Shown here: positions 1 to 64,000 of the stretch, one piece after another
Layout of the letters: every line of letters begins with the position of its first letter
Position numbering within the stretch: position 1 is the stretch's first letter
Assembly: GCF_000195315.1 (NCBI RefSeq)
Contig: NC_015389.1
Location: forward strand, 186,001 to 250,000
DNA length: 64,000 nt
DNA from: Coriobacterium glomerans PW2
Lineage (GTDB): Bacteria; Actinomycetota; Coriobacteriia; Coriobacteriales; Coriobacteriaceae
Direction of reading: 5' to 3'
Notes under the pieces: generated by a model
Seen by the model: the letters and a program-made list of their open reading frames with translations, nothing else
Told to the model about the DNA's origin: nothing
The model's database searches: none
Translations under genes and position numbers: made by a program

Positions 1-1
1 C

Positions 2-967
2 TTTTTGAATTTTATCGCCGACGCAGGGTATTACTTTCTTCCGATTTATCTAGCGGCTTCAGCTGCAAGGAAATTCCGCTGTAACATGTATATGGCAATG
101 TTTTTAGGCGGGATTCTTCTGCACCCAAGCTTTTCAGCACTTGGAAAGTCCGGAGACTTCATATCGGTCTTAAATCTCCCCGTTCGTGTTGTGACATATT
201 CATCTTCTGTGATTCCAATTGTGATGATAGTGTTTACATATTCCTTCGTAGAGCAGTTTCTCGAAAAAAGACTGCCATCAGCGATCAAATTTATCGCAAA
301 ACCACTTTGCTCGTTGATGATAATGGCTCCTTTGTCATTTCTAGTCCTCGGCCCGCTTGGCAGCTTTTTAGGTGATGTAATCGTAGGAGGACTTCTTGCT
401 ATTCAACAAATTGCACCTTGGATTTTACCAATGGTCATTGGTGCATTCATGCCATTTTTAGTGATGACTGGAATGCATTACAGTCTGCTTCCGGCTTATG
501 TCAGTTCTTTGTCATCGCTCGGCTACGAAACCGTCATAGGGCCGGGAAACCTGCCTTCAAATATCGCACAAGGTGCCGCTTGCCTATGCGTGTCCCTTAA
601 ATCTAGAAATCGGGAATTCAAACAACTTTCCATTACTTCTGGAATATCAGCCTTACTCGGAATCACTGAACCAGCCTTGTTCGGAGTGAATCTCAGACTG
701 AAGAAACCCCTGATAGCAATTGCCATCGGCGGCGGAATGGGTGGCTTGTATGCTGGCATTACAGGCGTGATGCGCTTCGGAGGTGGAGGTGCTGGATTAG
801 CAGCGCTTGGTCTTTATGTGGGCGAGAATCCTTTAAATATTCTGAATGCTCTTGTTTCATGCGTGATTGCCTTCCTCGTGACTTTTCTTTTGACATGGTT
901 CATTGGGTTCGATGATATTTCGACTGAGGTATCAGACGAAGGGTCCAAGACAGCCGTTGCTTCCTAA
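2..967 (+). CDS. PTS sugar transporter EIIC domain, 3' part of gene (beta-glucoside/EIIBC type)
   Basis: This is the C-terminal part of a phosphotransferase-system membrane permease (EIIC, glucose/beta-glucoside superfamily), which moves a sugar through the membrane while it is phosphorylated. The reading frame is open to the left edge and a TTG at position 5 is internal, so the gene starts outside the window. The visible 321 residues hold the family's 'DAGYYFLPIYLAASAARKF' block, several membrane segments and the conserved GITEPALFG loop near residues 220-228. The protein ends about 20 residues after the last helix, so no fused EIIA domain follows. The gene is visibly more AT-rich than its neighbours, which may mean recent acquisition. 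The sugar cannot be told from this fragment. Confidence 0.85.
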   Translation, partial: FLNFIADAGYYFLPIYLAASAARKFRCNMYMAMFLGGILLHPSFSALGKSGDFISVLNLPVRVVTYSSSVIPIVMIVFTYSFVEQFLEKRLPSAIKFIAKPLCSLMIMAPLSFLVLGPLGSFLGDVIVGGLLAIQQIAPWILPMVIGAFMPFLVMTGMHYSLLPAYVSSLSSLGYETVIGPGNLPSNIAQGAACLCVSLKSRNREFKQLSITSGISALLGITEPALFGVNLRLKKPLIAIAIGGGMGGLYAGITGVMRFGGGGAGLAALGLYVGENPLNILNALVSCVIAFLVTFLLTWFIGFDDISTEVSDEGSKTAVAS

Positions 968-1156
968 CCGGAATTTAAGGGGAGATGCATTATAGTGGTC
1001 GCGCGCCTTTTCTTGTCAGGCAATAACGACCCTGCTGGAGATCGCGCGCAGGTCCGATCTTGGGCGCGCAAACGTGCTACAGTTTTTCGGTACGCGTCGG
1101 CAGAGTGTTTCCCCGTCTTTCCCGCCATGCGGACACGGGTGCAGGAAGGATTTCCC

Positions 1157-3037
1157 ATGTGCGGATTCGTCGGATTCACCGGCACGCTCGATATGGAGCA
1201 GGATGCGAGAGCCGAGGTTCTCGAGGCTATGATGAACCGCATCATCCACCGCGGCCCCGATATGGGCGGCCAATACTTCTCAGACGATGTCGCACTCGGC
1301 TTCCGCCGACTTTCGATCTTGGATCTCTCCGAGGCCGGAGCCCAGCCGATGGGCAACGAGGAGGGCACGGTCCAAGTTGTGTTCAACGGCGAGATCTACA
1401 ACTTCCGGGAGCTGCGCGCCGAGCTCGAGGCCGCCGGATACGTCTTTCACAGCAACACGGACACCGAAGTGCTCGTCCACGGTTACGAGGCGTGGAGCGA
1501 GACTCTCGTCGATCACCTGCGCGGCATGTACAGCTTCGTCGTGTACGACAGCAGGCGCCGTCGCCTGTTCGGCGCGCGCGACATCTTCGGCATCAAGCCG
1601 TTCTACTGGTACCGCACGCCCGGTGAAAACGAGCTGCTGTTCGGAAGCGAGATCAAGGGTTTTCTCGAGCACCCTCACTTCGTGAAAGCGGTGAATCGCG
1701 CGGCGTTGCGCCCCTATCTCACGCTGCAGTATCCCGCGACCGAGGAGACGTTCTTCGCTGGAGTGTTCAAGCTTCCGGCGGCGCACTGTTTCACGTTTGA
1801 GCTTGAAACAGGCGCGATGAACATCCGTCGTTACTGGGACTGTGATTTCTCTGAGGTCGACAAGCCGTTCGAGCGCTACGTCGAGGAGCTCGACGCGCAG
1901 GTTCGCGAGAGCGTGTCCGCGCACCGCATCGCCGATGTCAAGGTGGGATCGTTCCTGTCAGGGGGCGTGGATTCCAGCTACATCACCGCGTGCCTCATGC
2001 CGGACAGCACCTTCTCGGTGGGCTTCGACTATCAGGGGTTCAATGAAACGGATTATGCGGCCGAGCTGTCGGAGAGACTGGGTATCACCAACCACCGGAA
2101 GATGGTGAGCGCCGAGGAGTTTTTCCAAGCTCTTCCCGACATCCAATATCATATGGATGAGCCCCAGTCGAATCTTTCGAGCGTGCCGCTGTACTTCTTG
2201 GCTCAGATGGCCGCCGAGCAGGTGACCGTCGTCCTTTCGGGCGAAGGCGCAGACGAGCTGTTCGCCGGATATGAATGGTACGAGGACACTCCACCGATGG
2301 CGGGCTTCAAACGGGCGATGCCTCTCTCTGTGCGCCGCGCGCTCGGCAAGCTGGCCGCGCGGTTGCCGCATGTGAAGGGTCGCAGCTTCCTTCTGAAATG
2401 CGCTGAGGTTCCCGAGCGCTGGTATGTTGGGCAGGCGTTCGTCTACGACACCGATGAGGCGGACGCGATATTGAAGCGCGACTACGATAGGGGCCCGGAC
2501 GCCTTCGAGCTCTGTGCGCCCGTCTATGAGAGGGCGAAGTGCTATCGGGAGCTGTCCAAAAAGCAATATCTCGACATGAATATGTGGCTGCCCGGGGACA
2601 TTCTGCTCAAGGCCGACAAGATGTGCATGGCGCATTCGCTTGAGCTGCGCGTTCCCTTCTTGGACCGCAAGGTGATGGCGCTCGCGGAGCGCGTCCCCGA
2701 ACGGTTCCGCGTGAACGAACACGGCAACAAGCAGGTGCTGAGACATGCTGCAAACCGGATTCTTCCCGATGAGTGGGCCACGCGCCCCAAGAAGGGCTTT
2801 CCCGTGCCCTTTAGATTCTGGCTGCGTGAGCCGAGGTACCGCGATATGGTGAAGGCCTACTTCTCGGCTGACTGGGCACGTGAGTTCTTCGACACCGACA
2901 AGCTGATGAGCCTGCTTGACGACCATTTCGAGGGCAAGGCGATGAACCAGCGCAAGATCTACACCGCCCTCGTGTTCCTCATCTGGTACAAGCGGTTCTT
3001 CATCGACGAGTCCCGGTCGCATCCGGCAGCAGCCTGA
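1157..3037 (+). CDS. asnB: Glutamine-hydrolysing asparagine synthetase
   Basis: A 626-residue enzyme that makes asparagine from aspartate, ATP and glutamine. The start is fixed by the chemistry: the ATG at 1157 is followed directly by TGC, giving the Met-Cys-Gly-Phe N-terminus whose Cys becomes the glutaminase nucleophile after Met removal. An AGGAAGGA ribosome binding site lies at 1142-1149. The class II glutamine amidotransferase domain covers about residues 1-210. The synthetase domain follows, with the PPi-loop SGGVDSS at 268-274. The gene stands alone on the plus strand and converges with the MurE-type ligase, leaving only 15 bp between the stops. In this family some members amidate other substrates, so the asparagine role is by homology. 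Confidence 0.93.
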   Translation: MCGFVGFTGTLDMEQDARAEVLEAMMNRIIHRGPDMGGQYFSDDVALGFRRLSILDLSEAGAQPMGNEEGTVQVVFNGEIYNFRELRAELEAAGYVFHSNTDTEVLVHGYEAWSETLVDHLRGMYSFVVYDSRRRRLFGARDIFGIKPFYWYRTPGENELLFGSEIKGFLEHPHFVKAVNRAALRPYLTLQYPATEETFFAGVFKLPAAHCFTFELETGAMNIRRYWDCDFSEVDKPFERYVEELDAQVRESVSAHRIADVKVGSFLSGGVDSSYITACLMPDSTFSVGFDYQGFNETDYAAELSERLGITNHRKMVSAEEFFQALPDIQYHMDEPQSNLSSVPLYFLAQMAAEQVTVVLSGEGADELFAGYEWYEDTPPMAGFKRAMPLSVRRALGKLAARLPHVKGRSFLLKCAEVPERWYVGQAFVYDTDEADAILKRDYDRGPDAFELCAPVYERAKCYRELSKKQYLDMNMWLPGDILLKADKMCMAHSLELRVPFLDRKVMALAERVPERFRVNEHGNKQVLRHAANRILPDEWATRPKKGFPVPFRFWLREPRYRDMVKAYFSADWAREFFDTDKLMSLLDDHFEGKAMNQRKIYTALVFLIWYKRFFIDESRSHPAAA

Positions 3038-3052
3038 ATCTCAGGCGTCGTT

Positions 3053-4609
3053 CTAGCTCTCGAGATGGCGGCGCGCCAACTCGAGATCGCTGGCGATTCT
3101 GGCGTATCCATCGGAGCGCCGCTGCCGATGCTCATCCCCTTTGGCGAGTAGAAGCACCAAGGCAGGTCCCTCGTGCGACCTCGCCGCTTCGAAAGCGCGT
3201 TCGACCGCCTGCTCGCGATTGACAACGATCTCGAAAGCGGTACCGGTTGGCGTGTTGTCGGCGAGCTGCGCGCAGATGTCCTCGACGCGCTCGCCGCCGG
3301 GATCGTCTTCGGTGTAGATGAGCAGATCTGCCGATTTGCCAGCGATCCGAGGCAGTTCGTGACGCCGATCAAATGCTTTGTCGCCCGGCGCGCCGAATAC
3401 CGCGATGACGTAGCGATCGGGATACTCGGATTCGATCGACTCGAACAGCAAGCGGAACGACAGCTCGTTATGTGCATAGTCCACGAGCGACACGATGCGA
3501 CCGTCGGGGGAGCGGAAGCGCTCCATGCGCCCGGGAACGCGCGCCCGCGAGAGCCCCGTCGCGATCGCGGTGTAGTCGACGCCCAGCTCGCGGGCGAGGG
3601 CTGCCGCCGCGAGCGCGTTGTCGACATTGAACAGGCCTGACATGCCCAGAGCGATCTCGTGCCGCCGCGCGCGCTCGACGATATCGAAGCCGATGTGCTC
3701 TGACGCGACCGAGATCTGGTCGGCACGCAGATCCGCGTCTGTGCGCCGCGAGCTGATCGTGACGAGTTTGCCCGCCGTTTGGGCGCGCTTGAGCACCTCG
3801 ACAAGATGATCGGTATCCAGATTCACCACGGCTGTTTCGCTCTGATCAAAGATCCTGAGCTTGCTTGCCAGGTAGTCCTCGAAGTTCGGATGCTCGATCG
3901 GGGAGATGTGGTCGCTTCCGATATTCAAAAAGCAACCGACGTCCAGCGTGATTCCCAGGACGCGATCGTACTTGAGCGCTTGGCTCGACACCTCCATGAT
4001 CATCACGCTGCGTCCCGAGTCGACGGTGTTGCGCAGGTGACGCCATAGGTCCGGTGCCTCGGGGGTGGTGTTATGGCTCTCGTGCCGCTCGACGCCGTCA
4101 TCGACCTCGATGGACCCAACCATCGAGGGCTCCATGCCCGCAGCTCTGAGAATCGAGCGCAGCATGAACGTGACGGTGGTCTTTCCCTTCGTGCCCGTGA
4201 CGCCGACGATCCGAAGGGCGCGATCCGGGTGCCCGTAGATGATCGGAGCGATGAGTGCCATGGACGCGCGCAGGTCGGACACTATGAGGCCGGGCGTATC
4301 GGGTGCCGCCGCAGCGAGTTCCGCGGGTGCGCTGAGATCGCAGGCTGGTGCCGCCGCCTGCGTCTGGCACAGGAACGCCGATGCTCCGCGTCGGATGGCC
4401 GCCGTGAGGTATGCCGGTTTGAAGGCGGCGCCCTTGCAGACGAAGAGATTGTCCATCTCGGTCGCTCGCGAGTCTATCGACATGCCGCGCACGAGTGCGG
4501 GCCCTCCGGTGACGCGGCAGGCGATGCCCCGCACCCTCAGCTCGTTCGCGAGCAGCTCGAGCGTGACGGTCGGCGTGCCCGGGCGGGCTGAGTCAGCTGT
4601 GCGAGTCAT
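3053..4609 (-). CDS. murE: MurE-type UDP-N-acetylmuramyl-tripeptide synthetase (diamino acid uncertain)
   Basis: A cytoplasmic Mur ligase of 518 residues that adds the third amino acid to UDP-MurNAc-dipeptide. It has the MurE N-terminal substrate domain, the ATP loop GTKGKTT at 139-145 (GTNGKTT in many relatives), the TTPEAPD motif and the EVSS segment, followed by the ligase C-terminal domain. Where meso-diaminopimelate enzymes carry DNPR, this protein reads D-D-P-G (in YTEDDPGGE), so the added residue may be lysine, ornithine or another diamino acid rather than DAP. The ATG at 4609 is preferred over an upstream one at 4642 because GGAAGGA sits 4 bases before it. It is transcribed alone and its 3' end abuts asnB. 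Confidence 0.85.
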   Translation of the reverse strand: MTRTADSARPGTPTVTLELLANELRVRGIACRVTGGPALVRGMSIDSRATEMDNLFVCKGAAFKPAYLTAAIRRGASAFLCQTQAAAPACDLSAPAELAAAAPDTPGLIVSDLRASMALIAPIIYGHPDRALRIVGVTGTKGKTTVTFMLRSILRAAGMEPSMVGSIEVDDGVERHESHNTTPEAPDLWRHLRNTVDSGRSVMIMEVSSQALKYDRVLGITLDVGCFLNIGSDHISPIEHPNFEDYLASKLRIFDQSETAVVNLDTDHLVEVLKRAQTAGKLVTISSRRTDADLRADQISVASEHIGFDIVERARRHEIALGMSGLFNVDNALAAAALARELGVDYTAIATGLSRARVPGRMERFRSPDGRIVSLVDYAHNELSFRLLFESIESEYPDRYVIAVFGAPGDKAFDRRHELPRIAGKSADLLIYTEDDPGGERVEDICAQLADNTPTGTAFEIVVNREQAVERAFEAARSHEGPALVLLLAKGDEHRQRRSDGYARIASDLELARRHLES

Positions 4610-4782
4610 GGGATCCTTCCCGAACGATAAAACGGTTCTCAACGCATTGTATCCGTGTGCGCGCCCCCAAGACTCGTTCGCTTCGGATCTGCACGATTTG
4701 CGCTGCGTCCGTCTCCGGACGGCGAGTTTGGTCGAAAAACGGAGCGGAATGACTCGGCGGGGCGAGCGGTCGGTGACGCCTC

Positions 4783-5463
4783 TCAGCGCGCCCGCCAGTA
4801 TGCGATGGCGATCTGCGTGCGACTTTTAAGGTGCAGCTTTGCCAGGATCATGCTGATATGGTTGCGCACCGTTCCCTCGCCCATGTAGGCGGCGGCCGCT
4901 ATCTCGCGGTTATCGAGCCCCCGCGCGATACCGAGCACCACCTCGAACTCGCGGTCGCTGAGCGCGCCGAACGGAGCGGGACGCGCAGACGCGGCACCGT
5001 CGGTCGAAGCGCGTCGCGAGGCGCTCTCCGTCCTGCGAGAATCCGCCCGATCGGGGACTTGCAGAAGCGAGATGTGCTCGAGCACCTCGCCCTCGAGCAC
5101 GCTTTGTCCCTGCATGACCGCCCGCAGCGCCGGCGGGATGGAGGCGACATCCTGCTTGATGAGGTAGCCCCGCGCGCCGGCGCGCAGGGCGCGCACGATG
5201 TACTCCTCATCGGAGAAGGTGGTCAGAAACACGATGCGCGCATTCGGCGTCGCGTAAAGGATCGACTCGGCGGCGGAGAGCCCGTCGCGGCCCGGCATCT
5301 GAATGTCCATAAGCACGATGTCCGGCCCCAGCTCGCCGAAGAGCCGGATCGCGTCGTCGCCGTCCAGGCCCGTGCCCACGACCTCGATGTCGTTCTGCGC
5401 TTCGAGGATGACCCGCAGCGCATCGCACACCTGACGGTCGTCGTCTGCTATGACGATTTTCAT
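4783..5463 (-). CDS. NarL/LuxR-family response regulator
   Basis: A 226-residue DNA-binding response regulator. The receiver domain spans about residues 1-120, with acidic residues D7-D9, the phospho-acceptor Asp at 53 in 'LMDIQMPG' and the conserved switch Thr and Lys further on. A LuxR-type helix-turn-helix occupies about 165-226 (LSDREFEVVLGIARG...VRNH...KLHLKSRTQ). A linker of some 40 residues rich in Ser, Arg and Ala separates the two. Its ATG overlaps the stop of the upstream histidine kinase by ATGA, so the two are translationally coupled. The likely target is the divergent ABC exporter next to the kinase. Confidence 0.93.
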   Translation of the reverse strand: MKIVIADDDRQVCDALRVILEAQNDIEVVGTGLDGDDAIRLFGELGPDIVLMDIQMPGRDGLSAAESILYATPNARIVFLTTFSDEEYIVRALRAGARGYLIKQDVASIPPALRAVMQGQSVLEGEVLEHISLLQVPDRADSRRTESASRRASTDGAASARPAPFGALSDREFEVVLGIARGLDNREIAAAAYMGEGTVRNHISMILAKLHLKSRTQIAIAYWRAR

Positions 5464-6665
5464 TGACGGCTTTCCTCCTCCGTCGTGGGTTTGGGGATCG
5501 TGACAAAGACGCGAAATCCCGACGTGCAGCCGGGGTCGTCGAGCGCTTCAGCCGCCGCGCCGGCGCTCAGATGGCCTCCGAGCGCCTCGACGCGCTCGCG
5601 CATCGAGGCGAGCCCCATCCCCTCCGCAGGTGCCTCGGAGGGCCCCGATCCGTTGTTGGAGATGATGAGCTGGAAGAACGCGGGATGCTCGAGGCATCGC
5701 ACGCGGATCAGATCGGCGTCGCTGTGGCGCAGCGCATTCGAGATCGCCTCACGCGCGATCGCGAGCAGACAGGACGCGACCGCGGCGGGGACCCGATCGA
5801 CGGAGATGTCGGCTCGCACGCCAACCGCGGTGCCATGCGTGATGTCTTCGGCGATTCTTCGCATCTGGCCCGCGAGATCAATGGAGTCCTCGCGCAGCGC
5901 GTGAACGCTCGCCCGCACGGTCTCAAGGGTCGAGGCGAGTGTCGCCTCGACATCCGTGAAGTCCGCCTGCACGCGCGGCTCGCCCTCATGCGCGACGCGC
6001 AGCGCTTCGACCTGCAACACGGCGCGGGTGAGCAGATGGCCCGCGCTGTCGTGGATCTCCCGGGCGATCCGCGCGCGTTCCGACAAGGTCGCGACCTGCG
6101 CCTCCAAGCTCTGTCGATCGATGAGATCCCGATTGCGCTCCTCGAGCGCGAATGCGCGGGCCGCGAGATCATCGCGCTCACGACGGTTGCGCCGCCGCTG
6201 CGCGATGGTCTGGGAGGTGCGCAGCGAGCACAGCAGCGCGATCGCGCACAGGCATATCGTGAGCACGAGCGACAGCGGGTGCGATCCCGCGTCGCGCGTG
6301 CCGGCCGCTTCGCTCTCGCGCGCCAGGGCCACCGCGAGCGGCGCCGCGACGATCACGCAGAGCACCCGGGATCTGCTGCGCGCCAGATCATAGAGGGCAA
6401 GTGGCGTGAGGGAAACGGCGGGCGGAGCGAACAGGGCAAGCGCGCACCAGGCGACGGGCAAGACGTCGGACAGGGCGGCGGCCATCTTCTTGAGCGGGCT
6501 GGCGCCGCCGGGCGCGATCCGCGCGGGTTCGCGGAGCACCTCGACGAGTGCCGCGATGATGATCGCGCAGCACAGCGTCGCGACCGCCCCGGCATCGATC
6601 GCGGTGAGCGCGAGGACCCCGCCGCAGCATATGAGCACGATCGTCTTGTCGAGAAGTCGCTCCAT
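5460..6665 (-). CDS. Membrane sensor histidine kinase (NarX/DesK-type, HisKA_3)
   Basis: A 401-residue sensor kinase. Hydrophobic segments in the first 150 residues form a small membrane anchor without a large extracellular sensor domain. A coiled coil (about 155-195) leads to the dimerisation helix with phospho-acceptor His205 in the motif REIHDSAGHLL, and a HATPase_c domain follows with an N-box (AISNALRHSDA) and a GMGL glycine loop. It phosphorylates the co-transcribed LuxR regulator. The genes are divergent from an ABC exporter, the layout of B. subtilis LnrJK-LnrLMN and similar intramembrane-sensing resistance modules. The signal is unknown. Confidence 0.92.
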   Translation of the reverse strand: MERLLDKTIVLICCGGVLALTAIDAGAVATLCCAIIIAALVEVLREPARIAPGGASPLKKMAAALSDVLPVAWCALALFAPPAVSLTPLALYDLARSRSRVLCVIVAAPLAVALARESEAAGTRDAGSHPLSLVLTICLCAIALLCSLRTSQTIAQRRRNRRERDDLAARAFALEERNRDLIDRQSLEAQVATLSERARIAREIHDSAGHLLTRAVLQVEALRVAHEGEPRVQADFTDVEATLASTLETVRASVHALREDSIDLAGQMRRIAEDITHGTAVGVRADISVDRVPAAVASCLLAIAREAISNALRHSDADLIRVRCLEHPAFFQLIISNNGSGPSEAPAEGMGLASMRERVEALGGHLSAGAAAEALDDPGCTSGFRVFVTIPKPTTEEESRQ

Positions 6666-6779
6666 GCCCGCATTGTACGACAGCGCACGCTCTTACCGCT
6701 CAGAGTCGGCCGAACCGTGACAAAACTCACTTCCCCGTGTGTGTGCGATGCTCCAGACTGGGTACAGCAATCGGATCAG

Positions 6780-6816
6780 GTCCGCGCGCTCGACTGGCCA
6801 TCACAGCCGAGCGGAC
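6780..6816. promoter_or_regulatory. Imperfect inverted repeat upstream of the ABC exporter
   Basis: In the 174-bp region between the divergent kinase and exporter genes, GTCCG...CGCTCG (6780-6792) is matched by CGAGCGGAC (6808-6816), with a 15-base spacer and a bulge. It lies 24 bases before the exporter start codon. It could be an operator for the adjacent LuxR regulator or an mRNA hairpin near the ribosome binding site. The sequence alone does not decide. Confidence 0.25.
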
Positions 6817-6839
6817 AGGATCGAGGGAAAGAGGGTTCC

Positions 6840-7778
6840 ATGGAAGATGTCGTTCTCGTCGAGGATCTCGTCAAGCGCTACGGTGATCTCATCGCGCTCG
6901 ATCATTTCGATCTGCGCATCGCGCCCGGGGAGATCTTCGGTTTGCTGGGGCCGAACGGCTCGGGCAAGACGACGGCCATCAACTGCATGCTTTCGCTGCT
7001 GAGCTTCGACGCCGGAAAGGTGTGCCTGTTCGGTGAGGACATGCAACCGACACGCTACGATCTCAAGGCGCGCATCGGCGTCGTCCCGCAGGAGGTCGCC
7101 GTCTTCGACGAGCTCACGGTTCAGGAGAACATCGACTACTTCTGCTCGCTGTACGTCGCCGGGAGCGCGCGTCGCCGGGCGCTTGTGGGTCAGGCCGTAG
7201 AATTCGTGGGGCTCGAGGAGTACCGGAGGTTTCGTCCGAGGAAGCTCTCGGGCGGTCTGCTCCGCCGCCTGAACATCGCCTGCGGCATCGCGCACCGCCC
7301 AGACCTCATCTTCTTCGATGAGCCGACCGTCGCCGTCGATCCGCAGAGCAGAGGTGCCATCCTGGCGGGCATCGAAGAGCTGCGCGACGAGGGCGCGACG
7401 ATCCTGTACACGAGCCACTACATGGAGGAGGTCGAGCAGATCTGCGGCCGCATCATGATCATGGACGCGGGCCGCGCCCTAGTGCAGGGCACCGGCGATG
7501 AGCTCAAGCGCATGATCTCGACCGGGGAGCGCATCGTCGTCGAGGTCGGCGAGGCTCCCGAGTCGGTGCTCGCATCCCTGCGAGCGCTCGGACACGTCCT
7601 CACCGCCGAGCTCGCGTCCGACACGCTCATCGTCTCCTGTGAGACGAGCCCGCACAATCTCGTCGATGTGCTCGGCGTCCTGCAGGCGGCCGGGGTGGCG
7701 ATGGGCCGCATCTATTCTGAGCCGCCCACCTTGAACGATGTGTTCCTTGAGATTACCGGCCGCGAGCTCAGAGAGTAG
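6840..7778 (+). CDS. ABC transporter ATP-binding protein (Lnr/drug-export type)
   Basis: A 312-residue nucleotide-binding subunit that powers the two membrane proteins encoded next. Walker A is GPNGSGKTT (37-45), the signature is LSGGL (136-140) in place of LSGGQ, and Walker B with catalytic Glu is LIFFDEP (156-162). About 90 residues at the C-terminus form the extra domain usual in DrrA/CcmA-type exporters. The ATG at 6840 follows GAGGG and is the start at which family similarity begins. The open frame extends far upstream but that part is antisense to the kinase. It forms an operon with two ABC-2 permeases and probably exports an antibiotic or lipid-like compound. Confidence 0.92.
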   Translation: MEDVVLVEDLVKRYGDLIALDHFDLRIAPGEIFGLLGPNGSGKTTAINCMLSLLSFDAGKVCLFGEDMQPTRYDLKARIGVVPQEVAVFDELTVQENIDYFCSLYVAGSARRRALVGQAVEFVGLEEYRRFRPRKLSGGLLRRLNIACGIAHRPDLIFFDEPTVAVDPQSRGAILAGIEELRDEGATILYTSHYMEEVEQICGRIMIMDAGRALVQGTGDELKRMISTGERIVVEVGEAPESVLASLRALGHVLTAELASDTLIVSCETSPHNLVDVLGVLQAAGVAMGRIYSEPPTLNDVFLEITGRELRE

Positions 7779-7787
7779 GCGGGGGTC

Positions 7788-8978
7788 ATGTGGACCACGT
7801 ACGCGATGACGGTTCGCGTTATGCTGCGAACGCCGCGAACGCTTTTCTGGGTGCTCTTCTTTCCTCTCCTTCTTTCGACAGGCTTCTTTTTCATATTCTC
7901 GAGCGTGCGAACCGAGGGCGCGGTCAAGCCCGTGCCGGTCGCCATCGTCCGGGATGGGAGGTGGGACGGCTCTGCGTTCGCGCAGGTAATCGACGGCATG
8001 ACGAAACTGTCGGGGGCCGGTCTGCTCGGGGTGCGCGAGGTCGGTGACGCGGCAGCGGGTGCGAGGCTCCTGCGCGCCGGCGAGGTCGACGGCGTCTTCG
8101 AGGTGGACGGCACCGGTGAGCCGACGCTCACGATCGGCCCATCCTCGGGATCGTCGGGCTCCCCGAGCGTCTCTGATTTGAACACGGCTATCCTCAAGAT
8201 GCTGGCGAGCTCATACGTGCAGCACGCGTGGCTTCTGCGCGGCATCGCGGCGCAGGATCCCGCCGCCCTCGCCGATTTTGCGAAGACGCGCCATGCGCTG
8301 GAGAGCCGCGCCTCCATCAGACGCGTCTCGCTCACCCATGTCGCTCCCGATCCAGCGGCGCGCTATTTTTATGCCCTGCTGGCGATGGCGACGATGCTGG
8401 CTGCTCAGCTGGCATCGAGCGCGGTGGGCGAGGCTCAGCCCAATATCTCGCGGCTCGGGGCACGCCGCGGCATCGGCGGCATCTCGCGGGCCCGACAGCT
8501 CATCGGGGCGCTCCTGGGTGCCTGGACGGTCTCGTTTCTATGCGGCGGGGTGCTCGTCGGCTATCTTCGGCTGGTATGTGGTGTCGATTTCGGCGGTCGG
8601 GATGCGCTTTGTCTGGTGGCGGTCGGGGTGGGATCGCTCGTGGCGAGCGCCGTCGGAGGGCTGCTCGGCTCTCTGCCCATACCCGGGGGCCGCGGCGCGC
8701 GCGAGGCCGTCATCTCCGCTGTCACGCTGCTGCTCTCGGCCTTCACCGGACTCTACGGAGATTCGACGATGGCGTTCGCCGATCGAGTCGCCCGAGCGGT
8801 GCCGCTCGCCGCCTGGCTCAACCCGGTGAAGCTCATCTCGGATGTGTTCTACTCCCTGTACTGCTATGACGCGCTCGCACCGTTCACCTGGCGTCTGATC
8901 GCATGCTTGGGCTGGGCTGTCGTGCTGCTCGTGGCGGCAACTCGATTTTTCAGGAGGCAGCGCTATGAACATCTTTAG
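7788..8978 (+). CDS. ABC-2 type permease, first subunit
   Basis: A 396-residue membrane protein of the ABC-2 (YhgE/LnrM-like) exporter class. One helix near residues 20-40 (LFWVLFFPLLLSTGFFF) is followed by an extracytoplasmic domain of about 170 residues, then about five helices from residue 200 onward. This is the layout in which the large outer loop lies between helices 1 and 2. The start ATG is 9 bp after the ATPase stop. Its 3' end overlaps the next permease by 14 bp, so the two are made together and probably form a heterodimeric channel driven by the ATPase. Confidence 0.88.
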   Translation: MWTTYAMTVRVMLRTPRTLFWVLFFPLLLSTGFFFIFSSVRTEGAVKPVPVAIVRDGRWDGSAFAQVIDGMTKLSGAGLLGVREVGDAAAGARLLRAGEVDGVFEVDGTGEPTLTIGPSSGSSGSPSVSDLNTAILKMLASSYVQHAWLLRGIAAQDPAALADFAKTRHALESRASIRRVSLTHVAPDPAARYFYALLAMATMLAAQLASSAVGEAQPNISRLGARRGIGGISRARQLIGALLGAWTVSFLCGGVLVGYLRLVCGVDFGGRDALCLVAVGVGSLVASAVGGLLGSLPIPGGRGAREAVISAVTLLLSAFTGLYGDSTMAFADRVARAVPLAAWLNPVKLISDVFYSLYCYDALAPFTWRLIACLGWAVVLLVAATRFFRRQRYEHL

Positions 8979-10161
8979 ATGCGCGCTGCGCATCGTGATG
9001 CGCCATAAGATCTACCTGATGGTGTACGCCGGCTTTCTGGCAATCCTGGTCATGGTTCAATACTCTTCGTCGGATGCATCCAAGACGGCGGGTCCCACCA
9101 ACCTCGAGGCGCGGGTGGCTGTGGTCGATCGCGACGGCTCGGCCCTCTCACGCGGTCTTATCCGTCACATCGGCCGGATGTGCACGCGCGTTTCCGTTGC
9201 CGATGATCCGTTCGAGCTTCAGGACGCGATCGCCACGCAGCTCATCGACTGCGTCATCATCGTGCCGAAAGGTTTCGAGAAGGCGTTCACCGGTGCCGTG
9301 CGTCAGGGAGATGATCTGCCCGAGGTCGAGGCCGATTATGGAAGTTTCCCCCAAGTCGGCTCTCTGGTCTCCCAAGGCGTCTCCCGTTGGCTCTCGCTCG
9401 CTGCGGCCTCGTTGTCGCTGCGCCCGGGTGCGAGCGTTTCGGAGATTTCCGATCTGGCGTCCGATGCTGCGCGGGCCCATGCCGACGTGCATGAGGTGCG
9501 CGCCGTCTCACATGACGGCGATGACGCCCCGGTCAATCAGCTCTCATCGATCTCGTTTGCCGTATCCGCCGCGGTCATCGTGTGCGGGGGGCTGGCGTTG
9601 GTCACGCTCGGCCGCAGGGGTGTGCGGCAGCGCATGTGCGCAGCCCCCGTGGGTCCGGCGCGCCTGAGCGCGTTCTCCTTGTTGGCGTGCGCTCTCGTCA
9701 CCGTGATGATCTGCGCGTATTTCAGCTTCGTCATCTTGGGACCGTTCGGTCCGGGTGTTGGTGCCGACACCGCCGGTCCGGCTCAGATCGCTCTGGCGCT
9801 CAGCGCCCTGTTCGCCTTCTCGCTGACGCCGCTGGCGATCGCGTTTCTGCTCGCGCAGCTCGGCGTTTCGGAGCTCGGCCTCAATGCGGCCGGCAACACC
9901 GTCTCGTTTCTGATGCCGCTGCTGGGCGGCATATGGATGCCGGTCTCCTTCATGGGCGGAGTCACGCGGGCGGTGGCGCACCTCATGCCGACGTTTTGGA
10001 TGAATGAGGCGATCACGACCGCGATCGGCGCACCCTCGCTCTCAGCCGACGTGCTCTCTCGCGTCGGCGTCGACATCGGTCTCACAGTGCTCATCGCTTG
10101 CGCCATCGCGGCGGTTGGGCTGGCGGTGGGACATGTCCGGCAACGTGAGCGCTCCGCGTGA
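8965..10161 (+). CDS. ABC-2 type permease, second subunit
   Basis: A 398-residue partner of the preceding permease with the same plan: helix 1 at about residues 13-30 (IYLMVYAGFLAILVMVQYSS), a soluble outer domain up to about residue 190, and about six C-terminal helices. Start ATG 8965 lies within the previous gene, preceded by AGGAGG, which indicates coupled translation. The ATPase and two different permeases together match the LnrLMN composition. The gene converges with a GNAT acetyltransferase and only 8 bp separate the stops. Confidence 0.88.
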   Translation: MNIFRCALRIVMRHKIYLMVYAGFLAILVMVQYSSSDASKTAGPTNLEARVAVVDRDGSALSRGLIRHIGRMCTRVSVADDPFELQDAIATQLIDCVIIVPKGFEKAFTGAVRQGDDLPEVEADYGSFPQVGSLVSQGVSRWLSLAAASLSLRPGASVSEISDLASDAARAHADVHEVRAVSHDGDDAPVNQLSSISFAVSAAVIVCGGLALVTLGRRGVRQRMCAAPVGPARLSAFSLLACALVTVMICAYFSFVILGPFGPGVGADTAGPAQIALALSALFAFSLTPLAIAFLLAQLGVSELGLNAAGNTVSFLMPLLGGIWMPVSFMGGVTRAVAHLMPTFWMNEAITTAIGAPSLSADVLSRVGVDIGLTVLIACAIAAVGLAVGHVRQRERSA

Positions 10162-10169
10162 TCCGAGCG

Positions 10170-10631
10170 TCAGCCGAACTCGTATCTCATGCGGACGAAG
10201 ACGCCCTCGCCCGCATAGGTTTCCTGCGAGACACTGCCCACGGCGGTGAACCCCGCCTTCTCATAGCAGCGAATGGCGCGCTCGTTCCACTCGCGGACAT
10301 CCAGCTCGATGGGCTTTGTCGCGAACCGTCGGCGGCTCTCCTCGATCGCTGCGCGCATGATGACGGTGCCGTACCCCTTCGAGCACGCATCGGGGCGCAC
10401 CCCAATGCCGAGAAACACGGTGTCGCCGCAGTCTTGGAGGTTGAAAAACCCGACAAGCGCCCCGTCGCACTCGACACCTGTGAAATTCTGGCGCTGACCG
10501 GGGTCTGCGAACCCGAGCGAGGCGCTCACCATCTCAGATAGGCTGGGAAGATTGTAGAGGTCATACGGGGGCGGATATCTCCAGCTGGTGACCTCATCGG
10601 AATAGCGATCGGTCCAAGGGCAGAGCTTCAT
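10170..10631 (-). CDS. GNAT-family N-acetyltransferase (RimJ/RimL-like)
   Basis: A 153-residue acetyl-CoA dependent acetyltransferase. The acetyl-CoA binding segment is visible as GVRPDACSKGYGTVIM (about 83-98), followed by the LDVREWNERAIRCYEKAGF block typical of the family. The ATG at 10631 is chosen because AAGGAG precedes it at normal spacing. A further open stretch upstream encodes no conserved sequence. The substrate cannot be inferred, and no neighbour suggests one. Confidence 0.82.
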   Translation of the reverse strand: MKLCPWTDRYSDEVTSWRYPPPYDLYNLPSLSEMVSASLGFADPGQRQNFTGVECDGALVGFFNLQDCGDTVFLGIGVRPDACSKGYGTVIMRAAIEESRRRFATKPIELDVREWNERAIRCYEKAGFTAVGSVSQETYAGEGVFVRMRYEFG

Positions 10632-10751
10632 CGAAGGCTCCTTCTGCTCACATGAGCTGCGATTCAGAAACATATAGCAGTATCTCAGATTTCGAATCAA
10701 ATTCGAAATCGGGACCATCCTCGATTTGATGGCGATAGGATTCGTGTTGAT

Positions 10752-10782
10752 TTGACTTCGTATGCTCCGCAGGGCATACGAT
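10752..10782 (+). promoter_or_regulatory. Promoter with 8-bp dyad between -35 and -10 (MerR-like geometry)
   Basis: TTGACT (10752-10757) and TACGAT (10777-10782) are separated by 19 bp. The spacer holds the perfect inverted repeat TCGTATGC-N8-GCATACGA (10758-10781). A long spacer filled by a dyad is the arrangement used by MerR-family regulators, which realign the promoter on binding. It precedes the DUF362 ferredoxin gene. No MerR-family gene is visible in the window, so the regulator, if any, is elsewhere. Confidence 0.5.
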
Positions 10783-10839
10783 GGGAGTGTTATTCCGCAT
10801 CACCATCCGGATCATCGAGCGAGCAGAGGGGATCGAGCC

Positions 10840-12078
10840 ATGGGCAACGAGATCGAGACGGGCTCCGCATCCGCAGGCGGACACGCGAGCGCCGAGCCGG
10901 CACCTGTCTTCTTCACCGATCTGCGCACGCACGGCCGCGAGAGTCAGCTTGACAAGCTCAAGCGGCTCATGAGGCACGCGGGTATCGACAAGATCGACTT
11001 CGAGAACAAATACGTCGCCATCAAGATTCACTTCGGCGAGCCGGGCAACCTCTCGTTTCTGCGCCCCAACTACGCCAAGGCCGTCGCCGATGTCGTCAAG
11101 GAGCTCGGCGGCAGGCCGTTTCTCACGGACTGCAACACGCTCTATGTCGGCGGGCGCAAAAACGCACTCGATCATATCGACTCGGCGTACGAGAACGGCT
11201 TCACGCCGTTCTCGACGGGCTGCCATGTCATCATCGCCGACGGGCTCAAGGGCACCGACGAGGTGGAGGTGCCGGTCGAGGGCGGCGAGTACGTGCGCAG
11301 CGCCAAGATCGGACGAGCGCTCAGGGACGCCGACATCGTGATCTCGCTCACCCATTTCAAAGGGCACGAGCAGGCGGGATTCGGCGGCTGCATGAAGAAC
11401 CTCGGCATGGGCGGCGGTTCGCGCGCCGGCAAGATGGAGCAGCACGCCGCCGGCAAACCGAGCGTGTCGTCGGCCGGCTGCATCGGCTGCCGGGCCTGCG
11501 CGCGCGTCTGCGCCTTCGACGCCATCTCGTTCACCGAGACCCGGGAGCGCGCGCTGGCGGGCGGCGCCACCCGGCAGATCCAGGTCGCCGGCATCGACCA
11601 GACCCGCTGCGTCGGTTGCGGGCGGTGCATCGGCGCGTGCAACCAAGACGCGATCGTGCCGGACTACGATCAGGCCGCTGCGGTCCTCAACTGCAAGATC
11701 GCCGAGTACACGAAGGCTGTCGTGCAGGATCGTCCGAGTTTTCACATCTCCCTGGCCCTCGATATCTCTCCCAACTGCGACTGCCATTCGGAGAACGACA
11801 CGCCCATCGTCGGCGACATCGGCATGTTCGCGAGCTTCGATCCCGTCGCGATCGATCAGGCGTGCATCGATGCCGTGCTCGCGCAGCCGGCGCTTCCCGA
11901 CACGGTGCTCACCGAGATGCGCGACATACTTGAGGCGACGGGCGCGGACCTTGACGAGGAGCGCTCGCACGACCACTTCTTCATGACCCATCCGGACACG
12001 GACTGGCGCAGCTGCATCGAGCACGCCGAGAGGATCGGGCTGGGCACGAGCCGCTATGAGCTCATCGAGGTGAAATAG
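10840..12078 (+). CDS. DUF362 domain protein with two [4Fe-4S] ferredoxin motifs
   Basis: A 412-residue cytoplasmic iron-sulfur protein. The N-terminal and C-terminal parts form the DUF362 domain (VAIKIHFGEPGNLSFLRP; LTHFKGHEQAGFGGCMKNLGMG). A 2x[4Fe-4S] ferredoxin insert carries C-x2-C-x2-C-x3-C clusters starting at Cys214 and Cys257. Such proteins are common in anaerobes and presumed to be redox proteins, but the reaction is not established. Start ATG 10840 has AGAGGGGA upstream. An earlier in-frame ATG at 10762 lies inside the promoter dyad and is unlikely. The gene stands alone, with a new promoter following it. Confidence 0.88.
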   Translation: MGNEIETGSASAGGHASAEPAPVFFTDLRTHGRESQLDKLKRLMRHAGIDKIDFENKYVAIKIHFGEPGNLSFLRPNYAKAVADVVKELGGRPFLTDCNTLYVGGRKNALDHIDSAYENGFTPFSTGCHVIIADGLKGTDEVEVPVEGGEYVRSAKIGRALRDADIVISLTHFKGHEQAGFGGCMKNLGMGGGSRAGKMEQHAAGKPSVSSAGCIGCRACARVCAFDAISFTETRERALAGGATRQIQVAGIDQTRCVGCGRCIGACNQDAIVPDYDQAAAVLNCKIAEYTKAVVQDRPSFHISLALDISPNCDCHSENDTPIVGDIGMFASFDPVAIDQACIDAVLAQPALPDTVLTEMRDILEATGADLDEERSHDHFFMTHPDTDWRSCIEHAERIGLGTSRYELIEVK

Positions 12079-12108
12079 AGCGCGATGGCGTGAAGAGTGC
12101 GCCTCTTC

Positions 12109-12117
12109 TGCTATAGT
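12109..12117 (+). promoter_or_regulatory. Extended -10 promoter element
   Basis: The sequence TGCTATAGT is an extended -10 (TGn-TATAGT) 37 bp before the start codon of the hemolysin III gene. No good -35 hexamer lies at 17-18 bp, which extended -10 promoters can do without. The same nine bases recur at 19551-19559. Confidence 0.45.
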
Positions 12118-12153
12118 ATGCTCCAACTATTCTTGGGAGGCATCATCCATCAA

Positions 12154-12945
12154 ATGAACGGTCCGAGCGGAACCTCCGAGGCTCAGCAGGGCGGCTCCGT
12201 GGCTGACGGCACTGCTTGCGGCGACGGATCAGCGGTCTGTGCGCCGCAGTGCGAGCGTCCTCGGTCATCGGCACCCGATGACGTGGGAAAGCCGAGAAAT
12301 CCCCACGATCTGTTCGGCTACACGATCGGCGAGGAAATCGCGAACGCGATCACACATGGCATCGGGGCCGCTCTTTCCATCGCGGGCCTGGTTCTTCTCA
12401 TCGTGAAGGCCGCCGCAGATGGCGCGCACGCGCAAGCCGTGGTCTCTGCAGCCGTGTTCGGCTCGACGCTCATTGCGGAGTATCTCGCCTCGACGCTCTA
12501 TCACGCCATCACGGCACCCGCAGCCAAGCGCGTCCTGCGCGTCATCGATCACAGCTGCATCTACCTGCTCATAGCGGGATCCTACACGCCGTTTCTACTC
12601 GTCACGCTCGCCTCCGACGGGGGAATCGTCATGTTCGCGGTAATCTGGCTGGCTGCTCTTGCGGGTATCGTGTTCGAGGTCGCCATGCGTGAGCGGCAGC
12701 CCCGCTGGCTCACGACCGGGATCTACCTTGTCATGGGTTGGATCATCGTGTTTCGCCTGCCGCAGCTGCTCGCGCTGCTCGATTCCGCCGCCGTGGCGCT
12801 TCTCGTCGCCGGCGGTATCTCCTACACGATCGGGACGGCGTTTTATTTGATGAAGCGCATTCCCTACATGCACAGCGTATTTCACCTGTGGGTGCTCGCC
12901 GGAAGCATCTTCCAGTTCATGGCCGTGGTCCTGTTCGTGATCTGA
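12154..12945 (+). CDS. Hemolysin III family (PAQR-type) seven-helix membrane protein
   Basis: A 263-residue integral membrane protein of the hemolysin III/YqfA (PAQR, ceramidase-superfamily) class. It has seven predicted helices after a soluble N-terminal stretch of about 50 residues. The metal-binding hallmarks are present: NAITHGIG after helix 1 entry, RVIDHSCIYLLIAGSYTPF in the middle and MHSVFHLWVLAGS near the end. The ATG at 12154 is preceded by GGGAGG but with a rather long 13-base spacing. No better start is available. 'Hemolysin' is a historical name. The physiological role in bacteria is uncertain, possibly lipid hydrolysis or membrane homeostasis. Confidence 0.87.
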   Translation: MNGPSGTSEAQQGGSVADGTACGDGSAVCAPQCERPRSSAPDDVGKPRNPHDLFGYTIGEEIANAITHGIGAALSIAGLVLLIVKAAADGAHAQAVVSAAVFGSTLIAEYLASTLYHAITAPAAKRVLRVIDHSCIYLLIAGSYTPFLLVTLASDGGIVMFAVIWLAALAGIVFEVAMRERQPRWLTTGIYLVMGWIIVFRLPQLLALLDSAAVALLVAGGISYTIGTAFYLMKRIPYMHSVFHLWVLAGSIFQFMAVVLFVI

Positions 12946-13109
12946 TGGACGACGCATTGGCTCTTGCAGCTGTGGGAATCGGTCCCTTCGCTCGATGGCG
13001 CCTCACCGATTCTCGTGGAATAGTCTTTGGGGTATCAGAGGAAGCATCAAGCGATCAGCGCATACGGCTCCTTTGACTTACACGCAACCGGGAGGTTCGA
13101 TTTCATCCC

Positions 13110-14483
13110 ATGGAAATCTTCATCAGTATTCTCGCAACGCTGCTGCTCACTGTTGCGAACGGCTTCTTCGCCATGTCCGAGATGTCGCTGGTGAGCGCTA
13201 GACGCGCCGCTCTGGAGCGAGATGTCGACGCCGGTGATCCGCGTGCGAAGCGCGCGCTTGAGCTGTCATCGGATGCCACGAGCTTTCTGTCGACGATTCA
13301 GGTGGCGATAACACTCGTCGGCTTCTTCTCGGCGACGGTCGCTTCGACGAATCTCTCCAAGCCGCTCACCGCCTGGCTGCAATCGTTTGACAACAGCTCG
13401 ATCACGTTCATCGCGCCGGCGGCTGCACCGATCATCATCACGATCATCGTGTCATATCTCTCTATTGTCGTCGGCGAGCTCGTGCCGAAGCGCATGGCTC
13501 TGGCCGATGCTGAGCGCGTCGCCAAGCGCGTCGCGGGACCGGTCACCGTCTTTCAGAAGATCGCGCGACCGTTCGTCTGGCTGACCGGTATCTCGGCGAA
13601 CGCGGTGTGCTCCGTGCTGGGCGTCAAAAGTCCCGACGACCGGCAGAAGGTCTCCGAGGACGAGATCAAGTACATGGTATCCGAGCAGGCGACCTTGCTC
13701 GACGAAGAGAAGCGCATGATTCACGAGATCTTCGATCTCGGAGACTCGGTTGCTCGAGAAGTCATGGTTCCGCGCGTGGATATCACCATGGCTGAGGACA
13801 CGGACACCATCAACGATGTCATGGAGGCCATGCGCAGAACCGGCTACAGCCGCATACCGGTCTATCGTGACGACCCGGACCGAATCGTCGGAATCGCCCA
13901 TATCAAGGACCTTATCAGATATGCTCTCAACGGGCAGGGCGATGCGCCGGTCGGCGAACATCTGCGTGACGCGGATTTCGTGCCCGACACAAAGGACATC
14001 TTGCCGCTGCTCTCGGAGATGCAGACAGCTCATGATCAGATCGTCGTGGTCGTCGACGAATACGGTGGCACGGCCGGCATCATCACGATAGAGGATATCG
14101 TCGAGGAGATCGTCGGCGAAATCGAAGACGAGTTCGATCCCGACAACAAGTACCTCACGCGGCTCTCGTCGACCGAATGGCTCGTGGATGGTCGGTTCCC
14201 ATGTGATGACGCCGCAGATCTGGGCTGGCCCATCGAAGAGAGCGACGAGTATGAGACCGTTGCCGGCTGGATTCTGGAGATGTGCGGCTCGGTACCCGAT
14301 ATCGGTGAGGTTTTCGAGGTGGACGGGTACAAGTTCAAGATTCAATCGATGCGCGGACAGCGCATCTCGCTCATTCGCGTGGTTCGGGCTGCGAGGAAGC
14401 CCGGGGTCGAACAGGACGAGGCGGCCAGCGCCGAAGCGGCTGCCGAGGCGACCGCGGCCCAGGGGAGCGGCTCAGACGGTTGA
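13110..14483 (+). CDS. CNNM/CorC-type membrane protein with CBS domains (HlyC/CorC family)
   Basis: A 457-residue protein with a DUF21/CNNM membrane domain (about residues 1-190, four hydrophobic segments, including SLVSARRAALE near the start). A CBS pair follows (about 205-330, PRVDITMAEDTDT and GIITIEDIVEEIVGEI), then a CorC_HlyC C-terminal domain (345-430) and an Ala/Glu-rich tail. Family members are linked to Mg2+ or Co2+ efflux. Calling it a hemolysin is probably misleading. The start ATG at 13110 has GGGAGG about 14 bases upstream. A second Mg-type protein (MgtE-like) lies 5 kb downstream. Confidence 0.9.
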   Translation: MEIFISILATLLLTVANGFFAMSEMSLVSARRAALERDVDAGDPRAKRALELSSDATSFLSTIQVAITLVGFFSATVASTNLSKPLTAWLQSFDNSSITFIAPAAAPIIITIIVSYLSIVVGELVPKRMALADAERVAKRVAGPVTVFQKIARPFVWLTGISANAVCSVLGVKSPDDRQKVSEDEIKYMVSEQATLLDEEKRMIHEIFDLGDSVAREVMVPRVDITMAEDTDTINDVMEAMRRTGYSRIPVYRDDPDRIVGIAHIKDLIRYALNGQGDAPVGEHLRDADFVPDTKDILPLLSEMQTAHDQIVVVVDEYGGTAGIITIEDIVEEIVGEIEDEFDPDNKYLTRLSSTEWLVDGRFPCDDAADLGWPIEESDEYETVAGWILEMCGSVPDIGEVFEVDGYKFKIQSMRGQRISLIRVVRAARKPGVEQDEAASAEAAAEATAAQGSGSDG

Positions 14484-14510
14484 CGCTTCGCCGCGCGCGC
14501 GTGGTAACAT
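14480..14510 (+). promoter_or_regulatory. Putative sigma-70 promoter
   Basis: TTGACG (14480-14485) overlaps the stop of the CNNM gene, and TAACAT (14505-14510) follows at 19 bp (or GGTAAC at 17 bp). It would drive the small HxxEH protein gene starting at 14558. Confidence 0.4.
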
Positions 14511-14557
14511 CTAGGGATCGCATCGGAAACAGACGGCTTTCGAGAAACGGATTTCGC

Positions 14558-15169
14558 ATGGCAGAGCTATTTAACATCATGAAGATCACGGTTGGTCCGG
14601 AGAAGCTGTGCGCGCGCGTGCTCGTGAACCCGGGAATGCCTCTCATGACCTCTGGGGATATCGAGGCGACCGCCCGCGTCTACTATCTTGCTCCCGCGAT
14701 AGCCTCCCACGTCTGTCTGGGTGACACGGCAGGGGAGTTCAAGGATTGCATGGGCGATACGGAGGTGGCGCATCTGCTGGAGCACCTGGCAGTCGAGATC
14801 ATGAACGAAACGGGTCTCGCAGGCAGGATCTCATGTGGCAGAACGCATGGGGTCGCCGGTAAGGCGCGTCTATTCGATATAGAACTGAGCTGCCCAGACG
14901 ATATCCTGGCGATCGGTGCGCTGTCCTCAGCCTCCCACATCATGGAATGGGCTTATCTTCATGCCGACCAGACGCCGCCGGATTTCGCGGGCACGGTCTC
15001 AGCGCTCGCCAAGCTCGTTTCGAGCTTGAGGGGTGAGAGCGCGCCGCCGGTCGTCTCCGCCGCCGACGCGAGTGAATCTGCGGACGCCACCGATGTCCGC
15101 TACGCGGCACTCGATGCGGACGATGGGCGCGAACGCGACGGCTCAGCTTGGGATGACGCGATGTCTTGA
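14558..15169 (+). CDS. Stand-alone protein resembling the N-terminal domain of cyanophycin synthetase (HxxEH motif)
   Basis: A 203-residue soluble protein I recognise only partly. Residues 68-84 (DTEVAHLLEHLAVEIMN) recall the H-x-x-E-H-x-A-x-E-x motif of the cyanophycin-synthetase (CphA) N-domain. In full the HxxEH set is His72, Glu75 and His76, which is also the inverted zinc motif of M16-type peptidases. The sequence around RISCGRTHGVAGKARLFDIELS fits a compact alpha/beta domain. The last 50 residues are acidic and low-complexity. No ATP-grasp or Mur-ligase domain follows, so this is not a polymer synthetase. ATG 14558 is used although its ribosome site is weak. ATG 14579 is an alternative. 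Confidence 0.6.
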   Translation: MAELFNIMKITVGPEKLCARVLVNPGMPLMTSGDIEATARVYYLAPAIASHVCLGDTAGEFKDCMGDTEVAHLLEHLAVEIMNETGLAGRISCGRTHGVAGKARLFDIELSCPDDILAIGALSSASHIMEWAYLHADQTPPDFAGTVSALAKLVSSLRGESAPPVVSAADASESADATDVRYAALDADDGRERDGSAWDDAMS

Positions 15170-15375
15170 TCAGGCGATGAGCGTACGCGACTCTGTTCGG
15201 GAGCGACCTTGCGAGGAGCCGGCTTTCAAGGGCTGCCCCGATGCGTCTCAGCCGCTATCGGTCGGCGGTGCTTCAGGATGTGCGCACGTGAGCCCGCGGA
15301 CCACCTGTTGCGAAGGCGATCTGCGAAGACGACAGATGCAGCACGGAACCCACGACGAAACAGCCGGCTTGCGGG

Positions 15376-15381
15376 TATAAT
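15376..15381 (+). promoter_or_regulatory. -10 element TATAAT
   Basis: A perfect TATAAT lies 47 bp before the YtxH-type gene. No clear -35 hexamer is seen at the expected distance. The 258-bp stretch 15170-15427 holds no gene I can support. Confidence 0.45.
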
Positions 15382-15427
15382 GGTGTACTGCAAATGATGG
15401 CATCCCCTCTTGAAAGGAAGCAGAATC

Positions 15428-15820
15428 ATGGGTAAATCGCTAGGGTTCATCGCAGGTTCGCTGATAGGTGCGGCCGCGGGCACCGCGATAGGTATTCTGG
15501 TCGCTCCCCGCGCGGGGGCCGAGACGCGCGCCATGGCTTCCGACATGGCAAACGATGCATGGGATAGCGCGCGCGATCTGTATGAGCAGGGTGCCAAGCA
15601 GGTGCGCGAGACCGTTGACGATTTCGGTCCGATGGTTGACAGCAAGACGGATGAGCTGCGCGAGAAAGTCGATTTAGCGCGCGAGCGGATGGATCGTCTG
15701 CGGGAGTCGCTCAACGAGGCGGTGTCGGGCGGCTCGGTGAAACCGGCTGCCGATGTCGTGGTCGAGACGGCTGATTGCGCGGCTGCAGCTGCCGAGGCGA
15801 AGGCAAACGCTGGGGCATAA
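15428..15820 (+). CDS. YtxH-domain membrane-anchored protein
   Basis: A 130-residue protein beginning with one glycine/alanine-rich membrane helix (about residues 5-30, FIAGSLIGAAAGTAIGILVAPRAG) that matches the YtxH/gas-vesicle-GvpP-like family. A long amphipathic helical region follows, rich in Glu, Lys and Ala with heptad character, likely a coiled coil on one face of the membrane. The start is supported by GAAAGGAAG. The stop overlaps the next gene by one base (TAATG). B. subtilis YtxH is a general-stress protein, and a similar stress role here is inference only. Confidence 0.8.
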   Translation: MGKSLGFIAGSLIGAAAGTAIGILVAPRAGAETRAMASDMANDAWDSARDLYEQGAKQVRETVDDFGPMVDSKTDELREKVDLARERMDRLRESLNEAVSGGSVKPAADVVVETADCAAAAAEAKANAGA

Positions 15821-16605
15821 TGCTGGTCCAAGAGTTTCAGGGCCGAAAGGTGTACCGCATGCCGCCTGAGGGTCGCAGGATCCGAAGAGACGGAACGCCT
15901 CGTCGCCCCTCAAGGCTGGGTTCGATCCATTTCCCCGTGTTCACCGCCGATGGACGGCGGGTCATCGGTTTCATGGTGAAACAGCGTGATGTTGCCGGCA
16001 TGATCAAGCAGGCGGATCGCTTCGTCGCTCTGGATGCCTTGGAAACCTATGAGGGAGCCCTCTGCGTTGCGAGCAAACGGGATTCCTTCGACGCCGCTGC
16101 GGCAGCGCGTTTGGGGGTCGATCTCGACCGCTGCCTGATCTGGACCGGAATGGATGTCCGCACCGTCTCCGGGTGCGATCTCGGTTACTGCTGCGATGCG
16201 GAGTTCGACCGAGCATCGGGCACGGTGTCGTGCTTTCTCATCATATCGGGAACCGCTTCAAAAATGCTGGTGGGCTCGATTCGAATGTCCGCCGATCATC
16301 TGGTCGGTTATCGCAATGGAGCCATGCTGGTAGACGATGTTGTTCGTGACCTCGAGCTCTCTGGTGGAGCTGCGGCGAGGGCAGCCGAGGCAAGCGTGGT
16401 CATCGGCACGAGGGCCGCCGAGGCGAAGACCGTCATCGGATCGAAAGTCAAAAAAGGGGCGAAGATCGTCGATGACAAGGGGTCCGCAGCCGTCTCGAAG
16501 GGCTCGGTGGCACTCGGCAGGCAACTCGGCCGAACACGAGGTATGTTCAAAGCTTTCAAGCATGAGTACAACAGGGCGGCCGGTAACCAGAAGCGCAAGC
16601 GATGA
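15820..16605 (+). CDS. PRC-barrel domain protein
   Basis: A 261-residue protein coupled to the YtxH gene by a one-base TAATG overlap. Residues about 25-170 look like two PRC-barrel-type beta folds (IHFPVFTADGRRVIGFMVKQRDV; MVDDVV at the end of the second). The C-terminal 90 residues contain a repeated TRAAEAKTVIGSKV-type segment and a basic tail (NQKRKR). PRC barrels bind RNA or scaffold membrane proteins in other settings, but no function is known for this combination. Together with the YtxH protein it probably forms a membrane-associated pair. Confidence 0.65.
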   Translation: MLVQEFQGRKVYRMPPEGRRIRRDGTPRRPSRLGSIHFPVFTADGRRVIGFMVKQRDVAGMIKQADRFVALDALETYEGALCVASKRDSFDAAAAARLGVDLDRCLIWTGMDVRTVSGCDLGYCCDAEFDRASGTVSCFLIISGTASKMLVGSIRMSADHLVGYRNGAMLVDDVVRDLELSGGAAARAAEASVVIGTRAAEAKTVIGSKVKKGAKIVDDKGSAAVSKGSVALGRQLGRTRGMFKAFKHEYNRAAGNQKRKR

Positions 16606-16671
16606 CGCGATCGAGCACGTGCGCCGTCGCCGGCCGCTCGGCTGACTTCTGAAAACCGAGGAGAAGAACTG

Positions 16672-18057
16672 TTGTTGAATCTTGCCATCTCCCGCCCCCA
16701 CCGAAAGCGCTCCACCCGCGCAGTGTTAAAGCAGGCCAGGGCATTCCGCTCGCCTGCTGCCGGATCCCGTCGCAGGCGTCACGGGGAGGCGTATCTTCAT
16801 CGTCCGAAGCGCTCTTTTCGCAAATCGCGTCCCGCTGGGAACGGCTCGCGCGCACCGTATGCGCTCATCGCTGTCTGCTGCGCGTTCCTGTTCTTTGTCG
16901 CGAGCATAATCTGGTATGCCAATCGCGGAGTCGAAATCACTCTCAACGGCGAGAGCACGACCGTTCGCGTCGGCGAGACCGTCGAGCAGCTGATCGACGA
17001 TCAAGAGCTCGCAGATGGGCTCAAGGCGGGAAACCTGCTCGCAGTCGATGATTCGGTACTCAAAAAGGGAGGAGGCGACGCGTACAGCGTCGAGCTCAAC
17101 GGCTCCACGCTGGCGATCGGCGATGTCGCTTCGACAAAGCTTTCAGGCGGTGAGAAACTCAAGGTCAGCGATGGCGCAGATATCTATGAGGCGCATGACG
17201 TCACGGCAAGCGATATCGAACCGACGTTGAGCATGACCGGGGACGGGCCGGTCCAATACGTCAAGACATGGGGCGTCAAAGGGCGCTCTGAGATATGGAC
17301 GGGCAAGGAGTCCGGCAGGCGAGCGGATCGCGGAGTCGTCAAGCAACCGGTGAACTGCGAGGTCGAATGCGTATCGGTCAAACCTGATAACGGGCGCAAA
17401 TGCGTCGCCTTGACCTTCAACGAAGGACCGAGCGCGCATACCCGTCAGATGTTGGATATCTTGGAGCAACAAGGCGCGAAGGCCACCTTCTTTCTCACAG
17501 GCGAGGGGATCGAGGCCAATCCGGACGCGGCGAAGGCGATCGCCGATTCGGGCAACGAGATCGGATCCAACTCATATGCCTTCGAGCGCCTGTCCAAGCT
17601 CAAGGGGGATGCTCTGCGATCTCAGCTGTCGCGCGGGTTCGATGCCATCGAGTCGGCGACAGGCGAGAAGTGCGCCCTGCTGCGCGCGCCGTACGCCTCA
17701 TTTTCGGCCCAGAACTGGGCAGATTCGATGGATATGGTGTCTGCGATGGTCGGGTGGAACATCGACTCGGGCGACTGGCTGCTCAAGGGCGCGAAAAGCG
17801 TCACCGATACGGTCATCGGATCGGTGCAACCCGGCAGCATTATCTTTCTGACAGACAACTCAAGCGTCTCAGCGCAGACAGCAGCGTCGCTGCCGGCGCT
17901 CATCGACGGCCTCAAGGCTCAGGGCTATGAGTTGCTCACCCTCTCCGATCTCGTGGCCACGGACAAAGAGCTCGCAGCGGGTCTCGACCTGTCTCAGGTA
18001 TCCAAGCCCGAGGATGCCGTATTGCCCCGGGTGCCCGCCGAGCAAGGTCGCAAATGA
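16672..18057 (+). CDS. Degenerate polysaccharide-deacetylase (NodB-fold) paralogue, probably catalytically dead
   Basis: A 461-residue membrane-anchored protein: basic N-terminus, one helix (about 65-83), a DUF348/G5-like beta module (about 85-200; VEITLNGESTTVRVGETVEQLI), then a NodB fold (about 245-440). The catalytic motifs are lost. TFDDGP has become TFNEGP (248-253), the metal pair H-x3-H is N300/F304, and the late LxH motif reads Leu-Thr-Asp (T394). The structural motifs RAPY and DSGDW remain. So metal binding and hydrolysis are unlikely, while the fold is kept. Start is TTG 16672 with GAGGAG 8 bases upstream. Its intact paralogue follows 154 bp downstream. Confidence 0.85.
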   Translation: MLNLAISRPHRKRSTRAVLKQARAFRSPAAGSRRRRHGEAYLHRPKRSFRKSRPAGNGSRAPYALIAVCCAFLFFVASIIWYANRGVEITLNGESTTVRVGETVEQLIDDQELADGLKAGNLLAVDDSVLKKGGGDAYSVELNGSTLAIGDVASTKLSGGEKLKVSDGADIYEAHDVTASDIEPTLSMTGDGPVQYVKTWGVKGRSEIWTGKESGRRADRGVVKQPVNCEVECVSVKPDNGRKCVALTFNEGPSAHTRQMLDILEQQGAKATFFLTGEGIEANPDAAKAIADSGNEIGSNSYAFERLSKLKGDALRSQLSRGFDAIESATGEKCALLRAPYASFSAQNWADSMDMVSAMVGWNIDSGDWLLKGAKSVTDTVIGSVQPGSIIFLTDNSSVSAQTAASLPALIDGLKAQGYELLTLSDLVATDKELAAGLDLSQVSKPEDAVLPRVPAEQGRK

Positions 18058-18211
18058 GACGCGCGCACTCATCTGAAATCTCTCGCGAGGATCGCTGAGC
18101 GCATTCGGGTTTGCCTGCGCGCGTCGAGACGGCTAGGCTACACATGAGGGGTGCGTCAAAGATCGAGCGGCCTGTTCGCATCGAGCCGAAGTCCGAGGGG
18201 AGGGGCAGGCC

Positions 18212-19537
18212 ATGAGCAGATCCGAGCTGGATGGGCGCGCGATCGCATCGAAGGCGGACAGCGCACCGAACCGGTCTGATCGAGCTGCAGCGGTGTCAGC
18301 CAGAGCGCGAGTCGCCGAGCGTCCCCACGCGAATGCTTCCAGAGGACGCAGGCGCTCAGAGCTGTCTTGCATGTTCGCAGCATATGCGCTGATATCATTC
18401 GGACTCGTGGTGTGCTGGTGCCTCCTGTGGCGCGAAGTGCCCGTGACCGTCAACGGCCGGCAGCGGATCGTCCGCATCGCCACACCGATCCGAGACCTCC
18501 TCGAGCAGAACGCATACTTCGGGGCCAAGCCCGGCAAGCTGCTTTCCATCGGAGGCAACGTTCTCTCGGAAGATGGCGGAAACTCCTGTTCCGTGACATA
18601 TGGTGGAGCGCAGCTGGATCCCGCCCAGATCGCTTCATACCGTCTGCACGAGGGAGACGAGCTCACGGTGGATGATGGCAAGGATGTGCAAGAGGGCCAC
18701 ATCGAGACCACGGTGGATGTCCCCCCGGGCATACAGATGGATCGCGGCGGCGCCGTGCAGTTCGTGTCCCGATGGGGAAAGGCGGGCGTGAAGACCGTAT
18801 GGACCGGTCGGAGGTCCAAAGAGGTGATCGATAGACAGATCACGAAACTCCCTGTTGACATGATCGTGCGCTCGATCAATCTCGAGCCGAAGGCCGATCG
18901 TCCCTGTGTGGCCCTCACCTTCGATGACGGTCCCAGCTCGTTCACACCGAAGGTGCTCGACATCCTGGCTCAGAAAGGCGTGAAGGCCACATTTTTCAAT
19001 TTGGGTGCCAACGTGATGCGCGACCCCGCTGCCGCCCGCGCCATCACGGATGCCGGCTGCGCACTCGGCAATCACACGATGACGCATATGAATCTGACGA
19101 CGGTCGACCGCGACACGCTCAGAAGCGAGATCTCGCGCTCCGCTGACATCCTGAGGGGGACCGGCGCCTCGCCGCAGATGATCAGAGCGCCCTACGGTGC
19201 CTTTACCGCAGCCGAATGGGCGCGATCAGGCGATCTCATCGGATCCAACATATTGTGGAACATCGATACCAGGGACTGGACGCGACCGGGGGCGAACAAG
19301 ATCGCCGGGGCGGTGCTCGACGGCGCGAAGAACGGATCGATCATTCTCATGCACGATGGAGGCGGGGACCGCTCTCAAGACGTACAGGCGCTGCCCGGTA
19401 TCATCGACGAGCTGCACAAGAGGGGATTTGCCTTCGTCACGGTGCCCGAGATGATGAAACTCGACGGCAGGATCCCTGATGCGGTTGTGGGGGGCACAAC
19501 CAGATTGCCTGATGATTGCGGCATGCCCGACTCCTAG
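18212..19537 (+). CDS. Membrane-anchored polysaccharide deacetylase (NodB domain, intact)
   Basis: A 441-residue paralogue of the preceding protein with the same plan: basic N-terminus, one helix (about 52-70), a DUF348/G5-like module (VTVNGRQRIVRIATPIRDLLEQ) and an extracellular NodB domain. All motifs are intact: TFDDGP (236-241), NHTMTH with His288 and His292, RAPYGAF, DTRDW and the catalytic LMHD with His381. It should deacetylate GlcNAc or MurNAc of peptidoglycan or another wall polymer, which often gives lysozyme resistance. The ATG 18212 has GAGGGGAGGGG upstream. Duplication followed by decay of one copy is the simplest history of the pair. Confidence 0.9.
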   Translation: MSRSELDGRAIASKADSAPNRSDRAAAVSARARVAERPHANASRGRRRSELSCMFAAYALISFGLVVCWCLLWREVPVTVNGRQRIVRIATPIRDLLEQNAYFGAKPGKLLSIGGNVLSEDGGNSCSVTYGGAQLDPAQIASYRLHEGDELTVDDGKDVQEGHIETTVDVPPGIQMDRGGAVQFVSRWGKAGVKTVWTGRRSKEVIDRQITKLPVDMIVRSINLEPKADRPCVALTFDDGPSSFTPKVLDILAQKGVKATFFNLGANVMRDPAAARAITDAGCALGNHTMTHMNLTTVDRDTLRSEISRSADILRGTGASPQMIRAPYGAFTAAEWARSGDLIGSNILWNIDTRDWTRPGANKIAGAVLDGAKNGSIILMHDGGGDRSQDVQALPGIIDELHKRGFAFVTVPEMMKLDGRIPDAVVGGTTRLPDDCGMPDS

Positions 19538-19550
19538 CGCCCTCGACGGA

Positions 19551-19559
19551 TGCTATAGT
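19551..19559 (+). promoter_or_regulatory. Extended -10 promoter element
   Basis: TGCTATAGT, identical to the element at 12109-12117, stands 137 bp before the MgtE-like gene. This leaves an untranslated leader of about 130 bases. No known Mg-sensing riboswitch fold could be recognised in that leader by eye. Confidence 0.45.
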
Positions 19560-19695
19560 GGATTTCGTTGCGTCACGCTGGTGCGCCGAGGGCTCCTGCG
19601 AGGCGATGAGCTGAGCCGTGCGCCGCGATGCGTCTCGCGTGTCTCAGCTGGCTGATCATGTGTGCGAGTCCAGGACTTGGCGATAAGGGAGCCCG

Positions 19696-21537
19696 ATGAA
19701 ATACTTCTCTGAAATGATCGACCTTCCCGTTCTGGACAGCCACGGCGAGAATCTCGGGGTTCTGCAGGATCTCGGAGTCGCCCCTGCCGAGGTGTTCCCC
19801 CATGTCACCTCAATCGTGTTCCACAAGGTGAAGGAGGCCGCTGCAGTCGTGTGCTGGGAGGGGTGCGTCGATCATGTGGATGCTCAAGGCGTCCACCTCG
19901 CCGTGACGGCCGACGAGATCAGGCCGGCGGAACGGGAGGAGGCACAGGTTCTGCTCGCCCGTGACATTCTGAACAAGCAGTTCGTGGACACGCAGGCCGT
20001 GAAGGTCGCACGCGCGAACGATCTCAAGCTGTCGCAATCGGGTCCCAGACAGTTGCGGCTTCTCGGTGCCGAGATCGGCGTTTCGGGACTTCTCCGCGCC
20101 CTCAGTCCCGCAGTCGAGCGAATCGCCTGCCGAATCTGCTCATCGGTGGGCAAGCCGCTCACCGAGAGAATCGTCGCGTGGTCCTACATGGATCTTCTCG
20201 ATCGCAACATCGATGAGATACGCGCTTCGGTGTCGCACAAGACGATCAACGAGCTTCACCCGGCAGACATCGCAGATATCATCGAACAGGTCGATCCGGC
20301 ATCGGGATGCGCGATCTTCGCTCAGCTCGATACCGCGCAGGCGGCCGAGACGATCGCCGAGATCGATGATGAGGACCTTCTCGAAGAGCTGCTCAAAGGT
20401 GTGGCGGACGGCGAGATTTCCGCCATGCTCGCGCATATGGATCCTGATGACGCCGCAGCTTTCATCGGGGACCTCGATCAGCAGCGAGGCGACGCCCTGC
20501 TGCAGCTCATGGATGAGCGAGATGAGCACGCGATCAAAAGACTGCTGAGCTATCAGGAGAACACAGCTGGCCGGATCATGACGTCGGAGTTCGTGGCGCT
20601 GCCGGGATATGCCAAGGTCTGCGATGCCTTCGCAGCGATCCGCAGGCTCGAGGAGGACTTCGAGAGCATCTACTATGTGTACACGGTGGACGAAGCGGGT
20701 GCGCTCACCGGCGTTCTCTCGCTCAGGACGCTCATCTCAGCCCAGGAGAGCGATCGTCTGCAGGATCTGGCCTTTCGCGATCTGGTCTGGGTCGCTCCGC
20801 AGCTCGATCAGGAGGACGTGGCAGACGAGATGACGAAGTACAATCTCGTCGCGGTTCCCGTCTGTGACGGGGATCGTCGCATCCTGGGCATCGTGACCGT
20901 CGACGATGCCCTCGATGTCATCGCCGAGGAGCACGACGAAGATCTGAGGATCGCCGGCATCGGCAGGGGCGACAACGCGACCGGCGAGTCGACGCATATG
21001 CTGGTCTGGTTCGCTCAACGTCAGTACTGGGTGCTCATTTGGGCGCTGGCATCCGCTGCAGGAGCCGCCGCCCTCGGGGCGCTCGATGCAGATCCGGCGC
21101 TGATCCTGTACCCCATGTGCGCCATGCCCGTGGCGCTGCTCGCCTCCGGCGGCATGGTCTCGTTCGTGAAGAACTACTTTCTCGAGCACGACGACCGTGA
21201 GGGCACGCAGAGCGCATACGGTGCGTTTCTCTTGAAGACCACGGTGGTCGGCGTTGTTCTTGCAGCACTTGTTCTGGCGTGCGCGTACCTTGTCGACGAT
21301 ATCGCGCTCCCAGATGCCACTCAGGCCGAGCGGGATCTCTTCCTGGCCTGCTTCGCAGCCGCCGCCGCGGTGACGCTTCTCAGCGCCGTCGGTGCGATCG
21401 GATGCCTGAGACTGCTGCGCTGGCGCGATGAGCACGATCTCAACACGTCGGGCACCGCACTCGGCGTGATCTCCACGCTGATATCGGCGGTGCTGTTCAC
21501 AGCGATCTCGATCGCCGCCGTTATCGCCATGGCGTGA
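19696..21537 (+). CDS. Divergent MgtE-like protein with N-terminal PRC-type module, CBS pair and altered membrane domain
   Basis: A 613-residue protein. Residues 1-160 contain PRC-barrel-like stretches not usual in MgtE. About 165-300 is the MgtE N-domain, helical repeats rich in D/E such as LDTAQAAETIAEIDDEDLLEELL. About 300-415 is a CBS pair (GRIMTSEFVALPGYAKVCDAF; ILGIVTVDDALDVI). About 440-613 holds about five helices. The transporter signature of MgtE (a GGNAG-type turn and a conserved membrane Asp before DP-x-T) is not present. The corresponding place reads PVALLASGGMVSFVKN. It may be a Mg-responsive regulator or a transporter for something else. ATG 19696 follows AGGGAG. Confidence 0.75.
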   Translation: MKYFSEMIDLPVLDSHGENLGVLQDLGVAPAEVFPHVTSIVFHKVKEAAAVVCWEGCVDHVDAQGVHLAVTADEIRPAEREEAQVLLARDILNKQFVDTQAVKVARANDLKLSQSGPRQLRLLGAEIGVSGLLRALSPAVERIACRICSSVGKPLTERIVAWSYMDLLDRNIDEIRASVSHKTINELHPADIADIIEQVDPASGCAIFAQLDTAQAAETIAEIDDEDLLEELLKGVADGEISAMLAHMDPDDAAAFIGDLDQQRGDALLQLMDERDEHAIKRLLSYQENTAGRIMTSEFVALPGYAKVCDAFAAIRRLEEDFESIYYVYTVDEAGALTGVLSLRTLISAQESDRLQDLAFRDLVWVAPQLDQEDVADEMTKYNLVAVPVCDGDRRILGIVTVDDALDVIAEEHDEDLRIAGIGRGDNATGESTHMLVWFAQRQYWVLIWALASAAGAAALGALDADPALILYPMCAMPVALLASGGMVSFVKNYFLEHDDREGTQSAYGAFLLKTTVVGVVLAALVLACAYLVDDIALPDATQAERDLFLACFAAAAAVTLLSAVGAIGCLRLLRWRDEHDLNTSGTALGVISTLISAVLFTAISIAAVIAMA

Positions 21538-21638
21538 GCCATGACGAAACGAGACCCGTCCCCGGAGGCGTCCGCGGACTTGTTGCAGTAGAATCGAGTG
21601 TGTCAAAGAGATCGAACAGGGGACGCGAGGAGGGTTGC

Positions 21639-22652
21639 GTGGCGGCCGAGACATGGACGATCAAGCGGTGCCTGGATTGGACGGAGCGGTTTCTCGCCGC
21701 CCACGGGGAGGAGCGTCCGCGCCTTGCTGCCGAATGGCTTCTGAGCGCGGCGACCGGTCTTGCCCGCATCGAGCTGTACATGAGTTTCGACAGGCCGCTT
21801 GGTGCCTCCGAGCTCGACGTGATGCATCGCTTCGTCGCACGCAGATCGACCGGCGAGCCACTTCAGTACATCACTGAGCAGGCTATGTTTCGCACGATCG
21901 CCATCGCATGCGAGCCCGGTGTGCTCATACCGCGTCCGGAGACGGAGGTGCTGGTCGGAGAGGTTCTCGCCTTTCTTGATCACGAACGGGCTCCCGAGGT
22001 CCTCGCGCACCGTGAGCGCGTGGAGCTTCCGTGGAACGATGAGGTGGGATCTTCCACGGACGAGCAGGGCATGCCGAACCCATCGCAGACCGTCCCGCGT
22101 GACGCGGCTCGCATCTTGGAGATCGGATGCGGCACCGGCTGCATCTCGCTGGCGATCGCCTCGGAGCGCCCCGGACAGGTGAAGATCGTCGCTACCGATA
22201 TCGACCCGAGTGCTGTTGCGCTCGCGCAGCGCAACAGAGTCGCGCTCGGCCTTGATGAGGAGACGATCAGCTTCCGAGAAGGAGATCTGGCGGAACCGGT
22301 CGCCCCTGATGAGCTCGCAGGATTCGACGTTCTCGTCTCGAACCCTCCGTATATCCCGCGAGCGGTCATGGCGGATCTGCCGCGCGAGGTCTCGGCGTTC
22401 GAGCCCGAGCTCGCGCTCGACGGGGGCGCGGACGGTCTTCAGATCTACCGGCGCCTGCTGCGGCTCGCCTCCATGGCGTTGCGCCCCGGTGGTCTCCTCG
22501 CTTGCGAACTGTACGAGGAATCGCTCGAGGAGGCGGCAGAGCTCGCGCGCGGCGCCGATCTCGTCGATGTGAGCATCGTCGAGGATCTTGCGGGGCGCCC
22601 CCGGGTCCTGCTCGCCCACGCCCCGGCCCGGTCTCTGTCGACGGGACGCTGA
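21639..22652 (+). CDS. prmC: Peptide chain release factor N5-glutamine methyltransferase
   Basis: A 337-residue SAM-dependent enzyme that methylates the GGQ glutamine of release factors. The N-terminal helical domain, the SAM motif EIGCGTGCISLA (from Glu161) and the catalytic NPPY (235-238, followed by IPRAV) are clear. Between the two domains, about 40 residues (about 115-155) are longer than in common relatives. The GTG at 21639 is preferred because GAGGAGGG precedes it at normal spacing. The frame is open from 21534 but has no ribosome site there and overlaps the previous gene. In many bacteria prmC sits before sua5/tsaC, as here. Confidence 0.9.
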   Translation: MAAETWTIKRCLDWTERFLAAHGEERPRLAAEWLLSAATGLARIELYMSFDRPLGASELDVMHRFVARRSTGEPLQYITEQAMFRTIAIACEPGVLIPRPETEVLVGEVLAFLDHERAPEVLAHRERVELPWNDEVGSSTDEQGMPNPSQTVPRDAARILEIGCGTGCISLAIASERPGQVKIVATDIDPSAVALAQRNRVALGLDEETISFREGDLAEPVAPDELAGFDVLVSNPPYIPRAVMADLPREVSAFEPELALDGGADGLQIYRRLLRLASMALRPGGLLACELYEESLEEAAELARGADLVDVSIVEDLAGRPRVLLAHAPARSLSTGR

Positions 22653-22838
22653 GCCGTATGCGCCATCTGGCTGCCGCGGGCAGCCCCTTGCCGACGCGTC
22701 CGCTCGTTTGATCAAGGATTTGGCTATGCTTGCATAATCTGCGCGTCGAGGGCGATGGCTTCTCAGCTCGCTCGCGTCGCATACTCACAGCGGTTGCGCA
22801 CTATGAGGGGTTCAAGATAGGAGGGACGGGCACACACG

Positions 22839-23540
22839 ATGCCGAGCACGTATCGATATGGGAGCGCATCCGAGCGAAGATGCGCCGTGGAGGCCGGCTC
22901 AGCCGTCTTGACCGCAGGCGGGGTGGCTCTGATCCCGACCGAGACCGTCTACGGGATCGCGGTTGCGATTTCGGCCTTCGCTCGACCAGGCGCGATGCTT
23001 CCCGATCCCGGATCGGGATATCGGCGCATCTTCTCGCTCAAGCGACGCGATCTCGTCCAGACGCTGCCCCTTCTCGTATCCGGGCCAGCCGATCTCGATC
23101 GCTTCGGGCTCGATATCGATTCGCAGACCCGCTGTCTGGCCGAGAGGTTCTGGCCGGGCGCGCTGACCCTTGTCGTAGACGCCGCTGAGCGCGTGCCCGC
23201 ATTCATGCGCGCCGCAGACGGAACGATCGCGCTGCGCGCATCCTCTTCGCCGGCCGTCGGCGACCTCATCGATGCATGCGGTTGCCCTCTTGCTGCAACG
23301 AGCGCAAACACCCACGCGATGCCGGCGCCAGCCTCCTTCGCTGAAGTTGAACCTCGAATTCTGGATGGTGTCGACGTGGCGATCGACGCGGGACCGACGC
23401 CGTGCGCAGACGCATCAACCGTTATCCGAATCTCGGATGGGGCCCCGATGGTGCTGCGAGAGGGCGCTCTGCCGTCTCGTGCGATCGAGGATGCGCTCGG
23501 TAGCCGCCACGTGCACCTGCGATCTCCGAAAGAGAGCTGA
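22839..23540 (+). CDS. tsaC: L-threonylcarbamoyladenylate synthase (Sua5/YciO/YrdC family)
   Basis: A 233-residue cytoplasmic enzyme for the first step of t6A formation, making threonylcarbamoyl-AMP from threonine, bicarbonate and ATP. Visible motifs are GGVALIPTETVYGIAV, the KRRD...TLPLLV segment, FWPGALTLVVDA, IALRASSSP and PLAATSANTHAMPAP. It is the short YrdC form without the Sua5 C-terminal domain. The GGAGGG ribosome site is somewhat distant (about 14 bases). A possible promoter (TTGATC at 22708, CATAAT at 22733, spacer 19) lies in the 186-bp gap after prmC. The remaining t6A genes of the window are tsaE and the tsaB-rimI-tsaD fusion. Confidence 0.92.
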   Translation: MPSTYRYGSASERRCAVEAGSAVLTAGGVALIPTETVYGIAVAISAFARPGAMLPDPGSGYRRIFSLKRRDLVQTLPLLVSGPADLDRFGLDIDSQTRCLAERFWPGALTLVVDAAERVPAFMRAADGTIALRASSSPAVGDLIDACGCPLAATSANTHAMPAPASFAEVEPRILDGVDVAIDAGPTPCADASTVIRISDGAPMVLREGALPSRAIEDALGSRHVHLRSPKES

Positions 23541-23553
23541 AAGGGCCGGACAC

Positions 23554-25125
23554 ATGATGTTTACCCTCAATGACCTTGATCTGGTCGACAGCGCCTGCGC
23601 GACGGGGAGCTCCTATATAATGGCGCTCGACTGCGGAACCACCTCGGTGCGGGCATCGATCATAGACCAGTACGGCTGCATCGTCGCCGCGGCGTCGCGC
23701 GCTGTCAAGACGAGCTATCCCCATCCGGGCTGGGTGGAGCAAGACCCCACTGAAATTCTTGCCTCTCAGCTTGCGGTGATGATCGAGGTCCAGTTCAAAA
23801 GCGGTATCCACTCGGACGGCATCGCTGCCGTCGGGATCTCGAACCAGCGTGAGACCACCGTGGTGTGGGAGCGCGACAGCGCTCAGCCGATCTGCAACGC
23901 CATCGTCTGGCAGTGCCGCCGGACCGCGCCGATCGCCGAGGCGCTCAAAGAACACGGCATGGAGGACATGATCCGAAAGAAAACCGGCCTGCGTCCCGAC
24001 GCCTACTTCTCTGCCACGAAGATCGCCTGGATCCTCGAGAACGTTTCGGGTGCCCGGGAGGCCGCCGAAGCCGGTCAGCTCATGTTCGGGACCATCGATA
24101 CCTGGCTCATCTACAATCTGACGGGCGGGAAGGTCTTCGCGACGGAGTACACCAACGCGAGCCGCACGATGCTGTTCAACATTCATACGCTCGATTGGGA
24201 TGACGAGCTGCTGCGCATCATGGATATCCCCCGCTGCATGCTGCCTGATGTCCGCTGGAGCGCCGGGGAGTTCGGGCGCGTCTGCAGCGACATCATGACC
24301 CATACGCCGCCTATCGCCGGGGTCGCCGGAGACCAGCAGGCATCGTTGTTCGGCCACTGCTGCTTCGCGCCCGGCCAGACGAAGAACACCTACGGTACCG
24401 GATGCTTCATGCTCATGAATACCGGCGAGCAGGTCGTCGAGTCAAATCACGGCCTCGTTTCGACGATCGGCATCGCTCAGGGTGGGTCGGTGAGCTATGC
24501 GCTGGAGGGCTCGATCTTCCATGCCGGATCGGTGATGCAGTGGCTGCGCGACCGGCTTCAGATCATCTCCGACGTTGCCGACACCGAGATGATCGCCAGA
24601 TCGCGACAGTCCAATGATGGATGCTACCTCGTTCCGGCGTTCACCGGTCTCGGTGCGCCCTGGTGGGATCCGGATGCCCGCGCGCTCATCTGGGGACTCA
24701 CGTCCGCTTCGGATCGCGCATGCCTGGTCCGCGCCGCATGCGAGTCGATGGCCTACCAAAGCTATGATGTGCTGCGCGCCATGGAGGCGGACGCCGACAT
24801 CAGGCTGAGCAGCCTGTCCGTCGACGGCGCGGCATCTCGCAATGGCTTCATCATGCAGTTTCAAGCGGATCTCCTCGGAATACCGATCGTGCGATCCGAA
24901 TCGATCGAGACCACGTCGCTCGGCGCGGCCTTTCTGGCTGGGCTCGCAGTCGGCTACTGGGAGGATCGCGAGGAGCTCGAGCAGAGCTGCGGCGCCTCTA
25001 AGCGCTTCGAGCCGAAAGCTGATGAAAGCCGCGCTCGCGATCTCGCGGGATGGCACGCTGCGGTCGCCAAGGCGGCGGGATCGCCTGACGGGGCGCGGGA
25101 GCGTGCGTCCGCATCGCAACTGTAG
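23554..25125 (+). CDS. glpK: Glycerol kinase
   Basis: A 523-residue FGGY-family kinase that makes glycerol 3-phosphate from glycerol and ATP. The N-terminal nucleotide motif ALDCGTTSVRA, the GISNQRETTVVW block, the WQCRR and TIDTWLIYNLTGG segments and the C-terminal QADLLGIPIVR and TSLGAAFLAG motifs leave little doubt. The start is not certain: ATG 23554 has GAAAGGG upstream, while ATG 23620, 22 codons on, has GGGGAG and gives the N-terminus usual for the family. There is no adjacent glycerol facilitator or glpD. It is 13 bp from tsaC and probably in the same transcript. Confidence 0.93.
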   Translation: MMFTLNDLDLVDSACATGSSYIMALDCGTTSVRASIIDQYGCIVAAASRAVKTSYPHPGWVEQDPTEILASQLAVMIEVQFKSGIHSDGIAAVGISNQRETTVVWERDSAQPICNAIVWQCRRTAPIAEALKEHGMEDMIRKKTGLRPDAYFSATKIAWILENVSGAREAAEAGQLMFGTIDTWLIYNLTGGKVFATEYTNASRTMLFNIHTLDWDDELLRIMDIPRCMLPDVRWSAGEFGRVCSDIMTHTPPIAGVAGDQQASLFGHCCFAPGQTKNTYGTGCFMLMNTGEQVVESNHGLVSTIGIAQGGSVSYALEGSIFHAGSVMQWLRDRLQIISDVADTEMIARSRQSNDGCYLVPAFTGLGAPWWDPDARALIWGLTSASDRACLVRAACESMAYQSYDVLRAMEADADIRLSSLSVDGAASRNGFIMQFQADLLGIPIVRSESIETTSLGAAFLAGLAVGYWEDREELEQSCGASKRFEPKADESRARDLAGWHAAVAKAAGSPDGARERASASQL

Positions 25126-25205
25126 TAGAGTGGGCCTCGGAGCTCTTCGCTGCTATGTGCATCGCGATGCGCCCCGCCGTCCGCCCATCGATGAAAGGAA
25201 CCGTT

Positions 25206-25697
25206 ATGCGCGTAGCCCTTGCGTCCGATCACGCTGGATTCGATCAGAAGCAGGCCCTTCACAGGTATCTGTCGGAGGAGCTCGGATGCGACGTCGTCGA
25301 CCTCGGCCCTGAGACCGCGGAGAGGGTGGACTACCCCGATTTCGCAGAGAAGGTCGCGCGCGCCGTAGCGTCTGAACAGGCGCAGCGCGGCGTTTTGCTG
25401 TGCGGCACCGGTATCGGCGTCGCGCTCGCAGCCGATAAGGTCGCCGGCATCCGCGCGAGTTCGATCACCACACCCGAGTTCGCCGCTCTGTTCCGTCGCC
25501 ATAACGACGGCAACGTGATAGGTCTCTCAGGCCGCTTCATCGATCTCGAGGTGAACGAGGAGATCGTCAAGGTCTTTCTCGAGACGGATTTCGAGGGAGG
25601 CCGCCACGCCGAGCGAGTCGACAAGATCATGCGAATCGATGAGACCGGCAAAAGGGGTGCGGGCTCAGCCGCGGGCAACAGGCGGTGCGACGCATGA
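25206..25697 (+). CDS. rpiB: Ribose 5-phosphate isomerase B
   Basis: A 163-residue sugar isomerase (LacAB/RpiB family) interconverting ribulose 5-phosphate and ribose 5-phosphate. Signature elements are ALASDHAGF at the start, [14 protein letters not shown] and the active-site Cys in [15 protein letters not shown], followed by [13 protein letters not shown]. It is slightly longer than usual because of a Gly/Arg-rich tail. ATG 25206 has AAAGGA upstream. It overlaps upp by ATGA, so pentose phosphate and uracil salvage are coupled, both leading to PRPP-dependent nucleotide formation. Confidence 0.95.
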
Positions 25698-26347
25698 GCG
25701 ACGTCATCGACTACGACCGCTCTCGGGTGACGCTGATCGATCATCCGCTGGTCCAGCACAAGCTCTCCATCTTGCGCGACACGGCGACGGGAACCAAGCA
25801 GTTTCGCGACCTCGTCCGGGAACTCGCCATGTTCGAGGGCTACGAGGCGACCCGGGATCTCCCGCTGGAGCAGACAGAGATACAGACACCTATCTGCCAG
25901 GCGGTGTGTCGCCGGCTCACGGGACGCAAGCTCGCGATCATCCCGATCCTGCGCGCCGGCCTCGGTATGGTCGACGGCCTGCTCGAGCTGGTCCCTGCGG
26001 CGCGTGTCGGTCACATCGGCATGTATCGCGACGAGCGAACGCACAGGCCTCATGAGTACTACTGCAAGCTCCCCGCTGACGTGGAGCAAAGAATATGCCT
26101 GCTCGTCGATCCCATGCTTGCAACCGGCGGCTCGGCGCTGTCCGCTCTCGAGTACCTCAGAGCGCAGCGCGTCCAAGACGTGCGGCTGCTTTCGATCGTG
26201 TCAGCCCCGGAGGGTCTTGACGCCGTACTGAAAGCTGACGCGGAGGTGAGGATATTCACATGTGCAGTCGATGACGGGCTGAACGCCTCCGCCTATATCG
26301 TTCCGGGTCTGGGGGATGCCGGAGACCGCATATTCGGAACGCTATGA
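25694..26347 (+). CDS. upp: Uracil phosphoribosyltransferase
   Basis: A 217-residue salvage enzyme forming UMP from uracil and PRPP. The PRPP loop [13 protein letters not shown] and the uracil-binding [23 protein letters not shown]-terminus are exact family features, together with [12 protein letters not shown]. The ATG overlaps the rpiB stop by four bases (ATGA). upp lies directly before the atp operon, an order common in Gram-positive bacteria, but the promoter at 26423-26450 separates them. Confidence 0.96.
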
Positions 26348-26422
26348 CCGATCTCACCTGCTGGTCCAATGACGTTTTATGCATTTTGACCATCTCGACG
26401 CTTCGGATGGGCATCTAAAGGA

Positions 26423-26450
26423 TTGAAATTTTGTGCGGGACGCCTACAAT
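26423..26450 (+). promoter_or_regulatory. Promoter of the ATP synthase operon
   Basis: TTGAAA (26423-26428) and TACAAT (26445-26450) with a 16-bp spacer form the best sigma-70-type promoter in the window. Transcription would begin near 26457, after the in-frame TTG at 26453. That decides for a later start of the first gene. Confidence 0.65.
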
Positions 26451-26512
26451 GATTGAGCGACGCGTACATACCCGTCGGCACCGTTCTCATCGCTCGGAGA
26501 TCCGAGGTCGTC

Positions 26513-26824
26513 ATGATCGTTGGTACTGTGGCAGCCTGTGATCTCATTGGGTGCGGCTGTCTCGGCTGCGCCGGGGTCGTTGCGGGTGTCTGCGCGTTCA
26601 TCCCGCTGTTGCGGGAGATTCGCGAAGCGCTCGGTGGTGGCACCGCCCGAATCGGCAGGGGTCTTTTGGTGATTTGCCTGTCGACAGCCATGCTCGTCAT
26701 CGCGACGCTTCTCGGGTATTCGCTGTTCGAAGAACAGATACTCGCGTTCGTGGCCGGTGAGCTCGTTGGGTTTATCGCCTGTTGGGCATGTGCCGCCGCG
26801 TGGGTGATGGTTCGCAAAGGTTAG
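26513..26824 (+). CDS. atpI: AtpI-like small membrane protein of the ATP synthase operon
   Basis: A 103-residue hydrophobic protein with about four membrane segments at the head of the atp operon. This is the place of atpI (uncI), which is thought to help assemble the c-ring or supply ions. The sequence itself is weakly conserved, so the name rests on position, size and topology. ATG 26513 has GAGG five bases upstream. The TTG at 26453 would precede the transcription start predicted from the operon promoter and is rejected. Confidence 0.6.
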   Translation: MIVGTVAACDLIGCGCLGCAGVVAGVCAFIPLLREIREALGGGTARIGRGLLVICLSTAMLVIATLLGYSLFEEQILAFVAGELVGFIACWACAAAWVMVRKG

Positions 26825-26870
26825 GTAGCGCTGCGACGGGGTTCGCTCGAAGCGCGGGAGAGGTGGAATC

Positions 26871-27668
26871 TTGGATGCACTTACCAAGTTGCCCGGTGAG
26901 ATTTCTCAGCTGGTTTCCGAGTTCTCGTCGACGCCGGTCGTCGGGAATCTGGATGTAGGTCTGACCCAGTACTCGTTTTGGCTCCTTGTCTCAGCGGCCG
27001 TGTTCGTCATCATCGTCGCGGTTTTTTTGAAGAAGCAGACGTTGGTCCCGAAGGGCGTGTTCGTCAACGGTGTCGAGTCCATCGTGGAGTATGTTGAGAA
27101 CGATGTGGCCAAAGGCGTCGTCGGCTCCACGTGGCGTCACCATTTTCCGTTTCTCGCCACGCTGTTTCTCTTCATCCTCGTCAACAACTTCATAGGGCTC
27201 ATTCCGGGTGCCAAGCCCGGCACCGGTGCCATAGGCTGCACCGCGGCAGTCGCGCTCATCTCGTTTGTCTACTTCATCTACTTCGGCGTGAAGAAGCATG
27301 GCGTCTGGGGCTATATCAAGAGCCTTGCTCCAGCCGGCGTCGGTTTTCCCATGAACCTGCTCGTGTGGGTCATCGAGCTGCTCTCATTGATCTTGCGGCT
27401 CGTCACGCTCGCTGTCCGACTGTTCTGCAATATGTTTGCCGGCCATGTCGTGATGGGATCCTTCGCGATACTCGCATCCCTGTTCATCGAGCCCGTGTTC
27501 ACTCACTTCAGTCTGGTAGTCGCCGGCTGGTCGCTTACAAGCATCGGTTGGCTTGCCATTCTTTTGATCATCTACGCTGTGGAACTCATCGTTGCGTTCG
27601 TTCAGGCATACGTGTTCACCGTGCTCTCCGCCGTCTACATTCAGATCGCGGAAGCAGACGAGCACTGA
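26871..27668 (+). CDS. atpB: F-type ATP synthase subunit a
   Basis: A 265-residue membrane subunit forming the proton half-channels of Fo. The essential Arg lies in RLFCNMFAGHVVMG, where relatives usually have RLFGNMxAGE or AGH. The PxxMNLLVWVIELLSLI helix is also typical. The start is TTG at 26871 preceded by GAGAGGTGG. An overlapping ATG 4 bases on is out of frame. It is followed after about 100 bp by atpE. Confidence 0.93.
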   Translation: MDALTKLPGEISQLVSEFSSTPVVGNLDVGLTQYSFWLLVSAAVFVIIVAVFLKKQTLVPKGVFVNGVESIVEYVENDVAKGVVGSTWRHHFPFLATLFLFILVNNFIGLIPGAKPGTGAIGCTAAVALISFVYFIYFGVKKHGVWGYIKSLAPAGVGFPMNLLVWVIELLSLILRLVTLAVRLFCNMFAGHVVMGSFAILASLFIEPVFTHFSLVVAGWSLTSIGWLAILLIIYAVELIVAFVQAYVFTVLSAVYIQIAEADEH

Positions 27669-27769
27669 GTTCGCCTGTCAGGTTGTGTTCAGGACGCGCC
27701 GCCCAGGGCTGTGCGTTTTGGCGATATTTCGGAGAAGCATGCGCGACAGCGCACGTCAAAGGAGGAATC

Positions 27770-27964
27770 GTGGGAGTAATCGGATTTGGTCTCGGCGTCA
27801 TCGGAGCCGGCATCGCGATCGGTCTTGCGGCTATGGGTGCCGCGAGCGCGATGGCTCGTCAGCCGGAGGTGCAAGGACGCGTCTTCACCGTCTTCATCCT
27901 GGCATCCGCGTTCACCGAGGCGCTGGCCCTCATCGGCTTCGTCGTAGCGCTCATCGTGCGCTGA
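27770..27964 (+). CDS. atpE: F-type ATP synthase subunit c
   Basis: A very short gene for the 64-residue proteolipid of the Fo rotor ring. It has the two-helix hairpin with the polar loop ARQPE and the ion-binding Glu in AFTEALALIG of helix 2. Helix 1 lacks the Gln of sodium-type rings (GAGIAIGLAAMG), so protons are the likely ion. The start is GTG 27770 with a perfect AAAGGAGG 4 bases upstream, matching the high expression needed. The subunit is a few residues shorter than most relatives (about 70-80). Confidence 0.93.
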   Translation: MGVIGFGLGVIGAGIAIGLAAMGAASAMARQPEVQGRVFTVFILASAFTEALALIGFVVALIVR

Positions 27965-28004
27965 TCCTCACGGAATCCGTATGTTGTTCCAGAAGGAGCA
28001 GAAC

Positions 28005-28607
28005 ATGAAATTCATGAAACGCGTCATGACCGTCGCAGTCGCTTTGAGCTGGTTCTCATGCGCGATGCCGGCGTCCGCTTGGGCGGAGGAGTCCTCCGAC
28101 AAGGTTGACATCCTCATTCCCAAGCCTGCGGAGTTCTTCGCGTCGCTGTTCGTCTTCCTTGTCATCTGGATCGCGCTCGCCAAGTTCGCCTGGCCGAAGA
28201 TCCTCTCCATGATGGAAGAGCGCGGCGCGCGCATCAAAGCGAGCTTGGATGAGGCGGAGAAGACCAAGCAGAAGGCGATCGCCGACCGGAAGACATCCGA
28301 TGATCTTGTCGTCGACGCCCGCCGCCAAGCGGCCGATATCGTACTCGAGGCTCGCAGGGACGCCGAGGCGGAGCGAGCGCGCATCCAGGCGCAGGCGCAC
28401 GCTGAGGCGCAAGACATCATCGCCAAGGCGCATGCGAACGCCGAGGAGGAGCGAGGCGCCCTCTATGCGAGCGCTGCGGACTCCATAGCCGAGCTGTCCG
28501 TCTCGGTCGCATCCAAGATCGTCGGCAGGACGCTCGATGAGGACGGCGAGCAGCGCCGGCTCATCGAGCACTACATCAAGGAAGCGGGTAGCCTGAATGC
28601 CGACTAG
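28005..28607 (+). CDS. atpF: F-type ATP synthase subunit b, with N-terminal signal-like sequence
   Basis: A 200-residue peripheral-stalk subunit: one membrane helix (about 48-66, FFASLFVFLVIWIALAKFAWPKI), then a long Ala/Glu/Arg-rich coiled coil and the C-terminal part that contacts delta. The first 30 residues look like a cleavable signal peptide (basic KFMKRV, hydrophobic TVAVALSWFSCAM, then ASAWAEE), which most b subunits lack. ATG 28005 follows AGAAGGAG. It overlaps atpH by 11 bp. Confidence 0.93.
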   Translation: MKFMKRVMTVAVALSWFSCAMPASAWAEESSDKVDILIPKPAEFFASLFVFLVIWIALAKFAWPKILSMMEERGARIKASLDEAEKTKQKAIADRKTSDDLVVDARRQAADIVLEARRDAEAERARIQAQAHAEAQDIIAKAHANAEEERGALYASAADSIAELSVSVASKIVGRTLDEDGEQRRLIEHYIKEAGSLNAD

Positions 28608-29082
28608 CCGTATGGAGAATCGGGTGCTCGAGACCTACGCGCGCTCGCTCATCGAGGCGGCGAAGGCGGAAGATCACGTATTTCGCGATCTGCATGAACT
28701 CGAGGTGCTCGCCGGCGCCTCGCGCGAGGTGCTCGCTATCGTCGGTGCCATGTTCGACCGCGATCAGCTCGATCTTCTTCCCCGTGTCGCGGAGATGTAT
28801 CGCTCCATGACAGAGGAGGAGGTCGACATCGTCGGTGTCACGGTGACGACGGCCATCGAGATCGATGACGATCTTCGCGCGATCATCACGAAGAAGTGCG
28901 AGGAAGATTTCGGCAAGAGGGTCTATCTCATCGAAAAGATCGATCCCTCGATCATCGGCGGCATCGTCATCGAGGCACGCGGAGAGCGACGCGATATTTC
29001 GGTGAGAACGCAGCTTCGCGCCGCTCGAAGTATTCTCGGCGGCGCCAAATCGAAGAACGGAGGTGACGCTGAGCATGCCTGA
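28597..29082 (+). CDS. atpH: F-type ATP synthase subunit delta
   Basis: A 161-residue stator subunit joining F1 to the b stalk, slightly shorter than the usual 175-180 because the N-terminal helical domain is compact. The start motif [16 protein letters not shown] and the C-terminal [26 protein letters not shown] are typical. The ATG lies inside atpF. The stop overlaps the atpA start by 8 bases. Confidence 0.88.
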
Positions 29083-30787
29083 TTCCATGAAGGCTAAAAG
29101 CATTGATGCGAGCAGCGTCAACACAGGCAAGATCAACGCCGAGACGATCGCACGCGAGCTCTCCGAGCGACTCGACACGCTCACCGCGGCGGTCGATACT
29201 CAGGAGGTCTCGGTCGTCGACGAGGTCGGGGATGGCATCGCGCGGGTATCGGGTCTTCGCAGCGCGATGTCAGGCGAGCTGCTCGAGTTCAAGAGCGATG
29301 AGACCGGACAGACGGTCTTCGGTCTGGCGCAGAACCTCGATCGCAACGAGGTGGGCGCCGTCCTGTTCGGCGAGGTCTCCCTCATCCGCGAAGGCGATGA
29401 GTGCCGCACCACCGGCAGGATCATGGATATCCCGGTCGGCCGCTCGATGCTCGGCCGCGTCGTCAACTCGCTCGGCCAGCCCATCGATGGCGGTCCCGAT
29501 ATCGTGACGACCCATCGGCGTCCCATCGAGTTCAAGGCGCCCGGCGTCATCGCGCGCACACCGGTTTCCGAACCCGTTCAGACCGGTCTGCTTGCAATCG
29601 ACTCCATGATTCCCATCGGTCGCGGGCAGCGCGAGCTCATCATCGGCGATCGCAAGACCGGCAAGACCTCGATCGCCGTGGACGCGATCATCAATCAGCG
29701 CGGCAAGGATATGATCTGCATCTACGTCGCCATCGGTCAGAAGGCATCGACCGTTGCCAACATCCGAGCGACGCTTGCGGCCCATGATGCTCTCGATTAC
29801 ACCGTCATCGTTTCGGCCACGGCGGCTGATTCCGCTCCGATGCAGTACATCGCCCCTATGGCCGGTGCTGCAATCGGTGAGTTCTTCATGTACAACGGTG
29901 AGGATGACAGGCCCGCTTCGGCGGATAACCATGGCGGACACGTGCTCATCATCTACGACGACCTGTCCAAGCAGGCGGTCGCCTACCGTCAGATGTCACT
30001 GACCCTGCGTCGTCCACCCGGACGCGAGGCGTATCCCGGTGATATTTTCTATCTGCATTCCCGTCTGCTGGAGCGCGCCTGCAAGCTTTCCGAGGAGAAC
30101 GGCTTCGGTTCCATGACGGCGCTTCCGCTCATCGAGACGCAGGATGGCGATGTTTCGGCCTATATCCCGACGAATGTGATCTCGATCACCGACGGTCAGA
30201 TCTATCTGCAAAGCGAGCTGTTCCACCAGGGGCAGCGGCCGGCAGTGGATGTCGGCATCTCGGTGTCGCGTGTCGGCGGAGCCGCGCAGACGAAGGCCAT
30301 GAAGCAGGTCTCGGGTTCGCTCAGACTCGATCTCGCTTCCTATCAGGAGCTCGCGGGATTCGCGCAGTTTGGAAGCGATCTCGATAGCGCGACGCAAAAG
30401 CAGCTCACGCATGGTTCGCACATGACCGAGCTGCTCAAGCAGCCCCGCTTCAAGCCACTTGATGTCGTTGACCAGATCGCCGCGCTCTTTGCCGGTAACG
30501 AGGGCTTTGTTGACGATCTGCCCATCGCTCAGGTGACGAGCTTTCGCGATGATCTCGTGAGGCACCTGGATGCCGCCTTCGGTCCGCTGCTCAACGAGCT
30601 GCGAGATAAAAAGATCCAAGGGGATCTGGAGAATCGGCTCAAACAGGCTATCGCCGACTTCAAGAAGGACTTCTGCTCGAAGCACGCCGCCGAGTCGCAA
30701 GGTGGGTCCGCGGATGGGAGCGCTCGGACAGAATCCGGTCGCGTGCAAAAGGACGCTTCGGCCGATGCAGATTCCGAGAAGAGCTAG
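29075..30787 (+). CDS. atpA: F-type ATP synthase subunit alpha, with extended C-terminal tail
   Basis: A 570-residue non-catalytic F1 subunit. The P-loop is GDRKTGKTS (191-199), and the [19 protein letters not shown] and [23 protein letters not shown] blocks are typical. It exceeds the common length of 500-550. About 25 extra residues at the N-terminus and a hydrophilic Ser/Glu/Asp tail of about 35 residues after the last helix account for this. ATG 29075 has GGAGGTGA upstream, while an open TTG-type start at 29063 has none. It is co-transcribed with the other atp genes. Confidence 0.95.
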
Positions 30788-30792
30788 GGCTC

Positions 30793-33154
<2,362 letters not shown>

Positions 33155-33155
<1 letters not shown>

Positions 33156-33559
33156 TGGATCGCGCCATGAGAATCAGAATCGTGGGGCCCGAGATGCTCA
33201 TCTACGAGGGCGATGCGGCCTTTGTCGCCGTTCCGGCCTCGGATGGCGAGATCGGCGTGCTGCCGAGTCACTCCAACGAGATCGCGACGATCAGAGCGGG
33301 TTACGTTCGCGTATCTGATGAGACGATGGGGAGGATCGATCATACCTTCGCGGTGCTGAGCGGATACGTCGAGATCGCCGATGACGCGATCATCGTGCTC
33401 GCCGATCGCGCAGTCGATCTGGCGACCGTCGACAAGGATGATGTCTCTGCCCATCTTCGCGATTTTGAGGATCAGCTGGACGGGCTCGAAAGCGATGACG
33501 CCCACCGTGCCTACCTCTATAATAAGATCTCATGGTGCAAGCTCCTTCTGGCATCCTAG
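33155..33559 (+). CDS. atpC: F-type ATP synthase subunit epsilon
   Basis: A 134-residue F1 subunit with the N-terminal beta sandwich (VPASDGEIGVLPSHSNEIATIRAG and VLSGYVEIADDAIIVLADRAVDL) and a C-terminal helical part that can regulate ATP hydrolysis. GTG 33155 follows GGGGGCGAAG and couples it to atpD. An ATG four codons later is possible. It is the last gene of the atp operon. No clear terminator follows before murA. Confidence 0.92.
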
Positions 33560-33644
33560 ATGCCGCCCGCACCGCCTGAAGGCCTATTCCGCGCTCAGCG
33601 TCGGTCACGTCACAGGGTTTGACGCAGCGCGGCGACAAGGAGAG

Positions 33645-34931
33645 ATGTTGGATATCATTCGCGTAGAGGGCGGCCACGCCCTCGGGGGCACCGTCTCGGT
33701 ATCGGGTGCCAAGAACTCTGCGCTCAAACTCATGGCGGCCACGTTGCTCACCTGCGGAAGGACCACGCTCACCAACGTTCCCGATATAGCGGATGTGCAT
33801 GTGATGGGCAAGGTCCTAAAAGGAATAGGCGCCAAGATCGATGTCATAGACGAGCACACACTCGAGATCGATACCTCTGCGGTCGATTCATGGGAGGCGC
33901 CCTATGAGCTCGTGGCGCAGATGCGCGCCTCGACAGCGGTGATGGGTCCCCTGCTCGGACGCTTCGGTCGGGCGAAGATCGCCATGCCAGGCGGCTGCAA
34001 TCTCGGAGCGCGCAAGATCGATCTTCATATCCTGGGTCTGGAAACCCTTGGTGTCTCATTTGACACCGATCACGGCTATATTCACGCAAGAGCCACGGAG
34101 GGCCTTGTCGGCTCGTCGGTAGCTCTTGATTTTCCGAGCGTCGGTGCCACCGAGAATCTGATCATGGCAGCTGTACGTGCAAAAGGCGAGACCATCATCG
34201 ACAATGCGGCGTGCGAACCCGAGATCACCGATCTCGCTACCATGCTGAACGAGATGGGCGCCTGCGTAAGGGGCGCGGGAACGCCTGTCGTCACGATCGA
34301 GGGAGTCTCGGAGCTTCATCCTGTCGAGCATCGCGTGATCGGAGATCGGATCGAGGCGGGTACGTTTCTCGTCGCTGGCGCGCTCATGGCCGATGCAGCC
34401 GGCATCGAGGTGGTCGGCTTCAATCCGACTCATCTCGGAATGGTCCTCAAGAAGCTCGAGCTGATGGGTGTGAGCTACCGCCGCTGCGATCACGGCGTGC
34501 GCATCCGACGTGCATCCGCCTTTGAACCGGTCGACATTCAGACATTGCCCTACCCGGGCTTTCCGACCGATATGCAAGCGCAGGTCATGATCCTGTCCGC
34601 TCTTGCACGTGGAGGGTCCGTCATAACGGAGAACATCTTCGAGAACCGCTTCATGTTCGCCTCAGAGCTCGTGCGGATGGGTGCAAACATTCGCATCGAG
34701 AGCCATCACGCCGTCATCCATGGGGTCGGCAACCTCTCGGGGGCCCAAGTCGTCGCTCCCGATCTGCGCGGTGGGGCCGCCTTGGTCGTCGCCGGTCTTG
34801 TTGCGGAGGGTACGACCGAGGTCTCATCGATCCACCATATCGACCGCGGCTATGAGCACTTCACCGAGAAGCTCGCGGCACTCGGTGCCGCGGTCGCACG
34901 CACCACGGTTCCCGATCCCGTCGAGGGATGA
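33645..34931 (+). CDS. murA: UDP-N-acetylglucosamine 1-carboxyvinyltransferase
   Basis: A 428-residue cytoplasmic enzyme of the first committed step of peptidoglycan synthesis, transferring enolpyruvate to UDP-GlcNAc. The active-site Cys is present in [15 protein letters not shown], so it should be fosfomycin-sensitive at this residue. [17 protein letters not shown] at the start and the [15 protein letters not shown] and [15 protein letters not shown] blocks are typical. ATG 33645 is used. AAGGAG lies only 3-4 bases before it, so TTG 33648 is also possible. The position after atpC is common in Gram-positive bacteria. It converges with pepT, leaving 16 bp. Confidence 0.95.
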
Positions 34932-34947
34932 GGCGCGAGCGATCACT

Positions 34948-36198
34948 TCAGGCGAAGCGCCCGACGAGTTCGGTGAGCACATCGACCATTCTGACGAGCG
35001 ACGAGACGGGGATGAATTCGTTCACGCCGTGGAAGGCGTAACCGCCCGTTGACAAGTTGGGACAGGGCAGTCCTCGGAAGGAGAGCTGCGCCCCATCGGT
35101 GCCTCCGCGAACGGGGATGACGCGCGCCTCGACGCCCGCTGCCGCAAACGCCTCTTTCGCCAACTCTATCAGCTCGGGGTGCTTTCCTATGACCTCGGCC
35201 ATATTGCGGTACTGAGCATCGACCGAGATGCTCACTCGCTGCTCGCCCTCTCGCTCGTTTATGAACGCTGCGGCGCGCCGCATCAGATCGACCTTGCGCT
35301 CAAGCAGCTTCGCGTCGTGATCGCGCACTTCGTACCTGGCGACAGCGTGTTCGCAGGTCGCGGAGACGCCTCGTAAGAATATGAATCCCTCGTGTCCCTC
35401 AGTGTGCTCGGGCCGTTGCGCGACCGGAAGAAGGTTGTGGTAGTCGACGAACAGGTTGGAAGCGTTGACCATGCTTCCCTTTGCATCGCCGGGGTGGATC
35501 GAGCGACCCTGGAACGTGACCGTCGCCTTGCAGGCGTTGAAGCATTCCCATTCGAGCTCGCCGATCGGCCCGCCGTCCACGGTATAGGCCCACGCGCATC
35601 CGAAGGCCTCGATGTCCAGAAGGCTCGCACCATGGCCGATCTCCTCATCGGGGCAAAAGCAGATGCCGAGGCGCGGGTGAGGCAGGGTCGGCTCCGCGAT
35701 GAGTCGTGCCGCCAGCGCCATGATCTCGGCGACGCCCGCCTTGTCATCTGCCCCCAGAAGCGTCGCGCCGTCGCTCGCGACGATATCCTCGCCGATGAGC
35801 TCGGTCAGTCCGGGGACCTCCTCGGGTCCGATCGAGATGACATCGCTGCCGACCGCGCCGCTCACGAGCTCGCCGCCTTCATACCTGACGATGTGAGGTG
35901 ACACGTTCGCGCCGGGGGCGCTTTCAGAGGTGTCGATATGCGCGACGAGGCCGAGGCCGGGCTGGGCCTCGGCACCCGGGCTCGCCGGGATCGCCGCGGT
36001 CACGTAGGCATGATCGGACACGCGGACATCGGCAGCGCCGAGATCGCGCAGCTCCTGCGCGAGCAAGCGGGCCAGCTCGAACTGACCCGGAGTCGAGGGC
36101 ACCTCATCGCTGTGCTCCTCCGCTGATTGGGTGTCGATCCTCGCGTATCGCAAGAAGCGCTCGAGAACATCGGGTTGCTGAGAGGCTGCGTCGCTCAT
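34948..36198 (-). CDS. pepT: Tripeptide aminopeptidase (peptidase T)
   Basis: A 416-residue M20-family zinc peptidase releasing the N-terminal residue of tripeptides in the cytoplasm. The metal and catalytic motifs are LVAHIDTSE, LLGADDKAGVAEI, FCPDEEIGHGA and YTVDGGPIGELEWE, and the C-terminal IPVRGGTDGAQLSFRGLPCPNL with the last ligand His in YAFHGVNEFIP. GGAG precedes the ATG. It is transcribed divergently from the DtxR-type regulator across 165 bp, and TAGAGT (around 36240-36235, minus strand) may be its -10. Confidence 0.95.
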   Translation of the reverse strand: MSDAASQQPDVLERFLRYARIDTQSAEEHSDEVPSTPGQFELARLLAQELRDLGAADVRVSDHAYVTAAIPASPGAEAQPGLGLVAHIDTSESAPGANVSPHIVRYEGGELVSGAVGSDVISIGPEEVPGLTELIGEDIVASDGATLLGADDKAGVAEIMALAARLIAEPTLPHPRLGICFCPDEEIGHGASLLDIEAFGCAWAYTVDGGPIGELEWECFNACKATVTFQGRSIHPGDAKGSMVNASNLFVDYHNLLPVAQRPEHTEGHEGFIFLRGVSATCEHAVARYEVRDHDAKLLERKVDLMRRAAAFINEREGEQRVSISVDAQYRNMAEVIGKHPELIELAKEAFAAAGVEARVIPVRGGTDGAQLSFRGLPCPNLSTGGYAFHGVNEFIPVSSLVRMVDVLTELVGRFA

Positions 36199-36329
36199 TG
36201 GTTCTCCGTTTCGTTGAAAGGGGTTCAGCTAGCTACTCTAGCACGAGACGAGTGAGTTGTGGAGCGCGAAGGACTCGGTACGACGGCGCGCGCCTGCCCG
36301 GCTGCGCCACCCCCGGCTCGCTATTGAGG

Positions 36330-36335
36330 TAGAAT
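36330..36335 (+). promoter_or_regulatory. -10 element TAGAAT before the DtxR-type regulator
   Basis: TAGAAT lies 29 bp before the start codon. No -35 match is visible. A palindromic AGCTAGCT occurs in the same divergent region near 36228 but I cannot tie it to a regulator. Confidence 0.3.
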
Positions 36336-36363
36336 CATCTGAGTCGCAACGAAAGAGGTTTTC

Positions 36364-36789
36364 ATGGATACCACCGAGCGCTCGCACGAGCTGAATCTGA
36401 CTATGGCCAACGAGGACTACCTGGAGTGCATCGTCAGAATCGAGAAGGAGGGCTCTGCTGCGGACGGGGTCCGATCCGTCGATATCGCGCTGCGTCTGGA
36501 TGTCTCGAAGGCCTCGGTCAACAAGGCCGTCGCCGCTCTCAAAGCGCAAGGGCTCGTCGAGCAGTCGCATTACGGCAAGGTCATGCTCACCGAGCAGGGT
36601 CGCGCCATCGGTCGCGCCGTATGGTACCGTCATCGCCTGCTTCGAACGTTCCTCACGCAAAAGCTCGGCGTCTCCTTCGAGCGGGCCGACGAGGAGGCGT
36701 GCCTCATGGAGCATGCGCTTTCAGAGGATACCATGGACAGATGGCTGGGCTATCTCGAGAGACAGGGTATCGTGGTTGTCGATAGCTGA
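36364..36789 (+). CDS. DtxR/MntR-family metal-dependent transcriptional regulator
   Basis: A 141-residue repressor. The winged helix-turn-helix (NEDYLECIVRIEKEG...VRSVDIALRLDVSKASVNKAVAALKAQGLV) is followed by the metal-binding dimerisation domain with RHRLLRTFLTQKLGV and DEEACLMEHALSEDTMDRW. It ends without the SH3-like third domain, as in MntR. The metal, Mn2+ or Fe2+, cannot be decided from sequence alone. GAAAGAGG precedes the ATG. No metal transporter adjoins, so its targets lie outside or are the adjacent genes. Confidence 0.9.
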   Translation: MDTTERSHELNLTMANEDYLECIVRIEKEGSAADGVRSVDIALRLDVSKASVNKAVAALKAQGLVEQSHYGKVMLTEQGRAIGRAVWYRHRLLRTFLTQKLGVSFERADEEACLMEHALSEDTMDRWLGYLERQGIVVVDS

Positions 36790-36816
36790 TCGAGGGAGAT
36801 GAGGAGCATTCCCATC

Positions 36817-37746
36817 ATGCCGAGCACAGAGATTCAGGCCGACTTCGAGACGGCCTACTACAATCGTTCAGGCGCGGAGGAGCTCATGTCCCGTCTTGTG
36901 GATGAGGTCCTGCTCGCTCAGGGCCCCATGGGCAGCGTTCTCATGAGCGAGGAGGGCGCCTCGGATGTTCCGGCTGCGTACTGGAATGAGGTCGAGCCCC
37001 AAGAGGTCTCGCGCATCCATGAGCTCTACGCAGCCTCAGGTGCTCAACTACTCATCACGAACACCTTTCAGGCGAGCACCCCCGCACTCGGACGCGCGGG
37101 GATCTCGTCGTCGGCGCAGCAGGTCAATCGTGCTGCAGTCGATTGCGCGCGCGTCGCGTGCCCACAGCATCTCGCCGGATCGATCGGACCGTGCGGAGTC
37201 GATTGGCTGACCGTCAGATCGGCTGAGTTCCGTCGGGCGCGCGACGCGTATCGCGAGCAGGCGCATGCGCTGCTGGCCTGCGGGGTCGATGCGCTCATGC
37301 TCGAGACGTTCACCTCCGTGCGGGACTTGGAGCCCGCGCTTCTCGGTGCGGGTGACGTCGCAGATGGGATGCCGCTGCTCGTGAGCTTCGCGATCGACGG
37401 TTCCGCGGACCTGGTGGGCGACGGTCTCAGCATCGAGGGCGCGATTCTGTTTGCAGAGAAGCACGGCGCCTCCGCTGTAGGCGTGAACAGCTGTTCGATC
37501 GACGCCGCCAACGCTGCAGTTCGTCGCATGGCCCGGGCTGCCCGAACTCCGATCATGGTTCGTCCCGGCGGAGATGTTCCCGTTCGAGACGATGACAAGG
37601 GTCTGATCTGGGCCGAGGATCCAGAGGCGTTTGAACGAGCCTGCCGAGGTTGGATCGAGGGCGGTGCGCATCTTATCGGAGGCTGCTGCGGCACGACCGC
37701 GCGAACGACCGCCTCGCTGGCGGAGGCTCTCGATCGCGGACGATGA
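36817..37746 (+). CDS. Homocysteine S-methyltransferase domain protein (MetH N-terminal type)
   Basis: A 309-residue zinc methyltransferase with only the homocysteine-binding barrel found at the N-terminus of cobalamin-dependent methionine synthase. The zinc ligands are visible: Cys in VGVNSCSI and the double Cys of IGGCCGTTART near the end. LAQGPMGSVLM and ITNTFQAS are the other markers. No folate- or cobalamin-binding domain follows, so the methyl donor must be S-methylmethionine, SAM or a partner corrinoid protein. ATG 36817 with GAGGAG upstream is preferred to the ATG at 36799, which has almost no spacing. Confidence 0.85.
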   Translation: MPSTEIQADFETAYYNRSGAEELMSRLVDEVLLAQGPMGSVLMSEEGASDVPAAYWNEVEPQEVSRIHELYAASGAQLLITNTFQASTPALGRAGISSSAQQVNRAAVDCARVACPQHLAGSIGPCGVDWLTVRSAEFRRARDAYREQAHALLACGVDALMLETFTSVRDLEPALLGAGDVADGMPLLVSFAIDGSADLVGDGLSIEGAILFAEKHGASAVGVNSCSIDAANAAVRRMARAARTPIMVRPGGDVPVRDDDKGLIWAEDPEAFERACRGWIEGGAHLIGGCCGTTARTTASLAEALDRGR

Positions 37747-37833
37747 GGCCTCGCGCCTCGCGTCCCGCGCGGTCGCGGGCGCGGCGCTCGATATCCGGCA
37801 CGGTGAACGGATCGCTTGAGGGGTGCTTGCTCT

Positions 37834-39234
37834 ATGGGTGCAATGATCCATTTCGGAACAGATGGCTGGCGCGCTCGCCTCGACGGCGACTTCAACGATG
37901 ATAATCTCGTGCGCATCGCGGATGCCGCCGGCAGACTCTGGGCGCGCTGCGCTCCCGGTGCCATTACCTATGTGGGTTTTGACACGCGACCGGGTGCCGA
38001 GCGCTTCGCATGCCTGGCGGGAGAGGTGTTGGCAGGCCATGGACTTGCCGTCAAGGTCAGCGATAGGTGCGCTCCGACGCCTGCCCTGTCTTGGACCGTC
38101 GCGCATGACCTCAGAGCCTGCGGCGGCTTCATGATCACGGGTTCGCATAGCCCGGTAGACTACCTGGGGGTAAAGCTGCGTCACGCCGATGGCGGCACGG
38201 CGGCCTCCGACAACACAGATGAGCTCGAGAGCATGATCGAGGTCGAGCCCACGGAGAGACGCGGGCCCATCGGTCGCGCCGATATCATGACCCCGTATCT
38301 GAAGAGCTTGGCGAGGCTCGTGGACCACGATGCGATCTCGCGGGCGAACCTCAAGATCGTATGCGACCCGATGTACGGATCAGCGCGCGGCTATCTAGCG
38401 CGGGTTCTCGGCGAGCTCGGGGTGGAGGTCGCCGAGATCCACGGGGAGAACGATGATGAGGTCGATGAGGTTCATCCCGATCCGATCGAGCCGTGGGTCG
38501 ACGACTGCGAACAGGCCGTTTTGCGCTTCGGTGCGCATGCGGGCCTTGTGAACGATGGTGACGCCGATCGCGTGGGCGCGATAGATGAGCGGGGCCGTTT
38601 CGTGAACCCCCATAAGATCATCGCCCTGCTCGCCACGCACCTGGTGAGAAATCGCAACGAGAGCGGCAGGGTCGTCCTGAATCTCTCCGCTTCCGCTCTC
38701 ACGCGCAGAGTCGCTCGAGCGCTCGGATGTCGTGTGACCATAAAGCCGGTCGGGTTCAGATATATATACGAGGAGATGCGAAAGGGAGATGTCCTGATCG
38801 GCGGGGAGGAGGCCGGGGGCATCGGCATCCCCTGGCATGTGCCGGAGCGCGACGGGCTTCTCGTGAACCTTCTGCTGTGCGAGATGATGGCAATGAGCCA
38901 CAAGCCGCTCGGAGCGCTCGTCGAGGAGATGGAGGGCGTCTACGGAAGCACATTCTACACCCGCCGCGATCTGAGGCTCGAAGCGGAGGTGATAGAGACG
39001 TTTCGCACGTTGCTTCCGGGGCTGAACCCGAAGCGCGTCGCGGGGAGGGCACCGATCCATGTCAGCCATATGGATGGCCTTCGTCTTGAGTTCGATGACG
39101 AGTCATGGCTGCTGCTCCGCCCGAGTGGCGCCGAACCGGTCGTTCGCGTATACGCTGAGGCCGCGACCATCGAGCTGCGCGATGAGCTTCTAGAGGTCGG
39201 ATGCGACCTCGCACGGGGTGATCTGGACGCGTGA
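37834..39234 (+). CDS. Phosphoglucomutase/phosphomannomutase family protein
   Basis: A 466-residue alpha-D-phosphohexomutase. The phosphoserine loop reads TGSHSP (TASHNP in most), the Mg2+ loop is NDGDADRVG, the sugar-binding loop GGEEAGGIG and the phosphate-binding loop RPSGAEPVVRVYAE. All four domains are therefore intact. It interconverts sugar 1- and 6-phosphates and may supply glucose-1-P, mannose-1-P or GlcN-1-P for the envelope. The substrate is not decided by these motifs. ATG 37834 has GAGGGGTG eight bases upstream. Two inverted repeats follow before the rRNA operon. Confidence 0.9.
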   Translation: MGAMIHFGTDGWRARLDGDFNDDNLVRIADAAGRLWARCAPGAITYVGFDTRPGAERFACLAGEVLAGHGLAVKVSDRCAPTPALSWTVAHDLRACGGFMITGSHSPVDYLGVKLRHADGGTAASDNTDELESMIEVEPTERRGPIGRADIMTPYLKSLARLVDHDAISRANLKIVCDPMYGSARGYLARVLGELGVEVAEIHGENDDEVDEVHPDPIEPWVDDCEQAVLRFGAHAGLVNDGDADRVGAIDERGRFVNPHKIIALLATHLVRNRNESGRVVLNLSASALTRRVARALGCRVTIKPVGFRYIYEEMRKGDVLIGGEEAGGIGIPWHVPERDGLLVNLLLCEMMAMSHKPLGALVEEMEGVYGSTFYTRRDLRLEAEVIETFRTLLPGLNPKRVAGRAPIHVSHMDGLRLEFDDESWLLLRPSGAEPVVRVYAEAATIELRDELLEVGCDLARGDLDA

Positions 39235-39238
39235 TCTC

Positions 39239-39270
39239 GCCGATTCGCTCGTATGGAGCACTGAATCGGC
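39239..39270 (+). repeat. Inverted repeat after the phosphohexomutase gene
   Basis: GCCGATTC (39239-39246) and GAATCGGC (39263-39270) form a perfect 8-bp stem with a 16-base loop, starting 5 bases after the stop codon. No U-tract follows. Confidence 0.5.
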
Positions 39271-39280
39271 GCGCGGGAGG

Positions 39281-39313
39281 CAATCCCAGGGGACCCTTCG
39301 GGTGGGATTGTTT
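39281..39313 (+). terminator. Candidate terminator of the phosphohexomutase gene
   Basis: CAATCCCA (39281-39288) pairs with TGGGATTG (39303-39310) around a smaller ACCC-TTCG-GGT hairpin. Only three T residues follow directly, so termination may be partial. It separates the gene from the rRNA promoter region. Confidence 0.5.
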
Positions 39314-39669
39314 GTGGAGCACTTGTGAACACGAAAATACACGCTGTTCTGTGGTCTCGAGTCTGGCATTATATCTCCTTGCCGCGTGGCCCCGAGCTTG
39401 ACGCGAGGGAGACCGCGGCGGGTACCCTGAGAACCGGATACTGCGAGGTGGGACACGGCGAGATGCCGGTCCCGCCAGGACAGACAGACCATTTTGTTCA
39501 AATGTTATGAACTGTGAGAAGATCTTTGCGAGCCGCCCCACGGGGCGGCCCCGCAACGATTCCTTTCCAGGGACTGATGAGACTTTACGAGATGGATCCG
39601 ATCAGCGAGAACTCATCGCTGGCCGGTCGGGCGCCTCGCCGAATCGCGGCCCCCTCGGGGGCCGCTCAT
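39314..39669 (+). promoter_or_regulatory. rRNA promoter and leader region
   Basis: This 356-base stretch holds no gene. A weak promoter candidate is TTCTGT (39347-39352), 17 bp, TATATC (39370-39375), followed by a leader of about 290 bases. Two very GC-rich hairpins are visible: GCCGCCCC-AC-GGGGCGGC (39532-39549), and GCGGCCCC-CTCG-GGGGCCGC (39646-39665) ending 4 bases before the 16S 5' end. They may assist processing or antitermination. No clear boxA was identified. Confidence 0.45.
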
Positions 39670-44588
<4,919 letters not shown>

Positions 44589-44742
44589 ATCCCTCACAAG
44601 GGCCCCGAGGGCGCCACGCCCGAGGGTGCCGCGATACACCATCAGATCCCCGATCGGGTCTCCCTTCTCATGTGCTGTGCGGCCCCCAGGGGGGCGCGGG
44701 GGAGATCCCCGGACAGACCGATCGGGCGGGGCGCCGCCCACC

Positions 44743-44860
44743 GGTCAGCGGTCACAGCAGGGGTGGCACGCCCGGAACCGTTCCGAACCCGGAAGCTAAG
44801 CCCCCGAGCGCCGATGGTACTGCGGGGTCAGCCCCGTGGGAGAGCAGGACGCCGCTGACC
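44743..44860 (+). rRNA. rrf: 5S ribosomal RNA
   Basis: About 118 bases. The terminal helix is GGTCAGCGG (5') with CCGCTGACC (3'), and the CCGAACCCGGAAGCTAAG and GATGGTACTGC segments are characteristic of bacterial 5S. It lies 154 bases after 23S. Confidence 0.94.
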
Positions 44861-44895
44861 GGTGGACGGCACCGACGCCGGAAGCCGAAGAGGAT

Positions 44896-44930
44896 GGGAC
44901 CTCCCGCATCGCGGGAGGTCCCTTTTTCTC
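44896..44930 (+). terminator. Intrinsic terminator of the rRNA operon
   Basis: A perfect 12-bp stem GGGACCTCCCGC/GCGGGAGGTCCC (44896-44907 and 44911-44922) with a 3-base loop, followed by TTTTTCT. It is the strongest terminator in the window. Confidence 0.95.
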
Positions 44931-45022
44931 GTTTCGCGTCCGTTCGCGGGCGCATCGGTGAAGAACCGGATACAATAGATAAGTTGATGCGCACAGGGCT
45001 CGCATGACCGATGGAGGTGGGC

Positions 45023-45556
45023 TTGAAGACGGGAATCGGTGTCGATATCGTCGAGATATCGCGGATGGAGGCGATACTGAAGAAGACCCCTTCCTTCTCG
45101 GCCCGGGTCTTCACTGAGGAGGAGCTGAGGGACTGTTCCTCATCCGCGCGGCCCGCCGCGCGTTTCGCATCGCGCTTCGCGGCACGCGAAGCGGTGCTCA
45201 AAGCGATGGGGACAGGCTTCAGTCAAGGGATCGGTCGCAAAGACGTCTCGGTCTCCCACGACGAACGCGGACGGCCGATCGTGCTGCTCGATGGAAAAGC
45301 ACGGGACATCGCGAAAGAGCAGGAAATCGTTGAGATTGCGATCTCGCTCTCCACAGCCGGTGACCTTGCGATAGCCAATGCCATGGCCATCACCGAGCAG
45401 GCGCGACCCGCGCCGCACGATAGCTCGTCCGATGAAAAGGAGCTGATATCCCGATCCTTTCGTGATGCGCGCTCGGTCATAGATGAGCTCGAGAGCATGC
45501 AGCAATCTGATTCAGTTTCCCCGCAGGGGGGAGAAAACCATGAACCGCGGAGGTGA
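45023..45556 (+). CDS. acpS: Holo-[acyl-carrier-protein] synthase with C-terminal extension
   Basis: A 177-residue phosphopantetheinyl transferase that activates acyl carrier protein for fatty acid synthesis. GIGVDIVEISRM with the Mg-binding Asp, FTEEEL, and the RFAAREAVLKAMGTG block are definitive, followed by VSVSHDERGRP. The catalytic domain ends near residue 125. The remaining 50 residues are a hydrophilic tail not found in typical AcpS. The TTG at 45023 follows GGAGGTGG at good spacing and is preferred. ATG 45011 overlaps that ribosome site. It heads a run with nnr and alr. Confidence 0.9.
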   Translation: MKTGIGVDIVEISRMEAILKKTPSFSARVFTEEELRDCSSSARPAARFASRFAAREAVLKAMGTGFSQGIGRKDVSVSHDERGRPIVLLDGKARDIAKEQEIVEIAISLSTAGDLAIANAMAITEQARPAPHDSSSDEKELISRSFRDARSVIDELESMQQSDSVSPQGGENHEPRR

Positions 45557-45558
45557 CC

Positions 45559-47154
45559 ATGAAACCAGTTCTGAGCTGTGAGGAAGTGGCTCGACTAGAG
45601 GATCTGATAGAAAAGGCCGGTACATCCAAGGCGGAACTCATGGAGTTCGCCGGTGAGTTCGCGGCCTCGATTGTAGCGAAGGCGAACCCGAAACACGTCT
45701 TGGTGCTCACCGGATTCGGGAACAACGGCGGTGACGGCTGGGTCGCTGCCGACATTTTGACGCACAAGGGCGTCGCCGTCGATGTCGTGAGCCCGGTCGA
45801 ACCCGACGAGATCCCTGCGGCACTTGCCAGACATGTTGCACGCAGGACCGCAGAGCGCGAGGTGAGCTTACATGTCGGCCCTTCGCGAGATGAGCTTGTC
45901 GATCTCATCAAATCATCGGATGTCGTCGTCGATGCCATTCTCGGCACGGGCTTTCATGGGAAGCTGCGGCCACCGTTCTCGATTTGGATCTCGACGGTGA
46001 ACGAACTCGCTTCTTCAGTGGTATCAATCGATGTGCCATCCGGCTTGAATGCAGAGACCGGTATCGTAGAGGACGATTGCATTCGGGCGACGCAGACGGC
46101 GACGATGCTTACGCCGAAAATTGGGATGTACAGTGCCGAGGGGCCGGAGTTCGTCGGCGAGCTCATCTGCGGCGAGCTCTATGATCGGCTTGACGAGGTT
46201 CTCGGTGACGTGGAGCACGCTGCGGAGATCGTCGAGCCGACAGATCTCACCGAGTTCTTCGCACCGCTGCCGGCGAACATAGACAAGTACACGCGCGGCT
46301 CGGTCTGCGTGGTCGCCGGCTCCGCAGCTTATCCCGGTGCTGCGATCATGGCTGCAAAGGCCGCGGCACGGGCCGGTGCGGGATACGTGTCGGTTGCCAC
46401 ACCCGATTCATGCGCGGATCTGATCCGCACCGCGCTGCCCTCTGTTCCCGTCATCGCGATTCCATCGGACTCGCGCGGCGCGTTCGGTTCGGTCGCCCGC
46501 CAGGCTGTCTCGGAGTTCGCCCATAAGTACAGTTGCGTGCTGTGCGGACCTGGCATGACGACGGGCGCGGGCTGCATACAGATGGTCCGGGAGCTGCTTG
46601 AACTCGATGTCCCCCTTCTGCTGGACGCCGATGCGCTCAACTGCCTCTCTGCGCTGGCCGGCGGTGGCATCGATCAGATTCCTGAGCTGTACCGCAGGGA
46701 CGCCCCGCTTATTCTGACGCCGCACTACCGCGAGCTCTCAAGGCTCGTCGATGACGCTGGTGTGCGCGATCTCGGCAGTGCGATCGAGGCGGCGCACAAA
46801 ATTCTGTGGGCGGGAGGTTCCGATAACATGGTGGTGGTCGCCAAGGGACCGACCACCGCCGTGGTGGGAGTCGATCATGTTCTGCTTCCGATATCGGGGC
46901 CCGCGGCGCTGGCGACCTCAGGATCCGGCGATGTGCTCTCCGGGATCCTCGCGGGCACATCGGTTCTGAGTCGGCGTGTCAGCTTGCGTTGGGACCTGCT
47001 TGCCGCATACGGCGTCTCGGTCCATTCCTATACGGGTTACGCTGCCGCAGCGGAATTCGGAGAGAGAAGCGTCATCGCGACGGATCTCATCGATTTGATA
47101 GGAGAGGCGATGCGCCTTACGGAGACCGACTATCTGGGTGAAGATCATTCGTGA
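45559..47154 (+). CDS. nnr: Bifunctional NAD(P)H-hydrate epimerase / ADP-dependent dehydratase
   Basis: A 531-residue repair enzyme that epimerises damaged NAD(P)HX and dehydrates it back to NAD(P)H. The N-terminal YjeF_N domain (about 1-215) shows GFGNNGGDGWVAADIL and DVPSGLNAETG. The C-terminal ribokinase-like dehydratase (about 230-520) shows GSAAYPGAAIMAAKAAARAGAGYV, LTPHYRELSRL and the ATSGSGDVLSGILAG motif with the catalytic Asp. ATG 45559 has GGAGG five bases upstream, inside the last codons of acpS. The two are only 2 bp apart. The acpS-nnr-alr order is widespread in bacteria. Confidence 0.94.
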   Translation: MKPVLSCEEVARLEDLIEKAGTSKAELMEFAGEFAASIVAKANPKHVLVLTGFGNNGGDGWVAADILTHKGVAVDVVSPVEPDEIPAALARHVARRTAEREVSLHVGPSRDELVDLIKSSDVVVDAILGTGFHGKLRPPFSIWISTVNELASSVVSIDVPSGLNAETGIVEDDCIRATQTATMLTPKIGMYSAEGPEFVGELICGELYDRLDEVLGDVEHAAEIVEPTDLTEFFAPLPANIDKYTRGSVCVVAGSAAYPGAAIMAAKAAARAGAGYVSVATPDSCADLIRTALPSVPVIAIPSDSRGAFGSVARQAVSEFAHKYSCVLCGPGMTTGAGCIQMVRELLELDVPLLLDADALNCLSALAGGGIDQIPELYRRDAPLILTPHYRELSRLVDDAGVRDLGSAIEAAHKILWAGGSDNMVVVAKGPTTAVVGVDHVLLPISGPAALATSGSGDVLSGILAGTSVLSRRVSLRWDLLAAYGVSVHSYTGYAAAAEFGERSVIATDLIDLIGEAMRLTETDYLGEDHS

Positions 47155-47177
47155 GCGAATAGGGGGGGATGGTTTCA

Positions 47178-48329
47178 ATGGTGCCTGCGGGAGGGCCGGC
47201 GACTCGCTGGGCGTGGGTCGAGATAGACCGCGGTGCGATGCTTCGCAATACGAGAGCGTTCAAGAAGATGCTCAAGCCGCGGCAGCGCCTGTGCTGCGTT
47301 CTCAAGGCGGATGCCTACGGTCACGGTGCCGTTGAATCATCGAAGATCATGAGATCGGCGGGTGCCGACATGTTCGCTGTCGCGACGGTGGCCGAGGGAA
47401 TCGAGCTTCGTCGAGGAGGATGCTCCGCTCCCGTTCTCGTGCTGGGTGAGCCGCCGTGCGATGCGATTCCCGAGTTGCTGGAGAACGATCTGATGCCAGC
47501 TGTCTACACCTCGGAATTCGCGCTGGCATTTGGAGAGTGCGCGGTTCAGGTAGACAAAGTCGGAAAGTATCATCTTGCGATCGAGACGGGTATGAACCGC
47601 ATCGGTGTTCACTATACCAAGGTGGTTTCATTCCGAAGAGGGATCGAGTTCCATCGGGGCATCCAATGCGACGGGGTCTTCACGCATTTCGCGACGGCGG
47701 ATGATCCTTGCGGGTGGGACTACAAGCTCCAGTGCACGCGCTTTGACGAGGCGGTTCAAGCAATGCGCGACGCGGGCTTCGAATGCGGCATCGTGCACTG
47801 CGACAACACTCCCGCTTCTATTCTGGATCCAGAGTCGCATCACGATATGATTCGCGTGGGAATCGGACTCTATGGTTTGCAGCCGGCTGATGCCACCCGC
47901 GAGCGCATAAGGCTCGATCCCGTCATGAGCGTTCGCGCTCGAGTCATGCGCGTGGCGTATCCCTCGATGGGAGAAGGTGTCGGATACGGCTTCACCTATC
48001 GAGTCCCCCGGGCGACCGTTCAGATCTGCACGCTGCCGATCGGATACGCTGACGGGCTCGCGCGCACGCTATCGAATCGCATGGATGTGCTTTACCGCGG
48101 AGGCCGTATCAGACAGGTCGGCAACATCTGCATGGATCAGACGATGGTCGCCATTCAGCAGACGCCGGCCGAACCGATTCCGGAGGCGGAGTACGGCGAT
48201 CTCATGACGATCGTCGGCAGGGATGGCGATGCCGAGGTGTCCATGGATGAGATGGCGCGGTTGCGCAACACGATCAACTACGAGGTCGCGTGTGATTTCG
48301 GCATGCGGCTCGAAAAGATCTACATCTAA
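47178..48329 (+). CDS. alr: Alanine racemase
   Basis: A 383-residue PLP enzyme that makes D-alanine for peptidoglycan. The PLP-lysine motif LKADAYGHGAVE, the GMNRIGVHY block, the Tyr-containing VRVGIGLYGLQ segment and GYADGLART are all present, with the C-terminal GNICMDQTMV. ATG 47178 is preferred because the GGGGGGG run lies about 10 bases before it. The ATG at 47169 follows the run directly. It lies 23 bp from nnr and 9 bp before the glycosylase, so they are likely one operon. Confidence 0.94.
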   Translation: MVPAGGPATRWAWVEIDRGAMLRNTRAFKKMLKPRQRLCCVLKADAYGHGAVESSKIMRSAGADMFAVATVAEGIELRRGGCSAPVLVLGEPPCDAIPELLENDLMPAVYTSEFALAFGECAVQVDKVGKYHLAIETGMNRIGVHYTKVVSFRRGIEFHRGIQCDGVFTHFATADDPCGWDYKLQCTRFDEAVQAMRDAGFECGIVHCDNTPASILDPESHHDMIRVGIGLYGLQPADATRERIRLDPVMSVRARVMRVAYPSMGEGVGYGFTYRVPRATVQICTLPIGYADGLARTLSNRMDVLYRGGRIRQVGNICMDQTMVAIQQTPAEPIPEAEYGDLMTIVGRDGDAEVSMDEMARLRNTINYEVACDFGMRLEKIYI

Positions 48330-48338
48330 GGAGCGATG

Positions 48339-49007
48339 ATGAGCGTCATGCGCATTCCCGGTCATGAGAATCAGGGCCCTCGTGAAGTCGAGCTTCGGGA
48401 GGTGCGGGCGGTACTCGGTGAGTGCCGGCGCTGCCAGCTTGCTCAGACTCGCACGAAGATCGTGTTCGGAACCGGTGATGAGAACGCTCGCGTCCTGTTC
48501 ATCGGCGAGGCGCCCGGCAAGAACGAGGATCTGCAGGGAGAGCCCTTCGTAGGTGCCGCCGGAAAGAACCTGGATGGCATCCTGTCGCTCGCCGGCCTCA
48601 GGCGCGAGGAGGTCTACATCGCCAACGTGCTGAAATGTCGACCTCCTGGAAACCGTGATCCGCGTCCCGAGGAGGTGCTGGCCTGCGCCCCGTTTCTCAG
48701 GGAGCAGATTCGCAGCATCTGGCCCGATGTCATCGTGACGATGGGCAACCCCGCAACGCATTTCATTCTGAAGACGGAGATCGGGATCACGAGACTTCGC
48801 GGTCGGTTTCATCAAATGGGCCGTTTCGCTGTCATGCCCACATTCCATCCGGCTGCCGCGCTGCGCAATCCCGCTTGGCAGGATCTGATCGAGGCTGATT
48901 TCAACATGCTCGGTGACTATCTGAGAAGGCACGCAGCTCCAACGGCTCTCGACGACACGGCGTCAAGTGCGAGTCCAAAGGGGGAGACGCATGTCGATCG
49001 CACGTGA
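48339..49007 (+). CDS. Type-4 (iron-sulfur) uracil-DNA glycosylase
   Basis: A 222-residue DNA repair enzyme removing uracil. Motif A GEAPGKNEDLQGEPFVGAAGK and motif B segment HPAAAL are typical of family 4. Four cysteines fit the [4Fe-4S] ligands: C-x2-C in GECRRCQLAQTRT, and two in KCRPPGNRDPRPEEVLACAPF. AAGGAG lies best for ATG 48339. ATG 48336 is also possible. It overlaps tsaE by 17 bp, which joins DNA repair and t6A genes in one transcript. Confidence 0.93.
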   Translation: MSVMRIPGHENQGPREVELREVRAVLGECRRCQLAQTRTKIVFGTGDENARVLFIGEAPGKNEDLQGEPFVGAAGKNLDGILSLAGLRREEVYIANVLKCRPPGNRDPRPEEVLACAPFLREQIRSIWPDVIVTMGNPATHFILKTEIGITRLRGRFHQMGRFAVMPTFHPAAALRNPAWQDLIEADFNMLGDYLRRHAAPTALDDTASSASPKGETHVDRT

Positions 49008-49515
49008 TCGCGCCCGTCGATACCGTACGGAGACGCCGCAGGACACCCGTCATCTCGGAAGGCTCATCGCGTCCCATCTCATCGAGGGCGATGTCATCAT
49101 CCTTTCGGGGGGTCTCGGAGTCGGCAAGACACAGCTGACATCGGGCATCGCTCAAGGGCTTGGTGACACACGGCCGGTGAGGAGCCCGACGTTCGCCATT
49201 CAATCGATCCACGATGGCGGTCGGCTGCCACTGTTTCACTTCGATCTCTACAGACTTGAGCACGCCCGCCAACTCGAGGACACGGGCATATTCGATGTTC
49301 TCGCAATCGAGGGCGCATGCGTTCTGGAATGGGGCGAGCGGTTTCAAGAAGAGCTCGTCGATGAATATCTGAGCGTGCTGATCACCCGATGCGGTGAGAC
49401 GACGCGCTCGATCGCACTCGAAGCGCACGGCGCGCGCGCCGAGCAGCTCGCGGCGAGCGTCGATGCCGCCCTATGTGAAACCACGCCAGACGGGGCGGGT
49501 GATGAGCATGAGTGA
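48991..49515 (+). CDS. tsaE: tRNA threonylcarbamoyladenosine biosynthesis ATPase TsaE
   Basis: A 174-residue P-loop ATPase that works with TsaB-TsaD to reset the t6A complex. Walker A is SGGLGVGKTQLTSGIAQGL, SPTFAIQSIH follows, then HFDLYRLEHARQLEDTGIFDVL and VLEWGERF. GGGGGAG precedes ATG 48991. Its stop overlaps the start of the TsaB-RimI-TsaD fusion by 14 bases, so all the late t6A functions are coupled. Confidence 0.94.
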   Translation: MSIARDRARRYRTETPQDTRHLGRLIASHLIEGDVIILSGGLGVGKTQLTSGIAQGLGDTRPVRSPTFAIQSIHDGGRLPLFHFDLYRLEHARQLEDTGIFDVLAIEGACVLEWGERFQEELVDEYLSVLITRCGETTRSIALEAHGARAEQLAASVDAALCETTPDGAGDEHE

Positions 49516-51934
49516 ACCGCGCCGTAATCTCGTGGTGGCGCTTGACACCTCCACCGACATGCTCGCCTGCGCACTCGCTTGGTGGACGCCGCGTGCCGAA
49601 GACGATAGCGCTGCGCCGCGCGCTTCGGTCGAGTTGATCGCTCAGCGAGACCATCTGTGTCGCCGGCATGCGAACGTCGAGCTGATCGCAACGATCGAGG
49701 ACGCGCTTTCCGAGGCCGGAAAGCAGATCTTCGATGTGGACGCGTTTCTCGTCGGTCGGGGGCCCGGTTCGTTCACGGGAGTGCGCATCGGGATCTCGAC
49801 GGCGAAGGGTCTGGCTCGTGGGGCCATGAGGGTGCTTCACGGCACCTCTACTCTTGATGCGACAGCTTGGACGGCGTGGCGAGGCGGTGTGCGCGGCCTT
49901 TTGGGCGTGGCCGCCGATGCGATGCGCGGAGAGATCTATCCCGGATTGTACCGGCTGGACGAGACGGGCGTCGTCCGTCTGTTCGATCGCGAGCGCGTCG
50001 AGAAGGCGGACGCGGCGGTCGCGGCATGGGCAGATCGGTCGGATGCGCGCGATCTGCAGCTGACCGGCGACGGACTCGTGCGCTACAACGAGAAGTTCGA
50101 CGATGCGGGCCTCACACGTCGCGTGGACCGTGCGCTGTGGTGGCCCTCGGGCGCAGGTCTGCTGCTGGCCGCTGCGAGCCCGGCTCGCTATGACGGGGCC
50201 GAGAGCGGCGACCCCGCAGGGGTGCTGCCGATCTACACCCGCCTGTCCGACGCGGAGGAGAACGAGCGGGTGAGACTCGGCCGGCAAGACCGTCGGCTCT
50301 TTGCCAGCGGGGTGGCCGACGAGCTTTCCGGCAGGCACCTGCATGTTCGACCGATGGCCGCAGCAGATGTCGAGGCGGCGGCGGCCCTGGATGCGCGCGC
50401 GTTTCATGACGCCGCGCATCGGCCGTGGTCAGCCGATATGTTTCTCTCCGAGATCGACGGTCGCGCCGCCGCCCCCCGTCTGTGGTGGGTAGCACTCGAT
50501 TGCGGCGAGCTGGTCGGGATCGCGGGGGGCATGGTCGTGGAGCGCGATGTCGAGATCCTCGATGTCGTCGTTCGTCCGGACAACAGGCGACGCGGCATCG
50601 CGCGCCGTCTGCTGGCGCATGTGAGCTACGATGCTCAGATGCTCGGTTGCACGAGCGCATCGCTCGAGGTCGAATCCGGAAGCAACGGCGCCACCGCGCT
50701 CTACGAGAGTCTGGGGTTCCGCAGATGCGGTTGTCGTCGCGACTATTACGGACCAGGTGCCGACGCGGTGCTCATGAGCGCTGCGCTGCCGCTCGTCCTT
50801 CCGATCAGCGATACGCGTCCGGAGCCCACGGCGAGCGCTGCGCGCACGTGGCCGCCCGCCAGGCAGCGGCGCGCGCGCAGCGAGTCCGCCCTGATCGCGC
50901 GACGAGCTCCCATCTTGGCGATCGAGAGCTCGTGCGACGAGACGGCGGTCGCGATCATCGACGCAGATGGCGTGCTGCTCGCGAACCAGATATCGACTCA
51001 GATCGACTTTCATGCTCGTTTCGGTGGCGTAGTGCCGGAGATCGCATCGAGAAAGCACGTCGAGGCTATAGTGGGCGTCGTGGATGCCGCTCTCGACGAG
51101 GCGAGCCGCGCTCTCGGACTCGAAGGTGGCCCTCTTGCGCCCACAGAGCTTGCCGCAGTCGGTGTGACGCAAGGACCTGGGCTCGTCGGGGCCCTCGTGG
51201 TCGGGATCGCGTTCGCGAAGGGCTTTGCCTATGCAGCCGGTATCCCCCTCGTGACCGTGAATCATCTCGAAGGCCACCTCTTCGCCAACCTGCTCGATTC
51301 GCCCGATCTCGAACCGCCGTTCATTTTCACGCTCGTTTCCGGTGGTCACACGATGCTCGTGCACGTTTGCGCCTGGGGTGATTACGAGGTTTTAGGAGAG
51401 ACGCTCGACGATGCCGTCGGCGAGGCGTTCGATAAGGTGGCCAAAGCGCTCGGCTTGGGATATCCCGGCGGCCCGGTTATCTCCCGATTGGCAAAGGAAG
51501 GCGATCCTCACGCGATTGAATTCCCGCGTGCGATGATGCACAGCCATGACTTCCGGTTCTCGCTCTCAGGATTAAAGACCGCGGTCATTACATATATCGA
51601 TCAGCAGACGAAAGCGGGGCTCGTCATCCACCTGCCGGACCTTGCGGCTTCGTTTGAAGCGGCTGTCTTCGATGTCCAATACAAGAAGGCGGCAGAGGCG
51701 CTCAGAGCGACCGGGGTGCGCTCGTATTGTCTGGGCGGCGGCGTGGCGGCCAATCCGCATCTGCGGCAGATGCTGACAGAGAAACTCGAGCGCGACGGCA
51801 TCCGCGTACACCTGCCGCCCGTGAGCGCGTGCACCGATAACGCCGCCATGATCGCCATGGTGGCCAGAAGAAAATTCGCTCAGGGCGATTTCGCCTCGTT
51901 CGACGTCGATGCGGATCCGAATATGACACTGTAG
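49502..51934 (+). CDS. tsaBD: Trifunctional fusion: TsaB - RimI acetyltransferase - TsaD
   Basis: One 810-residue reading frame joining three proteins. Residues 1-265 are TsaB (ALDTSTDMLACALA; GRGPGSFTGVRIGISTAKGLARG). About 278-440 are a RimI-type GNAT domain (acetyl-CoA loop RPDNRRRGIARRLLAH near 360), which acetylates ribosomal protein S18 in other bacteria. A basic linker follows, then 469-810 is TsaD, with IESSCDETAVAI, the metal ligands HLEGH (588-592), VSGGHTML and GGGVAANPHLR. TsaD transfers threonylcarbamoyl to A37 of ANN-decoding tRNAs with TsaB as its partner. The fusion fixes a 1:1 TsaB:TsaD ratio. No frameshift was seen across the junctions. Confidence 0.95.
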   Translation: MSMSEPRRNLVVALDTSTDMLACALAWWTPRAEDDSAAPRASVELIAQRDHLCRRHANVELIATIEDALSEAGKQIFDVDAFLVGRGPGSFTGVRIGISTAKGLARGAMRVLHGTSTLDATAWTAWRGGVRGLLGVAADAMRGEIYPGLYRLDETGVVRLFDRERVEKADAAVAAWADRSDARDLQLTGDGLVRYNEKFDDAGLTRRVDRALWWPSGAGLLLAAASPARYDGAESGDPAGVLPIYTRLSDAEENERVRLGRQDRRLFASGVADELSGRHLHVRPMAAADVEAAAALDARAFHDAAHRPWSADMFLSEIDGRAAAPRLWWVALDCGELVGIAGGMVVERDVEILDVVVRPDNRRRGIARRLLAHVSYDAQMLGCTSASLEVESGSNGATALYESLGFRRCGCRRDYYGPGADAVLMSAALPLVLPISDTRPEPTASAARTWPPARQRRARSESALIARRAPILAIESSCDETAVAIIDADGVLLANQISTQIDFHARFGGVVPEIASRKHVEAIVGVVDAALDEASRALGLEGGPLAPTELAAVGVTQGPGLVGALVVGIAFAKGFAYAAGIPLVTVNHLEGHLFANLLDSPDLEPPFIFTLVSGGHTMLVHVCAWGDYEVLGETLDDAVGEAFDKVAKALGLGYPGGPVISRLAKEGDPHAIEFPRAMMHSHDFRFSLSGLKTAVITYIDQQTKAGLVIHLPDLAASFEAAVFDVQYKKAAEALRATGVRSYCLGGGVAANPHLRQMLTEKLERDGIRVHLPPVSACTDNAAMIAMVARRKFAQGDFASFDVDADPNMTL

Positions 51935-52094
51935 CTGCCATGCGGGAGCAATCCATGGTATGAACGCGGATATCCACTCATTTCCGCTTCGGCCCGGCCA
52001 AGTGTGTTCCTGCTGACGTCGCGCATGTCTCCTCGGATTCGGGAAGCAATACCAAGTGATCCGCCTGCAACCTGCAAGCCGTTGATGCGCCGAT

Positions 52095-52119
52095 CTTCCT
52101 TGGGGAGCCACCGAGGAAG
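52095..52119 (-). repeat. Hairpin downstream of tRNA-Gln
   Basis: CTTCCTTGG and CCGAGGAAG form a 9-bp stem with one wobble pair. It lies about 33 bases downstream of the tRNA on the minus strand, but no U-tract follows on that strand. It may be a weak terminator. The rest of the 217-bp region 51935-52151 shows nothing I can name. Confidence 0.3.
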
Positions 52120-52151
52120 AAGATGAATGGCAGATTCGCATAGAATATCAT

Positions 52152-52225
52152 TGGCTGGGGCAGAGGGATTCGAACCCCCGTAGCTGGCACCAAAAACCAG
52201 AGTCCTGCCGCTGGACGATGCCCCA
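52152..52225 (-). tRNA. tRNA-Gln (anticodon TTG), CCA encoded
   Basis: On the minus strand the sequence folds as a cloverleaf: acceptor TGGGGCA/TGCCCCA, D-arm with CAGCGGCAGGA, anticodon stem CTGGT/GCCAG (closing G-T) with loop TTTTGGT giving anticodon TTG, and T-arm CGGGGGTTCGAATCCC(T)CT. The 3' end is G-CCA, so the CCA tail (52152-52154) is genomically encoded. Confidence 0.95.
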
Positions 52226-52274
52226 GTTCGCATATGGCTGCCGGCAGAGCCGACAGCACGGTGTACAAGTGTAC

Positions 52275-53180
52275 CTAATCGCTCATCGCATCGCAAACGC
52301 CGTCCAGAAGACGGACGGCGAGGGTCTGAGCATCGCCCGAGGTGAATGTGCCGTTGTATTTGGTCATCCCGGTGAGCTCGATGCGCAGGAACGCCGGACG
52401 CTCGGTTGCCGCAACATAGGCCGTCCGAATGCGCTGCGCAAGATTCGAGCTTTCTGCCAGTGTGATCGTTGCACGAGGTTCGCTGTCTGAAGGAAGCTCG
52501 TCGCTTGCGATCTCGAGCACCAAGTCGCAGTCAGCGGGTGTTTCGGAGTCGCAGAGGACCATGCCGCTTCCGTTCGTCGTCGCCGATGCGATGTTCCACA
52601 TCCGCGAGGCGACGTTGCGCGCGATGGGATCCTCGCCGATCACCGCGATGTGATATCGCTCGAGCACGCTTGCCGCGCGTGCGAACCCCGGCCGCGCATC
52701 GGTGTTGGCCGTCGAGGGCTTGCCCTTCCACACGTGGCGCAGACGATCGATGTAGCTGAAGGTGTCTTGAAACGCCATGCCATCTGCGAATAGTCCGACG
52801 TTCTCTTGAAACTGCTGGAGAGCGGCCTCGGTGTGAGGTCCGAAGTGGCTGTCGGCGCTGCCGCAGCTGAAACCGAGCGTGTTCAGAGCCGTCTGCAGTT
52901 CGCGGACATCGGCTCCGTGAAAATTCGGGAGCCTCAGGTAAAGGGTTCGATCGCCAAGCCTATATGAGGCATCGACGAGCTTGCTCCAGCATGCCATGTC
53001 GACCTGCTCGCCGTCAGGGAGAGCCTTGCTCTGACGAAACGAGCGAACGGCCCGCGCGGTGCTCGAGCCGAAACGCTGATCATCGAGCTCTGTGGCATCG
53101 ATCGCGTGTCCCAGCAGGACAAGGCGCGTCTGAACGTCCTCGACAGCAGGACCCTGCATTCCTGCGGTGATCGGCTCCAT
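52275..53180 (-). CDS. Peptidoglycan-binding protein with two PG_binding_1 repeats and an uncharacterised C-terminal domain
   Basis: A 301-residue protein without a signal peptide or membrane helix. Two peptidoglycan-binding repeats (about 5-65, GPAVEDVQTRLVLLG...FGSSTARAVRSFRQ; and 83-145, ADVRELQTALNTLGF...FGPHTEAALQQFQ) come first. A further region (about 165-301) with YHIAVIGEDPIARNVASRMWNIA, LVLEIASDELP and a final AQRIRTAYVAATERPAFLRIELTGMTKYNG resembles a worn N-acetylmuramoyl-L-alanine amidase fold, but I see no complete zinc site. AAGGAGGG precedes ATG 53180. It lies upstream of the tRNA on the same strand, with the polyprenyl synthase behind it. Confidence 0.7.
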   Translation of the reverse strand: MEPITAGMQGPAVEDVQTRLVLLGHAIDATELDDQRFGSSTARAVRSFRQSKALPDGEQVDMACWSKLVDASYRLGDRTLYLRLPNFHGADVRELQTALNTLGFSCGSADSHFGPHTEAALQQFQENVGLFADGMAFQDTFSYIDRLRHVWKGKPSTANTDARPGFARAASVLERYHIAVIGEDPIARNVASRMWNIASATTNGSGMVLCDSETPADCDLVLEIASDELPSDSEPRATITLAESSNLAQRIRTAYVAATERPAFLRIELTGMTKYNGTFTSGDAQTLAVRLLDGVCDAMSD

Positions 53181-53300
53181 CTGAATTCCCTCCTTGAAGG
53201 CTGGGCCGAATGCGGTTTCGCTCGGCGAGCCAGCCCCTGATGATCCTCTACAGTCTAGCAACTTCGCAACTGCGTGGATCGCCGTTCATGCAAAACACCG

Positions 53301-54410
53301 CTAACTGACTCGCTCGATAAAGAAATCCGCCATGGAGATGAACAGACGGCGGCACTCCGCGTCCAGCTCGATACCCGCCAGGGCGCGCTTCGCATGGGCG
53401 ATGAGCTCGACCGCGCGCTCGCTGGCGAAGGCAATCGAGTTCGTCTGTCGGAAGATCTCGACCGCACGCTCGAGAACCGCAGGATCTGTCGAGGCGGATT
53501 CGAGGATGTCGACCAGCTCATCATGGTAGGCGTCGTCAAGCAACGCATGCACGCAAATGAGCGTGCGCTTTCCCTGCGTGATATCGCTTCTGACATCTTT
53601 TCCGCCACCATCGAGCGGCTGAAGGTTGATCAGATCATCTTGAATCTGAAACGCCAGACCGCAGGCCAGACCGAACGAGCGCAGTCCCTCCACCTGGACC
53701 TCGCATCCTCCGCCGGCGATGGCGCCGCATGCGAGCGGGACCGCACCGCTGTACCAAGCGGTCTTGCGCGTTGCCATGTCGAGGTAATCCTCTACCGTGA
53801 GATCATATCGGGCGTCTCGCGCCCACCCGAGATCAAGCGCTTGACCCTCGATCGTGCGTCGCGTCATTTCGACAAGTTCCCGCAGAAGCCTGATCTTGAG
53901 TTCGTCTCCAAGGTTCGCATCATCGAGAACGGCAGCCGTCATAGATATGAGCTCGAGATCCCCGCAGTTGATCGCTATTCCCTCGCCTTCGGTGACATGC
54001 AGACAGGGCGCCCCTCGTCTCGTATTGCCGCGATCGGCGATGTCATCATGTATGAGCGCTGCGGACTGAAAGTGCTCGATCGCCGTCGCCACATCGAGCG
54101 CGGCGGCGGCGTCGCCTCCGACGGCGCGCGCCGCGAGCATGCAGATGAGCGGACGATGTCGCTTGCCCCCGTTGCGCGAGAACCGAGCGAGGGGGGCATA
54201 GAGATACGCGTCGATATCGGCGCGATCGGTCCGATCGCAGAAGAAATCAGCGATCCTGCGCTCGAGGTCTTGATGCTCGGCGGCGAGGAAATCGGCAAAC
54301 GAGGTGGACACGGGTACTGCTTTCTGCGTGGCGAGAAGTCGAGACAAAGATGCTATTCGGTGCCGAAGCCCTCTGGGTTGGCCGATTGCCATCTCCATGA
54401 GTCTCGGCAC
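53301..54410 (-). CDS. Polyprenyl synthetase (trans-prenyltransferase)
   Basis: A prenyl diphosphate synthase condensing allylic diphosphates with IPP. Both Asp-rich motifs are visible: IHDDIADRG (DDxxD) after FQSAALI, and FQIQDDLIN (DDxxN). GGKRHRPLICML and TRKTAWYSGAVPLACGAIAGG are typical. It may make GGPP or a longer chain for undecaprenyl-type or quinone lipids. Chain length is not decided. The start is uncertain. The frame runs to GTG 54410 inside galE, but family similarity begins near residue 35, and TTG 54347 or GTG 54308 just after the galE stop are likely alternatives, giving about 335-349 residues. Confidence 0.85.
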   Translation of the reverse strand: MPRLMEMAIGQPRGLRHRIASLSRLLATQKAVPVSTSFADFLAAEHQDLERRIADFFCDRTDRADIDAYLYAPLARFSRNGGKRHRPLICMLAARAVGGDAAAALDVATAIEHFQSAALIHDDIADRGNTRRGAPCLHVTEGEGIAINCGDLELISMTAAVLDDANLGDELKIRLLRELVEMTRRTIEGQALDLGWARDARYDLTVEDYLDMATRKTAWYSGAVPLACGAIAGGGCEVQVEGLRSFGLACGLAFQIQDDLINLQPLDGGGKDVRSDITQGKRTLICVHALLDDAYHDELVDILESASTDPAVLERAVEIFRQTNSIAFASERAVELIAHAKRALAGIELDAECRRLFISMADFFIERVS

Positions 54411-55411
54411 ATGTCATCGAGATCATAGCGGGCGCGCCAGCCGAGCACGCGCTGCGCCTTCGAGGCGTCGCACCAGTTGGCGGCGATGTCTCCGGCGCGG
54501 CGCGGACAGATGCGATAGGGCAGCTTCCGTCCGCACGCGCCCTCGAAGGCATGAATGACATCGAGTACCGACGATCCGGTGCCCGTGCCCAAGTTGAACA
54601 CGTTCACCTCGGATCTTCCCTTCATCCAACCGAGCGCGCAGACATGCCCGCGAGCCAGATCGACGACGTGGATGTAGTCGCGCACACCGGTTCCATCCGG
54701 GGTCGGATAATCGTCACCAAAGACCTGCACGGCGTCTCGCTTGCCGACGGCGACCTGAGCGACGTAGGGCACCAGATTGTTCGGAATCCCCTTGGGGTCC
54801 TCACCGATCAGGCCCGAGGGGTGCGCGCCGATCGGGTTGAAGTAGCGCAAGAGCACGATATTCCATGCGGGATCCGACGTATGCAGATCCGTCAGGATCT
54901 GCTCGATCATCCACTTCGTCCATCCATAGGGATTTGTCGCGGGCTTCTTCGGATCGAGTTCGGTGACGGGTGGATGATCCGGATCCCCGTAGACGGTCGA
55001 GGAGCTTGAGAAGATGATCGAAGTGCATCCGTGCGCTCGCATGACATCGCAGAGCACCAAGGTGCTGCCGATGTTGTTCCGATAATACTCAAGCGGCTTC
55101 TCGACGCTCTCGCCCACCGCCTTGAAACCAGCGAAGTGAATGACGCCATCGATGTCCTGGTTGGAGAAGATGCGTTCCATCGCATCGCGATCGGCAACAT
55201 CTGACTCATAGAATGTCAGGTTCTGCGAAGCGCTGGGACCTGCGATCTGTTTGATGCGCTCGATGGCCACCCGGCTCGCGTTCGACAGGTCGTCCACGAT
55301 CACGACACGGTATCCGCATGCGAGCAGCTCCACTGCCGTGTGCGATCCGATGAACCCGGCTCCACCTGTCACAAGGATGCAGCCCTCAGAGGGGCTCTGC
55401 TCAGCTGCCAT
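54353..55411 (-). CDS. galE: UDP-glucose 4-epimerase
   Basis: A 352-residue SDR enzyme interconverting UDP-glucose and UDP-galactose (or the GlcNAc forms) for envelope sugars. NAD loop VTGGAGFIGSHTAVEL, the active-site pair Ser-Ser-Ser...YGWTKWM (Tyr-x3-Lys), the NPIGAHPSGLIGEDP segment and the YVHVVDLARGHV-type motif (here YIHVVDLARGHV) are present. GGAGAGGAG precedes the ATG. The next gene on this strand, the prenyl synthase, overlaps it or starts just after its stop, so the two are probably co-transcribed. Confidence 0.96.
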   Translation of the reverse strand: MAAEQSPSEGCILVTGGAGFIGSHTAVELLACGYRVVIVDDLSNASRVAIERIKQIAGPSASQNLTFYESDVADRDAMERIFSNQDIDGVIHFAGFKAVGESVEKPLEYYRNNIGSTLVLCDVMRAHGCTSIIFSSSSTVYGDPDHPPVTELDPKKPATNPYGWTKWMIEQILTDLHTSDPAWNIVLLRYFNPIGAHPSGLIGEDPKGIPNNLVPYVAQVAVGKRDAVQVFGDDYPTPDGTGVRDYIHVVDLARGHVCALGWMKGRSEVNVFNLGTGTGSSVLDVIHAFEGACGRKLPYRICPRRAGDIAANWCDASKAQRVLGWRARYDLDDMCRDSWRWQSANPEGFGTE

Positions 55412-55656
55412 GGTTCTCCTCTCCGTGAAGACACGCGACGAGAGGGTCGTTGCGCGTCGTCGATTGCTCGAAGTATAGCGTATCTTGTGCCGGAGCCGCT
55501 CAGAGCGAATCGCTGCGATGCGGCGATTGATGTTCGGCTATCATGAAAACAACAAGATCGACGCTTCGTGAAGATTTTCCCCTGCTGCGAGAATTGCGCT
55601 ATCCTGATCCCATGACCATGGGACGACATAAACACGCAGCATCAAACGGAGTTCAT

Positions 55657-56898
55657 ATGTTCCACTGCATCGGACCGAAGTCTTGGACCGGGCGGCAACA
55701 TCCCGAATCGGGAAATACACCGCCACGTGTCACTTCCGTCAAATCTATCACGCGCCGATCCGCCATGCGCGCTCTCGTCGGCTTGACCGCCTCGGCGCTG
55801 TTGCTCGGCAGCCCCGTTCAGGCGCTTGCGGAGCCCTCGGCCAGCAAGGAGACACTCGACAAGCTCGGTGACGCCGAGTCCCAGCTCGCTTCCGTTCAAG
55901 CGAAACTCGACGAGATCGCCGCGCACTACCAGCAGCTCGCCAAGGCCCAGGACGAAACGCTCTCCCAGATCGAGCAGACGCAGGCCGAGATCGAAAGCAA
56001 GCAGGCCGAGATCGAAAGCAAGCAGGCCGAGCTCAAGGCGAAGCGAGCGGTGCTCTCCGAGCGCGTGTCAGCGAGCTATAAGACCAGGGGCAACGACGCG
56101 CTGGCGCTCCTGCTGTCATCGGCCTCGTTCGAGGACCTGATCTCCAACGCCTACTATCTCGACGCCATGAACCAGCGGGACCACGACGCCATCGCCGAGG
56201 TGCAAAAGATCGAGCGGGAGCTGGATCGCGAGAAGAGCGAGCTCGAGGGCAAGAAATCCGAACTCGAGGATCTGCGCGACAAGCAGGCTCAGCAGCTCGC
56301 CGCGGCCCAGGCGGATCAGGCTCAGGTTCAGACCGTGCTCGATAGCGCCAGCGCCGAGGTCAAAGATCTCATGGCACAGCGCGACGCCGAGATCATGGCT
56401 GCCGCACAGGCGGAAGCCGAGAAGAAGCGACTGGACGCGCTGGCGCACGCCAACGTCACGCCACCGCCAGCCCCGACCGGCGGTGCCGGTCAGGGTGTCG
56501 ACGGGTTGAGCGGGGCGCAGAGCCGTGTGCTGAATTCCTGCAACAGCACGCCGTGTCCCGGAGCGAGTCTATGTGCGGCGTGGGTATCCAACGTATTCCA
56601 GAACGCGGGTTTGGGCTCGGTGAGCGGCAACGCGAACGATATGTACTCGCGGTGGTGCACGAGCTCCAACAAGGACAGCCTGAAAGTTGGCATGATCGTC
56701 GCCGTCTCCACGTACACGAAGACCACGGCCGGGCGCACCTACGGACATGTGGGCATCTACGTCGGCAACAATCAGATCATGGAGAGCATCGGCTATATCC
56801 ATCTCAACGATTTGAACAGCTGGATAGCCTACTACGGGGATACCGTGACGCCGCGTTGGGGATGGGCGAACGGCATCGATCTCAGCACGCGGGGCTAG
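55657..56898 (+). CDS. Secreted CHAP/NlpC-type peptidoglycan hydrolase with coiled coil
   Basis: A 413-residue exported wall hydrolase. The N-terminus has a long basic n-region, a hydrophobic core MRALVGLTASALLLG and a cleavage-type ALA before EPSASK. Residues about 65-270 form a long coiled coil rich in Glu, Gln, Lys and Ala, like the FtsX-regulated PcsB/CwlO hydrolases. A Ser/Pro-rich linker follows, then a catalytic Cys306 in SLCAAWVSNVF and His364 in YGHVGIYVG. The coiled coil contains a perfect 21-bp duplication coding QAEIESK (55981-56022). GGAG precedes ATG 55657. It is divergent from galE. Confidence 0.85.
   Translation: MFHCIGPKSWTGRQHPESGNTPPRVTSVKSITRRSAMRALVGLTASALLLGSPVQALAEPSASKETLDKLGDAESQLASVQAKLDEIAAHYQQLAKAQDETLSQIEQTQAEIESKQAEIESKQAELKAKRAVLSERVSASYKTRGNDALALLLSSASFEDLISNAYYLDAMNQRDHDAIAEVQKIERELDREKSELEGKKSELEDLRDKQAQQLAAAQADQAQVQTVLDSASAEVKDLMAQRDAEIMAAAQAEAEKKRLDALAHANVTPPPAPTGGAGQGVDGLSGAQSRVLNSCNSTPCPGASLCAAWVSNVFQNAGLGSVSGNANDMYSRWCTSSNKDSLKVGMIVAVSTYTKTTAGRTYGHVGIYVGNNQIMESIGYIHLNDLNSWIAYYGDTVTPRWGWANGIDLSTRG
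55981..56031 (+). repeat. 21-bp tandem repeat within the hydrolase coiled coil
   Basis: The unit encoding Q-A-E-I-E-S-K occurs twice exactly (55981-56001 and 56002-56022) and begins a third time (CAGGCCGAG, 56023-56031). Seven residues equal one coiled-coil heptad, so gain or loss of units keeps the register. Confidence 0.9.
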
Positions 56899-57027
56899 TC
56901 GCGCGGAATCGAGCTCAGCGAGCACCATCGTCGGCAATCGGCGTGATATCCGGATCTGTATTGCTCTCTGCACGGAGTTGAGCGCCCGGAGGGCCCCCGT
57001 GAGCGCGATGTCTTGGATGCGGTCACG

Positions 57028-57834
57028 CTACCGGAAAAAACCTGCAGCGATGAGCGCCGCGATGTAGATGATCAGGACGCCCAGAGCGCTTCCGTCATGA
57101 CGGGGGTCGAAGCGCATGACATGATAGTGCGTGCGATCCCGTCCACCCAGGTAGCAACGGGCATCCATAGCTTTTCCGAGGTTCTCCGCGTGGCGCAGCG
57201 CGCCGGCGAACAGAGGCACGAGCAGCGGGATGCTCGATCGCACGTAGCCAAGCGCGCTTCTGTTCTCGAGGTCGGCTCCCCGCGCGGTCTGCGCGGTGAT
57301 GATGTCGTCTGCTTCCTGCGCGATCGTGGGCACGAAGCGCAAGGCTATGGACAAAGTGAACATCGTTCGGCTCACCGGCATGCCGATGCGCTCGAGCGGC
57401 CTGAGCAGTCGCTCTGCGGCGTCGGTGAGCACGATCGGCTGCGTTGTGAACATAAGCAGCGATCCCGCGATCAGCAGAAAGATGAGTCTCATCGTATACA
57501 GGATGGCTGCGGAGACGCCATCTGAGTAGATGCGTATGGGACCAGCGACGATCAAAAGATCTCCGGTTCTGGCAAAGAACAGGTTGATGACCGAGGTGAG
57601 CACGAAAAAGAGCACGAGAGGTCGCAGCTGAGCGAGCAGGCGGCCGACGGGCACGTGCGCCGCCGCTATGGCGCTGGCGATGAGGATCCCGGCAAGAAGG
57701 AGCGTGACACCGTTCGATATGAACAGGCAGCTCGCCATGAACACGATGGCGAAGATCAGTTTCACACGCGGATCCATGGAGTGGACCGGTGAGACAGCCG
57801 AATAGTAGCGGCCGATGTCAACGCGCAAGGCCAT
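57028..57834 (-). CDS. ecfT: ECF transporter transmembrane subunit EcfT
   Basis: A 268-residue membrane subunit that couples the ATPases to the substrate-binding S component. It has about five helices and the two cytoplasmic Ala-Arg-Gly-type motifs: QTARGADLENR and the second, MDARCYLGGRDR. GGAGGTG precedes the ATG, which lies inside the stop region of the fused ATPase gene (17-bp overlap). It is the last gene of the riboflavin operon on this strand. Confidence 0.92.
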   Translation of the reverse strand: MALRVDIGRYYSAVSPVHSMDPRVKLIFAIVFMASCLFISNGVTLLLAGILIASAIAAAHVPVGRLLAQLRPLVLFFVLTSVINLFFARTGDLLIVAGPIRIYSDGVSAAILYTMRLIFLLIAGSLLMFTTQPIVLTDAAERLLRPLERIGMPVSRTMFTLSIALRFVPTIAQEADDIITAQTARGADLENRSALGYVRSSIPLLVPLFAGALRHAENLGKAMDARCYLGGRDRTHYHVMRFDPRHDGSALGVLIIYIAALIAAGFFR

Positions 57835-59629
57835 AAGACACCTCCGTCATCAGCTCGCTCAAGGTCAGCGCATCAGCGATGCCGTGAGCCCCGTGAGCTC
57901 TGAGCGACCGTGAGAAGCCGAGAGCCGCGGGCGCGCCGAGTCCGAGATCCCGCTCGGTGAAAACACGCTTGGGCGTGCCCTGCTCGCAGCGTTTACCCTC
58001 TCTGAGCACGATGACCTCATCGGCGAGCTCTGCGGCGTCATCCATGGAATGGGTAACGAGGAGCAGCGTGGTGCCTCGTGCCTTCAGTTCCGAGACAAGC
58101 TTTCGCATGCGCGCCCGCCCTCGCGGATCGAGTCCCGCCATCGGTTCATCGAGCACCAACATCGACGAGCGCAGGGCGAGAACACCTGCGATTGCAACCG
58201 AACGCTGCTGTCCACCCGACAGGGCGAACGGCGAGCGTCCAAGCAAGCCCTCCCAGTCCTCGAGGCCGACTGCCTCAAGCGCCGCGCGCACGCGGTCGTC
58301 GACCTCGCTGTCGGCCAGGTGCAGGTTGCGCGGACCGAATGCGACGTCCTCATACACGGTCTCGGCGAACAGCTGTCTTTCGGGAAATTGAGAGATGTAG
58401 CCGATCTGCTGTCGCAGCACGCCGCGCTGAGCGAGATCGGTCGTATCGATTCCGCCTACGCGCACCGTTCCGACCAGAGGGACCTTGAGCGCGCAGGCGA
58501 GTTCGATACAGGTGGACTTGCCCGCGCCCGTGCGGCCGATCAGGGCGGTCAGGCTACCGGGCTCGACGGAGAAGCTCACATCGTCCAAGGCGAGTGGAGC
58601 GCGCAAAGAGGATGCAGCGCGTCGCCACAGGCGCAGCCGTCGTCTTCGTGGATCGCGAGGCCTCTCATAGGAGAAGGAGACATGATCGAACTCGATCGCC
58701 GGCCTCGCACCGCATGATGCGAAACGATCGGAGGCTCCCGTCTGCTCCCGCCCCTCCGCGATCGTCTGGGATTCTTCCGAGCAGGTGGTGCCGAGTAGCG
58801 GCGCGATCGATCCGGCCAGGTTCTCGAGATCCATGGTGAAGGGGACATCGAGACCGAGTCGCTCCAGCCCATCGAGAACCTTGATCGCGAAGGGAAGCTC
58901 GAGACCGAGCGCGGTGATCTTCTGGCGATGCGAAAAGACCTCTTCCGGTGTGCCATCGAGAGTGATGCGGCCGTGGTCGAGCACGATAGCGCGATCGGCC
59001 GCGATCGCCTCATCCATGAAATGGGTGACGTGCACGACGGTGATCCCCCGCGCGCTCAGTGCTTCGATGATGTCCCGTATCGCCAGCCGTCCGTCGCCAT
59101 CCAGCATCGCTGATGGTTCATCGAGCAGGAGCAACTCGGGATTCATCGCGAGCGCCCCGGCTACGGCGACACGCTGTCTCTGGCCCCCGGACAGGTCGGA
59201 CGGATCGGCTTGGGCCAGGGTCGACATATCGACCGCGTCGAGTGCCGAGTCCACGCGCTGCACGATTTCAGGTTGCGGGACCCCCAGGTTCTCAGGCCCG
59301 AATGCGACGTCATCGGCTACGATGCTCGTAACCATCTGATCGTCTGGATGCTGGAAGACCATGGCCGCCCGGCGTCTGATAGCCATGGCGCCGCAGGTGT
59401 CGGTCGCGGATATGCCGAAGACGCGAACACTGCCCCTGGTCGGAACAAGCAGGGCGTTCATCAGCTGGATCAGCGTCGACTTGCCCGAGCCGTTGGCGCC
59501 GAGCACGCATACGTGCTCGCCCGCACGGATGTCGAGTGAGATCCCGTCAAGGACCTCACCGGCAGCGTCGGTGTCGCCGCCGTACCTGAAGCAGACATCG
59601 CGCAGACTTATCTGAGGCTTTTCTGACAT
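57818..59629 (-). CDS. ECF transporter ATPase, EcfA1-EcfA2 fusion
   Basis: A 603-residue protein with two complete ABC ATPase domains joined. The first has Walker A GANGSGKST (44-52), signature LSGGQRQRVA and Walker B LLLLDEP. The second has Walker A GRTGAGKST (365-373), signature LSGGQQRSVA and Walker B MLVLDEP. A low-complexity linker with an Arg-rich patch (about 285-345) separates them. One chain thus replaces the usual EcfA and EcfA' heterodimer. ATG 59629 begins where similarity begins. It lacks a clear ribosome site and lies 17 bp after ribU, so it is probably coupled to it. A longer open frame upstream runs through ribU and is not coding. Confidence 0.92.
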   Translation of the reverse strand: MSEKPQISLRDVCFRYGGDTDAAGEVLDGISLDIRAGEHVCVLGANGSGKSTLIQLMNALLVPTRGSVRVFGISATDTCGAMAIRRRAAMVFQHPDDQMVTSIVADDVAFGPENLGVPQPEIVQRVDSALDAVDMSTLAQADPSDLSGGQRQRVAVAGALAMNPELLLLDEPSAMLDGDGRLAIRDIIEALSARGITVVHVTHFMDEAIAADRAIVLDHGRITLDGTPEEVFSHRQKITALGLELPFAIKVLDGLERLGLDVPFTMDLENLAGSIAPLLGTTCSEESQTIAEGREQTGASDRFASCGARPAIEFDHVSFSYERPRDPRRRRLRLWRRAASSLRAPLALDDVSFSVEPGSLTALIGRTGAGKSTCIELACALKVPLVGTVRVGGIDTTDLAQRGVLRQQIGYISQFPERQLFAETVYEDVAFGPRNLHLADSEVDDRVRAALEAVGLEDWEGLLGRSPFALSGGQQRSVAIAGVLALRSSMLVLDEPMAGLDPRGRARMRKLVSELKARGTTLLLVTHSMDDAAELADEVIVLREGKRCEQGTPKRVFTERDLGLGAPAALGFSRSLRAHGAHGIADALTLSELMTEVSYGLAR

Positions 59630-59646
59630 GGCTGAGGTGGTGCGTA

Positions 59647-60204
59647 CTAGCGAGGTGTCGAGCCGTCGCGCTGATCGAGCGAGTGCAGCGCAGCCATGCT
59701 GGATTTGAGCAGCATCTGAGCAGCGAGGACATGGAGCGTCATTTTGATCAGGTTGAAAGGCAGAAGAAATGGGATGATCATGGTCGCGACGTCTCGCATC
59801 GAAAACACAGGATAGTACAGCGGAGTGATCACGAGATTGAGAGCACATGACGCTGTGATCGAGATGACGGCACCGATCAGCATGCCAGCAAGCGAGCCGG
59901 CGCGTCCTCGATGGCGGTTGTAGATGAACCCTGCCGGAATGACGAGACATGAGGTTGAGACCATGCCCATGATCGCGCCGAACGGACCGGTGAACAGGCG
60001 CGGAATCCACGATATGATGGCGGTCGCAGCACCGAGCCGAGGCCCGAACGCACATGCTGCGATCAGGCAGACTATGCCGGATGGATCGTACATGAGCCAC
60101 GGCATCGCAGGGATGATCGGAATCTGGACAAAGCTCAACAGCAGAGATGCGGCTGTGAACAGGGCGGTGATCGCGATTCTTCTCGTGTTTTCGGGATGGT
60201 TCAT
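59647..60204 (-). CDS. ribU: Riboflavin ECF transporter substrate-binding subunit
   Basis: A 185-residue S component with about six helices that binds its vitamin in the membrane. The N-terminal RRIAITALFTAASLLLSFVQIPIIPAMPWLMYDPSGI segment fits the RibU group. The identification as riboflavin-specific rests mainly on the FMN riboswitch directly upstream in the same transcript. GGAGA lies about 11 bases before ATG 60204. It is followed by the fused ATPase and ecfT, so the whole importer is one operon. Confidence 0.85.
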   Translation of the reverse strand: MNHPENTRRIAITALFTAASLLLSFVQIPIIPAMPWLMYDPSGIVCLIAACAFGPRLGAATAIISWIPRLFTGPFGAIMGMVSTSCLVIPAGFIYNRHRGRAGSLAGMLIGAVISITASCALNLVITPLYYPVFSMRDVATMIIPFLLPFNLIKMTLHVLAAQMLLKSSMAALHSLDQRDGSTPR

Positions 60205-60218
60205 AAGAACATGTCTCC

Positions 60219-60352
60219 GTTTCTCTCATCCGGACTGTACCGTCGGCTCCGGACTTGCACCGGATCAGCCACCTGCGTGGGTCGCGGGCTTCCGAGAGGG
60301 CGCGGCGCGCCTCACCCCAGTTACCGCCGGTAGGGAATCTCACCCGACCTTG
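60219..60352 (-). ncRNA. FMN riboswitch (RFN element)
   Basis: On the minus strand the hallmark blocks of the RFN element occur in order: GTGAGATTCCCTACCGGCGGTAA, GCCCGCGA, ATCCGGTGCAAGTCCGGAGCCGACGGT and AGTCCGGATGAGAGAAAC. The 3' end is 14 bases before the ribU start codon. That proximity, and the absence of a terminator stem with a U-tract, suggest control of translation initiation, with riboflavin/FMN repressing uptake. A weak -10 (TATATG) lies upstream near 60375. Confidence 0.96.
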
Positions 60353-60481
60353 AAACTACGTGACGAAGCATATACCCTATTTCGAGCGGCGTCTACCCGG
60401 TCGGGCAATCCGGGCGCGGACGAGGCACTCATGAAGAGCGCTTCGATGCGGCTCGGCTTGGTGGCGGTCCCTCACATCCTG

Positions 60482-60490
60482 TGCTAGATT
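60482..60490 (+). promoter_or_regulatory. Extended -10 element before murB
   Basis: TGCTAGATT resembles the extended -10 sequences seen at 12109 and 19551. It lies 168 bp before the murB start. No -35 at proper spacing is seen. Confidence 0.3.
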
Positions 60491-60657
60491 GATCGCGAGC
60501 CCACCTGTGAACCAAGGAGACAGCGTGTCCGATTCATCCCAGATCAACCAGCTGACCGCCAGCGAGGACGATATGGACCGCCCCTGCGGCAATCGTTTGC
60601 CAGACGAGCATCGAAGCCCGCTCGCTCGGCTATGCAGTCGATCTCAGGGACTCCGTC

Positions 60658-61629
60658 ATGCATGAGCACGGGCGCATCGGCGAAGATGTGATATGCGCCC
60701 TGGCGGGTGCGGCGGGCGATGACAACGTGGTGCTGGCAGAACCGATGGCCAAGCACACCACATTTCGAATCGGTGGGCCGGCTGACGTAATGGTATCCCC
60801 GAGAAGCATCGATGCCTGCGCCGCGTCTCTGGATGTCTGCGCGCAGGCGGGCATACCCGTCCTCATCGTGGGCAACGGCTCGAATCTGCTTGTGGGCGAT
60901 CGGGGGATCCGCGGCGTCGTCATACGCATGCGCGAAAATCTCGATGCCATCTCCGTGGATGACACACGCATCCGCGCCGAGGCCGGTGCCCTGCTGAGCG
61001 ATGTCGCCCGCGTGGCCGAGAGCGAATCTCTGACCGGGTTCGAGCCGATCTCGGGCATACCGGCCACGGTCGGCGGGGCCTGCTTCATGAACGCCGGCGC
61101 CTATGGGAGCAGCACCGGGGAGGTGCTCGAGTCCGTGACGGCCTACGTACCCGGTGATTCGGGAAATCGAGGTCTGGACCCGGATTCTCGAAAACGGGGC
61201 TCCGTTGTCGAGATCGCCCGAGCAGATCTCGAGCTCGACTATCGGAGCAGTCGGGTGAGTCGAGAGGGCCTGATCGTGCTTGCCGCCACCTTCGCGCTCG
61301 ATCGCGGCGAATCCGCAGCGATTCGCGCCGCGATGCGAGATTTTCGGATGCAGCGCGAGCGCAAGCAGCCTCTTGATGTGCCCTCGGCCGGATCGACCTT
61401 CAGACGACCGCCCGGACGCTTCGCCGGCAAGCTGATAATGGACGCCGGACTGCGCGGCACGTGCGTCGGGGGTGCCCGGGTCTCGGACAAGCACTGCGGA
61501 TTCGTTGTCAACGCCGATCGAGCGACCGCCGCTGACGTGTGCGCTCTCATGGCGCTCGTGCAAAAAAGAGTCAAGCGCAGCTTCGGCGTCGATCTCGAGC
61601 CTGAGATTCGTCGCGTCGGTGAGTTCTAG
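60658..61629 (+). CDS. murB: UDP-N-acetylenolpyruvoylglucosamine reductase
   Basis: A 323-residue FAD enzyme completing UDP-MurNAc synthesis after MurA. FAD motifs VGNGSNLLVGDRGIRGVVI and SGIPATVGGACFMNAGAYG, the catalytic Ser in SAGSTFRRP and the final Glu in DLEPEIRRVGEF are present. It belongs to the type II (Gram-positive) form, lacking the extra tyrosine loop of E. coli MurB. AGGGA lies before ATG 60658. It is transcribed alone and converges with the small membrane protein gene. Confidence 0.95.
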   Translation: MHEHGRIGEDVICALAGAAGDDNVVLAEPMAKHTTFRIGGPADVMVSPRSIDACAASLDVCAQAGIPVLIVGNGSNLLVGDRGIRGVVIRMRENLDAISVDDTRIRAEAGALLSDVARVAESESLTGFEPISGIPATVGGACFMNAGAYGSSTGEVLESVTAYVPGDSGNRGLDPDSRKRGSVVEIARADLELDYRSSRVSREGLIVLAATFALDRGESAAIRAAMRDFRMQRERKQPLDVPSAGSTFRRPPGRFAGKLIMDAGLRGTCVGGARVSDKHCGFVVNADRATAADVCALMALVQKRVKRSFGVDLEPEIRRVGEF

Positions 61630-61632
61630 CGA

Positions 61633-61965
61633 TCAGGACAGCCCGAGTTCCGAGGCCCTGTACAGATACAATGCGATAACCGCGCACCCGACGGCCACGC
61701 ACAGAATGCCGAGCGAGATGCCCAGCTTGGCGATACCGCTGCGAGCCGATCTCGTCTTCAACGCGACGACTCCCAAGATGATCGCGATGAGGGCGCATAA
61801 GAGGCCCGCAAGCGCCGGCAGCAGGTAGCCCGCAGGAAAGCTCGCGGCACCGAAGAGCACAGACGCGATCGACACCGCGGGCCCGCGTTGGGGCCTGGCC
61901 TCGCAGATCTTTGAATTCGATGTCGAGGAGTGGGACCTCGTTGTCTGATCCGTCGTTTCGTCCAA
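61633..61965 (-). CDS. Small two-helix membrane protein (DUF4190-like)
   Basis: A 110-residue protein with a polar N-terminus and two strong membrane helices (SIASVLFGAASFPAGYLLPALAGLL..., and SGIAKLGISLGILCVAVGCAVIALYLY), separated by a short loop with LKTRSARSGIAKLG. This G-x-GIA loop resembles DUF4190 proteins of actinobacteria, whose function is unknown. The TTG at 61965 is chosen because GAAAGGC lies about 10 bases upstream and earlier codons look non-coding. The start is not certain. Confidence 0.6.
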   Translation of the reverse strand: MDETTDQTTRSHSSTSNSKICEARPQRGPAVSIASVLFGAASFPAGYLLPALAGLLCALIAIILGVVALKTRSARSGIAKLGISLGILCVAVGCAVIALYLYRASELGLS

Positions 61966-62205
61966 GGTGGCTCTGCCTTTCAAACAGCTCGTGCGGCACC
62001 AGGATCGCAACCGCAGGGGCGCATCTCGAATGTAATGGGCTGAAAGGATATCAGGTTGCGGGTTCCAGGGTGCGCAGCCTCTGTGAATTCTTGTCATCTC
62101 AGCCTGCTTGCCGCCTCTGGCGATGTGCTAGTGTCGGTGGATACGGGGCGCGTCACCTAGAGGAACGGTTGCAGACAGCCGAGTGAGGCGCCGGGGAGGA
62201 GGGCT

Positions 62206-62976
62206 ATGGATGCGATCGATCTCGAGAGGATCGCCCGCGCGGTGGCTGAAGGCGATCTGACCCCTGCGGATCTCATCGAGCATCTGCGGGTCGAATCGGT
62301 GAGCGATCTTGGTTATGCGCAGGTGGACAATGAGCGCGGCGTCCGGACAGGGGTTTCAGAGATCATCTACGGGGAGGGGAAGACCCCTTCCCAGATCGCC
62401 GGCATCGTAGCTGCCATGCGAGACGCCGGTCAGCGACGCGCTCTCATCACGCGCCTCGATGCCGAGAAGGCGTCCAGCCTGCAGGTGCTAGGAGTGGATA
62501 TCGCCTATCATGAGCGCGCCCGCGCCGCCGTGAGCGGACCGCTGCCGGATGCGGACGGCAACGGCGAGATACTCGTGCTCACAGCAGGCACAAGCGATCT
62601 CGCGGTCGCCGATGAGGCGGTGCTCACCGCGCGGTTCCTCGGCAACCGCGTGACGTGCGTGCATGATGTCGGCGTGGCCGGCATCCATCGGTTGCTTTCG
62701 CACGCACGGCAGATCAGCCATGCTCAGGTGATCATCGCGATAGCCGGTATGGAGGGGGCGCTTCCCAGCGTCGTGGCGGGCCTTGCATCATGTCCGGTCA
62801 TCGCTGTTCCCACGAGCGTCGGGTACGGTGCGAGCTTCGGCGGCATCGCTGCGCTGCTCGGGATGCTCAACAGCTGTTCGAGCGGCATCTCTGTTGTGAA
62901 CATCGACAATGGATTCGGTGCCGCATATCAGGCATCGCTCATCAATCATCTGAAAGCAAGGGAGCATGACATATGA
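62206..62976 (+). CDS. larB: Nickel-pincer cofactor biosynthesis protein LarB
   Basis: A 256-residue carboxylase/hydrolase of the PurE fold. It carboxylates nicotinic acid adenine dinucleotide in the first step toward the nickel-pincer cofactor of lactate racemase. The C-terminal PurE-like region shows ILVLTAGTSDLAVADEA, VTCVHDVGVAGIHRLL and VIAVPTSVGYGASFGG. GGAGGAGGG precedes the ATG. Its stop overlaps the larC start by ATGA. Confidence 0.93.
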   Translation: MDAIDLERIARAVAEGDLTPADLIEHLRVESVSDLGYAQVDNERGVRTGVSEIIYGEGKTPSQIAGIVAAMRDAGQRRALITRLDAEKASSLQVLGVDIAYHERARAAVSGPLPDADGNGEILVLTAGTSDLAVADEAVLTARFLGNRVTCVHDVGVAGIHRLLSHARQISHAQVIIAIAGMEGALPSVVAGLASCPVIAVPTSVGYGASFGGIAALLGMLNSCSSGISVVNIDNGFGAAYQASLINHLKAREHDI

Positions 62977-64000
62977 TCTGCGACAACAACGAGGGTGCGG
63001 ATGCAGGGTGCACGCTGTATCTGGAGTGCGGAAGCGGTATCGCCGGAGACATGCTTGTTGCGGCCCTGCTCGATTTGGGGGGAGATGCCGCGGAGCGCTC
63101 CGTGCGACGGGCGCTCGAGAGCCTTCCGGTGAGAGGGTATGAGATCTGCATCTCGCATGTGAGAAAATCCGGTATCCTCTGCTGCGACTTCGCGGTCTTG
63201 CTCGATCAAGACCATCAGAACCGGGATCACGATATGGCCTATCTCCAAGGGGCGCCGCATCATGGTCCCAAGCAGCATGCATGTTCGTCAAGCGAGCAAC
63301 GGCGGCACATCCACCGGCATGATCACGCTCATCGCGGACTGGCTGATATCCTGGGACTCATCAACGGAGCCGACATGACGTCGGGCGCTCGCGCCCTTGC
63401 TCGAGACACCTTTTCGATACTGGCTGAGGCAGAGGCGAAAGCGCACGCTCTGCCCCTTGATCAGGTTCACTTCCACGAGGTGGGAGCCGTCGACTCGATT
63501 GTGGACATAGTTTCCGCCGCTGTGCTCATCGATCACCTGGGCGTGCAAAGCACGGTGATTCCCTCCCTCACCGACGGACACGGTTCGATCAGATGCCAGC
63601 ACGGCGTCATCCCGGTACCCGTCCCCGCGACGCTCAATATCTGCGCGGCCCACGGACTGCCGCTCGCTTCCTCGCAGATCGCAGGCGAGCTCGTCACGCC
63701 GACGGGAGCAGCGCTCGCGGCGGCCCTTCGCCCGTTGTTCGAGCTGCCGGCGCGCTACACGGTGAGACAGGTGGGAATAGGTGCCGGCAAGCGCGCCTAC
63801 GAGCGGCCATCGATGCTGCGGGCGCTCATCATCGAGGAGATGCCTGTTTCGTCGACCGATCAGATGGGCCTGCTCGGCTGTCCGGCCGGCGCGCGCAATA
63901 CGGTCACGAAGATCGAATGCGATATCGACGACTCCACCGGCGAGGTGCTCGCGTACGCGGCCGATCGTCTGCGTGAGGCCGGTGCTCTCGAGGTTCACTG
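62973..64000 (+). CDS. larC: Nickel-pincer cofactor nickel insertion protein LarC, 5' part
   Basis: The frame is open from ATG 62973 to the right edge (342 codons), so the gene is partial. LarC inserts nickel into the pincer cofactor using CTP. The N-terminal YLECGSGIAGDMLVAALLDLG motif, a His-rich insert with several HxH groups (about 95-120, likely metal-binding), FHEVGAVDSIVDIVSAAVL and ELVTPTGAALA are family features. AGGGAG precedes the start. In Lactobacillus plantarum the two halves of LarC are joined by programmed frameshifting. Here the visible part is one uninterrupted frame. A larE gene would be expected beyond the window. Confidence 0.92.
   Translation, partial: MICDNNEGADAGCTLYLECGSGIAGDMLVAALLDLGGDAAERSVRRALESLPVRGYEICISHVRKSGILCCDFAVLLDQDHQNRDHDMAYLQGAPHHGPKQHACSSSEQRRHIHRHDHAHRGLADILGLINGADMTSGARALARDTFSILAEAEAKAHALPLDQVHFHEVGAVDSIVDIVSAAVLIDHLGVQSTVIPSLTDGHGSIRCQHGVIPVPVPATLNICAAHGLPLASSQIAGELVTPTGAALAAALRPLFELPARYTVRQVGIGAGKRAYERPSMLRALIIEEMPVSSTDQMGLLGCPAGARNTVTKIECDIDDSTGEVLAYAADRLREAGALEVH

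Follow-up and report, generated by a model that had tools for sequence, protein, structure and literature searches.

A NodB-domain protein lacking the CE4 active site is conserved across the Coriobacteriaceae, often without its intact paralogue

The 64,000 bp segment of Coriobacterium glomerans PW2 analysed here (the window, part of a genome of 2,115,681 bases in a single contig) contains two tandem genes coding for NodB proteins, of which the upstream one, C1, has lost the metal ligands and catalytic residues of the CE4 active site, and the downstream one, C2, has them all. The same residues are missing from C1 throughout the Coriobacteriaceae, where C1 is nearly universal and the intact C2 is frequently absent, such that the dead copy is the retained one, reversing the earlier picture of an active enzyme with an accessory relative. 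Sequence comparisons give good support for regarding C1 as a pseudoenzyme, and it probably has a non-enzymatic job of its own.

C1 (461 aa, with a TTG start) and C2 (441 aa) are encoded at coordinates 16672–18057 and 18212–19537, on the forward strand, as are the other window features located below. Both open reading frames are intact and both products match PF01522 well above its cut-off of 23.1 bits (95.4 bits for C1, 112.9 bits for C2), in agreement with a preliminary description of the locus as two neighbouring paralogues of one plan, the first with neither frameshift nor stop. That common plan consists of a basic tail, one membrane helix, an ectodomain, and the NodB domain. In C1 the basic cytosolic tail (residues 1–59; 16672–16848) is disordered in the structural model, and is followed by an unusually conserved membrane helix (residues 61–83; 16852–16920), an ectodomain (residues 85–236; 16924–17379) in which the model and Foldseek suggest a ubiquitin-like (DUF348-type) part and then a G5-like part, and the dead NodB domain (residues 239–430; 17386–17961), recognized by both PF01522 and Foldseek. 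Most C1 orthologues (e.g. those at L034 and L050) share a TTG start in the conserved context GGAGAACCA-TTG-CCTAACTACACCACC, corresponding to the start at 16672 in the window, and those of the Collinsella aerofaciens group and of genus g6 mostly start with ATG; the weak TTG start, where kept, may limit C1 expression. C. glomerans has a third NodB protein (G000:C1:760663-761028; L003), which is of a different type with the motif TFDDGE and, judged by eye, a repeat-like domain in front; similar proteins are present in G003, G008, and G023.

The CE4 site of C2 is complete, with T236-FDDG-P241 (D238 and D239; motif 1 at 18917–18934), H288, H292, and H381. Alignment places N250, E251, N300, F304, and T394 of C1 at the same five positions; base, acid, and the complete metal triad are thus lost, five residues out of five. 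E251, N300, and F304 stand in place of the Asp-His-His metal triad, and N250 and T394 in place of the base Asp and acid His. Motif 1 reads TFNEGP (17413–17430; TFDEGP in most relatives), motif 2 is NSYAF instead of H(S/T)xxH (17569–17583), and the His-Asp of motif 5 is replaced by T394-D395 (17851–17856). Motif 3 (R338-APY, with R338, P340, and Y341) is retained, as is motif 4 (D365-SGD-W369, with the D..DW signature; 17764–17778). The motif 5 equivalent (LTD, residues 393–395) sits at the C-terminal side, and C1 therefore has the standard motif order and not the NodB2 arrangement. The individual residues reported in the preliminary description, including the RAPY and DW motifs kept by C1, are all confirmed. 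The statement in its title that every catalytic motif is lost from C1 is correct for the base, metal, and acid residues, but goes slightly too far in that motifs 3 and 4 are kept and the base Asp is present in 59 of the 66 C1 sequences.

None of the 66 C1 sequences has either metal His or the catalytic His, and orthologues with intact motifs, which would have pointed to a merely local loss, are thus absent. Local decay confined to the window is ruled out by these degenerate orthologues across the family. Position 250 is Asp in 59 sequences and Asn in seven, position 251 is Glu in 60 and never Asp, positions 300 and 304 are Asn in 61 and Asp in 57, respectively, and never His, and position 394 is Thr in 63 and Ser in three, again never His. 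R338, S366, G367, D368, and D395 are invariant (66/66), and D365 is present in 64. The base Asp of motif 1 is lost only in the lineage of the window, in genus g6, and in a few others, and the C. glomerans protein has lost two more site residues than most of its relatives.

The prevalence of D250, E251 (60/66), N300, and D304 together with invariant R338 and D368 raises the question of whether C1 is an enzyme with changed chemistry, in which a different metal is bound by Glu-Asn-Asp at the Asp-His-His positions, and Asp250 with Arg338 still serves as base. This is quite unlikely, as the set is lost in the window, genus g6, and others: the window protein has Asn, Glu, Asn, and Phe at these positions, genus g6 has Asn at 250, Leu or Gly at 251, and Met at 300, the gene is retained nonetheless, and Thr or Ser replaces the catalytic acid throughout the 66 sequences. 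The residue frequencies are suggestive of an all-oxygen metal site in the C1 pocket, yet such a site is not conserved in all lineages and was set aside. Independent losses of CE4 residues also occur in some NodB proteins of other families of the order, several of them encoded beside the same PRC gene; these include proteins lacking the second metal His and acid His (L130 3129-4631), the metal Asp (L132 3207-4565 and L137 2539-5034), or both metal His residues (L242 1315-3051).

C1 is present in 66 of the 67 Coriobacteriaceae genomes searched, counting the window's own, at 44–58% identity; the set includes Collinsella and Enorma, with Coriobacterium represented by the C. glomerans genome only. 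The one exception is G015, a 96% complete draft in which C1 was not found. The reading frame is intact in nearly all orthologues, ruling out an assembly or frameshift artefact. In the Enorma massiliensis assembly (L148 5896-7170) the N-terminal tail and the remainder of C1 seem to lie in different frames, owing to either a frameshift or a sequencing error.

Selection was assessed as NG86 median dN/dS among 24 species of the C. aerofaciens group, in which C1 stands without C2. The values for C1 are 0.073 for the NodB domain, 0.068 for the ectodomain, 0.114 for the tail, and 0.086 overall, and those of neighbouring genes are similar, at 0.027 (MgtE), 0.057 (CorC), 0.072 (PRC), 0.093 (YtxH), and 0.111 (a 229-aa protein). 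In six close species pairs that have both NodB genes dN/dS ranges from 0.039 to 0.152 for C1 and from 0.074 to 0.365 for C2, and is lower for C1 in five of the six; distant pairs are near saturation and were left out, and the C. glomerans branch lies outside the dN/dS sample. Within the C. aerofaciens group C1 thus experiences strong purifying selection. Neutral evolution, the second outcome that would have told against a functional pseudoenzyme, is ruled out for the species sampled by the values of about 0.04–0.15 in close pairs and by that of the NodB domain in the C. aerofaciens clade. With its catalytic residues gone in all orthologues and purifying selection acting on it, C1 corresponds to a conserved pseudoenzyme and not to a decaying pseudogene. 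The latter is suggested by the loss of the catalytic residues and by a window copy more degenerate than most relatives, but frames intact through nearly the whole family, dN/dS of about 0.07, and conserved gene order refute it for the family, and we regard it as extremely improbable overall.

A genome-wide protein search found C2 to be absent from 33 of the 67 Coriobacteriaceae genomes, 31 of which are at least 95% complete, and its pattern of presence and absence needs at least seven changes on the C1 tree. When all 33 genomes were searched with PF01522, C1 was the only NodB protein found in 31 of them, C. aerofaciens being one such case; the other two (G023 and G079) each have one further weakly matching NodB protein, that of G023 being of a different type. 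The gap separating C1 from MgtE is mostly 0.2–0.5 kb and yielded no remnant of C2, and this short gap together with the PF01522 searches rules out that C2 was missed in the 33 genomes through fragmentation. At L056, L060, and L098 the gap is 1.7–1.9 kb as opposed to about 0.3 kb, possibly reflecting an insertion other than C2.

These observations bear on the proposal that C1 is a subunit of C2, which it activates, inhibits, or competes with for substrate. The genes are adjacent, paralogous, and of the same architecture, and inactive relatives often regulate active enzymes, as with EnvC and its amidases (cited in PMC4505593). However, C1 is kept in the 33 genomes without C2, and in the C. aerofaciens group, which has C1 alone, the purifying selection on it is strong. 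As half of the family has no C2, serving this partner cannot be the general purpose of C1, and we consider the subunit proposal very unlikely. The preliminary suggestion of an activator or decoy of an active partner thus fails as a description of the conserved function.

The pair lies in a conserved gene block. The order CorC, 229-aa protein, YtxH, PRC-barrel, NodB, MgtE (13110–21537) is kept across the Coriobacteriaceae and is partly preserved in other families; the stretch from CorC to NodB recurs, whole or in part, in many genomes throughout the taxonomic order. The 229-aa protein has weak similarity to the N-terminus of cyanophycin synthetase. The YtxH family gene (15410–15820) matches PF12732 with 66 bits and is followed by the PRC-barrel gene (15775–16605), which has no Pfam match in the window but is identified by synteny and by orthologues that pass the PF05239 cut-off. 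The MgtE-like gene downstream (19696–21537) flanks the NodB gene or genes in the Coriobacteriaceae and in a sister family. The conserved order suggests a functional envelope or magnesium-related cluster, and offers a circumstantial pointer to a partner of C1.

Outside the Coriobacteriaceae just one NodB gene occupies the slot behind YtxH and PRC; its motifs are nearly always complete, and at L226, L227, and L231 it is followed by MgtE. The pair is therefore best read as an in-place tandem duplication of which the upstream copy was inactivated. In the careful tree the C1 sequences fall into one clade and the C2 sequences into another (support 100/100 and 100/99, respectively). Their grouping together has a support of 96 in a quick tree, the wider careful tree gives no more than 45/26 on this question, and a single C1 plus C2 clade is not rejected by the AU test (p 0.50); the duplication is thus placed at or before the Coriobacteriaceae ancestor. 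The C1 stem is longer than that of C2 in both the quick tree (0.64 vs 0.30) and the careful tree (0.45 vs 0.26), as expected for a changed function.

Conservation has shifted along the protein. Mean values for 36 C1 and 28 C2 representatives are 0.61 and 0.35 in the tail, 0.78 and 0.49 in the membrane helix, 0.73 and 0.64 in the ectodomain, and 0.72 and 0.79 in the NodB domain. Within the NodB domain the five motifs score 0.92 versus 0.76 for the rest in C2, and 0.79 versus 0.70 in C1 (p 0.02 vs random blocks). The groove of C1 is thus still somewhat favoured, but C1 has gained conservation chiefly in the helix and tail, suggesting a partner within the membrane or in the cytosol. The tail motif YLNHSQGFGR is conserved in most relatives, and reads YLHRPKRSFR in C. 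glomerans. Short RPH.R[RK]-like stretches are common to the basic tails of C1, C2, and the NodB types at L095, L096, and L097. A DNA pattern search with the cytosolic RPHMR[RK]A motif as a pointer to partners located only three places in eight genomes.

The main rival to a glycan-binding role for C1 is that its NodB domain is an inert spacer or folding platform with no glycan in the groove, the selected function residing in the tail, helix, and G5-like ectodomain, as in a localisation or assembly factor. The far higher conservation of tail and helix than in C2, the lower conservation of the NodB domain, and the further variation of old-site residues in several lineages (genus g6, L107, L113, and L128) all fit this, and folding alone could account for the conserved residues of the groove. 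Against it stand the NodB dN/dS of 0.073, the invariance of S366, G367, D368, R338, and D395, and a slight excess of conservation in the motif columns over the remainder of the C1 NodB domain, and we judge it a real but minority prospect.

Modelling of C1 with AlphaFold on 40 sequences gave a mean pLDDT of 86, with the NodB domain mostly above 90, and Foldseek matches this domain to SpPgdA, PdaC, Bc1960, BA0150, and BA3943, the CE4 structures giving E values of about 1e-17. PF01522 score and fold thus both identify a NodB homology domain. The ectodomain modelled alone has a pLDDT of 90 and resembles the G5 modules of SasG/Aap, RpfB, and ThiS/ubiquitin-like folds, which fits the DUF348/G5-like label given to it in the preliminary description. 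Pfam DUF348 itself has weak, sub-threshold matches in five of 37 C1 orthologues (best E 0.007), and the window protein gives no profile match for a DUF348 plus G5 ectodomain. The RpfB and SasG/Aap G5 wall proteins share ubiquitin-like and G5-like folds with C1 but have no NodB domain, and the likeness is local only (TM-score by query 0.2–0.35); by analogy and in the model, an ectodomain of this kind would fit a wall-facing role for C1.

The closest relatives in architecture are C2 and the single NodB proteins of other Coriobacteriia, PgdA-like deacetylases that occupy the same slot behind PRC, some before MgtE; unlike C1, they have complete CE4 motifs 1–5 with few exceptions. The best-scoring NCBIfam model for C1 is PdaB (TIGR02764), although at 144.4 bits against a cut-off of 237.4, and C2 scores the same. 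BA0150, the PdaB homologue, resembles C1 in having a metal-free NodB fold, changes in motifs 1 and 2, and an N-terminal membrane anchor, whereas C1 additionally has the DUF348-G5-like ectodomain and groups with the Coriobacteriia NodB proteins. This Bacillus protein (PDB 4M1B) has been called a pseudoenzyme or catalytically inert (PMC10967932, PMC6115787). BA3943, also from Bacillus (PDB 7BKF, 6HPA, 6HM9), is likewise described in the PDB as a pseudoenzyme; it has a NodB fold and an additional domain at the N-terminus (Foldseek E about 1e-16, about 25% identity to C1), but departs at motif 1 and not at motif 2 (PMC6115787), whereas C1 also lacks motif 2 and the motif 5 His. Certain or probable CE4 pseudoenzymes are known in Bacillus and Encephalitozoon, namely BA0150, BA3943, and EcCDA-2VYO (PMC10967932, PDB titles). 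C1 belongs to none of these, given its score below the PdaB cut-off, its motif order unlike that of NodB2, and its place among the NodB proteins of Coriobacteriia. A literature search, with most subscription journals outside its scope, found no paper on C1, and a search for Collinsella wall deacetylases returned nothing relevant.

BA0330 and BA0331 are the nearest experimental precedent for the role proposed for C1. These lipoproteins of CE4 fold bind peptidoglycan but show no detectable activity, versions mutated at the base still complement the mutants, and their role is a non-catalytic, wall-stabilising one (PMC4505593). Like C1 they are wall-facing, membrane-attached NodB proteins, but they keep the Asp-His-His site, are of the rearranged NodB2 type, and have an Fn3 domain, whereas C1 has no metal site and the standard motif order.

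On balance we lean towards C1 being an ancient, clade-wide pseudoenzyme that most likely acts as a membrane-anchored, wall-binding scaffold or sensor. A gene for a membrane-anchored DUF348-G5-NodB deacetylase would have been duplicated at its own locus, the upstream copy would have been deprived of its metal site and acid residue before the extant Coriobacteriaceae split, and this inactivated copy would have been kept for a non-catalytic job. Peptidoglycan or a similar glycan of the wall would be bound, uncleaved, by the G5-like ectodomain and the metal-free NodB groove, and a putative partner in or beneath the membrane would be contacted by the conserved helix and the tail in the cytosol. The glycan-binding subunit put forward in the preliminary description is possible as part of such a role. 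More speculative, and in our view doubtful, is that C1 founds a family-wide set of envelope receptors. In this view a deacetylase fold would have turned into a peptidoglycan sensor, with the state of the wall read by the dead groove and relayed through helix and tail to the putative partner, and the enzyme of the pair would later have become dispensable in half of the family.

The C1/C2 locus provides a clean natural example of the conversion of an enzyme to a pseudoenzyme, in which duplication, loss, and later disposal of the active copy can be traced over 67 genomes. Annotation pipelines are likely to label C1 as a peptidoglycan deacetylase. Since C1 is the only NodB-type 'deacetylase' found in C. 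aerofaciens, which is common in the human gut, its presence should not be read as a sign that the wall is deacetylated or that the cell resists lysozyme. The genomes without C2 permit the function of the dead protein to be tested free of its active sister.
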